From Erysipelotrichaceae bacterium (lineage in GTDB: Bacteria; Bacillota_I; Bacilli_A; Erysipelotrichales; Erysipelotrichaceae): a stretch of 46,569 bases of DNA. Position numbers and translations under genes: made by a program. Shown piece by piece: positions 1 through 46,569 of the stretch. How positions within the stretch are numbered: the first letter of the stretch is position 1; every line of letters begins with the position of its first letter. The stretch spans positions 1 to 46,569 of the forward strand of contig WSYG01000012.1 of the NCBI GenBank assembly GCA_009773735.1, in the 5' to 3' direction. The notes under the pieces are model-generated. The model was not told the origin of the DNA and did not search any database. It was given only the letters and a program-made list of their open reading frames with translations.

Positions 1-245
1 TACAAGGCGGATACATTCAACCCTGGATTATATGAGTCCGGTTGAATATAAAAACAAGTCCCTTATAAATTTTGTCTAATTTACTGTTGCCTTTCCAAAA
101 ACTGTAGTGAGTTGAAAAATTAAATGTCCCTTAGCAAAATGTTTGAGTAGTATAAACTGACAACATTCTTTATAAAATGGTTTATATGTGACTATACAAA
201 AGGTGCGAGCCAGTTAAGGTTGGTAAAGAATGGTAAAAAATATGT

Positions 246-305
246 GGAGTTTGAAGGGGTTTGAAGGCTTGGTTAAAGGTTATATCAAATCCCCTCACCT
301 GCTCC
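246..305 (+). other. Foldable element upstream of a terminator-like hairpin
   Basis: GGGGTTTGA (256-264) can pair with TCAAATCCCC (285-294) with one bulged T. An outer GGAG (246-249) can pair with CTCC (302-305). Twelve bases later comes a short hairpin followed by a T-rich run (317-340). Structure plus terminator resembles the 3' end of a small RNA or an mRNA tail, but I match no known family and see no convincing promoter just upstream. Confidence 0.25.
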
Positions 306-316
306 AAAGTCATCCT

Positions 317-340
317 AAGCTCTTAATTGGGCTTTTGTTT
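317..340 (+). terminator. Weak rho-independent terminator
   Basis: AAGCTC (317-322) pairs with GGGCTT (329-334) through one G-T wobble across a six-base loop, and TTGTTT follows. It would end a transcript coming from the left edge before the promoter of the gene at 404. Confidence 0.4.
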
Positions 341-403
341 TGCATTTTTAATCACATAAGGTTAAATTGATGGTGAATATGATGTCTTTAGAACGGAGTC
401 CTT

Positions 404-778
404 ATGATTGAAACTTTCAAACCCTTCCTAGATGATATTGCTGATCCATCACAACGCGAAAGAACTGAAGAAGTCTTAAACTGGATTGCAAATAGATATC
501 CTAAACTGAGCCAGCGAATCGCATGGAATCAACCCATGTTTACAGACCATGATACTTTCATTATTGGTTTTAGTATTTCTAAACATCATTTGGCATGTTC
601 ACCAGAAATGGCAGGCATCGTGCATTTCTCAGAAGACATCAAAAATGCAGGTTATGAACATTCTATGATGTTGGTGAAGTTTCCTTGGAATAAAGCGGTG
701 GATTATGATTTATTGACAAAGATGATTGAATTCAACATCGTTGATAAGGCGGGTGTTCAAACCTTTTGGAGAAAATGA
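404..778 (+). CDS. DUF1801 (YdhG-like) family protein
   Basis: A 124-residue protein of the DUF1801/YdhG family, small cytoplasmic alpha/beta proteins some members of which are annotated as iron chaperones. The family pattern is visible: a segment near residues 33-47 reading PKLSQRIAWNQPMFT, then FIIGFSISKHHLACSP, and a C-terminal helix ending TFWRK. The ATG is supported by a GGAG at 395-398, five bases upstream. It stands alone and converges on the acetyltransferase gene, sharing a bidirectional terminator. The iron role is family annotation, not visible here; a ferritin gene lies 1.4 kb downstream but is not co-transcribed. Confidence 0.75.
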   Translation: MIETFKPFLDDIADPSQRERTEEVLNWIANRYPKLSQRIAWNQPMFTDHDTFIIGFSISKHHLACSPEMAGIVHFSEDIKNAGYEHSMMLVKFPWNKAVDYDLLTKMIEFNIVDKAGVQTFWRK

Positions 779-795
779 AGTTATATGTTATGTTA

Positions 796-818
796 AAAAG
801 TCCGCAAGGACTTTTCTT
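796..818. terminator. Bidirectional terminator
   Basis: AAAAGTCC (796-803), loop GCAA, GGACTTTT (808-815). The stem is perfect and flanked by A and T runs, so it works on both strands. It lies between the convergent genes ending at 778 and 818. Confidence 0.8.
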
Positions 819-1336
819 TATAGGTATTTCTCCATTCTCAGATCGGTTCGCCATTCACCTTGGGAATAGGTCATGTGTTCAGTTTTGGCGAATTGAACAT
901 ACCCCATTCTTAGATACAACTGATGCGCTTTATGGTTATTCTCAAAGACGCCTAGTTCAATACGATTGAATCCCAATGTTCTACATATGTCTTCAATAGT
1001 TTTCATTGTGATCTTTGAGATGCCTTTTCCCCAATAAGATTTTTCACCGATACAAATGGAGATCCAAGCCGCATCTTCTTTAGGACCCAGTAACCATTGG
1101 AAATCCTCAGTGATCGAGAATTCTCCGATCGGATAGTCATCATCCATGATCAGAAACTTCAAGATCTTGGGATTTGGGTGATGTTGATCCAACACATCTT
1201 GAGCGGTAAAATGATGTGGTTCACTTTCGGTGAATGTCGGGTGTACAAAAGGTGCAATCTCTGGGTCATTATACCAGTTTGCCATTTGTTGAGCCAAGGA
1301 TTCATTTATGTCTAATGGTTCAAAATGGATGTTCAT
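818..1336 (-). CDS. GNAT family N-acetyltransferase
   Basis: A 172-residue Gcn5-related acetyltransferase that should transfer an acetyl group from acetyl-CoA to a primary amine. The acetyl-CoA loop is seen as YWGKGIS about two thirds along, followed by an amphipathic helix and the strand/helix pair ending in NNHKAHQLYLRMGYVQF, typical of the RimJ/RimL-like branch. The substrate cannot be inferred. The start ATG is preceded on the minus strand by only a weak purine-rich stretch (AGAAAG). A TAAAAT-like -10 lies about 20 bases further upstream. Monocistronic and convergent with the preceding gene. Confidence 0.85.
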   Translation of the reverse strand: MNIHFEPLDINESLAQQMANWYNDPEIAPFVHPTFTESEPHHFTAQDVLDQHHPNPKILKFLIMDDDYPIGEFSITEDFQWLLGPKEDAAWISICIGEKSYWGKGISKITMKTIEDICRTLGFNRIELGVFENNHKAHQLYLRMGYVQFAKTEHMTYSQGEWRTDLRMEKYL

Positions 1337-1443
1337 GGTTTGTACTTTCTGTCTTTACTATTTTATCATGATATCGGCTTACTTAATGATGTGGAATCTT
1401 TAGGAAAAGTAAGATAAAATAAAAGTATCTGAAGGAGGTCCTT

Positions 1444-2115
1444 ATGCTCAACATCAAAGAGAAGTTTAAGCTAAAGTCCATGCCGATCATCAACATGCCA
1501 GATTACTTAAAATCTGAGCTCACTCCATTCAACTCTCTAACATTACAAAACAAACAGGAAGCCTTATTGGTTTTCACCCAATCTAACGATGAATTCTTTA
1601 AAACATTGGAAGATATCATCAAACAAGATTTAATCGAAGACAAAGGAATTCTTTTAATCTGTTATCCCAAAAAAGGGAGTCCACTTTATCGCAGTACAGT
1701 TCATCGAGACGAAATCTTTCCTAGAGTAAAGATGGATGAAGAAGGATTTGTTTATGGAAGTCCTTATCGATTTAACCGTATGCTTGGCTTTGATGAAAAC
1801 TTTACCTTGCTAGAAATCAAAAAGGTACTCAACTTCAAGCCTAAATCAAAAATCTCTCAGATCGGTTCAGATTATGTTCATCACATTCCTGAATTAGAAG
1901 CTCTTCTTGAAGATGAGCCCCTTGCCTTGAAATTTTATAAGAGTTTGACCCCAGGTTATCGTAAAGATTGGGCCGTTTATGTATTCTCAACGAATAGCAC
2001 CAATACACGTCGAAAACGGATAGAGGAGATGATTTACTTGCTTAAACTAGGTCATAAAAACATAACTTTATATCGCCAATCCCTTAAAAAGAAACCTAGT
2101 CATGAAAAACCTTGA
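1444..2115 (+). CDS. YdeI/OmpD-associated family protein
   Basis: A 223-residue protein. The C-terminal 60 residues match the YdeI/OmpD-associated (bacteriocin-protection-like) domain: YKSLTPGYRKDWAVYVFS, then an Arg-rich helix TRRKRIEEMIYLLKLG. The first 140 residues are less familiar, mixed alpha/beta, with no signal peptide or membrane segment. Function is unknown; the bacteriocin link in the family name is historical. A strong ribosome binding site (GAAGGAGGTCC, ending at 1441) fixes the start. The protein ends in a Lys-rich tail, and the next gene follows after 44 bases from its own promoter. Confidence 0.65.
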   Translation: MLNIKEKFKLKSMPIINMPDYLKSELTPFNSLTLQNKQEALLVFTQSNDEFFKTLEDIIKQDLIEDKGILLICYPKKGSPLYRSTVHRDEIFPRVKMDEEGFVYGSPYRFNRMLGFDENFTLLEIKKVLNFKPKSKISQIGSDYVHHIPELEALLEDEPLALKFYKSLTPGYRKDWAVYVFSTNSTNTRRKRIEEMIYLLKLGHKNITLYRQSLKKKPSHEKP

Positions 2116-2127
2116 TTATTTTTAAAA

Positions 2128-2136
2128 TGGTATAAT
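2128..2136 (+). promoter_or_regulatory. Extended -10 promoter of the ferritin gene
   Basis: TGGTATAAT is an extended -10 element (TG at 2128-2129, TATAAT at 2131-2136). The only -35-like match (TTGATT at 2112-2117) has a 13-base spacer, so the extended motif probably carries the promoter. No iron box is obvious. Confidence 0.6.
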
Positions 2137-2159
2137 ATAAACAACAAGGAGTAATTAAA

Positions 2160-2642
2160 ATGAAAAAAGAACTCGTAGAACTCGTAACCGATCAGATTAA
2201 CTTTGAACTAGAATCGGCTTATCTTTATTTATCCATGGCGACCTGGTTTGTCGAAAACGGCTATCCTGGTAGTGGCAAATGGATGGAAAAGCAAGCCAAT
2301 GAAGAAGTTGGCCATGCGATGAAGATGACTCATTACTTGCAAGAAGTGAATGTTCGCGTATTGATGCGTCCAATTGCTGCAGGGGCAACTGAATTCCCTA
2401 GCTTCCTAGAAGTCTTTAAATTGTCTTTGGAACATGAAAAGAAAGTATCTGCTCGTATCGCAAAGATCTATGAAGCTGCTGTAGAAGCGAAGGATCATGC
2501 CTTAGCCAGCCTATACTTATACTTCGTCAATGAACAAGTTGAAGAAGAAGCCCAATTGGTCGATATCATCACTCGTCTAGAAAAAGTGCCGACACCAATC
2601 GGTATCATGATGATGGATGATCGCTTAGGTAACAGAGCTTAA
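2160..2642 (+). CDS. ftnA: Non-haem bacterial ferritin
   Basis: A 160-residue ferritin: a four-helix bundle that assembles into a 24-subunit shell, oxidises Fe(II) and stores it as ferric mineral in the cytoplasm. Ferroxidase ligands expected from FtnA are present: Glu16, Glu49, His52, Glu93 and the EQVEEE segment at 125-130, with Tyr23 beside the site. Length is normal for the family. The start has AAGGAG at 2146-2151, eight bases before the ATG. It is transcribed alone from an extended -10 promoter and ends at a strong hairpin. It protects against iron-driven oxidative damage, fitting an organism that also has a free-methionine sulfoxide reductase nearby. Confidence 0.95.
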   Translation: MKKELVELVTDQINFELESAYLYLSMATWFVENGYPGSGKWMEKQANEEVGHAMKMTHYLQEVNVRVLMRPIAAGATEFPSFLEVFKLSLEHEKKVSARIAKIYEAAVEAKDHALASLYLYFVNEQVEEEAQLVDIITRLEKVPTPIGIMMMDDRLGNRA

Positions 2643-2651
2643 TCCACAAAT

Positions 2652-2675
2652 GCCGCAGAAGTTGCGGCTTTTTTT
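2652..2675 (+). terminator. Terminator after ferritin
   Basis: GCCGCA (2652-2657), loop GAAGT, TGCGGC (2663-2668), then seven T (2669-2675). Confidence 0.9.
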
Positions 2676-2712
2676 ATGATGAAATTGTTGTGAAAAAATG
2701 AGTGTAAACCTC

Positions 2713-2740
2713 TTGAAATTTATAGAATTTGCGATATATT
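2713..2740 (+). promoter_or_regulatory. Promoter of the hsp20 gene
   Basis: TTGAAA (2713-2718), 16-bp spacer, TATATT (2735-2740), a vegetative-type promoter. No CIRCE element (TTAGCACTC inverted repeat) is seen. A small inverted repeat AAGAC/GTCTT lies in the 5' leader just upstream of the ribosome binding site and might modulate translation. Confidence 0.55.
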
Positions 2741-2780
2741 TTAGTTAGGGAAAGACGATAAAGTCTTCAGGAGGACACTT

Positions 2781-3185
2781 ATGCGTAACAGTTTAGTGCG
2801 TCGACCCGATCCCTTCAGTTTGGAAGCTTTATTCGATGATGATCTGTTTTGGCCAAAAAGAATGCATGAACGTCTAGACATCTACAAAGAAGGAAATGCG
2901 ATGGTTGTGGAAGTTGAAATACCAGGGTTCAATAAAGAAGATATTAGTCTGGATTTCAATGGTGATATCTTAACCATCAAGGCTCAACACAAAGAAGAAC
3001 GACAAGAAGAAAAACGTCATTATGTCATGCGTTCAAGATCACTAGAAAGCTACAGCCGCCAACTCCGCATCGAAAACATTGATTCCAAAGCCATTGAAGC
3101 TGCTTATGAAGAAGGGATCCTTAAGGTCAAATTGCCCATGCTGGAACTCCAGCAACAAGAAGTTAAAAAAATAGAAGTGAAGTAG
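2781..3185 (+). CDS. Hsp20/alpha-crystallin small heat shock protein
   Basis: A 134-residue ATP-independent holdase chaperone that binds unfolding proteins until DnaK/ClpB systems refold them. Domains: a short N-terminal arm (1-32, Phe-rich), an alpha-crystallin domain (about 33-122) beginning DIYKEGNAMVVEVEIPGF and including the LTIKAQHKEE strand pair, and a C-terminal strand rich in Lys. The A-x-x-x-G-I-L-x-V-x-L-P motif is present as AAYEEGILKVKLPM. The usual C-terminal I-x-I anchor is replaced by VKKIEVK. The ribosome binding site AGGAGG ends seven bases before the ATG. The stop codon's last base begins the terminator stem. Confidence 0.93.
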   Translation: MRNSLVRRPDPFSLEALFDDDLFWPKRMHERLDIYKEGNAMVVEVEIPGFNKEDISLDFNGDILTIKAQHKEERQEEKRHYVMRSRSLESYSRQLRIENIDSKAIEAAYEEGILKVKLPMLELQQQEVKKIEVK

Positions 3186-3211
3186 AGCTTGTGCTGAGCA
3201 CAAGCTCTTTT
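3185..3211 (+). terminator. Terminator after hsp20, overlapping its stop codon
   Basis: GAGCTTGTGC (3185-3194), loop TGA, GCACAAGCTC (3198-3207), then TTTT. A 10-bp perfect stem that starts at the last base of the TAG stop. Confidence 0.85.
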
Positions 3212-3220
3212 CATGAGTGC

Positions 3221-3226
3221 TATAAT
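3221..3226 (+). promoter_or_regulatory. -10 box of the YbaK-type gene
   Basis: A perfect TATAAT ten bases after the hsp20 terminator. The position of the -35 would fall inside the terminator hairpin and shows no consensus. The box supports the downstream start at 3252 rather than the in-frame ATG at 3213. Confidence 0.5.
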
Positions 3227-3251
3227 AAAAGGGAAATGTGTGAGGAAATGT

Positions 3252-3743
3252 ATGTCCATCGAAGCAGCGTATGTACATTTAAGTGAATTCAATGCACAGG
3301 ATCGAATTTTGACCTTTGAAGTCTCCAGTGCGACCGTTGAATTGGCAGCGAAGGCTTTGGGCGTAAAACCACAATGTATCGCAAAGACCTTAGCTTTTCG
3401 ATATAAAGACACCGCTCTTTTGGTGGTCACAGCAGGTGATGTGAAAATCGACAATCAGAAATTCAAAAGCCAATTTGGGATCAAAGCGAGAATGCTTGAT
3501 CCTCAAGAAACCTTAGATTTGGTCGGTCATGGGGTAGGTGGTGTATGTCCTTTTGGGATCAAAGCCGGTTGTATCGTAACCTTGGATACTTCTTTGAAAA
3601 GATTTGACACGGTATTTCCCGCAGTAGGCAGTTCAAATTCAGCCATAGAATTGGATTTGATAGAATTGGAACACTTTTCTAAGGCTCAACAATGGGTCGA
3701 TGTCTGTAAAATCAACATGCTTGAGGAGGCACATCATGAGTGA
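3252..3743 (+). CDS. YbaK/EbsC family aminoacyl-tRNA deacylase
   Basis: A 163-residue protein of the YbaK/ProX/EbsC superfamily, which hydrolyses mischarged aminoacyl-tRNA in trans (for example Cys- or Ala-tRNA-Pro). Seen: the catalytic Lys region in AKTLAFRY, the GVGGVCPFGIK turn, and SSNSAIELDLIELE near the C-terminus. The longer reading frame from ATG 3213 is rejected because the TATAAT at 3221 lies inside it; the chosen ATG has GAGGAA eight bases upstream. It overlaps the next gene by 8 bp, implying translational coupling. Which tRNA it edits cannot be told from sequence alone. Confidence 0.85.
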   Translation: MSIEAAYVHLSEFNAQDRILTFEVSSATVELAAKALGVKPQCIAKTLAFRYKDTALLVVTAGDVKIDNQKFKSQFGIKARMLDPQETLDLVGHGVGGVCPFGIKAGCIVTLDTSLKRFDTVFPAVGSSNSAIELDLIELEHFSKAQQWVDVCKINMLEEAHHE

Positions 3744-4668
3744 AACTAAAATGACGAGAATTGGAATCGTAGGTATTGGTGACATCGCCAAAAAAGCGTA
3801 TCTGCCCGTTTTGTGTAATCTACCGGATGTTGAGATCATCCCTTGTACTAGAAACGTGGATACCCTTAAAGAAGTCATGTCTAAGTATCATTTAAGGTCA
3901 GGGATGACCGATCTCAATGAACTGATTCTAGAAAAACCAGACATGATCTTTTTATGCTCAGCGACCTCTGCTCATTTTGATCAAGCCAAAGTCATCATCG
4001 AAGCTGGAATTCCATTACATATCGATAAACCAGTCACCTTATCCTATGCTGAAACAAAGACCTTAGTCGACTTAGCAACACAATACAAGACAAGAGTCAT
4101 GGTCGGCTTTAATCGCAGATATATTCCTGTTGTACGAGACATCGCAAACCAAGGTATTCCAGATTTGATCATTCATCAAAAAAACAGGATGCTTCATCAA
4201 GGAGATCAGGTTCGTCATATGGTCTTTGATGATTATATTCATGTTATTGATACGTGTTTATATTTATTAGGAGAACCTTTGGTTGCGATTAATGCCAAAA
4301 GTACTACTAAAAATGGCAAACAAACCATGGTCGTTGTTGATTATCTAAGTGAACATTCACATGCAATCGGAATCATGAATTATGACAATGGGGTCGTAGA
4401 AGAAGTATTGGAAGTCATGCGTCATGGTGAAAAGAAAATCGTGCGTCAAATGGAAAGCTTAGAGACGTATCAAGAAGATAAGATGATCATAAAAACCCAT
4501 TCGACTTGGCAAACAACTTTAAACAAACGCGGTTTTGATGCTATGCTCAATCATTTTATTTCTTCTGTCATCAACGATACACCTTTTGATTTTCCCTTTG
4601 AAGTCAGTTTAAGAACTCATGAAGTTGCTGAAGAAATCGTCAAACAATGTGAAAGCCAGCTCAAATAG
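3736..4668 (+). CDS. Gfo/Idh/MocA family NAD(P)-dependent oxidoreductase
   Basis: A 310-residue sugar-type dehydrogenase. The N-terminal Rossmann fold carries GIVGIGDIAKKAYLP near the start. The catalytic Lys is in HIDKPVTLSY, a DKP variant of the usual EKP motif, and the DxxxH-type helix appears as DYIHVIDTCLYLLG. GFNRRY follows the cofactor domain, as in this family. The substrate is unknown. The ATG at 3736 has GAGGAGG six bases upstream and overlaps the previous gene's stop by 8 bp, so it is the second gene of a two-gene operon. Its final codons form the left arm of the terminator. Confidence 0.85.
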   Translation: MSETKMTRIGIVGIGDIAKKAYLPVLCNLPDVEIIPCTRNVDTLKEVMSKYHLRSGMTDLNELILEKPDMIFLCSATSAHFDQAKVIIEAGIPLHIDKPVTLSYAETKTLVDLATQYKTRVMVGFNRRYIPVVRDIANQGIPDLIIHQKNRMLHQGDQVRHMVFDDYIHVIDTCLYLLGEPLVAINAKSTTKNGKQTMVVVDYLSEHSHAIGIMNYDNGVVEEVLEVMRHGEKKIVRQMESLETYQEDKMIIKTHSTWQTTLNKRGFDAMLNHFISSVINDTPFDFPFEVSLRTHEVAEEIVKQCESQLK

Positions 4669-4677
4669 CTGGTTTTT
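4652..4677 (+). terminator. Terminator overlapping the oxidoreductase stop
   Basis: CCAGCT (4656-4661), loop CAAAT, AGCTGG (4667-4672), T run 4673-4677, with flanking A/T pairs. The TAG stop (4666-4668) lies in the loop and right arm. Confidence 0.85.
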
Positions 4678-4703
4678 CATCGTGATTTACTCGTCTTTTT
4701 TGG

Positions 4704-4733
4704 TTGTTCATAACCTATAGTAAGTGGTATATT
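4704..4733 (+). promoter_or_regulatory. Promoter of the lipoprotein gene
   Basis: TTGTTC (4704-4709), 18-bp spacer, TATATT (4728-4733). The ribosome binding site GGGGGAT follows at 4750-4756. Confidence 0.5.
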
Positions 4734-4761
4734 GTACTTAATATCTCAATGGGGGATACCT

Positions 4762-5307
4762 ATGAAAACAATGCGCAGCTTTACACTTTTATTGATTCAA
4801 TTCTTTATCGTTGTGATGCCACTTTCCGCATGCTCAGCTAAGCCCAAACAAACCACTCAAGCATCATGGACAACACATTATAATTCGGTAGAAGAAATGA
4901 CTAACGCATCAGATGAAATCATCATCACTAAGGTTGTATCGCAATCACTGGAACTTAGAGTAGATATGGTTTTTACCATTTCTGAACTGGAAGTTGTTGA
5001 AAGAATCAAATCTTCAACAAATAATGGTTCAACCTTATCTGTGCTTCAAACAGGTGGTAAAAAAGGAGACTTTGAAACATATCCAATTGAAGATGTGCTG
5101 ATGCTAAGTAAAGGTAAAACATATCTTTTATTTCTGGAAAAGACGGATGAAGGTCATTATCTGTTGATGGGAGGCTATCAAGGAGTTGCCACAATTCAAA
5201 GTGGCAAAGTTGTTTTCCCGGATAATGAAGCTTTTACTCAAAATAAACTTGATCGGTTGACCCTTGATCAAGTCAAACAAGCCATTAAGTTGATGTTAAA
5301 TAAATAA
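4762..5307 (+). CDS. Uncharacterised secreted lipoprotein
   Basis: A 181-residue protein with a lipoprotein signal peptide: MKTMR, a hydrophobic core of about 16 residues, then the lipobox LSAC. The lipidated Cys would anchor it to the outer face of the membrane. The mature part is predicted mostly beta: the segment around VVERIKSS...GSTLSVLQTGG and the LMLSKGKTYLLFLEK strand pair resemble small Bacillota lipoproteins of unknown function. I recognise no enzyme motif. The start is set by GGGGGAT and by the signal peptide; the longer frame from 4732 lacks both. Monocistronic. Confidence 0.7.
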   Translation: MKTMRSFTLLLIQFFIVVMPLSACSAKPKQTTQASWTTHYNSVEEMTNASDEIIITKVVSQSLELRVDMVFTISELEVVERIKSSTNNGSTLSVLQTGGKKGDFETYPIEDVLMLSKGKTYLLFLEKTDEGHYLLMGGYQGVATIQSGKVVFPDNEAFTQNKLDRLTLDQVKQAIKLMLNK

Positions 5308-5317
5308 CACTCAAAAT

Positions 5318-5350
5318 AAAAACCGGATGATCAGTCATTCGGTTTTGTTT
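5318..5350. terminator. Bidirectional terminator
   Basis: AAAACCGGATGA (5319-5330), loop TCAG, TCATTCGGTTTT (5335-5346): 12 bp with one G-T wobble. A and T runs on both sides let it serve both convergent genes. Confidence 0.9.
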
Positions 5351-5816
5351 ATTCATAGGTTTTGATAAACAGCGAACCGATGTCTTCTAGAAACTTTTGA
5401 AGTTCTTTATCGAATCTATTAACTATCGGTGAATCAACATCGAATACCCCATAAAGTTCATCTATAAAATAGATCGGAACGACACACTCAGAATTGGATG
5501 CACTGTCACATGCAACATGACCTTCAAAAGCATGCACATCAGGGACATTTAGCGTCATTCTAAGCGATGCTGAAGTTCCACAGACGCCTTTGTTGAGTTG
5601 TAAGCGAACACAGGCTGGAAGACCTTGAAAGGGTCCTAAAACCAATTCTCTATCCTTATATATATAAAAGCCGACCCAATTGAGATCGGGAATCGAATGA
5701 TAAACCAAAGCGCTCAGATTGGCCATATTGGCAATCTTATCTTTTTCGCCTTCAAGTAAAGCTTCTGCTTGTTTTAGTAATAAATCTAAGTCTTGGGTTG
5801 GGATTAGTGTGTTCAT
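5349..5816 (-). CDS. msrC: Free methionine-(R)-sulfoxide reductase (GAF domain)
   Basis: A 155-residue single-GAF-domain enzyme that reduces free Met-R-sulfoxide to Met using thioredoxin-type electrons, in the cytoplasm. All three family cysteines are present with the expected spacing: Cys69, Cys79 (in NKGVCGTSA) and Cys103 (in HVACDSASNSE), matching the 84/94/118 arrangement of E. coli fRMsr. WVGFYIY near residue 47 and VPIYFIDELYGVFDVDSP are also typical. Full length. The promoter region is divergent from the thiT riboswitch; a GATAAAAT stretch about 15 bases upstream is the best -10 candidate, and no strong ribosome binding site is seen. Confidence 0.93.
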   Translation of the reverse strand: MNTLIPTQDLDLLLKQAEALLEGEKDKIANMANLSALVYHSIPDLNWVGFYIYKDRELVLGPFQGLPACVRLQLNKGVCGTSASLRMTLNVPDVHAFEGHVACDSASNSECVVPIYFIDELYGVFDVDSPIVNRFDKELQKFLEDIGSLFIKTYE

Positions 5817-5841
5817 GTGTTTATTTTATCACACTTATGAT
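5812..5841 (+). promoter_or_regulatory. Candidate promoter of the thiT riboswitch transcript
   Basis: TTCATG (5812-5817), 18-bp spacer, TATGAT (5836-5841). Transcription would start about 5848, just upstream of the aptamer P1 stem. The -35 overlaps the start codon of the divergent msrC gene. Confidence 0.45.
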
Positions 5842-5853
5842 AAACTGAACTCG

Positions 5854-5966
5854 TGAACAGGGGAGCCCAAAAGGCTGAGATGTTTAGAGACAGACCCTTA
5901 TCACCTGATCTGGTTAAAACCAGCGTAGGGAGTTTACATCCTTACGCCTCACACAACAGGAGGTGT
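5854..5966 (+). promoter_or_regulatory. TPP (THI-box) riboswitch controlling thiT translation
   Basis: The aptamer spans about 5854-5936. Conserved blocks are in order: GGGGAGCCC, AAGGCTGAGA, ACCCTT, ACCTGATCTGGTT and ACCAGCGTAGGGA. P1 can form between TGAAC (5854-5858) and GTTTA (5932-5936). The expression platform is legible. GCGTAGGGA (5923-5931) can pair with TCCTTACGC (5939-5947). Alternatively ACGCCTC (5944-5950) can pair with GAGGTGT (5960-5966), which includes the Shine-Dalgarno sequence. The two helices compete for 5944-5947. With TPP bound, GCGTAGGGA is held in the aptamer and the Shine-Dalgarno is masked, so this should be a translational OFF switch. No T-run terminator is present. 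Confidence 0.96.
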
Positions 5967-5972
5967 ATTTTT

Positions 5973-6533
5973 ATGAAACGAGATCGAATTGTTTTGAAGT
6001 TGGTGTTCATGGCTTTGTATGCGGCTTTGTTTATCGTTTTGGATTATGCAGCACATACCTTTGGTTTATTCAAGATGCCCAATGGTGGATCTCTTGGTCT
6101 AGGTAGTATGGCCATCTTGATCGCAGCTTATCATTTGGGTTGGAAAGAAGGGGTCGTGGTTGGTTTGATTAGTGTTCCGCTTCAAGTCATCTCATCAGGC
6201 GGCATTTGGTTTACCCCGACTTGGCCTTTGGTTGGTTTACTGTTGGATTATGTCATACCCTTTGGAGTCTATGGATTGGCCCCGTTATTTAAGGACTTTA
6301 CCATCAATAAAGTCGAAATCAAGACAGGGGTCATCATCACCAATCTGATCCGATCAGTCAGTCACATCGTGGTGGGAACGTATCTATGGGTTGAAACAGC
6401 AGCAGGTTCAAGTGAAGCTTGGTTCTTCTCAATCAACTATAACCTAAGCTACATGATCCCAACGATTATTCTGGGAGTCATCTTGGTTCCCTTGATCATT
6501 CATCGCTTACCCCAAAAATTTCACCAAGACTAA
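5973..6533 (+). CDS. thiT: ECF transporter thiamine-specific S component ThiT
   Basis: A 186-residue membrane protein with six predicted helices that binds thiamine outside and works with a shared ECF module (EcfT plus two ATPases, not in this window). Family signatures: PNGGSLGLGSMAI, WFTPTWPLVGLLLDY, the RSVSHIVVGTYLW helix, and W...FS..YN..YMIPT lining the thiamine site. The ATG at 5973 follows AGGAGGTG at 5958-5965. An upstream GTG frame (5853) runs through the riboswitch and is not used. Regulation by the TPP riboswitch independently supports the substrate. Confidence 0.95.
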   Translation: MKRDRIVLKLVFMALYAALFIVLDYAAHTFGLFKMPNGGSLGLGSMAILIAAYHLGWKEGVVVGLISVPLQVISSGGIWFTPTWPLVGLLLDYVIPFGVYGLAPLFKDFTINKVEIKTGVIITNLIRSVSHIVVGTYLWVETAAGSSEAWFFSINYNLSYMIPTIILGVILVPLIIHRLPQKFHQD

Positions 6534-6560
6534 GGATGAGACAATCTCATCCTTTTCTTT
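6532..6560 (+). terminator. Terminator after thiT
   Basis: AAGGATGAGA (6532-6541), loop CAA, TCTCATCCTT (6545-6554), then TTCTTTT. The stem begins inside the TAA stop codon. Confidence 0.9.
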
Positions 6561-6570
6561 TAAGCACTTG

Positions 6571-6579
6571 TGTTATAAT
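6571..6579 (+). promoter_or_regulatory. Extended -10 promoter of the DUF402 gene
   Basis: TGTTATAAT, an extended -10 with no good -35. The predicted start lies about 17 bases before the ATG, and AAGGAA at 6592-6597 is the ribosome binding site. Confidence 0.6.
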
Positions 6580-6603
6580 AGAAAAGCACATTAAGGAAAT
6601 CGC

Positions 6604-7143
6604 ATGAATCTCAAACAAGGACAGACCATCAAAATCCAGTCATATAAACACAACGGGACTTTACACCGCACATGGTTAAGAGGCTTGGTTTTAGAAAGTA
6701 CGGATGAACGTACTGTGGTCGTCACCAACAAGACATGGGTGATCGAAGCTGATGGCAGACGCTGGTTTACCAGAGAGCCGGCCATATGTTTCTTCTATCC
6801 TGATCGTTGGTTCAACATTATTGCGATGCTTAGGAAAAGTGGGATCTACTATTATTGTAATCTGGCCTCACCTTCGTTATTTGATGGGGAAGCCATAAAG
6901 AATATCGACTATGATCTGGATGTGAAAGTCTATCCAGATGGGGCAACCAACATCCTTGATGAGGATGAATATGCCTTACACGGGGAGTTGATGCGCTATA
7001 GCGATGATTTGAAAGCCATTGTGGAAAGAACCCTGCAAGAGCTCTTAGAACTCATCAAAGCTAAGCAATCGCCCTTTATAAGAGATGAGATTGAGGATTA
7101 CTTCGATGTTTACCTTAAAGTGCATCGTAAATCGCTAGAGTAA
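6604..7143 (+). CDS. DUF402 nucleoside tri/diphosphatase (YgaC/Ntdp-like)
   Basis: A 179-residue DUF402 protein closely resembling B. subtilis YgaC and S. aureus Ntdp, which hydrolyse nucleoside tri- and diphosphates with divalent metal. Recognisable blocks: IQSYKHNGTLHRTW near the N-terminus, TREPAICFFYPDRWFNII, GIYYYCNLASP, and the acidic metal-binding stretch IDYDLDVKVYPDG followed by LDEDEYALH. Full length and cytoplasmic. It is monocistronic and is the last gene before the rRNA operon. Confidence 0.9.
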   Translation: MNLKQGQTIKIQSYKHNGTLHRTWLRGLVLESTDERTVVVTNKTWVIEADGRRWFTREPAICFFYPDRWFNIIAMLRKSGIYYYCNLASPSLFDGEAIKNIDYDLDVKVYPDGATNILDEDEYALHGELMRYSDDLKAIVERTLQELLELIKAKQSPFIRDEIEDYFDVYLKVHRKSLE

Positions 7144-7207
7144 AATTGTGTTTTCCGCCCCAACCAAATTTCGAGAAAAATTAATTGAGAAATGTGGGTG
7201 AAAGTTG

Positions 7208-7236
7208 TTGACAGTCAATGGGGCATTTGATATTAT
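7208..7236 (+). promoter_or_regulatory. rRNA operon promoter
   Basis: Perfect -35 TTGACA (7208-7213), 17-bp spacer and TATTAT (7231-7236). Transcription should begin around 7243. Only one promoter is visible, whereas many Bacillota rRNA operons have two in tandem. Confidence 0.9.
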
Positions 7237-7316
7237 AAATAGGCACTCACGAAAACAACGAACGCTACAAGCATTAGCAAGAAGCGCTCAAAACATGTGA
7301 ATGCGGCCGATCTTTG

Positions 7317-7343
7317 AAAACTAAATAGGAAAAAAACGTCGAT
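7317..7343 (+). other. 16S rRNA processing stem, left arm
   Basis: AAAACTAAATAGGAAA at 7317-7332 and GTCGAT at 7338-7343 are complementary to the block at 8868-8893, bracketing the 16S gene. This is the expected RNase III processing duplex. The match is good evidence that both ends of the 16S transcript are intact. Confidence 0.85.
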
Positions 7344-7404
7344 TAAAATAACAGAAATGTTGACCGACTTAGGTCGGTTTTAATTAAAAAAAATATGAGC
7401 AAAT

Positions 7405-8846
<1,442 letters not shown>

Positions 8847-8867
8847 TAAGGAGAAAGAATTGCATAA

Positions 8868-8893
8868 ATCGACACTATTTCCTATTTAGTTTT
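8868..8893 (+). other. 16S rRNA processing stem, right arm
   Basis: CCTATTTAGTTTT (8881-8893) pairs with the leader at 7317-7329, and ATCGAC (8868-8873) pairs with 7338-7343. Confidence 0.85.
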
Positions 8894-8930
8894 GAGAGCT
8901 CGGCTCTCATTTTAAGTAGTTCGTTCTTTG

Positions 8931-8949
8931 AAAACCGAATAACAGATAG
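8931..8949 (+). other. 23S rRNA processing stem, left arm
   Basis: AAAACCGAATAACAGATAG is complementary to 11832-11850 at 18 of 19 positions, the RNase III duplex around 23S. Confidence 0.85.
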
Positions 8950-9090
8950 AAAAATGTATAAATACATGATCTTTCTGAATAGTTGAAAACTAAAACTAAG
9001 ATTTTTATTACGAGAAACAAACAGTTTTAAATAAACAGTAAATCAAGCAAAACAAGAATACAGCAGTTAAACACACGTTAATAAAACAAG

Positions 9091-11775
<2,685 letters not shown>

Positions 11776-11831
11776 CACCCATAACTTAGACATCAATTAT
11801 TTAGATTGATCGTCCTGAATACAACAACTAT

Positions 11832-11850
11832 CTATCTGATATTCGGTTTT
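11832..11850 (+). other. 23S rRNA processing stem, right arm
   Basis: CTATCTGATATTCGGTTTT pairs with 8931-8949 with one mismatch. Confidence 0.85.
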
Positions 11851-11869
11851 GAGAGAATAAACTCTCAGA

Positions 11870-11982
11870 TCTGGTGACAATAGCGAAGTGGTCACACCTG
11901 TTCCCATCCCGAACACAGAAGTTAAGCACTTCAGCGGTAAATATAGCTACGCTAGCCGTAGTGAAAAGAGCACGTTGCCAGT
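11870..11982 (+). rRNA. rrf: 5S rRNA
   Basis: About 113 bases with the classic core CGAAGTGGTCACACCTGTTCCCAT split over two helices, CCGAACACAGAAGTTAAGC, and closing helix CTGGTGAC/GTTGCCAG (two wobbles). Unlike 16S and 23S it appears complete. Ends are assigned by the closing helix. Confidence 0.95.
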
Positions 11983-11985
11983 TAG

Positions 11986-12016
11986 AAAAACTCCCCTTAT
12001 AGGGAGTTTTTCTTTT
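11986..12016 (+). terminator. rRNA operon terminator
   Basis: AAAAACTCCC (11986-11995), loop CTTATA, GGGAGTTTTT (12002-12011), then CTTTT. Confidence 0.92.
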
Positions 12017-12031
12017 GTCTTGTCAATTATT

Positions 12032-12040
12032 TGATATAAT
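12032..12040 (+). promoter_or_regulatory. Extended -10 promoter of the tsaE operon
   Basis: TGATATAAT: TG at 12032-12033 and TATAAT at 12035-12040. Transcription should start near 12047, about five bases before the tsaE ATG, so the mRNA would be nearly leaderless. No Shine-Dalgarno sequence is visible. Confidence 0.65.
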
Positions 12041-12051
12041 GTTAGAGCACT

Positions 12052-12501
12052 ATGAAAAAACAAATCATCACCCATTCCCCACAAGCGACAAAAGCCTTAG
12101 CACAACAAATCGCACTACATCTTAAAGATAAAGCCGTCATCACGTTAAGTGGTGATTTAGGCGCAGGTAAGACAACTTTTACCCAAGGTTTAGCCAAAGG
12201 TTTAGACATCAAGAAAATGGTCTCTAGCCCAACCTTTACCATCATGAAGATTTATATCGGTAGATTGAAACTGGTCCACATCGATGCGTATCGTTTAGAA
12301 GGTCTTCATCAAGATCTTGGATTTGAAGAACTGATAGGGACTGAAGGAGTTTGTGTCATAGAGTGGCCGGACTACATTAAAGACTTATTACCACAATCTT
12401 ACCTAGAAATTAAGATGACCCGCTTGGATGAAGACGATCGCTTAATAGAATTGATTTCCCACGGATCAACATATTCGCATATCTTGGAGAAAATAGAATG
12501 A
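12052..12501 (+). CDS. tsaE: tRNA threonylcarbamoyladenosine biosynthesis ATPase TsaE
   Basis: A 149-residue P-loop ATPase that drives the TsaB-TsaD complex in transferring threonylcarbamoyl to A37 of ANN-decoding tRNAs. Walker A is GDLGAGKTT (34-42), followed by SSPTFTI and the Walker B region KLVHIDAYRLEG; the EWPD motif near the C-terminus is typical. Normal length. The ATG lies right behind its promoter without an obvious ribosome binding site. The 3' end overlaps tsaB by 4 bp (ATGA). First gene of a tsaE-tsaB-rimI operon directly behind the rRNA terminator. Confidence 0.95.
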   Translation: MKKQIITHSPQATKALAQQIALHLKDKAVITLSGDLGAGKTTFTQGLAKGLDIKKMVSSPTFTIMKIYIGRLKLVHIDAYRLEGLHQDLGFEELIGTEGVCVIEWPDYIKDLLPQSYLEIKMTRLDEDDRLIELISHGSTYSHILEKIE

Positions 12502-13094
12502 AAACTTTAGCACTAGATACATCGCATAGTTATTTGACGATTGCGTTAATTGAAGAAGATCAATTGATCTCTTCGATTCAAAAACCAGCGTTTAAACAAC
12601 AATCTGAAACCATCATGGTTGAGATCGATCGGATGTTTAAAGAAGCCAACTGGAGACCAACAGATCTGCAAGCCTTGGTTTTAACCGATGGACCAGGCAG
12701 TTATACTGGACTTAGGATTTCAATGACTGTGGCGAAAGTATTGGGTTTGGTTCAAGGTATTCAACTTTATACCATAAGTAGTCTTCAGCTTTTAGCCGGC
12801 AATCAACCCAATATTTATGCGGTTATGGATGCGCGTGCCAAACGTGTATATCTGGGGCACTATAAAAATGGTGAACCTGTACATCAAGACATCACCTTAT
12901 CAATTGAAGAGGCGAAAAAAAATCTTGATCCTGAAGCAGTCTTTGTGGGAGATGCACATCTTTTAGGAATGAAAAAGACTGAAGTGGACTGTTCAAAACA
13001 CTTTATCCAACTCAGATCACGTTGGATCAAAGTCGACAATGTGCATACCTTGGTTCCCCGTTACTTGAAAGAAACGGACGATTACGGATTATGA
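12498..13094 (+). CDS. tsaB: tRNA threonylcarbamoyladenosine biosynthesis protein TsaB
   Basis: A 198-residue ASKHA-fold protein, the scaffold partner of TsaD in t6A synthesis. The N-terminal LALDTSHSYLTIAL and the TDGPGSYTGLRISMTVAKVLG motif are diagnostic, as is the AVMDARAKRVYLGHY strand. It lacks the metal-binding HxxxH of TsaD, as expected. Full length. Overlaps tsaE and rimI by 4 bp on each side, so the three are translationally coupled. No strong ribosome binding site is needed or seen. Confidence 0.95.
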   Translation: MKTLALDTSHSYLTIALIEEDQLISSIQKPAFKQQSETIMVEIDRMFKEANWRPTDLQALVLTDGPGSYTGLRISMTVAKVLGLVQGIQLYTISSLQLLAGNQPNIYAVMDARAKRVYLGHYKNGEPVHQDITLSIEEAKKNLDPEAVFVGDAHLLGMKKTEVDCSKHFIQLRSRWIKVDNVHTLVPRYLKETDDYGL

Positions 13095-13525
13095 TTCGAA
13101 TCATGGTTCTTGATGATTTGGAATCTATCCTTGACCTTGAACATCAGTTGTTTAGTTCACCTTGGACCATTGAGAATTATCACTTTGAATTGATGCAGAA
13201 TCCTTTTGGGCATTATGTTGTGTTGGATGAAGAGGGCATCAAAGGATATCTGGGCTTATGGATCCATGATGATGCGATGCAGATCACAACCTTAGGTGTC
13301 GATCTGCAAGTACAAAATAGAGGATATGGTAAGAAACTTCTAGAATATGCCTTGTTGAAGGCAACCCAAGAAGGGGTATCTGTCATTACTTTAGAGGTTC
13401 GCGTATCTAATACCAAGGCGACCCATCTCTATGAGTCTGCCGGATTTAGACAAATCACAATACGAAGAGACTATTATTCTCACCCGGATGAAGATGCGGT
13501 ATTGATGTTAAAACAGATGCGTTAA
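13091..13525 (+). CDS. rimI: Ribosomal protein alanine N-acetyltransferase RimI
   Basis: A 144-residue GNAT enzyme; RimI acetylates the N-terminal Ala of ribosomal protein S18 and possibly other proteins. Motif A is seen as VQNRGYGKKLLEYAL, with LEVRVSNTKATHLYESAGF and the RRDYYSHPDEDAVLMLK tail typical of RimI. The start at 13091 is the ATG in an ATGA overlap with tsaB; the longer frame from 13022 would overlap tsaB by 24 codons. The operon ends at a hairpin that starts next to its stop codon. Confidence 0.92.
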   Translation: MIRIMVLDDLESILDLEHQLFSSPWTIENYHFELMQNPFGHYVVLDEEGIKGYLGLWIHDDAMQITTLGVDLQVQNRGYGKKLLEYALLKATQEGVSVITLEVRVSNTKATHLYESAGFRQITIRRDYYSHPDEDAVLMLKQMR

Positions 13526-13551
13526 GAAGAGCGAAGGTGGCTCTTTTTTTT
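13526..13551 (+). terminator. Terminator after rimI
   Basis: AAGAGC (13527-13532), seven-base loop, GCTCTT (13540-13545), with a run of T to 13551. Confidence 0.85.
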
Positions 13552-13576
13552 GTTGTACAAAGATGTAACCGTTTAT

Positions 13577-13594
13577 ATGTGAAAAATATAACAT
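13577..13594 (+). promoter_or_regulatory. Candidate Rex operator 1 of adhE
   Basis: ATGTGAAAAATATAACAT has the Rex architecture TGTGA-N6-TAACA with symmetric flanks. It lies just upstream of the -35 box of the adhE promoter. A rex gene is 3.9 kb downstream. Confidence 0.65.
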
Positions 13595-13599
13595 ATGAC

Positions 13600-13628
13600 T
13601 TGACTTAACTTTAGATAAGGCATATAGT
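13600..13628 (+). promoter_or_regulatory. adhE promoter
   Basis: TTGACT (13600-13605), 17-bp spacer, TATAGT (13623-13628), close to consensus. It is bracketed by two Rex-like operators; the downstream one covers the expected start of transcription. Confidence 0.8.
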
Positions 13629-13632
13629 GTGT

Positions 13633-13650
13633 ATGTGAAATGAATAACAA
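13633..13650 (+). promoter_or_regulatory. Candidate Rex operator 2 of adhE
   Basis: ATGTGAAATGAATAACAA has the same TGTGA-N6-TAACA layout as operator 1. It spans the predicted +1 position, where bound repressor would block initiation. The two sites start 56 bp apart. Confidence 0.65.
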
Positions 13651-13665
13651 GTCACGGAGGAAAAA

Positions 13666-16308
13666 ATGATTAAGAAAGACACCAATCAATCAATAGAATT
13701 GACACCGATTCAGACCATCGAAAAAGATGTGGATGAACTGGTTAAGAAGGGCATATCTGCTTTAGAAGGGTTTATGCAATTAACCCAGGAACAAATCGAC
13801 TATATCGTTGCGAAGGCGAGTGTGGCAGCACTTGATCAACACGGTGAATTAGCTCTGTTGGCTGTTAAAGAAACAGGTCGAGGTGTATTTGAAGACAAAG
13901 CTACAAAGAATTTATTTGCCTGTGAGTTTGTCGTCAATGATATGCGACATTTAAAAACGGTTGGGATCGTTTCTGAAAACGAATCGACTGGTATTACTGA
14001 AATCGCAGAACCAGTTGGGGTCATCGCAGGAATCACGCCTATCACCAATCCTACTTCTACTGTTATTTTTAAATGTTTGATTTCTTTGAAGACTAGAAAT
14101 CCGATCATATTTTCGTTTCATCCTGGAGCTCAAATATGTTCAGCAAGTGCAGCAAAAATCGTATATGATGCTGCAGTAAAAGCTGGGGCACCACTTCATT
14201 GTATCCAATGGATTCAAAAACCTTCAAAAGAAGGAACAGGTTTCTTAATGAATCATACGGATGTTGCTACAATCTTGGCTACTGGTGGAAATGCCATGGT
14301 CAAAGCAGCCTATTCATGTGGTAAACCTGCTTTAGGTGTTGGTGCTGGGAATGTTCCTGCTTACATGGAAAAAACATGTGATGTTCGTCAAGCTGTCAAT
14401 GACATCGTTATGTCAAAAGCATTCGATAATGGGATGATTTGTGCTTCGGAACAGTGTGTCATCATCGATAAGGAAATTAATGATCAAGCATTATCCCTCT
14501 TTAAAAAATACGGTGTTTATTTCGTTAATAAGGAAGAAAAAGAAAAATTAGAACAATACTGTTTTGGAGTCAATGCGCATAGTCATAATTGTGCAGGTGC
14601 AGTACTTAATTCAGCGATCGTAGGGAAGTCAGCTGATTGGATTGCTAAACAGGCTGGCTTTGAAGTTCCGCAAAATACAGTCATCTTAGGCGTACCAGTA
14701 AAAGAAATAGGTGAGAATGAACCTTGCACACGTGAAAAACTAAGTCCTGTTTTGGCTTTCATTGTTTCAAAATCAACCCAAGAAGGCATTCGTTTCAGCA
14801 AAGAAATGGTAGAATTTCACGGTTTAGGCCACTCTGCAGCCATTCATACCCAAGATAAGAACATTGCAGATGCATTTGGGAAAGCCTGTAAAGCGATTCG
14901 AATCATATGGAACTCACCAGCTACTTTTGGGGGTATCGGCAATGTCTACAATGCCTTTATTCCATCTTTGACACTAGGCTGTGGATCTTATGGTCATAAC
15001 TCAGTTTCCAACAATATCTCAGCCATTAATCTTCTCAACATTAAGCGTATAGGACGCAGAAACAACAATATGCAATGGTTCAAGATCCCATCAAAAATAT
15101 ACTTTGAGCGTAATTCCATTCAATATCTCCAACAAATGAAAGATATTGAAAGAGTGTTTGTGGTAACAGATCGTGCTATGGTCGATCTTGGTTATTATGC
15201 TAAAATCGTAGATCAACTTAACCAAAGAAGAAATAAAGTTCAAATCCAACTCTTTTGTGATGTAGAACCAGATCCTTCTATGGACACTGTTAAGAAGGGC
15301 TTTGAATTGATGAATGCGTTTAAACCAGATACGATCATTGCTTTAGGTGGAGGTTCACCTATGGATGCTGCAAAAGGCATGTGGTTATTTTATGAACACC
15401 CTGAAGTCGATTTCGATGATCTTAAGCAGAAATTCATGGATATCCGTAAACGTGCCTTTAAGTATCCGGAACTCGGTAAGAAAACTCAATTGGTCTGTAT
15501 CCCGACAACTTCTGGAACAGGCTCTGAAGTAACACCTTTCGCAGTATTGACCGATAAACGCGTCAATAAGAAATATCCTTTAGCGGATTACTCCTTGACC
15601 CCTACGGTTGCGATCATCGATTCAACTTTTACAATGAATCTACCCGCATCGGTCACTGCTGATACCGGAATGGATGTTTTGACTCATGCGACAGAAGCCT
15701 ATGTTTCAACTTTAGCTTCCGACTTTACAGATGGTTTATGTCTACAAGCCATCAAAATGGTCTTTGAATTCTTGCCTAGAGCTGTTAAAGATGGTAAAAA
15801 TGATCCTGAAGCAAGAGAAAAAATGCACAATGCGTCTACCATAGCTGGTATGGCGTTCGCTAACAGTTTCTTAGGCATCAATCATTCATTGGCGCATAAA
15901 ATCGGTGGAACATGGCATGTCCCTCATGGTAGAGCCAATGCGATATTACTTCCGCATGTGATCCGTTTTAATGGAACCCATCCTTCTAAACCAGCCACAT
16001 GGCCAAAATATAACTACTATAAAGCCAATGAGAAATATCAGAATTTAGCAAAAATGCTTGGATTACCTGCTGATACGCTTGAACAAGGCGTAGAGTCTTA
16101 TGCTCAAGCTTGTCATGATCTCGCACAAAGCATTGGGATCGTAATGAATCTTCAAACCCAAGGCATTACGCAAGACCAATTTGATTCAGATCTTGACTTG
16201 GTATCGATGATGGCTTATGAAGATCAATGTACACCATGCAATCCTCGCTTACCGCTGGTCAGCGATCTTAAGACCATTCTTCAAAAAGCATATGGTATTC
16301 TAAAATAG
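13666..16308 (+). CDS. adhE: Bifunctional acetaldehyde-CoA/alcohol dehydrogenase AdhE
   Basis: An 880-residue two-domain enzyme reducing acetyl-CoA to acetaldehyde and then ethanol, using two NADH; family members assemble into filaments (spirosomes). The N-terminal aldehyde dehydrogenase domain has its catalytic Cys259 in MICASEQC, preceded by GGNAMVKAAYSCGKPALGVG. The C-terminal iron-dependent alcohol dehydrogenase domain has GGGSPMDAAKGMW, PTTSGTGSEVTPF and the iron-binding segments ADTGMDVLTHATEAY and NHSLAHKIGGTWHVPHG. GGAGG lies upstream of the ATG. It is the main NADH sink visible here. It is monocistronic and sits between rimI and tsaD, interrupting a usually compact t6A gene cluster. 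Confidence 0.97.
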   Translation: MIKKDTNQSIELTPIQTIEKDVDELVKKGISALEGFMQLTQEQIDYIVAKASVAALDQHGELALLAVKETGRGVFEDKATKNLFACEFVVNDMRHLKTVGIVSENESTGITEIAEPVGVIAGITPITNPTSTVIFKCLISLKTRNPIIFSFHPGAQICSASAAKIVYDAAVKAGAPLHCIQWIQKPSKEGTGFLMNHTDVATILATGGNAMVKAAYSCGKPALGVGAGNVPAYMEKTCDVRQAVNDIVMSKAFDNGMICASEQCVIIDKEINDQALSLFKKYGVYFVNKEEKEKLEQYCFGVNAHSHNCAGAVLNSAIVGKSADWIAKQAGFEVPQNTVILGVPVKEIGENEPCTREKLSPVLAFIVSKSTQEGIRFSKEMVEFHGLGHSAAIHTQDKNIADAFGKACKAIRIIWNSPATFGGIGNVYNAFIPSLTLGCGSYGHNSVSNNISAINLLNIKRIGRRNNNMQWFKIPSKIYFERNSIQYLQQMKDIERVFVVTDRAMVDLGYYAKIVDQLNQRRNKVQIQLFCDVEPDPSMDTVKKGFELMNAFKPDTIIALGGGSPMDAAKGMWLFYEHPEVDFDDLKQKFMDIRKRAFKYPELGKKTQLVCIPTTSGTGSEVTPFAVLTDKRVNKKYPLADYSLTPTVAIIDSTFTMNLPASVTADTGMDVLTHATEAYVSTLASDFTDGLCLQAIKMVFEFLPRAVKDGKNDPEAREKMHNASTIAGMAFANSFLGINHSLAHKIGGTWHVPHGRANAILLPHVIRFNGTHPSKPATWPKYNYYKANEKYQNLAKMLGLPADTLEQGVESYAQACHDLAQSIGIVMNLQTQGITQDQFDSDLDLVSMMAYEDQCTPCNPRLPLVSDLKTILQKAYGILK

Positions 16309-16350
16309 AAAAATAAGCTGTTCTGTGATAAAATTGAACAGTAAACGAAT

Positions 16351-16375
16351 CCCGCTTACAGCGGGTTTTGTTTTC
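16351..16375 (+). terminator. Terminator after adhE
   Basis: CCCGCT (16351-16356), loop TAC, AGCGGG (16360-16365), then TTTTGTTTTC. A second inverted repeat, CTGTTC/GAACAG (16318-16341), precedes it. Confidence 0.85.
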
Positions 16376-16386
16376 TAAGGAGCGTT

Positions 16387-17385
16387 ATGAGAATCTGTGC
16401 CATAGAGAGTTCATGTGATGAAACAGCGGTTGCGATCATAGAAGACGGAAAGACAGTTTTGTCTAATGTCGTTTCATCGCAAATCAATGTTCATTCTAAA
16501 TTCGGAGGAGTTATCCCTGAAGTTGCATCTCGCTTACACATCGAGAATATTTCGGTCGTTTTAGAAGAAGCTCTTCGAAAAGCCAATTCAACCATGGATC
16601 AAATCGATGCGATCGCGGTGACACAAGGACCAGGTCTAATCGGTTCACTTCACGTAGGTCTTTTAGCTGCGAAAACTTTAGCTTGGGCAACTGGAAAACC
16701 TTTGATCCCAATTCATCATATCGCAGGGCATATTTATGCCAATGCTTTTGTAGATGCGATCGAATATCCGCTATTGGCACTGGTCGTATCCGGTGGTCAT
16801 ACAGAGCTTGTTTATCTTAAAGAAGAATGGAGTTTTGAGATTTTAGGATCCACTCAGGATGATGCGGTAGGGGAGGCTTATGATAAAGTAGCTCGCGTCT
16901 TGCATCTGTCTTATCCAGGGGGCCCTGCGATCGATAAACTCGCTAAAACAGGTCAAGCACATTATCAATTGCCTCGTGTTAAAACAGAAGAGCCACTTAA
17001 TTTTTCGTTCAGTGGTTTAAAATCAGCAGTCTTACAATTGGTCCAAAGAGAAACCAAACAAGAACGTGAAATCAATCAAACTGATCTTGCATATGCCTTC
17101 CAAGAAGCAGTTTTGGGTGAACTTTTACGTAAAACAAAATTGGCTTTGGAGATGTATGATGTAAGACATCTCGTGTTGGCTGGTGGGGTAGCCGCAAACT
17201 CTCGTTTAAGAATTTTGATCAATGAACTTAGCACAGAATATCCAAATCTTAAGATCACCATTCCACCATTATGGTGCTGCACAGACAATGCGGCCATGAT
17301 TGGAGCGGCTGCAGAAGTCGCCTATCGTCATGGAATTAGAGGCAATCTTGATATTAGTGCCAATCCAGGCCTAGAGTATAAGTGA
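16387..17385 (+). CDS. tsaD: tRNA N6-adenosine threonylcarbamoyltransferase TsaD
   Basis: A 332-residue catalytic subunit of the t6A machinery, transferring the threonylcarbamoyl group from its AMP ester to A37. The iron-binding HxxxH is His111 and His115 (HHIAGHIYA), as in E. coli. ESSCDET at the start, TQGPGLIGSLHVG, VSGGHTELV and CTDNAAMIGAA near the end are all conserved. Full length. The start follows AAGGAG at 16377-16382. It is separated from tsaE-tsaB-rimI by adhE and so is transcribed independently; a GATAAAAT stretch at 16327-16334 is a possible -10 that lies before the adhE terminator. Confidence 0.96.
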   Translation: MRICAIESSCDETAVAIIEDGKTVLSNVVSSQINVHSKFGGVIPEVASRLHIENISVVLEEALRKANSTMDQIDAIAVTQGPGLIGSLHVGLLAAKTLAWATGKPLIPIHHIAGHIYANAFVDAIEYPLLALVVSGGHTELVYLKEEWSFEILGSTQDDAVGEAYDKVARVLHLSYPGGPAIDKLAKTGQAHYQLPRVKTEEPLNFSFSGLKSAVLQLVQRETKQEREINQTDLAYAFQEAVLGELLRKTKLALEMYDVRHLVLAGGVAANSRLRILINELSTEYPNLKITIPPLWCCTDNAAMIGAAAEVAYRHGIRGNLDISANPGLEYK

Positions 17386-17399
17386 ATTTAAGGAAATTT

Positions 17400-17429
17400 A
17401 TTCACAATCGTTTGTGAATATGTTATCAT
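17400..17429 (+). promoter_or_regulatory. rex promoter overlapped by an 8-bp inverted repeat
   Basis: ATTCACAA (17400-17407) and TTGTGAAT (17412-17419) form a perfect inverted repeat around TCGT. It covers a possible -35 TTCACA (17401-17406), which is 17 bp from TATCAT (17424-17429). The TTGTGA half-sites resemble Rex half-sites but point outward, so autoregulation by Rex is only a suggestion. Confidence 0.45.
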
Positions 17430-17450
17430 TATGTCTAGGAAGGTGAAGTT

Positions 17451-18074
17451 ATGTCAAATCATCAAAATGTGCCTAAGGCAACACTACAACGTTATCCCGT
17501 TTATTTAAAAGCGTTACGGAAGCTCCAACACTTGGGGATCAGTCGTATCATGTCGCGTGAACTCTCTGAGTTTGTCGATGTGGAACCGACAACGATCCGG
17601 CGCGATTTCTCGTTTTTGGGATCGCTTGGAAAACAAGGTTATGGTTATGATGTTGGTAGTCTCATAGAAATCTTTGATGCTCATTTGGGTGGATCGTTTC
17701 AAGAGAAATTGATCATCGTAGGGGCTGGTAATCTGGGCCGCGCTTTGATGAATTATAACCGGTGGAATCATGTGGTAGGGGAAATTGCCTGTGCCTTTGA
17801 TGTTAGTGCCGATAAAGTTGGAAATGCCTATGAGATCCCTGTTTATCCGATGAGCCAACTGAAAGAAAAATTGCCTGAAGGATGCCGTATCGCCATCTTA
17901 TCGATTTCTTCCAATGTTCAAGAAACCGTTGATTTACTGGTTGAAGTCGGAATCAAAGGCATTGTAGATTTTACCCATGAACACATACAGGTCCCCAAAG
18001 GGGTGACCGTTAAAGCCGTCGATGTTGTTTCTATGATCCAGGAACTGGTATTTGAAACAAACGCGATGAAGTGA
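17451..18074 (+). CDS. rex: Redox-sensing transcriptional repressor Rex
   Basis: A 207-residue Rex protein. The N-terminal winged helix (1-78) includes [25 protein letters not shown] and the GKQGYGYDV wing. The Rossmann domain begins [14 protein letters not shown] (88-100) and binds NADH or NAD+; NADH release restores DNA binding. The C-terminal helix swaps between monomers. Normal length. The ribosome binding site is AGGAAGGTG at 17437-17445. Two Rex-like operators lie at adhE in the same window. It is followed after 7 bases by asnS, so it probably begins the asnS-licD-amidase-ABC-F transcript. Confidence 0.96.
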
Positions 18075-18081
18075 GGAACCC

Positions 18082-19464
18082 ATGATACCTTATATGACCG
18101 TTAGAGAATGTTATGAATTGATCAGCGATGGCAGTCCCATTGAGATCGATGGGATCGAGGTTGTCCAGCTTCAAGGCTGGATCAGAACCAATCGCAACAA
18201 TGGAAGCGTCGGTTTCATTGAACTTAACGATGGAACTTATTTTAGAAATGTACAACTGGTTTATTCCAGTGCTTTAGCTGATTTCGAAGCGTATACGAAG
18301 TATCTGACCGGGTGTTCATTGACAGTGACCGGGATGTTTAAACGCACCCCAGAAGCCAAACAACCTTTTGAGATCGAAGTCACTGAGATCCTTTTAGAAG
18401 GCGAATGCGACAATGATTATCCACTTCAAAAGAAACGTCATTCTTTTGAATACCTAAGAGAAATCGCTCATCTAAGACCACGAACCAATACTTTTTCTGC
18501 AGTATTCAGAGTTCGCTCTGTTTTATCCATGGCCATTCATGAATTCTTTCAGAATCAAGGATTTGTGTATGTCCATGCGCCAATCATTACCGGTAATGAT
18601 GCGGAAGGCGCAGGCGAAGTTTTTACCGTCACAACGCGTGAAGATACAAAGTACGATGAAGATTTCTTTGGGAAAAAAGCTTCCTTAACGGTATCAGGTC
18701 AACTTCAAGCCGAAGCTTTTGCCTTGGCTTTTAGAGATGTGTATACTTTCGGACCAACATTTAGAGCTGAGAACTCAAATACAGCTCGTCATGCGAGTGA
18801 ATTCTGGATGATTGAACCTGAGATTGCTTTTGCGGATCTCAATGATGATATGGATCTGATTGAAGACATGGTTAAAAGTTGTATTGCTTATGTCATGGAA
18901 AACTGTCCTGAAGAAATGAAATTCTTCAATGAGATGATCGATAAGACCTTGATTGATCGATTGAACCAAGTCAAAGCTGCACCTTTTGCGAGAATGACTT
19001 ATACTCAAGCCATTGAACATTTAAAAGTCGCACCTGTGAAATTTGAATATCCAGTCGATTGGGGCACAGACCTACAATCTGAGCATGAACGTTATTTGTG
19101 TGAACAAGTCATTCAAGGTCCAGTATTCTTAACGGATTACCCTAAAGACATCAAAGCCTTCTACATGCGTCTCAATGATGATCAAAAGACGGTTGCGGCA
19201 TGCGACTTATTGGTTCCTGCCATAGGTGAATTGGTTGGCGGATCGCAGCGTGAAGAACGTTTGGATGCTTTAAAGAAACGTATGGCTGAAATGGGTATCC
19301 ATGAAGATAGTTTACAGTGGTATTTAGACCTTAGACGATATGGCGGGTGTAAACATGCCGGTTTTGGTTTAGGACTAGATCGCTTTTTGATGTATATCAC
19401 CGGGATGACCAATATCCGCGATGTCTTGCCGTTTGCGAGAACTCCGAAAAATCTCCTGTTCTAA
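18082..19464 (+). CDS. asnS: Asparagine-tRNA ligase
   Basis: A 460-residue class IIb aminoacyl-tRNA synthetase joining Asn to tRNA-Asn. The N-terminal OB-fold anticodon-binding domain includes [25 protein letters not shown]. The catalytic core has motif 2 around [25 protein letters not shown] and motif 3 [27 protein letters not shown], both characteristic of AsnS rather than AspS. Length is typical. GAGG lies five bases before the first ATG; an internal ATG four codons later is possible. It is second in the rex transcript and is followed after one base by licD. Confidence 0.96.
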
Positions 19465-19465
19465 T

Positions 19466-20275
19466 ATGGAATCCTATATCTTAAAAACCAATCCCGATGG
19501 ATCTGTGATCACAATCCACGATGTTCAGATGGTTCTTTTAGAAATGCTAAAAGACATAGATAAAGTCTGTCGAGAACATGATATCCCTTACTTTCTCAAT
19601 GGCGGAAGTGCTTTAGGTGCGGTTAGACACAAAGGATTCATCCCTTGGGATGATGATGCAGATATTTCCATGATGATTAAAGATTATCGTAGGTTTCAAG
19701 CCATAGCCCATCATCTTGGAGATAAGTATGTCATTCATTGCTTTGAAACATGCAATCGTTATAATGTTTTGATCCCAGGTATGAAAATACGTAAAAAGGG
19801 AACCTACATCAAAGAAGCAAATAACCTTTTAGCAAATCGTTGTACTGACTCTGATGGGATCTTTGTCGATGTCTTTGTTTATGATTATGTCAGTCCCAAT
19901 AAAGCTTTGGATTTACCATTAAGACTTTTAAATCAAGCATTGATGCCTTTTATCGTCTTTTTTGAAAACATAAAGATCAATCCTTTGCCTCTTAAAGTTT
20001 GGTTCTTAGGTAATGCTAGGATCTATGGTAAAATGAATCGGAACTCGAAATACATCGGTTTTGATTTAACATGGACCTTTAAATCCCCATTTAAACCTTT
20101 TATCTTTAAAAAGGATGACATATATCCAGTTCAATATGTAACCTTTGAAGATACCATGTTACCAATCGCAGCCCATCCTCATGAATACCTGTGTACTGCC
20201 ATTGCGCCTTCATACAACACATTGCCTCCTGTTGAGGCTAGAAAACCTAAACATATAACTGATATCCGTCTATGA
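19466..20275 (+). CDS. LicD family phosphotransferase
   Basis: A 269-residue LicD-type protein of the nucleotidyltransferase fold. Family members transfer phosphocholine or related groups onto surface polysaccharides or teichoic acids. The signature is clear: NGGSALGAVRHKGFIPWDDDADISM (about 47-71), with the acidic trio likely binding metal, and a C-terminal block reading MLPIAAHPHEYL with LPP before ARKPKH. The start ATG begins one base after the asnS stop and has no good ribosome binding site, so translation is probably coupled. It overlaps the next gene by 4 bp. The acceptor is unknown. Confidence 0.85.
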   Translation: MESYILKTNPDGSVITIHDVQMVLLEMLKDIDKVCREHDIPYFLNGGSALGAVRHKGFIPWDDDADISMMIKDYRRFQAIAHHLGDKYVIHCFETCNRYNVLIPGMKIRKKGTYIKEANNLLANRCTDSDGIFVDVFVYDYVSPNKALDLPLRLLNQALMPFIVFFENIKINPLPLKVWFLGNARIYGKMNRNSKYIGFDLTWTFKSPFKPFIFKKDDIYPVQYVTFEDTMLPIAAHPHEYLCTAIAPSYNTLPPVEARKPKHITDIRL

Positions 20276-21570
20276 AAAAAGTAAAGCGAGATTATCGTTC
20301 TAGAAAAACGAAATTAAGATGGAAGATTGCGCTTCCACTTTTAGTCTTGGCATTGTTGCTATCCTATGTGTTATTTACTCTAATGAGTCCACATGAAGTC
20401 ATCGTAAAGCAGCCAAAATACCTTGTATGTGATTATAGTCTACAAAAAGCCCAAACCACATTAAAAACTTTAGTGTATGAAGATACGACGATCTTAGCTC
20501 AACATTTATATTATGGTGAAACGCTCAACATTTACCATGATCCTTTTGAATTGGCCAAAACAGATTATTTCGTAGGGAAAACATTGATTTTAAGAAATGT
20601 TTGTGATGGAACAGAACTTGTTTATATGATGGAGAATTATGTCGATCGACAGATTCCTTTAGATACAATCACAGAAGGCTTTTATGAAGTCTTCGTAATG
20701 GAGAATTTAACTAAGACCCGTTTGATCTCTAACAATGTTCTTTATGATGAGTTTTATACGATTCGTAGAGAAATTGGATTAGGGATGGAAGTTGAAGTCG
20801 TCGCAGATGCGGATCTGATTGAGTCTCCTTTTGAAGAACGTAAGATCTTTGATAAGAATTATGTCTTTATCAGAGTCGTTAAGAAAGAAGTGCCTGAAGC
20901 AATTTATGATGTTGTCATTGATCCTTCTCGTAATCAATATGAAGGAGATGGACTTGTTGTCAAAAATGTCAATGGGGCTAATGCATTGGTAGACAGTGCT
21001 AAACTCTTAAAAACCAAACTTGAAGCTTATGGACTAAAGGTTTTCATCTCACGAGGAAATGAAATGATCAATCGGTGGGGAACTGATGGTCGAATGGCTA
21101 GAATTTATGGAGTCAAAGCGAAGTATTATATTGCCTTAGATTTTAACAGTAGTGCCAATGGGATCAGTAAAGGGGCACGTATCATATATTCTCACTATGC
21201 CTCAAACCGTTTCGCAACCACGGTCTTTGATGCGTATATGGAATTGGATGATTTGACGATATTTGGCGTTGGTTCTAAAGGCAATAAGTTAGGGATTGTT
21301 AGTGGTGGCGTTCTTGATAATATGGATGTCAATACAGATGTCAGAGAAACAGGTGGTTTGATTTTGAATGCGGGACGTTATTCAGATGCATCCAAAGAAA
21401 ACGCATCATTTGCCGCAAGTAACCCTTATGGTCTTCAAGCAATCTTACTTGATTTACTCTTTCTATCCAATACCCAAGACTATCAGATCTATACGACTCG
21501 TCATGATGAATTGATTGAGAATATTGCGTTAGGGTTTGCGGATTACTTACAACTTAAAAAGGTTAACTGA
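20272..21570 (+). CDS. Membrane-anchored Amidase_3-fold protein, probably inactive
   Basis: A 432-residue protein with a basic N-terminus, one membrane anchor (about 19-39) and the bulk outside the cell. Residues about 60-205 are unrecognised and mixed alpha/beta. From about 212 the fold follows N-acetylmuramoyl-L-alanine amidases (Amidase_3), ending in the FLSN motif near 397-400. The active site is not conserved: the family's DPGHGG reads DPSRNQ (Asp217-Gln222), SIHAN reads ALDFN (Asp290 for His), and the catalytic Glu before FLSN is Asp394 or Leu. A binding or regulatory role in the envelope is likelier than hydrolysis. It overlaps licD by 4 bp and the ABC-F gene by 1 bp. Confidence 0.7.
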   Translation: MKKVKRDYRSRKTKLRWKIALPLLVLALLLSYVLFTLMSPHEVIVKQPKYLVCDYSLQKAQTTLKTLVYEDTTILAQHLYYGETLNIYHDPFELAKTDYFVGKTLILRNVCDGTELVYMMENYVDRQIPLDTITEGFYEVFVMENLTKTRLISNNVLYDEFYTIRREIGLGMEVEVVADADLIESPFEERKIFDKNYVFIRVVKKEVPEAIYDVVIDPSRNQYEGDGLVVKNVNGANALVDSAKLLKTKLEAYGLKVFISRGNEMINRWGTDGRMARIYGVKAKYYIALDFNSSANGISKGARIIYSHYASNRFATTVFDAYMELDDLTIFGVGSKGNKLGIVSGGVLDNMDVNTDVRETGGLILNAGRYSDASKENASFAASNPYGLQAILLDLLFLSNTQDYQIYTTRHDELIENIALGFADYLQLKKVN

Positions 21571-23450
21571 TGATTGTATCCATTCTAAAAGGGACCAAAG
21601 CTTTTGGTCCTCAAGATGTTTTTACAGACATCGATTTTGAAATCAGGGATCGCCAAAAAATCGCCTTAGTAGGCCGTAACGGCAGCGGTAAGACGACTTT
21701 ATTGCGAATCTTAAGTGGAGAACAGACCCTAGATAAAGGTGATCTGATTCGTCCTAAAGACCTTAGGATCGAAACCTTATCACAGATGACCTTTAGTGAT
21801 GAGACCATCAGTGCAGAAACAATGTTGCTTGAGATTTATAAACCTCTTTTTGATTTGGAAGATCAACTCAATGAGATGGGTGAACACATGGTGAGTGATC
21901 ATAGTGAAAAGCTTCTAGAAAGCTATGCGAATCTTCAGCACGCCTTTGAGGATCAAGGTGGATACACCTATAAATCAGAAATGATGACTGTTTTTACGAA
22001 GTTTGGATTTGAAGTCAAAGATCTTGATCGTGCACTTTCAACCTTTTCATCAGGTCAAAAGACACGATTGGCGTTTGTTAAATTGTTGTTGAGCAAGCCT
22101 GATTTACTTTTACTGGATGAACCTACCAATCATTTGGATATGGCAACCATTGAATGGTTAGAAGGTTATCTAAAGTATTACGATAAGGCAATCTTATTTG
22201 TTTCACATGACCGTATGTTCATCGATCACGTGGCAGACATCATTCATGAGATCGAATTTGGGACATTGACCAGTTATACCGGTAACTACAGCCAATATCA
22301 AACTGCCAAAGCTCTCAATCAGGAGAAACAATTATCTGCTTATAAACGTCAACAAAAAGACATTGAACGATTAGAAATCTTGATCGAGAAATTTAGATAC
22401 AAGAAGTCAAAGGCGAAGTTTGCCCAATCCAAGATCAAATATTTGGATCGAATGGAAAAAATCGATGCACCTAATGCCGATGTCAAAAACTTCAAAGCTC
22501 ATTTTTCATCTCGTCTACGAGGTGGAAAACAAGTACTAAAGACAGAAGCCTTAACGATTGGGTATGATAAAGCTTTGGCAACGATCGATTTGACTTTGAT
22601 GCATGGCACAAGACTTGCGGTCATTGGACCTAATGGTCATGGCAAATCCACTTTTCTAAAGACCATTTTAAATAAGATTCCTGCGTTAGGTGGAGAAACA
22701 TTATTAGGCCACCAGATTGAGATCGGTTATTTTGATCAAGAACTGATCGACTACAGAAGTGATAAAACAGTCCTGGAAGAACTTTGGGATGCCTATCCTG
22801 AATTGACCCATACTCAAGTCAGAACCATACTTGGTAGTTTCTTATTTACAGCCGATGAAGTTTTTAAAAGCGTCAATGTGTTAAGTGGCGGTGAAAAGGT
22901 AAGATTGAGTTTAGCCAAGCTTTTACTTCAACGGGCTAATCTATTGGTCTTAGATGAACCAACCAACCATTTGGATATCTTGGGAAAAGAAGCTCTGGAA
23001 GATGCTTTAGCGGATTATGATGGTACTTTGATCTTTGTATCTCATGATCGTTATTTCATTCAGAAAATGGCAACAGCAGTCTTAAGCATCGAAAATGGAC
23101 AAGCAGATTATTATCCTTTGTCTTATCCTGAATATGCCTTAAACTCAACAATCGTAAAGTCTGAACCCGTTATTAAAAGTTCTCATCGCGATACTTCACG
23201 AGAATCCATTGGTCGACTCAATAAACAAATCATCAAACTTGAAGAGATGATCACCAAGAAAGAAACCGAACTTGAATTATATCGAGATAAACGATATGAG
23301 CCAGAATACTATCATGATCATGCTCAAATGGATCAATTAAATGAAAAAATAGACATGATTCATAATGAACTGAATGCACATCTAAAAGACTGGGAACTCA
23401 TCAGTTCAAAGATTCAAGAGTTGAAAGATGAAAAACCAAATAAGGCATAA
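21570..23450 (+). CDS. ABC-F family ATPase (YdiF/Uup-like)
   Basis: A 626-residue soluble protein with two ABC domains and no membrane segment; ABC-F proteins act on the ribosome as translation factors or, in some branches, antibiotic protection. First domain: Walker A GRNGSGKTT, signature FSSGQKTR, Walker B LLLLDEPTNHLD. Second domain: GPNGHGKST, LSGGEKVR, LLVLDEPTNHLD. A charged linker (about 245-310) separates them, and the last 80 residues form a coiled coil as in YdiF/Uup. Its ATG shares one base with the preceding stop (TGATG). Proximity to the t6A genes and rex matches the position of ydiF in B. subtilis, so a housekeeping role is more likely than resistance. Confidence 0.92.
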   Translation: MIVSILKGTKAFGPQDVFTDIDFEIRDRQKIALVGRNGSGKTTLLRILSGEQTLDKGDLIRPKDLRIETLSQMTFSDETISAETMLLEIYKPLFDLEDQLNEMGEHMVSDHSEKLLESYANLQHAFEDQGGYTYKSEMMTVFTKFGFEVKDLDRALSTFSSGQKTRLAFVKLLLSKPDLLLLDEPTNHLDMATIEWLEGYLKYYDKAILFVSHDRMFIDHVADIIHEIEFGTLTSYTGNYSQYQTAKALNQEKQLSAYKRQQKDIERLEILIEKFRYKKSKAKFAQSKIKYLDRMEKIDAPNADVKNFKAHFSSRLRGGKQVLKTEALTIGYDKALATIDLTLMHGTRLAVIGPNGHGKSTFLKTILNKIPALGGETLLGHQIEIGYFDQELIDYRSDKTVLEELWDAYPELTHTQVRTILGSFLFTADEVFKSVNVLSGGEKVRLSLAKLLLQRANLLVLDEPTNHLDILGKEALEDALADYDGTLIFVSHDRYFIQKMATAVLSIENGQADYYPLSYPEYALNSTIVKSEPVIKSSHRDTSRESIGRLNKQIIKLEEMITKKETELELYRDKRYEPEYYHDHAQMDQLNEKIDMIHNELNAHLKDWELISSKIQELKDEKPNKA

Positions 23451-23482
23451 AAAAGACTTCTTAGATCGCTAAGAAGTCTTTT
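23451..23482. terminator. Bidirectional terminator
   Basis: AAAAGACTTCTTAG (23451-23464), loop ATCG, CTAAGAAGTCTTTT (23469-23482): a perfect 14-bp stem between convergent genes. Confidence 0.95.
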
Positions 23483-23487
23483 GCTGA

Positions 23488-24459
23488 CTATCTTTTTTTA
23501 GGATTGCCGACGTCGTCAGGTTTGCCTTTATCGGCATTCTTTTCGTCTTCAGATCCAATTTCATTTTTATTTAATAATTTGCGTACTTCGATTTGGATCT
23601 TGACAAGGTCTTGATCAGTCGCAGTAATTAAGCGATTCTTGATTTCGGTTGTATCGACGCCTAAGGCATCCAATTCTTCCAATGCGTCAAGGATACGAGC
23701 CTTTAATCGATTGACTTTGTCTTCTTTGATTTCGCCTTTGGTTTTAAATGTGGCGCGATATTCAGGATTCGAGAAGAAATCCTTGGCACTGATGAATGTA
23801 TTATCAGGTAAGAGGACCATTCCATTGATGACATATAGTCCAATAGGGATCTTCTTTCCTTCAGCTTCTCTAAGTGTTCTTAATTCTGCTTTGATGATGG
23901 CTACATTTAAACTCTGTAAGAATTCACTGTCTTTGATGCGTTGATCAATTTTATCTTCGAGTTCATCGGTTTGATCTTCATCATCATCGGTCATAGGTAT
24001 GGTTGTGATGACAACATAATCATCCACCAAATCTCCATCGTCTATGAATCCTTCTAAGATAGCGCGTTTGATCAATTCTTCAATAACGTATGTTGCATCT
24101 TTACCATACAGATCTTCAACTTCAAGTGTCTTAGCATCATCATTGACCGCAACGATTGAGACGACCTTATCATTTTTATTGACAGATATTTCAAAGCTGG
24201 GGTTGATGTCTAGCGCATACACTGCAGTAATTGTATTCTGACCTGAAATATTAAAGAACCCGAACTGAGTCAAGCTGACCAATCCGAATACGCTGACCAG
24301 CGCTACTGTAAGGCCAATTTTAAGAAAACGTTTCATAAATGGAATCCTCCGTGTTGAGGGTTTCAAACCTTCAGAGCGTGCGGCCATTATGACATTGATC
24401 AATATTTTTTCTTCGTTGTACGCATGTTCGTGAATACTTTGTTTAAGTTTGTTTTTCAT
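23488..24459 (-). CDS. RsgI-like membrane anti-sigma factor
   Basis: A 323-residue protein. A short cytoplasmic N-terminus (1-42, Lys/Arg-rich) precedes one membrane helix (about 44-65). Outside follows a domain like the middle domain of RsgI anti-sigma-I factors: VYALDINPSFEISVNKNDKVV, then AVNDDAKTLEVEDLYGKDATYVIEELIKRA. The C-terminal third is charged, helical, and ends in a Lys/Asp-rich tail. The N-terminus does not look like the beta-rich RsgI_N domain that binds SigI. It lies 60 bases behind the sigma gene on the same strand and has AAGGGAAG before its ATG. It likely holds the sigma factor at the membrane until an external signal releases it. Confidence 0.75.
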   Translation of the reverse strand: MKNKLKQSIHEHAYNEEKILINVIMAARSEGLKPSTRRIPFMKRFLKIGLTVALVSVFGLVSLTQFGFFNISGQNTITAVYALDINPSFEISVNKNDKVVSIVAVNDDAKTLEVEDLYGKDATYVIEELIKRAILEGFIDDGDLVDDYVVITTIPMTDDDEDQTDELEDKIDQRIKDSEFLQSLNVAIIKAELRTLREAEGKKIPIGLYVINGMVLLPDNTFISAKDFFSNPEYRATFKTKGEIKEDKVNRLKARILDALEELDALGVDTTEIKNRLITATDQDLVKIQIEVRKLLNKNEIGSEDEKNADKGKPDDVGNPKKR

Positions 24460-24519
24460 GTGTTTTACTTCCCTTCACACTGTTAGAGTCAAGAAATTGG
24501 AAAGATAACGAAAATTTGT

Positions 24520-25029
24520 TCATTTAATTCGCGATTTTATGGTTTCAAGGGCAGCTTGATGACGACTTCTAACCGTAGAACCTGGCATATTTAAGGATCT
24601 TGCGATTTCGGAAAAAGGCAGATCGAAACGATAATGAGCGACCAGAATTTGCTTATCAAGAGGTGACATTGTTTCGATGATGTCCCAAATTTCTTGAGTA
24701 CTCAAACGATTGAGCACTTCTAGTTCTAGATTTTGATCATCTGGGATCTGATCCAACATGATATTATCTGCTTCATCTAGGATAATAGGAATCTCGCTTT
24801 TTGTTTTATAGTAATGAGACAACTCATTTTTAGCCATTGAGATCAGATAAGCAGATACGTTATCGATCTTCTTATCATGGGCAAAAATATAGCGATAGAA
24901 ATCTAAATATACGTTTTGAACGATTTCTTGCCCATCTTCTAGACTTTCCACTTTAAAATGGACAAATTTTGATACTTGGGGGAAAGTAGCGTGATAGATC
25001 GTGTTGAAATCTTCAGGTGTATACTTCAT
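24520..25029 (-). CDS. ECF-type RNA polymerase sigma factor
   Basis: A 169-residue sigma-70 family protein with only regions 2 and 4, as in ECF sigma factors. Region 2 includes the helix around VESLEDGQEIVQNVYLDFYRYI and the segment NVSAYLISMAKNELSHYYKTK. Region 4 is a clear helix-turn-helix: MSPLDKQILVAHYRF, then FSEIARSLNMPGSTVRSRHQAAL. Its partner anti-sigma gene follows. The start has only a weak ribosome binding site (AAGAA). A tandem repeat containing TGAAAC-like sequence lies 37-52 bases upstream and may belong to an autoregulated promoter. The regulon is unknown. Confidence 0.85.
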   Translation of the reverse strand: MKYTPEDFNTIYHATFPQVSKFVHFKVESLEDGQEIVQNVYLDFYRYIFAHDKKIDNVSAYLISMAKNELSHYYKTKSEIPIILDEADNIMLDQIPDDQNLELEVLNRLSTQEIWDIIETMSPLDKQILVAHYRFDLPFSEIARSLNMPGSTVRSRHQAALETIKSRIK

Positions 25030-25065
25030 ATTCTTATTTTATCACAGACATTGTTAAGTTGGTTA

Positions 25066-25081
25066 TTTCAGTGTTTCAGTG
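25066..25081. repeat. Tandem 8-bp repeat in the sigma/pfp divergent promoter region
   Basis: TTTCAGTG occurs twice head to tail (25066-25073, 25074-25081); on the minus strand this reads CACTGAAA twice and includes TGAAAC, the -35 consensus of many Bacillota ECF promoters. No clear ECF -10 (CGTC-like) is found at the usual 16-bp distance, so the role is uncertain. Confidence 0.45.
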
Positions 25082-25090
25082 AATCAGGTG

Positions 25091-25119
25091 TGGCAAGCTT
25101 AAGCTAGAAGTTGTATAAT
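25091..25119 (+). promoter_or_regulatory. pfp promoter
   Basis: Perfect -10 TATAAT (25114-25119) with a poor -35 TGGCAA (25091-25096) at 17 bp. Confidence 0.6.
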
Positions 25120-25142
25120 ATTTGCGAACTCAGGAGGACATT

Positions 25143-26348
25143 ATGGGAAATTGTATCGTAGCACAATCAGGTGGCCCAACTTCAGTCATCAATGCGACTT
25201 TAGCAGGGGTGGTCAAGGCCAATCAAATGAATCCGATCTATACAAAAGTGTTAGGCGGACTTAATGGGATCGAAGGGATCCTTCAAGAAAAACTAATTGA
25301 CATCAGCCAGATGAGCGAAGAAGAAAACAGAATTCTTAGACAAACACCAGCCAGTGCTTTAGGATCATGCCGTTATAAGTTGAAAAGAAGTAATACGGCA
25401 GATTTTGTGAAACTGTTTGCGGTGATGGAAAAATATGATGTAGATACCTTATTTTATATTGGTGGTAACGATTCTATGGATACCGTCTTCGCATTAAGCG
25501 AATATGCAGCAGCTAACAACATCACCAATCGTCGCTTTGTCGGTTGTCCAAAAACGGTCGATAATGATTTGATGATGACGGATCATTGCCCAGGTTATGG
25601 CTCCGCCGCTAAATTCATCGCGACAACGGCTTTACAGACATGGTTGGATGTCAATGTTTATACACGTCAAGAAGTCTTTATTCTTGAAACCATGGGTAGA
25701 GATGCAGGATGGTTGGCTGCTTCAGCTTGCTTAAGTGGCATCGTCGATCTCTTGGTTTTGCCGGAAATTCCTTTTGAGAAAGATAACTTCTTAAGCGAAG
25801 TTAAAAAATGCATCGATGAAAACAACAAGTGCTATATCGTTGTCTCAGAAGGGGCACGCTTTGCTGACGGGACCTATTTAGCAGCTGGTGAAGCCAAGAA
25901 TGATGGCTTTGGACATGCAATCTTAGGTGGAGCTGCCAATGCAGTCAAAGACATGATTCTTACGAGCGGTGTTGCCAATCGGGCCAAGGTTCAAGATCTG
26001 TCAACCGCTCAACGTTGCCATGCTTCTGAACAATCCTTTGTGGATGTTGAAGAATCCTTCAAATTAGGGATGAGTGCTCATATGCGTTCTCAAGATCCAA
26101 GTTTTACCGGTCAAATGGTTGGGATCAAGCGTAAAGATTCTAAAGTCTATGATGTAGAATATTTCGCTACAGCCGCTTCCAACGTTGCCAATCACGTTAA
26201 AAACTTCCCAGTCAATTGGGCTAAGCCAAACTTCAGAGGCGTTACCGATGAGGCGGTTGCCTATATGAGACCTTTGATTGAAGGACAACCCGTGATCGTA
26301 TATCACAATGGTGTTCCTGCTTACGTTAAACCTTACTATAAAAGATAA
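25143..26348 (+). CDS. pfp: 6-phosphofructokinase, pyrophosphate-dependent type
   Basis: A 401-residue phosphofructokinase converting fructose-6-phosphate to the 1,6-bisphosphate. Residues that distinguish phosphoryl donors favour PPi: GGNDS (107-111) has Asp where ATP enzymes have Gly (GGDGS), and PKTVDND (136-142) has Lys where ATP enzymes have Gly (PGTIDND). The first acidic residue of GGD is Asn109 here. GSAAKF and ETMGRDAGWLAA, which bind substrate, are conserved. The start at 25143 follows AGGAGG at 25132-25137; an in-frame start at 25122 lies between promoter and ribosome binding site. PPi use would make the step reversible and save ATP. Confidence 0.9.
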   Translation: MGNCIVAQSGGPTSVINATLAGVVKANQMNPIYTKVLGGLNGIEGILQEKLIDISQMSEEENRILRQTPASALGSCRYKLKRSNTADFVKLFAVMEKYDVDTLFYIGGNDSMDTVFALSEYAAANNITNRRFVGCPKTVDNDLMMTDHCPGYGSAAKFIATTALQTWLDVNVYTRQEVFILETMGRDAGWLAASACLSGIVDLLVLPEIPFEKDNFLSEVKKCIDENNKCYIVVSEGARFADGTYLAAGEAKNDGFGHAILGGAANAVKDMILTSGVANRAKVQDLSTAQRCHASEQSFVDVEESFKLGMSAHMRSQDPSFTGQMVGIKRKDSKVYDVEYFATAASNVANHVKNFPVNWAKPNFRGVTDEAVAYMRPLIEGQPVIVYHNGVPAYVKPYYKR

Positions 26349-26350
26349 AA

Positions 26351-26382
26351 GAGAAGGCAGCTAAACTGCCTCCTCTTTTTTT
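26351..26382. terminator. Bidirectional terminator overlapping the glycohydrolase stop
   Basis: GAGAAGGCAG (26351-26360), loop CTAAA, CTGCCTCCTC (26366-26375), T run 26376-26382; one A-C mismatch. The minus-strand TAG stop (26361-26363) lies in the loop. Confidence 0.85.
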
Positions 26383-27323
26383 AAACTGTGTTCAAAAGAT
26401 TCACAGATATCATTCACGATTGATAGTTCATGTATGTCTTGTATCCATTCTAACTTGATTTTATCATAGGCTAAAGCAGCCAAACCTCCACATACAGCTG
26501 CAGTGGTATCGGTATCGTATCCAAGATTAACAGCTTTTAAAACAGCTTCTTCATAAGTGTTTGTATTAAGTAAACACCAAATCGAAGCTTCAAGGGTATC
26601 TTTAACAAATCCAGATGATCCTATTCTAGATTCATCCAATACTCTGAATTCTTCTAAGTCTTCGAGTCGATGAAATTGATTTTTTACTTTTTGAAAAACT
26701 ATATCACTAATATAGAAAGTTAATGCCTTTTGTATGCCTTGTTTAACTGCAGATTCAATATCTTGGGATTGAAGCAATTCATTGGCAATCGAGAGATATA
26801 TTCCGCATGCCATTTTCGCTAATTCATGGGCATGGGTCAATGAACTCACTTCATGAATGATGCCCATGGCGTATGGTTTGGTTGTGAAGTCCTCTCCAAA
26901 ATGGACCCTTAGATAAAACACCAAAGGTAAGATTCTCATCAGTGATCCATTCCCATTATCATAGTAAGATTTTCCTCCACATTTATGATAAGGGATCCCT
27001 CTATGATAATTCATGATCGCATTGGCTGTTGTTTGTCCGATGTCATAAGCTTGATCATCTTGCGTATATTTCCCATAAAACAACCAATTCGAAAACTCAT
27101 CCATGATGTCTTTTGGATCATAACCTTTAGAAAGGGAAGCAGCCAAAGCCAAGGTAAGGCTACCATCATCAGACCATGATCCTTTGGGTTTATTGAAAAC
27201 GCCTAAACCTGTCAACTCTGTAACAGGATGTTTATAAAACCAGGAGCGATCCTTAAATTGAACAGGCAAACCTAACGCATCTCCTACGATGACTCCTAAT
27301 ATTCCACTCTTTATTTTTTTCAT
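26361..27323 (-). CDS. ADP-ribosylglycohydrolase family protein
   Basis: A 320-residue all-helical enzyme of the DraG/ARH family, which removes ADP-ribose from proteins or related adducts using two Mg ions. Metal-binding motifs are visible: GDALGLPVQF at the start, WSDDGSLTLAL (the TDD motif), GNGSLMRILP, and NLGYDTDTTAAVCGGLAAL near the C-terminus (the GDTDT motif). On the minus strand the GGAG sits one base before an upstream ATG (27329) but seven bases before the ATG at 27323, so the latter is chosen. Its target is unknown, and no ADP-ribosyltransferase gene is nearby. Confidence 0.88.
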   Translation of the reverse strand: MKKIKSGILGVIVGDALGLPVQFKDRSWFYKHPVTELTGLGVFNKPKGSWSDDGSLTLALAASLSKGYDPKDIMDEFSNWLFYGKYTQDDQAYDIGQTTANAIMNYHRGIPYHKCGGKSYYDNGNGSLMRILPLVFYLRVHFGEDFTTKPYAMGIIHEVSSLTHAHELAKMACGIYLSIANELLQSQDIESAVKQGIQKALTFYISDIVFQKVKNQFHRLEDLEEFRVLDESRIGSSGFVKDTLEASIWCLLNTNTYEEAVLKAVNLGYDTDTTAAVCGGLAALAYDKIKLEWIQDIHELSIVNDICESFEHSLKKEEAV

Positions 27324-27440
27324 AGGCATTCTCCACTTCGTAACCATTTTAACCAAGGATTGCATGATGTGAAAATGAGTGGGTAAAAAAATGGACATAA
27401 GCAAGGTGTATGTTTTATGACAATAAATGAAAATGATCGT

Positions 27441-27467
27441 AAAAAAAACACCAAATCGGTGTTTTTC
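27441..27467 (-). terminator. tRNA-Ser terminator (minus strand)
   Basis: On the minus strand ACACC (27462-27458 side) pairs with GGTGT (27452-27448) around GATTT, followed by eight T. It lies 11 bases after the tRNA CCA end. Confidence 0.85.
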
Positions 27468-27477
27468 GTGTTTTTAC

Positions 27478-27568
27478 TGGCGGAGGAAGCAGGATTTGAA
27501 CCCGCGCGAGCCTTGCGACTCCTAGCGGTTTTCGAAACCGCCCCCTTCAACCACTTGGGTATTCCTCC
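27478..27568 (-). tRNA. tRNA-Ser (anticodon CGA)
   Basis: A 91-base class II tRNA on the minus strand. Acceptor GGAGGAA pairs with TTCCTCC, discriminator G, and the CCA end is encoded (27480-27478). Anticodon stem GCGGT/ACCGC closes the loop TTCGAAA, giving anticodon CGA for codon UCG. A long variable arm (TAGGAGTCGCAAGGCTCGC) and T-loop GGTTCAAATCC confirm serine identity. Confidence 0.96.
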
Positions 27569-27581
27569 ATAATGCTTACTT

Positions 27582-27610
27582 AGTATACCAAAAAGACCTT
27601 TAATAGGCAA
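27582..27610 (-). promoter_or_regulatory. Promoter of tRNA-Ser (minus strand)
   Basis: On the minus strand: TTGCCT (27610-27605), 17-bp spacer, TATACT (27587-27582), 14 bases before the tRNA. Confidence 0.75.
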
Positions 27611-27697
27611 AAGTTAGTGATGTTTCTATCAATGTAAATTGTTTCAGAAATTTAATGTGAAAATTAACGATTTTGTGAAAATACAGTGAAATTAGAA

Positions 27698-27726
27698 TTG
27701 ACATAATTTGGTCACATCCTTATAAT
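27698..27726 (+). promoter_or_regulatory. Consensus promoter of the opp operon
   Basis: TTGACA (27698-27703), 17-bp spacer, TATAAT (27721-27726): a perfect sigma-A promoter, the strongest in the window. The leader carries a hairpin AGTACA-CATC-TGTACT (27735-27750) just before the ribosome binding site. Confidence 0.95.
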
Positions 27727-27770
27727 CAAGGTATAGTACACATCTGTACTTTCATAAAAGGAGGAAAATG

Positions 27771-29741
27771 ATGAAAAAGTTATTAGTAGTTTTACTGCTA
27801 GTTACGATGGTTCTGACTGGCTGTCAACCTGCCAAAAAGGCTTATCGTAACGCCTACACTTACGTCTATACAGCAGATATATCCCAATTGGATTATCTGA
27901 CGGCGTATGAATCAACCAATCACCAACATACGACAAATTTCGTAGATGGTTTGGTTGAACACAATCCTTTGGGGCAACTGGTTGGCGCGTTGGCGACATC
28001 CTGGACTTCCAATGCAGACAAGACCGTATGGACCTTCAAAATCCGTAAGAACGTCAAGTGGGTAACCGTTGATGGCGAATCTGTCTCAACTGTTAAAGCT
28101 GACGACTGGGTAGCTGGTTTACAACACGGTGCTGATTTCGAATCTGAAACAGCTTATATCTTGTTTGGCGTAGTTAAGAATTATTTAGAATACTACAATG
28201 GCGATATCTCAGACTTCTCGCAAGTCGGCGTTAAAGCTGTTGATGAATTTACTCTAGAATATACTTTGGAAGCTCCTACACCGTATTTTGACACAATGTT
28301 GTCGTACGCTGTATTGTACGGTGTTAACCGTCAATTCTTGGAATCCAAAGGAACAGGTTGTAAATTAGGCGCTCCGGATCCTGCTACTTGCACATTCGGA
28401 ACAACTGCACCTGATTCAATCTTGTACAACGGTGCTTACTTGTTAAGCAACAATACCGCTGCTTCTGTCATCGAATACGAACAGAACCCAACTTACTGGG
28501 ACAAGAAAAACGTTTACATTCCTTCAGTTAAATTGATTTTCTTTGATGGCGCTGACAAATATTCCTTGTACAGAGCTTTCGATAACAGCGAATACGTTGC
28601 TGCTCCAGTTTATACTGATGATCCAGCTTTCTATGATGCAGCTGTAGCTAAATATGGCGATAGCATCTATGTAAGCCGTTTGAATACCGTTACTTACTAC
28701 ATTACTTTCAACTATAATCGTCGTGCATTCTCTAACCTCAATTTGGGCGAAGCCTTGGTTTCCGCCAAGACTGATGATCAAAAAGCACAGACCAAATTGG
28801 CTATCCTGAATGAAAACTTCCGTAAAGCCATTTTCCGTGGTATTAACCGTGAAGAATTAAACAAACAGGGTGTTGGTGAAACATTGAAGGCAAATGCTCT
28901 TCGTAACACCTATACAGCACCATTATTCGTTTCCACCAGCGATGGTAAATCCTATGGTGATTTAGTATCTGCTGAGTTGACAAAGATTTCCGCTACTGAA
29001 TTCCCAGCTGGCTTCGATCTCTCCGACTCTCAAGATCCTTATTTCGACCTCGCATTGGCTAGAGCTGCTATGGCTAAAGCCGTCACAGAGTTGGGCACAA
29101 CAGTTGCTTGGCCAATTGTTATCGATGTCAACGCCTCACAAGGTGCTGTCAATATCGCGACACGTTTGGCATTCAAGAAGATGATGGAAGATGCATTCCC
29201 TGGCCAAGTTGTTGTCAACATCAACTATGCCGCGTCAACTGCTGAATACTTAAACGCCTTCTACTACACCGAAAATGCAGACCAACAGAACTATGACATT
29301 AACTTAGGTTCTGGCTGGGGTCCTGACTACGGTGATCCTAAGACTTACGTTAATACTTTGAATCCTGACAACGGCGACTTGTTGAAATCCTTCGGTTTAT
29401 TGAACGGTTTGGCAAATGATGCTGATGTTAAAGAAAAAGCTGGCTTCTTGGCATTTGGCGCATTGAATAATGCTGCGAATGCTGAATTGGTCGACATGGA
29501 CAAACGTTTTGCTGCATACGCAAAAGCCGAAGCTTATTTGATCGGTCATGCTATCATCCTTCCAAACGTTTCCCAAGGCGGTAACTATGCAGTTTCTAGA
29601 GTTCTTCCATATTCTGGTTCTTACGCTGATTACGGTATTTCTGGCGATAAATTCAAATGGCTACAGGTTACTGACCATGTTATCACCGGTGCAGAACGTG
29701 CCACAGCTAAAGAAGCATGGGAAAAGGCTCGCGCTAAGTAA
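27771..29741 (+). CDS. oppA: Oligopeptide ABC transporter substrate-binding lipoprotein OppA
   Basis: About 656 residues, family 5 solute-binding protein. The signal peptide MKKLLVVLLLVTMVLTGC ends in lipobox LTGC, so the mature protein is tethered outside the membrane. TSWTSNADKTVWTFKIRKNVKW is the usual N-terminal signature, and the C-terminal lobe includes SGWGPDYGDP. It is longer than typical OppA (about 540). Two adjacent ATGs exist; the second (27771) is six bases from the AAGGAGG core, the first (27768) only three. Codons ending in C (TTC, AAC, TAC) are more frequent than in neighbouring genes, a sign of high expression, consistent with the perfect promoter. The ligand may be peptides; not proven. 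Confidence 0.9.
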   Translation: MKKLLVVLLLVTMVLTGCQPAKKAYRNAYTYVYTADISQLDYLTAYESTNHQHTTNFVDGLVEHNPLGQLVGALATSWTSNADKTVWTFKIRKNVKWVTVDGESVSTVKADDWVAGLQHGADFESETAYILFGVVKNYLEYYNGDISDFSQVGVKAVDEFTLEYTLEAPTPYFDTMLSYAVLYGVNRQFLESKGTGCKLGAPDPATCTFGTTAPDSILYNGAYLLSNNTAASVIEYEQNPTYWDKKNVYIPSVKLIFFDGADKYSLYRAFDNSEYVAAPVYTDDPAFYDAAVAKYGDSIYVSRLNTVTYYITFNYNRRAFSNLNLGEALVSAKTDDQKAQTKLAILNENFRKAIFRGINREELNKQGVGETLKANALRNTYTAPLFVSTSDGKSYGDLVSAELTKISATEFPAGFDLSDSQDPYFDLALARAAMAKAVTELGTTVAWPIVIDVNASQGAVNIATRLAFKKMMEDAFPGQVVVNINYAASTAEYLNAFYYTENADQQNYDINLGSGWGPDYGDPKTYVNTLNPDNGDLLKSFGLLNGLANDADVKEKAGFLAFGALNNAANAELVDMDKRFAAYAKAEAYLIGHAIILPNVSQGGNYAVSRVLPYSGSYADYGISGDKFKWLQVTDHVITGAERATAKEAWEKARAK

Positions 29742-29784
29742 TTATTGAATATATTTTGCTAATCAAGTATAATAAAAACTAATA

Positions 29785-29812
29785 AAAGGATTAGGGAAAC
29801 CTAATCCTTTAT
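29785..29812 (+). terminator. Intercistronic stem-loop / partial terminator between oppA and oppB
   Basis: AAAGGATTAGG (29785-29795), GAAA loop, CCTAATCCTTT (29800-29810): an 11-bp perfect stem. Only three T plus ATT follow, so it likely gives partial termination or protects the oppA 3' end. Confidence 0.8.
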
Positions 29813-29827
29813 TACCCTGAGGTACGT

Positions 29828-31345
29828 ATGAAGAAATATATCCTTATTCGTGTATTGAGATCCGTCCTGTCCATTTTGGCCGTTACCTCGATTGCTTACT
29901 TGCTCATCTTTGAGTTTGTTCCTCGCAATCGGGTTTTTGAAAATGATGGAATGTATGCTAAGATCTCAAATCGGCCTGATCAATTACCACTTTATGTCAA
30001 CTCTAAATTTGAAGAGTTGGGCTATCTGATTTATAAACCTCAAGATGAACTCTGTCGTGATGTATATGGAGCCAATACAGCTGATTATACAATGTGCCAA
30101 GATACGACTTCCTCACTTTTTAAATCGGCAAAAGCTACCTATGAAGCGAAAGGTTTTATTTTCTATACGATTGAACAAACTGGTTATATCTATGCAACCA
30201 AAGAAATCCCAGTACTGGAAAGACTTCTTGGGTTCTACTCTAGAATGATCGTTATCGATCATCCTAACGTTATTCAAGATGAAGGCAATCCAAATCTTGA
30301 ACGTAAGATTTATATTGGGCAAAACTGGGATAAATCCTCATATGCTTTAATGTGCAGCGGATGTGAACATAAATATCTAGTTTATTTAGATTGGAGTTTT
30401 CCGTTTGTTCATCAAAATGTCGTCAGTTTGTATTTCGGTCGTTCACTGCCAACCTTCTATGGGATTCCTACATTCCAAGTCTTGACTCAAGATCAAGGTA
30501 CCAATGTTTTGAAACCCGTTACTTTCCCTACAGGAGTTGTAACGGATTCTGGTGTCATGGAATATACATGTTCATACAAGAGCAGTTTAGATTCTTTGGA
30601 AACAACCAAGTTCAACGATAACTACGCGAATTGTAGTCTCAATAGAAATGCCCCGTCGATGATGGGTACCTCATTTATCTTTGGGATCTTGGCTTTAATC
30701 TTCTCATACCTCATTTCAATTCCTTTGGGCATGTATATGGCCTCACATAAAGGAAAAGCCATTGATAAAGCTGGGATGGCTTATATCGTGTTTGTTATTG
30801 CGGTTCCTGCTTTGGCTTACATCTATTTGTTCCGTTATATCGGATCAACATTATTTCAGTTACCAGAGTCTTTTCCTTCATTAGGTCCAAACAATATGTT
30901 GTCTTACATCATGCCTACAATTTCGTTGGCTTTGCCATCAGTTGCAGGATTGTTGATGTGGACCCGTCGTTATATGGTTGACCAAAACACCGCAGATTAT
31001 GTTAAGTTTGCTCGTTCTAAAGGTCTATCAGAATGGCAGATTTATTTAAAGCACATTCTAAGAAATGCGATCATCCCGATTGCCCACGGTTTACCTGGTG
31101 CGATCATCGGTGCAATTGGTGGAGCCATCATCACTGAACGTATTTATGCGATTCCAGGAATGGGCAAGATGCTTAATGATTCCATCCGTGTCTTCAATAA
31201 CAATATGGTCATTACCTTGACATTTATCTTCACAAGCTTAGCCATATTGTCGGTTTTACTTGGAGACTTATTGATTACACGTATCGATCCGCGTATTATT
31301 TTAGATGACAAGAAGAAAGGTAAGAGAAAAAATGTCAAGCGCTAA
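29828..31345 (+). CDS. oppB: Oligopeptide ABC transporter permease OppB with large extracytoplasmic insert
   Basis: A 505-residue permease, about 200 longer than ordinary OppB (about 305). One N-terminal helix (6-29) is followed by an extracytoplasmic domain of about 240 residues before the five-helix permease core begins near 280 (SMMGTSFIFGILALIFSYL). The core is normal and has the ATPase-contacting EAA loop, EWQIYLKHILRNAIIPI. The insert holds six Cys, in LCRD, MCQD, MCSGC, YTCSY and NCSLN, which could form disulfides. Ribosome binding site GAGGT is at 29819-29823. It overlaps oppC by 14 bp. Inserts of this kind are known in OppB of some Mollicutes and relatives; function unclear. Confidence 0.88.
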   Translation: MKKYILIRVLRSVLSILAVTSIAYLLIFEFVPRNRVFENDGMYAKISNRPDQLPLYVNSKFEELGYLIYKPQDELCRDVYGANTADYTMCQDTTSSLFKSAKATYEAKGFIFYTIEQTGYIYATKEIPVLERLLGFYSRMIVIDHPNVIQDEGNPNLERKIYIGQNWDKSSYALMCSGCEHKYLVYLDWSFPFVHQNVVSLYFGRSLPTFYGIPTFQVLTQDQGTNVLKPVTFPTGVVTDSGVMEYTCSYKSSLDSLETTKFNDNYANCSLNRNAPSMMGTSFIFGILALIFSYLISIPLGMYMASHKGKAIDKAGMAYIVFVIAVPALAYIYLFRYIGSTLFQLPESFPSLGPNNMLSYIMPTISLALPSVAGLLMWTRRYMVDQNTADYVKFARSKGLSEWQIYLKHILRNAIIPIAHGLPGAIIGAIGGAIITERIYAIPGMGKMLNDSIRVFNNNMVITLTFIFTSLAILSVLLGDLLITRIDPRIILDDKKKGKRKNVKR

Positions 31346-32255
31346 CGAAAAGTTTCAATTTGTAAAAATTGATGAATTTGCATCAGAACATATTTCTGCG
31401 CCACATTATTCTTACTGGAAGAGCGTATTCAAACAATTCTTTAAGAGTAAATTAGCCATAGCGATGTTGTTTATGGCGGTCATTATATTTGCGATCGCTA
31501 TGATTCAGCCTTTGTTTAGTAATTATAATCCTTTGGCATCACCAGACATCAGTGACTTCAGTATTCGTTTCAATCGACCAAATTTAACGTACTGGTTTGG
31601 GACGGATCACTGGGGCAACTCCTTGTTTGATGCGGTTTGGTCTGGTGCACGTACTTCAATCACCATTGCCTTATTGGCAACATCCATCAATATGACTGTT
31701 GGGATCACAGTAGGTGCTATTTGGGGTTACAACAAGAAATTAGACAAATATCTCCTTGAAATCTACAATGTCATCGCCAATGTACCATTCTTATTGGTCG
31801 CCTTGATGTTGATTTATGTTTTGGGTCCAGGTTTCTGGCAATTGATCTTCGTTTTATGTATGACAGAGTGGTTAAGCATTGCTTACTTTATTCGTACTCA
31901 AGTCATGATCATACGTGACCGTGAATATAATCTAGTATCCCGTACATTAGGGACCAGTTCAACACGCATGATTTCTAGAAATATCTTGCCGTTTTTAACC
32001 TCGGTTATCGTGACCTTATTGTCTCGTGAAATTCCTTCGATCATCTCGACGGAAGCCTTCTTGTCATTCTTAGGTGTTGGTTTACCTCCGTCAATTACCT
32101 CATTGGGTAAATTGATTTCTATCTACATTACGTATTATGGAACATATCCATACCTCTTCTGGATCCCGGTTGCGGTATTGGCTTCAGTTTCAGTCTCCTT
32201 CTATATCGTTGGTCAGACCTTTGCGGATGCGTCTGATCCCAAGACTCACCGCTAA
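31332..32255 (+). CDS. oppC: Oligopeptide ABC transporter permease OppC
   Basis: A 307-residue permease partner of OppB. A cytoplasmic N-terminal segment of about 45 residues leads to the first helix (FKSKLAIAMLFMAVIIFAIAM), and five further helices form the core. YWFGTDHWGNSLFDAVWSGARTSI is the classic OppC/DppC signature (LGTDxxGRD type), and the EAA-like loop is RTLGTSSTRMISRNILPFL. Normal length. The ATG at 31332 lies inside the end of oppB, 14 bp before its stop; the earlier in-frame start at 31305 is less likely. Confidence 0.92.
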   Translation: MSSANEKFQFVKIDEFASEHISAPHYSYWKSVFKQFFKSKLAIAMLFMAVIIFAIAMIQPLFSNYNPLASPDISDFSIRFNRPNLTYWFGTDHWGNSLFDAVWSGARTSITIALLATSINMTVGITVGAIWGYNKKLDKYLLEIYNVIANVPFLLVALMLIYVLGPGFWQLIFVLCMTEWLSIAYFIRTQVMIIRDREYNLVSRTLGTSSTRMISRNILPFLTSVIVTLLSREIPSIISTEAFLSFLGVGLPPSITSLGKLISIYITYYGTYPYLFWIPVAVLASVSVSFYIVGQTFADASDPKTHR

Positions 32256-32264
32256 GGAGCACTT

Positions 32265-33320
32265 ATGGAAAGAAAAGTAATCTTATCAGCTCGTGACGTC
32301 GTCGTAAAATTCCGTGTTCGCGACCGCGTCTTAACCGCCATCAGAAAAGTATCATTAGACCTTTATGAAGGTGAAACATTAGCCATCGTTGGTGAATCAG
32401 GATCAGGCAAAACAGTGCTGACAAAAACCTTTACTGGCATGCTTGAAAACAATGGTTTTATCGCTGGAGGGAAGATCTTCTTTGAAGATCAAGATTTAGT
32501 CCAAATTAAAAACAACAAAGCTTGGGAAAAAATTCGTGGTTCTAAAATCGCTACTGTTTTCCAAGATCCAATGTCTTCTTTGAACCCAATCAGAACGATT
32601 GGTACTCAAATCACAGAAGTCATCATCAAACATCAAAAGAAAAACAGAAAAGAAGCCCGCGAAATTGCCATCGATTTGATGGATAAAGTAGGGATTCCAA
32701 ATGCTGCTGATCGTTTCAATGAATACCCATTCCAATATTCAGGCGGGATGAGACAACGTATCGTTATTGCGATTGCTTTGGCTTGCCGTCCTAAGATCTT
32801 GATTTGTGATGAACCTACAACGGCATTGGATGTTACCATTCAAGCTCAGATCCTAGAACTCATCAAGAATCTTCAAAAGGAATTTGGATTTACCACGATT
32901 TATATTACCCATGACTTAGGTGTCGTTGCGAATGTTGCTCAGCGTGTAGCCGTTATGTATGCTGGTCAAATCGTTGAATATGGAACCAGTCATGAAATCT
33001 TCTATTCTCCTAAACATCCTTATACTTGGGCTCTATTATCTTCTTTACCACAGCTTGGAATCAAAGGCGAAAGACTTTATTCCATTCCTGGTACGCCTCC
33101 TTCATTGTTCTATGAAGTGAAAGGCGATGCGTTTGCCCAACGTAATCCTTATGCGATGAACATTGATTTCGAAGAAGAACCTCCGTTCTTTATGATTACG
33201 GAATCCCATTTCGCCAAGACCTGGTTGCTTGATCCTAGAGCACCTAGAGTTGAGTGTCCAAAAGCCATCAGAGATCTTCATGCGACCATCGTGAAAATTT
33301 ATGGAAAGGAGGCGCTATAA
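32265..33320 (+). CDS. oppD: Oligopeptide ABC transporter ATP-binding protein OppD
   Basis: A 351-residue ATPase. Walker A is GESGSGKTV, the Q-loop is in [11 protein letters not shown], the signature is [11 protein letters not shown], and Walker B is [13 protein letters not shown] with a following [10 protein letters not shown]-loop. The C-terminal oligopeptide-transporter extension is present (IPGTPPSLF, then FAQRNPYA), but the cysteines usual there (FAPRCPYA and CWL types) are mostly gone: NPYA and KTWLLDP, leaving only Cys in VECP. An iron-sulfur cluster at this site is therefore unlikely. The start has AAGGAGC five bases upstream. Confidence 0.93.
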
Positions 33321-33321
33321 C

Positions 33322-34257
33322 ATGACTTCCAAAGAAGTATTACTTTCTTTAAAAGATGTAACGATTACCTTCCCGAAAGGAAAAGGGGTCTTTACAGCCG
33401 TTAGAGAAGCCTCATTTGATATTTATAAAGGTGAAACCTTTGCTTTGGTTGGTGAATCTGGTTCAGGTAAGACCACGATTGGCAGATCCATCGTACGCAT
33501 CAATCCATTGGCCAAAGGCAGCATCGAATTTGAAGGCAAGGATATCAGTGGAAGACTTAATTCTGAAGACACAAAATGGGTCACCAAAAGCATTCAAATG
33601 ATTTTCCAAGATCCCGCAACTTCACTCAACGAACGCGCAACAGTCGACTACATCATCTCAGAAGGACTTTATAACTTCCATTTATACAAAGATGAAGCTG
33701 ATCGCAAAGCCAAGGTTTTGAAGAGTTTAACAGAAGTAGGTTTACTTGATGAACACATCACCCGTTATCCTCATGAATTCTCAGGCGGACAACGTCAACG
33801 TATCGGTATCGCCAGAGCCATGGTTCTTGAACCTAAATTAATTGTTGCCGATGAACCGATTTCAGCCTTGGATGTCTCCATCAGAGCCCAAGTTTTGAAT
33901 CTGATGAAGACCCTTCAAGAAGACAAAGGTTTGACATACCTCTTTATTGCCCATGATCTCTCTGTCGTACGCTTCATTTCAGATCGTATCGCGGTCATTC
34001 ACTTGGGTCGTATCGTAGAATTAGCCGATACCGAAGAACTTTTCAAGAATCCACTTCATCCGTATACAAAGAGTTTATTATCCGCCATACCGATGCCTGA
34101 TCCAATCATGGAAAGCAAGAAGGTCCCATTATTCTATGATGGTTCTCAACATGATTACAGTACGGATCTACCATCTTTCGTAGAAATCTCAAAGGACCAC
34201 TTTGTGTGGGCCAATACGAAAGAACTTGAAACATATACGAAAGCATTGGTTGTATAA
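33322..34257 (+). CDS. oppF: Oligopeptide ABC transporter ATP-binding protein OppF
   Basis: A 311-residue ATPase pairing with OppD. Walker [11 protein letters not shown]-loop [11 protein letters not shown], signature [10 protein letters not shown], Walker [15 protein letters not shown] and H-loop IAHDLSVV are all intact. [26 protein letters not shown] is typical of OppF, with the first residues varying. The ATG at 33322 has AAGGAGG (33305-33311) ten bases upstream, inside the end of oppD; the frame from 33301 begins before that site. Last gene of the opp operon. Confidence 0.93.
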
Positions 34258-34269
34258 TTATCTTAAACT

Positions 34270-34308
34270 AAACAGGGGATCGCTTTTTAAAAAGCTAACC
34301 CTGTTTTT
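34270..34308 (+). terminator. opp operon terminator
   Basis: AAACAGGG (34270-34277) pairs with CCCTGTTT (34299-34306); an inner helix GCTTT/AAAGC forms around 34282-34295. TT follows. Confidence 0.85.
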
Positions 34309-34310
34309 AA

Positions 34311-34339
34311 TTGAATTGTGAAAAAGACAGGAGTATAAT
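34311..34339 (+). promoter_or_regulatory. Promoter of the V-type ATPase operon
   Basis: TTGAAT (34311-34316), 17-bp spacer, TATAAT (34334-34339), immediately behind the opp terminator. It drives nine genes through 42754. Confidence 0.85.
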
Positions 34340-34364
34340 AAGTAAGTTGTCTGGAGGTAGTCCC

Positions 34365-34682
34365 TTGGAAACACGAATCAAATCGATTATTGAAGCAGAT
34401 CTTAAAGCTCAAGAAGCATATCAACGCGCACAGGATAAAATCAAAGATGCTTTGATGAACATCCATAAAGAAAAGACCCGTATCCAAGAAGAAGTTTGGA
34501 ACAAGGTCAAAGCTCAAGTCGAAGCTGAACGCATCAAGCTTACAGCACAGTTGGATAAAGCTCAAGCTGACAGTGTTCAACAATACCAAACTGCCCTCAA
34601 GATCCTTGAAGACAATTTTAAAGCACGCGAAAAAAAATGGCATACTGAGCTTTTCGCACGCTGTCTTAAAAAGGAAATCTAA
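34365..34682 (+). CDS. ntpF: V-type ATPase subunit H/G (peripheral stalk)
   Basis: A 105-residue, almost entirely helical coiled-coil protein rich in Lys, Glu, Ala and Gln, matching the small peripheral-stalk subunit (NtpF in Enterococcus) that pairs with subunit E. The start is a TTG at 34365, seven bases behind a strong GGAGGT (34353-34358). A longer frame from TTG 34311 would run across the TATAAT box and the ribosome binding site, so it is rejected. First gene of the operon, as ntpF is in Enterococcus hirae. Sequence identity in this subunit is weak; position supports the call. Confidence 0.82.
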   Translation: METRIKSIIEADLKAQEAYQRAQDKIKDALMNIHKEKTRIQEEVWNKVKAQVEAERIKLTAQLDKAQADSVQQYQTALKILEDNFKAREKKWHTELFARCLKKEI

Positions 34683-34685
34683 AGC

Positions 34686-35717
34686 ATGAGCGCTACCCAA
34701 GCCTTGGCTGCAAAAGCCAAAGCCATGTATGGAGCGCATCTGACGAAGTCCGATTATGATGAACTCCTCAGAAAGCGTACCGTTCAAGAAATCGCCGGAT
34801 ATTTAAAAAACGAGACCCATTATGACAAGATCCTAGAAGGCATCAATGAATCTTCGATTCATAGAGGCTATCTGGAAGTGTTGATCCGTCAGCGTCTCTT
34901 TTTGGATTTCATGCAACTGATTCGATACGGTGAAACCCGTAACCATAAGTTCTATCAATATGGGATCCTACAGATCGAAATCAAACAAATCTTAATGACG
35001 ATCCGTTTTCTTAAAGAAACCGAGAAGGGGGGTCAGATTTCGCAGTTGCCTTTGTTTGCCAACAAAATGACGTCCTTTGATTTACAGAAACTCGTTAACG
35101 TAAATTCCTATGAAGAACTTTTGTTGATCCTTAAAGATACAATGTATTATTCGATACTATTACCTTATAAACCTAAAGCAGGACAAGAACTGGATTACAC
35201 ATCTTGCGAAATAGCGCTCAATTCAATGTACCATGATAAAGTACTGGGTTATATCGAAAAAGAATTTACTGGAACAACTAAAACACAGATCCTGGATGTC
35301 TTCAATACTCAGATCGAACTCGATAACATCACCAAGATCTATCGTCTAAAGAAATACTATCGTTCAACCCCTGAAGACATCATTAAAGTATTACATCCTG
35401 TCTATGTCAAGATTCCTAAACATACTTTGCATCAATGGATACAAACCAAATCGGCTGAAGAATTTGTTGATGCGCTCTCGACAACGGCCTACAAATCATC
35501 GATCAATAAAAATGATTTCGTCTACATCGAGTATCATATGGATTCGATCATGTACAACATCAATAAACACTTCATTCGTTTCGCAACCGATCCCAATGTG
35601 GTCATGATTGCCTATATGAACCTACTTGAAATTGAAACCAGAAACATCATTGACATCATCGAAGGCGTCCGATATAAAGTCGAAACCGACAAGATCGCCA
35701 AATTGCTTATCTATTAG
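34686..35717 (+). CDS. ntpC: V-type ATPase subunit C
   Basis: A 343-residue helical subunit (AC39/d family) that sits on the membrane ring and connects it to the central stalk subunit D. Typical features: N-terminal AKAKAMYGAHLTKSDYDELL, QLIRYGETRNHKFYQYGI, and repeated helices with aromatic clusters through ETRNIIDIIEGVRYK near the C-terminus. Full length. Starts three bases after ntpF. In Enterococcus ntpC follows E; here it is placed second, before I. Confidence 0.92.
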   Translation: MSATQALAAKAKAMYGAHLTKSDYDELLRKRTVQEIAGYLKNETHYDKILEGINESSIHRGYLEVLIRQRLFLDFMQLIRYGETRNHKFYQYGILQIEIKQILMTIRFLKETEKGGQISQLPLFANKMTSFDLQKLVNVNSYEELLLILKDTMYYSILLPYKPKAGQELDYTSCEIALNSMYHDKVLGYIEKEFTGTTKTQILDVFNTQIELDNITKIYRLKKYYRSTPEDIIKVLHPVYVKIPKHTLHQWIQTKSAEEFVDALSTTAYKSSINKNDFVYIEYHMDSIMYNINKHFIRFATDPNVVMIAYMNLLEIETRNIIDIIEGVRYKVETDKIAKLLIY

Positions 35718-35726
35718 GAGGAACCC

Positions 35727-37556
35727 ATGGCCATAGAACCAATGCGATTACTGCGACTGGCAGGATCCAAAGAAAACATCGAAAAAATACTCTTAACCGC
35801 CTTTTCTTCCGACGATATGCATGCGGAACTCGCCAGCCATGTCATCAATGAAGGCAATGGTGGACAACTGATGCCTGAAGACAACACCTATGCGGATTTT
35901 TACAAGCGCATTCAGCTTATCTTCTCTAATTTGCACTCAGATTTTACTTGTGCTTATGATGGGATCAGCGTTTTCTCTGACGAAGAAATTGAAAGTCACA
36001 TTCGTTTGGCTGAAGTCAACTATGAAAAAATCAATGAACAACAGCTCAATCAATCAATCTTAACCAAAGAAGACAAAGAAGCTTTGATCGAACTGCGTAA
36101 GTTCAACATCGAATCCCTTAATCATTTGAGTTTCACGGCCGTTACCTTTGGTCGTTTACCTTTGAGTTCACAAGCCAAACTTACTTTTTTAGCAGATAAA
36201 GGCTTCGTTCATCAGATCGTCTTTAAAAACAATCACTATGTCTGGATCTTCATCATCAGTAATGCGGAAGATGCCAAAATCAATCAGAGTGTCTTAGAGA
36301 GCCTATTCTTTGAACCCATCCCAATCCCTAAAGTCGATGAGAAACAGCTTGCCTTGGACTGTGAATCGACCATAGGTCAGATTTACGGTTATGTAGAGCA
36401 TCATGCTGAAGTTCGACGTTATTATAAATATATGGCCATCTTTGATGACATCGCTGTCGTCACAGGATTTGTTCCTAAAAAACGTGTAAAAGCATTTAAA
36501 TCGATGTTTGGGGAGATGGAAGATGTTACGATCCAAGACTTCCCAGCTGGTTTAGAAGAAGGCTTAGAACCTCCTACGATCTTAAAAAACAACTGGTTCG
36601 CAAAACCGTTTGAACTCTTTATCGAAATGTATGGTTTACCTCATTATGGTGATTTTGATCCTACGTTCTATCTGGCAGTTACTTACTGTTTCTTATTTGG
36701 AATCATGTTTGGAGATCTAGGTCAAGGCTTTGTCTTAAGCTTAGGTGGTTGGTTCTTATGGAAGAGAAAGGGCAGTCGTTTAGCTTCTGCAGCCATTAGG
36801 ATCGGCTTATTCTCGATGTTCTTTGGACTTGTGTTTGGATCCTTCTTCGGAGATGAACATGTCTTAGATCCGCTGTATCGAGCCATAGGCATGGCAGGTA
36901 AACCACTGGAAGTCATGGAGCCATCCAGCACCAATGTCTTACTCTTAGGAGCCATTGCGATTGGGGCCACCTTGATTCTAAGTTCAATACTTATCAATAT
37001 CGTCCTACGTTTCAAACGTAAACAACTTGGAGAAGCCCTCTTCTCACAGAATGGATTGGCAGGCTTTATCTTCTATGGTTCACTCATCGGAATGTTGACC
37101 CTTGAAATGATGTTTCAAATCAAGGTCCTCAATATCTTTACAGAAATCTTATTCTTAGGTATCCCATTGTTAATGATCCTACTTCGTGAACCTTTGACCC
37201 ATTTGGTCAAGAAAGTTGCCATCAAGCCGCATGGTGGATGGGGCGGTTATCTGACCGAAGCGGTGTTTGAACTCATTGAAGTCCTATTGAGTTTTGTATC
37301 TAATACGATGAGCTTCCTACGTGTGGGAGGATTCGTCTTATCTCACGCTGGTATGATGTTTGTCGTTATGACGCTTAAGGATATGAGTGGCTCAGCAGGC
37401 TTGCTGGTCATCATCATAGGAAATATATTCGTCATGGGCCTTGAAGGCCTGATCGTCGGTATCCAAACCTTAAGGCTTCAGTATTATGAAATGTTTAGCC
37501 GTTATTATGAAGGCGGGGGCAAAAAATACATCCCCACCACCACTTTAGATCACTAG
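35727..37556 (+). CDS. ntpI: V-type ATPase subunit I (a subunit)
   Basis: A 609-residue membrane stator subunit forming the ion half-channels. The N-terminal half (1-300) is cytoplasmic with coiled coils. From about 310 come the membrane helices, starting with FYLAVTYCFLFGIMFGDLGQGFVLSLGGWFL; the motif FGxMFGDxGQG is diagnostic. The stretch ELIEVLLSFVSNTMSFLRVGGFVLSHAGM contains the essential Arg that lies against the ring Glu. RLQYYEMFSRYYEGGGKKYIP closes the protein, as usual. The ribosome binding site is AGGAGG just before the ATG. Confidence 0.95.
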   Translation: MAIEPMRLLRLAGSKENIEKILLTAFSSDDMHAELASHVINEGNGGQLMPEDNTYADFYKRIQLIFSNLHSDFTCAYDGISVFSDEEIESHIRLAEVNYEKINEQQLNQSILTKEDKEALIELRKFNIESLNHLSFTAVTFGRLPLSSQAKLTFLADKGFVHQIVFKNNHYVWIFIISNAEDAKINQSVLESLFFEPIPIPKVDEKQLALDCESTIGQIYGYVEHHAEVRRYYKYMAIFDDIAVVTGFVPKKRVKAFKSMFGEMEDVTIQDFPAGLEEGLEPPTILKNNWFAKPFELFIEMYGLPHYGDFDPTFYLAVTYCFLFGIMFGDLGQGFVLSLGGWFLWKRKGSRLASAAIRIGLFSMFFGLVFGSFFGDEHVLDPLYRAIGMAGKPLEVMEPSSTNVLLLGAIAIGATLILSSILINIVLRFKRKQLGEALFSQNGLAGFIFYGSLIGMLTLEMMFQIKVLNIFTEILFLGIPLLMILLREPLTHLVKKVAIKPHGGWGGYLTEAVFELIEVLLSFVSNTMSFLRVGGFVLSHAGMMFVVMTLKDMSGSAGLLVIIIGNIFVMGLEGLIVGIQTLRLQYYEMFSRYYEGGGKKYIPTTTLDH

Positions 37557-37569
37557 GAGGAAACAACCC

Positions 37570-38010
37570 ATGTTAACGATCTTCGAAGCAGTCGCACCTT
37601 TACTAAGCATCGTCTTAATCTCCCTACCGGTCATTCCGGTCCTTTCTGGCAAAGTCTCAGCCAAGAATGCAAAATTCAGAGTCTTGACTCAAATCAGTTT
37701 GTTTGCAGCAGCCTTCTTGGGTGTCTTGATATTCCAAGTCAATGGTTTGGTTGCCCATGCAGCTGAAACCATCCCAACCGGCATTGCTGGAACCAACGCT
37801 CAAGGTTTGGGCTTTATTGCAGCAGCCATCGTTACATCAGCTTCAGCACTAGGTGCTGGGTTTGCTGTTGCAGCAGCTGCACCAGCCGCCATTGGCGCCA
37901 TCTCCGAAAATTCAGAAAACTTTGGTAAAGCGATGATCTTCGTTGCTTTGGCTGAAGGGGTCGCCATCTATGGATTGTTGATCTCGATCCTTATCATCAA
38001 CAAACTATAA
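37570..38010 (+). CDS. ntpK: V-type ATPase subunit K (membrane ring)
   Basis: A 146-residue proteolipid with four predicted helices. The last two match the ion-binding hairpin: GLGFIAAAIVTSASALGAGFAVAAAAPAAIG and MIFVALAEGVAIYGLLISILI, with the ion-binding Glu in ALAEG. The first two helices carry no membrane carboxylate. At the place where Na+-pumping Enterococcus NtpK has Gln110, this protein has Val or Ala, which hints at H+ rather than Na+ coupling (inference). The ribosome binding site is AGGAGG. The reading frame continues to within four bases of the next gene. Confidence 0.93.
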   Translation: MLTIFEAVAPLLSIVLISLPVIPVLSGKVSAKNAKFRVLTQISLFAAAFLGVLIFQVNGLVAHAAETIPTGIAGTNAQGLGFIAAAIVTSASALGAGFAVAAAAPAAIGAISENSENFGKAMIFVALAEGVAIYGLLISILIINKL

Positions 38011-38014
38011 ACTC

Positions 38015-38323
38015 ATGAAATTCTTTTTGATCAGTGATAACACCGATACCCAAATGGGTCTGCGTTTAGCAGGCATAGAAGGGGTCGTTGTGCATACCAG
38101 GGAACAAGTGCTCAGTGAGCTCAATAAAGCCATCCAAGATGACAGCATTGCCATCGTTTTGATGACGACGCTCGCTGTTGCGAGTGCCCCTAGTGAAATC
38201 GCTGAACTCAAGCTTAAATTATCCAAACCTTTGATCGTGGAAATACCCGATCGACATGGTTCAGCAAAGATCGGTGAGACCATTGATGCCTATATCAGTG
38301 AAGCCATCGGCATCAAGATTTAG
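38015..38323 (+). CDS. ntpG: V-type ATPase subunit F
   Basis: A 102-residue Rossmann-like subunit of the central rotor stalk that binds subunit D. FFLISDNTDTQMGLRLAGIEGVVV and SKPLIVEIPDRHG are typical. The gap to ntpK is four bases and shows no ribosome binding site, so translation is probably coupled. Confidence 0.92.
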   Translation: MKFFLISDNTDTQMGLRLAGIEGVVVHTREQVLSELNKAIQDDSIAIVLMTTLAVASAPSEIAELKLKLSKPLIVEIPDRHGSAKIGETIDAYISEAIGIKI

Positions 38324-38331
38324 GAGCCCCT

Positions 38332-38913
38332 ATGGAACAAGAAAAACTAGCAGAAAACTTAGTCAAAGCCATTCAAACTCAAAGCCAGGAACGCTTAATG
38401 AACCTGCAGATTGATTATGAAAGCCAAAGACAAGAAACGATTGAAAAATTTAGAGTAGAGGCTCAAGAAGAAGCCAATGTTTTCAGTGAAATGGCGCTGT
38501 CTGAACTTCGTAACTCTTTGATTCAAAATGAGTCTCAATCCAAATGGAAAGTCAAAAAAGATCTTTTTATCCGTAGGGCTGAATTGGTCGATGGGCTCTT
38601 TATAAAAGTTAAACAAGAATTGATCGATTTTACGAAAACATCAGAATACAAAGACTTCGTCAAAGCATCTTTAGAACGTATTTTAAGTGAAAACACAGCA
38701 TCAGGCGCAACGATTCTTGTTAAAGCGACAGATCAAAAACTTTTTGAAACATTATCTGATCAACGTGTGACTGTTATGGTCAGCGATCGGATCCATATCG
38801 GTGGTTTTATCTTGAAAGATAAAGCTGGCTTGATGGAAATCGATGAATCACTAGATTATACATTAAAGGTTCAGAAAGAATGGTTTACAACGCATTCTCA
38901 ATTGGACTTTTAG
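38332..38913 (+). CDS. ntpE: V-type ATPase subunit E (peripheral stalk)
   Basis: A 193-residue peripheral-stalk subunit. The first 95 residues are a long charged helix (LVKAIQTQSQERLMNLQIDYESQRQE), and the C-terminal domain carries the VKATDQKLFETLSD and IGGFILKDKAGLMEIDESLDY segments that bind the catalytic head. Eight bases separate it from ntpG, with GGAG as ribosome binding site. It pairs with the subunit encoded at 34365. Confidence 0.9.
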   Translation: MEQEKLAENLVKAIQTQSQERLMNLQIDYESQRQETIEKFRVEAQEEANVFSEMALSELRNSLIQNESQSKWKVKKDLFIRRAELVDGLFIKVKQELIDFTKTSEYKDFVKASLERILSENTASGATILVKATDQKLFETLSDQRVTVMVSDRIHIGGFILKDKAGLMEIDESLDYTLKVQKEWFTTHSQLDF

Positions 38914-38922
38914 GAGGTCAGG

Positions 38923-40677
38923 ATGAAAGCAAACGCAAGCATCTATTCAATCAATGGTCCAGTCGTCAAAACAAAACTGGCAGTTGGTTTTCAAATGTTG
39001 GAAATGGTTTATGTAGGACATAAACAGCTCTTAGGAGAAGTCATTGGGATCAATGATATCTATACCACGATCCAAGTGTATGAGAGCACCACAGGCTTAA
39101 AAATCGGAGAACCGATCTTTAAATCGAATAGTCCTTTAGGAGCTACTTTAGGTCCTGGTATCTTAACCAATATTTTTGATGGGATCCAAAGACCCCTTAA
39201 AGAGATGGCTGAAATCTCAGGGATGTATGTCTCTGAAGGCAGAGGTCTTAATGCGTTAAATGAAACCAAGCTTTGGGATATTACCTTGAAAGTCAAGGTT
39301 GGAGATAAAGTCTTAGGCGGAGATATTTTTGCAACGACTCCAGAAACATCTTTGATTCAACATCGTATGATGGTTCCTAACCACATCAAAGGCACGGTTA
39401 GTTTCACGATAGAAAATGGTTCCTACAACATCAATGAAATCTTAATCATCGTGACCGATGAATACGGCATTCAACATTCCTTAAGTTCTGTTCAAAAATG
39501 GCCGATCAGACAGGCTCGTCCTGTCGGTAAGCGTCAAATCATATCTGTTCCTTTAATTACCGGTCAGCGTGTCATCGATACGTTCTTTCCGATCGCCAAA
39601 GGTGGGGCTGCTGCTGTACCTGGAGGCTTTGGGGCAGGCAAGACCATGACTCAACATCAGTTGGCCAAATGGTGTGATGCAGACATCATTGTGTATGTGG
39701 GATGTGGTGAACGCGGTAATGAGATGACCCAAGTCTTAGAAGAATTCTCTGAATTGGTCGATCCTAAGTCACATAAACCTTTAACTGATCGTACTGTATT
39801 GATTGCTAACACCTCAAACATGCCTGTAGCAGCGCGTGAAGCCTCGATCTATACAGGTATCACCTTAGCAGAGTATTATCGCGACATGGGCTATCATGTG
39901 GCTCTGATGGCTGATTCTACCTCAAGATGGGCTGAAGCTTTACGTGAAATATCAGGTCGTTTAGAAGAAATGCCAGCAGAAGAAGGATTTCCTGCGTATT
40001 TGCCTTCACGTATCTCACAATTCTATGAACGTGCAGGCTATGTTGAAAACATCAATCATACTGAAGGATCGGTCACCATCATTGGGGCCGTATCTCCTCA
40101 AGGGGCTGACTTTTCAGAACCTGTCACCCAAAACACAAAACGTTTCGTAAGAGCCTTTTGGGCTTTAGATAAATCTTTGGCTTATGCACGTCATTTCCCA
40201 GCCATCAATTGGAACATTTCCTATTCAGAATATATGGATGATTTAAGGAAATGGTATGACACCAATGTCGATCGTAAATTCGTTGGGTTAAGAGCAGAAA
40301 TGATGAGCATTCTTCATGAAGAAACCCAATTGATGGAGATCGTCAAACTCATCGGATCTGATGTGTTGCCTGATGATCAAAAACTGATCTTGGAGATCGC
40401 CAGAGTCATACGGGTCGGTTATCTTCAACAAAATGCTTTCCATCCGGAAGATACATTTGTTCCGTTTGAGAAACAGTTTAAGATGTTACAGCTGATCTCC
40501 TATTTAAAAGCTCAATCTGTTCGTCTATTGAGTACCAAAAGAACCATTAGAGCCATTACAGCTACCGGTATTTTCGATGAGTTGATCAAAATCAAATATG
40601 ATGTCAAAAACAACGAAATCGAAAAACTAGATACGTATTATGAAAAAATAGACCTGGCTTTAGCCAGTGTCAAGTAA
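38923..40677 (+). CDS. ntpA: V-type ATPase catalytic subunit A
   Basis: A 584-residue catalytic subunit. The P-loop is GGFGAGKTM (234-242), with Lys240 and Thr241, instead of the usual GPFGSGKTV. CGERGNEM carries the catalytic Glu, and MADSTSRWAEALREISGRLEEMPAEEGFPAYL is the family signature. The nonhomologous bulge region (about 115-190) that separates A subunits from F-type beta is present. RBS AGGAGG. Together with B it hydrolyses or makes ATP. Confidence 0.97.
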   Translation: MKANASIYSINGPVVKTKLAVGFQMLEMVYVGHKQLLGEVIGINDIYTTIQVYESTTGLKIGEPIFKSNSPLGATLGPGILTNIFDGIQRPLKEMAEISGMYVSEGRGLNALNETKLWDITLKVKVGDKVLGGDIFATTPETSLIQHRMMVPNHIKGTVSFTIENGSYNINEILIIVTDEYGIQHSLSSVQKWPIRQARPVGKRQIISVPLITGQRVIDTFFPIAKGGAAAVPGGFGAGKTMTQHQLAKWCDADIIVYVGCGERGNEMTQVLEEFSELVDPKSHKPLTDRTVLIANTSNMPVAAREASIYTGITLAEYYRDMGYHVALMADSTSRWAEALREISGRLEEMPAEEGFPAYLPSRISQFYERAGYVENINHTEGSVTIIGAVSPQGADFSEPVTQNTKRFVRAFWALDKSLAYARHFPAINWNISYSEYMDDLRKWYDTNVDRKFVGLRAEMMSILHEETQLMEIVKLIGSDVLPDDQKLILEIARVIRVGYLQQNAFHPEDTFVPFEKQFKMLQLISYLKAQSVRLLSTKRTIRAITATGIFDELIKIKYDVKNNEIEKLDTYYEKIDLALASVK

Positions 40678-40686
40678 GGGGAAACC

Positions 40687-42126
40687 ATGAGTCGTCAATA
40701 CATCGGTTTAAAAGAAATCAAAGGCCCCCTGATCATCTTAGATCAAGTTGAAGATGTCAGTTTCGAAGAGGTTGTTGAGATTGAACTTGAGAATGGCAGT
40801 ACCCGTTTTGGCCGTGTGGTCGAAATTCAGGGTCAACAAGCCGTCATCCAAGTCTTTGAAGGCACTTCTGGTCTATCAAAAATAAACACGAAGACGCGTC
40901 TTTTAGGACATCCTATGGAGATTGCTTTATCGCGTGAAATATTAGGTCGTATCTTTAATGGGGGAGGCAAACCCATCGATGGATTGGGTGAAGTCTATGC
41001 CCAAACCAAGGCTGATATCAATGGTCATTCCTTAAATCCGGTCATGCGTAAATACCCTAGAAACTACATCAATACCGGCATATCTGCGATCGATGGATTG
41101 AATACGTTGATTCGTGGTCAAAAACTCCCAATCTTTTCAGGATCTGGGATGCCACATAATCAGTTGGCTGTCCAAATCGTTAAACAAGCTAACATTGCAT
41201 CTTCAGAAAACCAAGAATTTGCGATCGTATTTGCCGCCATGGGTGTTAAAAACGATGTTGCGGACTTCTTTAAACGTTCTTTTGAAGAAACAGGTGTCAT
41301 GGAGAAAGTTGTTATGTTTCTTAACTTATCCAATGACCCCATCATCGAACGTATTTTGACCCCGCGTTGTGCTTTAACAGTCGCGGAATATCTCGCCTAT
41401 ACCTGTGATATGCATGTCTTGGTCATCATGACCGATGTGACCTCGTATTGTGAAGCATTACGCGAATTCAGTTCATCCAAAGAAGAAATCCCAGGTCGTA
41501 AAGGTTATCCTGGTTACTTATATTCAGATCTCGCTTCACTTTATGAAAGAGCTGGAATCGTTAAAGGTAAAAAAGGTTCTGTGACTCAGATTCCTATTTT
41601 GACCATTCCTAATGATGACATCACCCATCCTGTTTCTGACTTGACGGGATATATTACTGAAGGACAAATCGTTTTAGATCGTAATCTTCATCAGACCAAT
41701 GTTTATCCTCCAATCGGAGTCTTACCTTCACTGAGTCGTTTGATGAAAGATGGGATCGGAGAAGGGTATACCCGCGCTGATCATTCATCACTAAGCACAC
41801 AGCTCTTTGCATGTTATGCGAAAGTCCAGGATGCCAGAGCTTTAGCGTCTGTTATCGGTGAAGAAGAACTTTCACTGATCGATCGTAAATACATGGCTTT
41901 TGGTCGTCTTTTCGAAAAATATTATGTTGGACAAGGTTTTAAAACCAATCGTAAGATCGAAGAAACCTTAGATTTAGGTTGGTATTTATTAAGCTTGCTT
42001 CCAATCGGTGAATTGGATCGTGTATCCAAAGAATTCTTAGAAGAATACTACAATATCGATTTGGCCATCACCCACTTTATGGCATTACAAGGTGGTCAAC
42101 TTGATGAGGTCTTAAGGAAGCGCTGA
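40687..42126 (+). CDS. ntpB: V-type ATPase regulatory subunit B
   Basis: A 479-residue non-catalytic head subunit. The degenerate P-loop [12 protein letters not shown] lacks the Walker Lys, as normal for B subunits. [43 protein letters not shown] is the B signature, and [21 protein letters not shown] follows. Length as expected. Starts nine bases after ntpA with a GGGGA ribosome binding site. Confidence 0.97.
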
Positions 42127-42127
42127 T

Positions 42128-42754
42128 ATGGGCATTACCAGAATTTCACCCACCAAAGGCAATCTGATCGCGACCAAGAAGTCGCTGGATCTCGCTAAGT
42201 TGGGTTATGAACTGATGGATCGTAAACGCAATGTTTTGATTCGGGAAATGATGATGTTGGTCGATAAGGTCAAGACCTTACGCGATGAGATCACCTTTAC
42301 CTATGAACAAGCTTATCTTTCTTTACAGCAAGCCAATATCTCACTCGGCGTTGTCAATGAAATTGCCAATACCGTTACGATTGAAAATGGCGTGCACGTG
42401 GTCTATCGTTCTGTCATGGGGATTGAGATCCCAAATGTATCGATGGATGAAAGCGATGTGGCTTTCCAATACGGTTTTACAGAATCCAATTCTAAACTCG
42501 ATGAAGCCACCATCTTATTCAATAAAGCCAAGCGTTTGACGATTCTATTATCTGAAGTCGATAATGCGATCTTTAGATTGGCCAGAGCTGTCCAAAAGAC
42601 GCAAAAGCGCGCCAATGCGTTAAAAAACATTGTATTACCTGCGCTTAAAGAGGATATCAAATTCATCTCAGAAGCACTTGAAGAGAAAGAAAGAGAAGAA
42701 TTTACGCGTTTAAAAGTCATTAAGAATAAAAAAGCTCAAGCTGCCTTACAATAA
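42128..42754 (+). CDS. ntpD: V-type ATPase subunit D (rotor shaft)
   Basis: A 208-residue coiled-coil shaft. The N-terminus ISPTKGNLIATKKSLDLAKLGYELMDRKRNVLIREM and the C-terminal helix KTQKRANALKNIVLPALKEDIKFISEALEEKEREEFTRLKVIK are both diagnostic. The ATG lies one base after the ntpB stop. Its last codons form the left arm of the operon terminator. Confidence 0.96.
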   Translation: MGITRISPTKGNLIATKKSLDLAKLGYELMDRKRNVLIREMMMLVDKVKTLRDEITFTYEQAYLSLQQANISLGVVNEIANTVTIENGVHVVYRSVMGIEIPNVSMDESDVAFQYGFTESNSKLDEATILFNKAKRLTILLSEVDNAIFRLARAVQKTQKRANALKNIVLPALKEDIKFISEALEEKEREEFTRLKVIKNKKAQAALQ

Positions 42755-42767
42755 GGCAGTTTTTTTT
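42741..42767 (+). terminator. V-type ATPase operon terminator, overlapping the ntpD stop
   Basis: CTGCCTTA (42741-42748), loop CAA, TAAGGCAG (42752-42759), eight T. The TAA stop (42752-42754) starts the right arm. Confidence 0.93.
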
Positions 42768-42800
42768 AGGAATGTTACGTTAGTTTACGAAAAATAAAAT

Positions 42801-43127
42801 ATGATGACAGAATCCCATCAAAATCAAACGTTATTGATCAACTTCCATGCGCATCTTTATCGTGCTTTGATGAGTCGTTTAAGATATGGTCATGAGATCG
42901 ATCTTAATCGTGCTTTGAATCCTTGCGATAAGGATTATTTGTTTTTGATTCAAGAAACACTTAAACGATTATCGGATGAAGAACAACGTTTATTGCGTAA
43001 TGATTTCTTAATGCCATCCTCTCGAAACTGGTGGATGAACTACTACTCTAAGAGCACCTATTATCGTTTGAGATACCTTGCGATGAGCCGATTTTTACAT
43101 TGTTTGCACCATGAAAAAATGGTATGA
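42801..43127 (+). CDS. Small HTH-like protein, possibly MG284/MPN403-type
   Basis: A 108-residue basic, helical protein. The C-terminal half reads LLRNDFLMPSSRNWWMNYYSKSTYYRLRYLAMSRFL with YSKSTYYRLR as a probable recognition helix, resembling sigma region 4-like or ArpU-like helix-turn-helix proteins and a family of short Mollicutes proteins of unknown function (MG284/MPN403-like, from memory). No ribosome binding site is clear; two adjacent ATG codons exist at 42801 and 42804. It ends inside the ptsI promoter. Nothing else in the sequence tells its role. Confidence 0.6.
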   Translation: MMTESHQNQTLLINFHAHLYRALMSRLRYGHEIDLNRALNPCDKDYLFLIQETLKRLSDEEQRLLRNDFLMPSSRNWWMNYYSKSTYYRLRYLAMSRFLHCLHHEKMV

Positions 43128-43128
43128 T
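43100..43128 (+). promoter_or_regulatory. ptsI promoter
   Basis: TTGTTT (43100-43105), 17-bp spacer, TATGAT (43123-43128), inside the 3' end of the preceding gene. The ptsI ribosome binding site AAAGGAG follows at 43154-43160. Confidence 0.65.
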
Positions 43129-43165
43129 GATGACGTCAAAAATTGAACAATTTAAAGGAGCCACG

Positions 43166-44866
43166 ATGTTAAAAGGGATAGCCGCATCCAGCGGTGTAGT
43201 AGTAGCCAAGGCCTATAAACTTGAGCAGCCTACAGTCAACGTTGTTCGTCGCACAGCCGATGTCCAAGCAGAAATTGATAAGTTCAAAGCCGCAATAGTG
43301 AAGACTCAGCATGATATCGAAACCATCAAAGCTAAAGCAGTAGGAAAACTGACTGATGATGAATTGGCCATTTTTGATGCTCATATCATGGTGACTCAAG
43401 ATCCCGAATTCACCGGACAAATGGAAGAGATGATTCGCAGTGAAGCAGTCAATGCGGAATATGCGACTCAGGAAGTCAGCAATATGTTCATCCATATGTT
43501 TGAAAACATGGATGACCCTTACTTTAGAGAACGTGCAGCCGACATCAAAGATGTCAGCTATCGTCTACAATGCCATATTTTAGATTTAATTATTCCTGAT
43601 TTATCACTCATCAATGAAGAAGTTATTATTGTTGCCAATGATTTGACCCCTTCAGACACTGCTCAGCTCAATAAACAATTTACCAAAGGTTTTGCGACGC
43701 AAATTGGTGGTCGTACATCTCATAGTGCCATTATGGCCAGAAGCTTAGAAATCCCAGCTATCGTTGGGATCAGTGGCTTATTAGATCATGTCAATCATGG
43801 AGATATTTTAGTTCTAGATGCCATTGACGGCTTTGTCATAGTCAATCCTGATGCTAAGGATCTTAAACATTATAAAAACAAAGCTGAAAATTTCGCAGAA
43901 CTAAAAGCCAGTTTAAAGATCATGAAAGATGCGGAAAGCATTACTCTAGATCATCGTAGAGTTGAACTCGTTGGCAACATTGGAACTCCCAATGATGTTG
44001 AAAGTGTCTTGGCCAATGGTGGAGAAGGCGTAGGTCTTTATCGAACTGAATTCTTGTATATGGATGCTACGACTTTGCCAACCGAAGAAGATCAGTTTGT
44101 TGCGTATAAAACCGTTTTGGAAAAGATGGGTAAACATCCTGTCGTTGTCAGAACTTTAGATATCGGTGGAGACAAAGAACTCAGTTACTTACCGATTCCA
44201 CACGAAATGAACCCATTTTTAGGTTATCGTGCGATTCGTTTATGTTTGGATCAAAAAGATATCTTTAGGACCCAAGTCAGAGCATTATTAAGAGCTTCTG
44301 TCTATGGAAAACTATGCATCATGTTTCCGATGATTGCGACGCTTGGTGAATTTAGAGCTGCTAAGCAATTTGTGTTGGATAATGATAAAGAATTACGTGC
44401 AGAAGGCATTGCAGTATCGAAAGACTATGAAATCGGAATGATGGTTGAAATTCCTGCAGCCGCAATCTTAGCTGATCAATTCGCCAAAGAATCAGACTTC
44501 TTCTCGATTGGAACCAATGACCTTGTTCAATATTCCATGGCTGCTGATCGTATGAGCGAAAAAGTATCGTATCTGTATCAACCGCTTAATCCTTCACTGC
44601 TTCGTTTGATTAAACTAACCATTGATGGAGCTCACTCCCAAGGTAAATGGTGTGGTATGTGTGGTGAATTGGCCGGAGACGAAATTGCAGCCCCAGTCTT
44701 GTTGGGTCTAGGTTTGGATGAATTCTCCATGTCTGCCAGCAGTATTCTACAAACCCGTAAAACGATTCGTGCGTTGAAGTATTCCGACATGCAGATCATG
44801 GCTGAAAAAGCTTTGAAACTGTCTACACAAGAAGAAGTCATTGAATTGATTAAAGCCAGTATCTAA
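43166..44866 (+). CDS. ptsI: Phosphoenolpyruvate-protein phosphotransferase (PTS enzyme I)
   Basis: A 566-residue enzyme I that moves the phosphoryl group from PEP to HPr, the first step of PTS sugar uptake. The phospho-His is His186 in GGRTSHSAIMARS. The PEP-binding barrel has GEGVGLYRTEFLYM, FLGYRAIRLCL and IGTNDLVQY, with the catalytic Cys499 in GMCGELAGD. Full length. The chosen ATG has AAAGGAG five bases upstream; an earlier in-frame start at 43124 lies inside the -10 box. No ptsH is adjacent, although the two are usually paired in Bacillota. Confidence 0.96.
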   Translation: MLKGIAASSGVVVAKAYKLEQPTVNVVRRTADVQAEIDKFKAAIVKTQHDIETIKAKAVGKLTDDELAIFDAHIMVTQDPEFTGQMEEMIRSEAVNAEYATQEVSNMFIHMFENMDDPYFRERAADIKDVSYRLQCHILDLIIPDLSLINEEVIIVANDLTPSDTAQLNKQFTKGFATQIGGRTSHSAIMARSLEIPAIVGISGLLDHVNHGDILVLDAIDGFVIVNPDAKDLKHYKNKAENFAELKASLKIMKDAESITLDHRRVELVGNIGTPNDVESVLANGGEGVGLYRTEFLYMDATTLPTEEDQFVAYKTVLEKMGKHPVVVRTLDIGGDKELSYLPIPHEMNPFLGYRAIRLCLDQKDIFRTQVRALLRASVYGKLCIMFPMIATLGEFRAAKQFVLDNDKELRAEGIAVSKDYEIGMMVEIPAAAILADQFAKESDFFSIGTNDLVQYSMAADRMSEKVSYLYQPLNPSLLRLIKLTIDGAHSQGKWCGMCGELAGDEIAAPVLLGLGLDEFSMSASSILQTRKTIRALKYSDMQIMAEKALKLSTQEEVIELIKASI

Positions 44867-44887
44867 CTCGATATAAAATAATGTAAT

Positions 44888-44917
44888 AAAAAGCTTGGTC
44901 GATTGACCAAGCTTTTT
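44888..44917. terminator. Bidirectional terminator
   Basis: AAAAAGCTTGGTC (44888-44900), loop GATT, GACCAAGCTTTTT (44905-44917): a perfect 13-bp stem between ptsI and the convergent membrane-protein gene, overlapping the latter's stop. Confidence 0.95.
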
Positions 44918-45398
44918 ATTTCTTAAAAATTTTTAAGAGACCATTTTTAACTTCTTTTTCTGGAGCCTTTTTGTGTAGCATCGAGATGACTTTTTGGCCT
45001 CTGTAGTTTTCTAAAACGTAGGTTTCACCATTCTTCAGTAAGAAGACCAACGTATCTTTAAAGACAGCATCTGTTTTGAATTCCCATGTTTCTATATCTG
45101 AAAACGGTAACAGGAAACCTTTGGATTGATCTTCAAAATCATAAATGACTAAGAGTTCTTCATACAGATCAGCAATTCTACGATCTTTGACTTTCAATAT
45201 GAAGATGATTACCAATATTAAGATGATGGTTCCAAAAAGGATGATTCCCCAGTTTAACCCAAAGTTTTGAATCCCAGCCAACACAAGTGACAATCCAAAT
45301 GTAGTCATGATGACCAAAACTAAGATAGGTCTTAAGGTCATTCGGTAAACAGGTTTACCTAGATTTAGGGATGTGATGTCGATGAGTTCTTTGTTCAT
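44916..45398 (-). CDS. Uncharacterised two-helix membrane protein
   Basis: A 160-residue protein with two membrane helices (about 27-47 and 50-72), a short positively charged loop, and a cytoplasmic C-terminal domain of about 85 residues predicted as beta strands (ELLVIYDFEDQSKGFLLPFSDIETWEF, then LVFLLKNGETYVLENY). This layout resembles small membrane proteins with a PH-like domain, but I cannot name a family with confidence. The ATG at 45398 is preceded by AGAGGAA on the minus strand; the longer frame from 45452 lacks such a site. Confidence 0.6.
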   Translation of the reverse strand: MNKELIDITSLNLGKPVYRMTLRPILVLVIMTTFGLSLVLAGIQNFGLNWGIILFGTIILILVIIFILKVKDRRIADLYEELLVIYDFEDQSKGFLLPFSDIETWEFKTDAVFKDTLVFLLKNGETYVLENYRGQKVISMLHKKAPEKEVKNGLLKIFKK

Positions 45399-45453
45399 AA
45401 ATTCCTCTTTGTGTACTTTAGTTATTATAAAATAGAAGACAAGTTCAAGCAAG

Positions 45454-45483
45454 TTGATTGGCTTAGTAATCAGTTTGTATAAT
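45454..45483 (+). promoter_or_regulatory. Upstream promoter-like sequence before the RpiR gene
   Basis: TTGATT (45454-45459), 18-bp spacer, TATAAT (45478-45483), 186 bases before the CDS. It could be a second rpiR promoter or start a small RNA. A palindrome AGTGT-GTTT-ACACT at 45573-45586 lies downstream, between the two promoters. Confidence 0.4.
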
Positions 45484-45613
45484 CAATATTTGTTCGTAAC
45501 AGACAATTGAACTAAACTTTATATCAAAATCAATGTATACACAGTTTCTGAAGTAACAGATCTAGTTTTAAAAGTGTGTTTACACTCATAAACAGCATCT
45601 AAAAGGGAGTTCG

Positions 45614-45642
45614 TTGCATAATTTATTCATTTTGATTATAAT
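45614..45642 (+). promoter_or_regulatory. Proximal promoter of the RpiR gene
   Basis: TTGCAT (45614-45619), 17-bp spacer, TATAAT (45637-45642). CGGAG at 45656-45660 is the ribosome binding site. Confidence 0.75.
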
Positions 45643-45668
45643 GAAATTAACGATACGGAGTAAAAACC

Positions 45669-46424
45669 ATGATTAAAGCTCTTTTAAAATCAAAAATGGA
45701 TCGTTTTTCTAAACAAGAAAAAAACATAGCTGCATATTTATTGGATCTTAAAAGTGATCCTCGAGTTTTGACCTCTAATGCTTTGGCTGAACAATTGGGC
45801 ATGTCACAATCTACTGTGATCCGATTTACCCAAAAACTTGGCTATGAAAGTTTTAGAAGCTTTTTGGTGGATCTAAACAAAGTATATGCAGAAGATCAAA
45901 GAATCAAAGAACTCGAATTAGAAACTTCTGATGCGATGAAGATTTTAATATTACGTTATGAAGAAGCCATTCAAGAAACACACATTCTCAATAAAATTGA
46001 GATCATCAAACAGGCTGTTTCGATGATTTTAGCAGCCGATCGTCTAGTGGTCTATGGAGCGGCCAATTCCAGTATCTTTGCGGAATATCTCAGCAATCAG
46101 CTCAACAAAACAGGACTCTTTGTCCAATTCTCAAAAGGAAATCATGCGACATTAGTATCCGTATCTCAACTTGGACAAAAAGGACTTGTCGTTTTAATTT
46201 CTCAATCAGGAGAGACTTTAGATACTTTAGAAACCGCTAAACGGGCAAAAGAACATGGTATACCTATTATTGCCTTAACTGGACACCATCCTAATTCATT
46301 ACAAGAAGCATCAGATTTGGTTCTTTACAGCAGTGATTATGCTAAAAACGTGATGAATATTCGAATATCACAACTGTTTCTAGTAGATATTTTGATTCAA
46401 GAAATCACAAAATCAAAAGAATAA
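45669..46424 (+). CDS. MurR/RpiR family transcriptional regulator
   Basis: A 251-residue regulator with an N-terminal HTH_6 domain (1-77: SKQEKNIAAYLLD, then TSNALAEQLGMSQSTVIRFTQKLGYESFRSFLVDL) and a C-terminal SIS sugar-phosphate binding domain (about 105-250: RLVVYGAANSSIFAEYL, LVVLISQSGETLDTLETAKRAKEHG). These proteins sense phosphosugars such as N-acetylmuramate- or ribose-phosphates. The target genes are not in this window unless it controls itself; it follows PTS enzyme I at a distance but is separately transcribed. Confidence 0.92.
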   Translation: MIKALLKSKMDRFSKQEKNIAAYLLDLKSDPRVLTSNALAEQLGMSQSTVIRFTQKLGYESFRSFLVDLNKVYAEDQRIKELELETSDAMKILILRYEEAIQETHILNKIEIIKQAVSMILAADRLVVYGAANSSIFAEYLSNQLNKTGLFVQFSKGNHATLVSVSQLGQKGLVVLISQSGETLDTLETAKRAKEHGIPIIALTGHHPNSLQEASDLVLYSSDYAKNVMNIRISQLFLVDILIQEITKSKE

Positions 46425-46487
46425 TTGTTTAATGGTAAATCGCATGAACATTAAGAAGGGAAGTCCCTTCTCAGACTGATGACAATT

Positions 46488-46515
46488 GCACCTTTTATAA
46501 GAGGTGCTTTTCTTT
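46488..46515 (+). terminator. Terminator after the RpiR gene
   Basis: GCACCT (46488-46493), eight-base loop, AGGTGC (46502-46507), then TTTTCTTTT. A small GAAGGGA/TCCCTTC hairpin at about 46454-46470 precedes it. Confidence 0.85.
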
Positions 46516-46522
46516 TGGGTAT

Positions 46523-46546
46523 AAAAAAACAGCGAAATCGCTGTTT
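46523..46546 (-). terminator. Terminator of a minus-strand gene lying to the right
   Basis: AAACAGCG (46527-46534), loop AAAT, CGCTGTTT (46539-46546). The T run forms on the minus strand, so a leftward gene should end at or beyond the right edge; a minus-strand TAA occupies 46567-46569. Confidence 0.7.
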
Positions 46547-46569
46547 GAGAGAGAAATATTGAAGTTTTA

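Follow-up and report, generated by a model that had tools for sequence, protein, structure and literature searches.

Candidate Rex operators and an adjoining predicted CcpA site at the adhE promoter of an Erysipelotrichaceae bacterium

The adhE promoter of an Erysipelotrichaceae bacterium is bracketed by two sites that are very probably operators of Rex, and a cre-like box, the predicted site of CcpA, shares one base with the upstream operator. We consider it probable, from comparison of sequences, that this is a two-input promoter, activated by CcpA and blocked at both operators by NAD+-bound Rex, and ethanol would then probably be formed only when sugar and NADH are both plentiful. Gram-positive fermenters sense their redox state mainly through Rex and their carbon supply mainly through CcpA. 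It has proved difficult to identify promoters under the direct control of both; ldh1 of Staphylococcus aureus, a well-studied candidate, was found not to be bound by CcpA. Switches of this kind would govern how gut and freshwater Erysipelotrichaceae balance ethanol against hydrogen.

The analysis covered a stretch of 46,569 nucleotides (the window), the genome to which it belongs (G000, a 1.94-Mb draft in 82 contigs) and 98 adhE upstream regions. Throughout, start sites of adhE are those predicted from promoter sequence, and statements on published systems refer to the accessible parts of the reports cited. Elsewhere in the window, a TPP riboswitch (Rfam RF00059; 5849-5948) stands at a ThiT-type thiamine transporter gene, whose true start is probably further downstream, since the listed GTG start (5853) lies inside the riboswitch. 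The segment 34686-44866 contains genes of a V/A-type ATPase, among which Pfam identifies subunits C, I, A and B, and after them an MG284/MPN403-family gene and that of PTS enzyme I.

The adhE promoter region and its two probable operators

The features around the promoter are as follows.

13524..13548, + strand: intrinsic terminator, a 9-bp stem with a T run after it (0 expected in shuffles)
13564..13577, + strand: cre-like box (predicted CcpA site) TGTAACCGTTTATA, 1 mismatch to TGWAANCGNTNWCA, centre at about -64.5 from the predicted start
13577..13594, + strand: ROP1, candidate upstream Rex operator, 18-mer ATGTGAAAAATATAACAT, exact match, centre at about -49.5
13600..13628, + strand: predicted sigma-A type promoter, TTGACT-17-TATAGT, 10 of 12 consensus matches
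13633..13650, + strand: ROP2, candidate downstream Rex operator, 18-mer ATGTGAAATGAATAACAA, exact match, covering the predicted start, centre at about +6.5
13656..13660, + strand: Shine-Dalgarno sequence GGAGG, from sequence
13666..16308, + strand: adhE, bifunctional acetaldehyde-CoA/alcohol dehydrogenase, 880 aa

Judged by profile matches, the product of adhE is a full bifunctional AdhE: it scores 1389.6 bits against NCBIfam NF010378 (cut-off 951) and also matches Pfam Aldedh and Fe-ADH. The closest named relatives of the gene come from uncultured bacteria, one of them labelled Bacillota, and then from Erysipelotrichaceae such as Holdemania, Traorella and Erysipelothrix. A GNAT acetyltransferase gene (13091-13525) precedes the terminator, which parts the tsaE-tsaB-GNAT genes from adhE. 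Because the terminator lies between these upstream genes and the adhE promoter, adhE is probably a transcription unit of its own. The promoter has a -35 hexamer TTGACT (13600-13605) and a -10 hexamer TATAGT (13623-13628) with a 17-bp spacer, and transcription is predicted to start at about 13635.

A preliminary description of this DNA had proposed that two sites of the layout TGTGA-N6-TAACA bracket the promoter, one just upstream of the -35 and the other over the start, and all of this held. Both 16-mers are exact matches, TGTGAAAAATATAACA at 13578-13593 and TGTGAAATGAATAACA at 13634-13649; ROP1 stops 5 bp short of the -35 (in most loci the gap is 5-8 bp), and ROP2 covers the predicted start; relatives too have a ROP at the start region, its centre varying from +4.5 to +19.5. 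They resemble TTGTGAANNNNTTCACAA, the operator form expected in a Rex regulon, one half-site being the TGTTA variant. No other exact match occurs in the 46.6-kb window, for which shuffles give 0.15, and among 20,000 dinucleotide shuffles of the 140-bp adhE intergenic region one match arose in 32 and two matches in 0.

Conservation points in the same direction. Both sites are kept in the sister genomes G001, G002 and G007 and in a more distant family member, G024, with spacings of 56, 56, 57 and 61 bp, respectively. In a footprint alignment of four orthologs, nine of the ten core bases of ROP1 are identical, against 0 of 17 columns in the promoter spacer; the corresponding count for ROP2 (5 of 10) is an underestimate, as ROP2 of one ortholog (L020) is misaligned by a gap. 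At least two operators are present in 28 of the 98 adhE upstream regions, whereas shuffled copies lead one to expect 0.06.

Rex, its other candidate targets and the spacing of the operators

The preliminary description had also pointed to a nearby rex gene, and indeed rex starts at 17451, 3.8 kb downstream. The relevant features, including one on another contig of the same genome, are given below.

17401..17429, + strand: predicted rex promoter, TTCACA-17-TATCAT, 10 of 12 consensus matches, extended -10
17412..17429, + strand: candidate Rex operator TTGTGAATATGTTATCAT over the rex -10, 1 mismatch, the same 18-mer in G001 and G002
17451..18074, + strand: rex, 207 aa (PF06971; NF003989; aligned to solved Rex structures)
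C80:31091-31106 (L208, G000:C80:24500-31250): candidate operator over the -10 of an operon of NuoE/NuoF type, a second, weaker operator lying 34 bp upstream of it

The rex gene is single: the whole genome has one PF06971 match above the cut-off. Its product scores 210 bits against NF003989 (cut-off 177), combines the winged-helix DNA-binding domain PF06971 with the NAD(H)-binding Rossmann domain PF02629, and aligns over almost its full length to the structures 2vt2, 3keo and 3ikv. The site over its -10 is a candidate for autoregulation. In Rex of Streptococcus agalactiae, arginines of the recognition helix contact guanines (PMC8376106), and these arginines are conserved here. Of the DNA-contact residues of that protein, P-K-A, the following Arg, Arg50-Arg51 and Ser54 recur, with Arg62 of the wing replaced by Gln (GKQGYGY). 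All Rex sequences of family f1 that were read (L152-L173) have this Gln wing, as LGKQGYGY or once LGRQGYGY, and the three readable sequences of the neighbouring family f2 have LGKRG. It is a guess that the Gln wing might bear on the tolerance of TGTTA half-sites and thus on mixed TGTGA/TGTTA operators.

Over the whole genome, TGTGAANNNNWTMACA has five exact matches, two of which are those at adhE. The third covers the -10 of a hydrogenase-like, NAD-linked operon on contig C80 and is identical in G001 and G002. The NuoE- and NuoF-like subunits of this operon were identified by test; its other reading frames resemble, by eye, DRTGG, PHP and RsbW/SpoIIE-type proteins. The fourth lies upstream of pgk (C4:3884; L047 site 1501-1516) and is at the same time a perfect cre, TGAAAACGTTAACA; it was not counted as evidence for Rex. 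The pgk upstream sequence TGTGAAAACGTTAACA fits both patterns alike, the two motifs being confusable when the centre is CG. The fifth, on contig C18, falls inside a reading frame and was set aside. Sister species have exact matches at a hypB-like gene and at the starts of [FeFe]-hydrogenase genes. In the genome scan for the pattern, which had been suggested as a check, sites with one mismatch show no excess over a reversed control genome-wide (60 against 62 sites, and 62 against 90 with a longer pattern). For that reason weak sites carry no weight here and exact matches were used. The sites at adhE, rex and the hydrogenase-type genes form, as predicted targets, a coherent set for Rex. A single rex gene with a site of its own, genus-wide retention of the adhE sites amid diverging DNA, and the motif at the hydrogenase-type operon together argue strongly that the two sites at adhE are Rex operators.

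Could a regulator of the Crp/Fnr type, such as Fnr or an ArcR-like protein, use these sites instead of Rex? A TGTGA-N6-TCACA core is common to these families, a Rex motif in L. oligofermentans was initially matched to Fnr (PMC4972977), and the genome does have a Crp/Fnr-family gene, on contig C7, adjoined by a perfect CRP-type palindrome, TGTGATTTGCATCACA. This palindrome (L057 site 1501-1516) stands between that gene and one weakly similar to iron-sulfur repair proteins. It lacks, however, the TAACA half-site, which is found in Rex operators predicted for other bacteria (PMC5886521). Moreover, the outer bases of the adhE sites in sister species (TTG...CAA) and their A/T-rich inner bases are Rex-like, and the motif is present at hydrogenase genes as well as on the promoter of rex itself. 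We therefore regard a Crp/Fnr-type regulator as highly improbable and assign the sites to Rex.

How the two Rex dimers would work together is a separate matter. The preliminary description gave the spacing correctly as 56 bp, centre to centre, and took it to place both dimers on roughly the same DNA face for cooperative repression; such cooperation might involve looping. Both sites do have the same orientation, and Rex of group B streptococcus gives several shifted bands with adhE DNA, for which the authors invoke multiple operators or oligomerisation (PMC8376106). However, 56 bp corresponds to 5.33 turns at 10.5 bp per turn, which puts the sites about 120 degrees out of phase, and the spacings among relatives (30, 42, 56-58, 61, 64-71 and 117-119 bp) have no helical preference when distinct values are considered (R=0.20, p=0.54); over all loci together, the phase averages about 110 degrees off the same face. 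On these spacings the same-face model was rejected, and cooperation of this kind appears scarcely credible. Across adhE loci the place of ROP1 is fixed relative to the -35, while the centre of ROP2 slides, and this arrangement would look like two separate blocks to polymerase rather than a cooperating pair.

A cre-like box joined to ROP1

The cre at 13564-13577 had been missed in the preliminary description. Nine of its 13 columns are identical in the four orthologs, and the same register, with the cre starting exactly 13 bp before the ROP1 18-mer, recurs in 16 adhE loci; in loci of the Erysipelothrix type the order of cre and ROP is reversed and the sites abut. A cre is the commonest element at the 98 adhE loci, being present in 65 of the upstream regions against 5.9 expected from shuffles, and many of these regions have no recognisable Rex site.

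The distances of these boxes from the promoter are not arbitrary. Relative to the predicted start, cre centres fall at about -44, -55, -65, -75, -86 and -96, that is, in steps of one helical turn, and the best period of the distances is 10.25-10.5 bp. For 57 cre in 40 loci, with promoters picked blind to cre position, the concentration of phase is R=0.75; when start positions were permuted among loci in 5,000 trials, R averaged 0.15 and reached 0.47 at most. Relative to the ATG start codon, no such phase is present (R=0.115). The p-values for phasing overstate independence, because the loci are related, and the safer figure is the count on the AdhE tree, on which at least 12 changes of turn class took place. 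Where one promoter has two cre, they are mostly 20-21 or 30-32 bp apart. An [FeFe]-hydrogenase gene shows the same layout in five loci of four sister species: the cre stands at -56.5 or -55.5, and the centre of the Rex site at +6.5. The window's own genome has just a distant homologue of this gene (37% identity), so that support from this layout comes from the relatives rather than from the organism of the window.

CcpA acts in a face-dependent manner and activates from cre boxes upstream of the -35 (PMC3463425), and at adhE, relative to the predicted starts, the cre is both upstream of the -35 and in a face-dependent position. As for the protein itself, the best CcpA candidate of the genome, one of the LacI family, has CcpA chains as its best PDB matches, but its 261 bits fall short of the 442 that NCBIfam sets as cut-off for CcpA; five further LacI-type matches are present. 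The genome also encodes an HPr kinase, above its profile cut-off, and an HPr with His15 and Ser46 (contig C62). A 108-aa gene at 42801, beside enzyme I, was tested as a candidate and is not HPr.

The score below the family cut-off is one point in favour of a simpler reading, in which adhE answers only to Rex, bound at the two operators, and the cre is a relic, or the site of another LacI-family regulator, with no effect on adhE. A precedent is S. aureus ldh1, where a good cre beside Rex sites shows neither CcpA binding nor an effect (PMC3544828). A relic would not be expected to be phased to the promoter, however, nor does this reading sit well with the presence of a cre at 65 of the 98 loci, among them some that have no recognisable ROP; we judge it rather unlikely. 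Another possibility is that CcpA represses adhE from the cre, making Rex and CcpA two repressors, as CcpA of Clostridium difficile represses adhE and a cre lies upstream there (PMC3510511). Here the cre is upstream of the -35 and clear of the promoter, which is the position of activation in Bacillus subtilis (PMC3463425), and the six phased positions from -44 to -96 fit contact with polymerase better than occlusion. Repression by CcpA is therefore quite improbable, and activation is the reading that we retain.

A probable two-input promoter and its relation to known systems

The sequences show the elements and how well they are conserved, the phasing of the cre positions, and genes for Rex, a CcpA-like protein, HPr kinase and an HPr that has Ser46; the two-input reading draws on these. 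From these we infer binding at the sites, the direction of CcpA action, anti-activation through ROP1 and Rex dimers that are independent rather than cooperative. An outline of the process would be as follows: in sugar excess, a CcpA-type activator together with HPr-Ser-P would occupy the cre, some 65 bp before the start and on a DNA face permitting contact between CcpA and RNA polymerase, and adhE transcription would increase. At a high ratio of NAD+ to NADH, Rex would occupy ROP1 and ROP2. At ROP1, flanked by the -35 and by the cre, with which it shares one base, it would block either the activator-polymerase contact or polymerase itself; at ROP2, on the start site, it would block initiation. 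A rise in NADH would release Rex, so that AdhE would be produced under carbon excess with NADH in need of reoxidation.

More speculatively, cre-ROP1 may be an integrating element in which Rex at ROP1 evicts CcpA or insulates it from polymerase, conferring AND logic (high NADH together with excess sugar) on adhE across the Erysipelotrichaceae, with an analogue at the hydrogenase gene and with the positions from -44 to -96 as a natural distance series for CcpA. We offer this wider reading tentatively, as a possibility.

As positions of CcpA as an activator, a few B. subtilis promoters (ackA, pta and ilvB) are commonly cited. To our knowledge, no Rex site fused to a cre is known at these three. 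They are like adhE here in having a cre upstream of the -35, face-dependent activation (as proposed for adhE) and a link to overflow metabolism (PMC3463425), and they differ in that a stepwise series of cre positions across a whole lineage is seen here. S. aureus ldh1 is also a fermentative dehydrogenase gene with a cre upstream of two Rex sites, but no CcpA binds to the cre there and mutating the box is without effect, the response to glucose being indirect and Rex-dependent (PMC3544828).

Paired Rex sites at adhE are already known, according to the accessible text of three reports (PMC3441419, PMC8376106, PMC5886521). The adhE promoter regions of Streptococcus mutans and S. agalactiae have, as here, at least two Rex sites, at which Rex binding is favoured by NAD+ and released by NADH; unlike there, the operators here mostly consist of one TGTGA half and one TGTTA half, and a phased activating cre is not described in the accessible parts of those reports (PMC3441419, PMC8376106). 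In Thermoanaerobacterium saccharolyticum, adhE likewise has two predicted Rex sites, and its expression rises on deletion of rex; these operators are of the TTGTTA type and lie about 119 bp apart, one at -31 and the other at -150, and the accessible text does not report a cre in the composite position (PMC5886521). A fused cre-ROP element and a phased series of cre at adhE met with no description in the open-access literature examined, a set that does not include a large comparative-genomics study of Rex regulons cited by several of its members, and the composite layout and the phased series provisionally appear to be new. To these known systems the comparison of 98 adhE genes adds a precise and testable layout, together with natural positions of CcpA at six turn steps.
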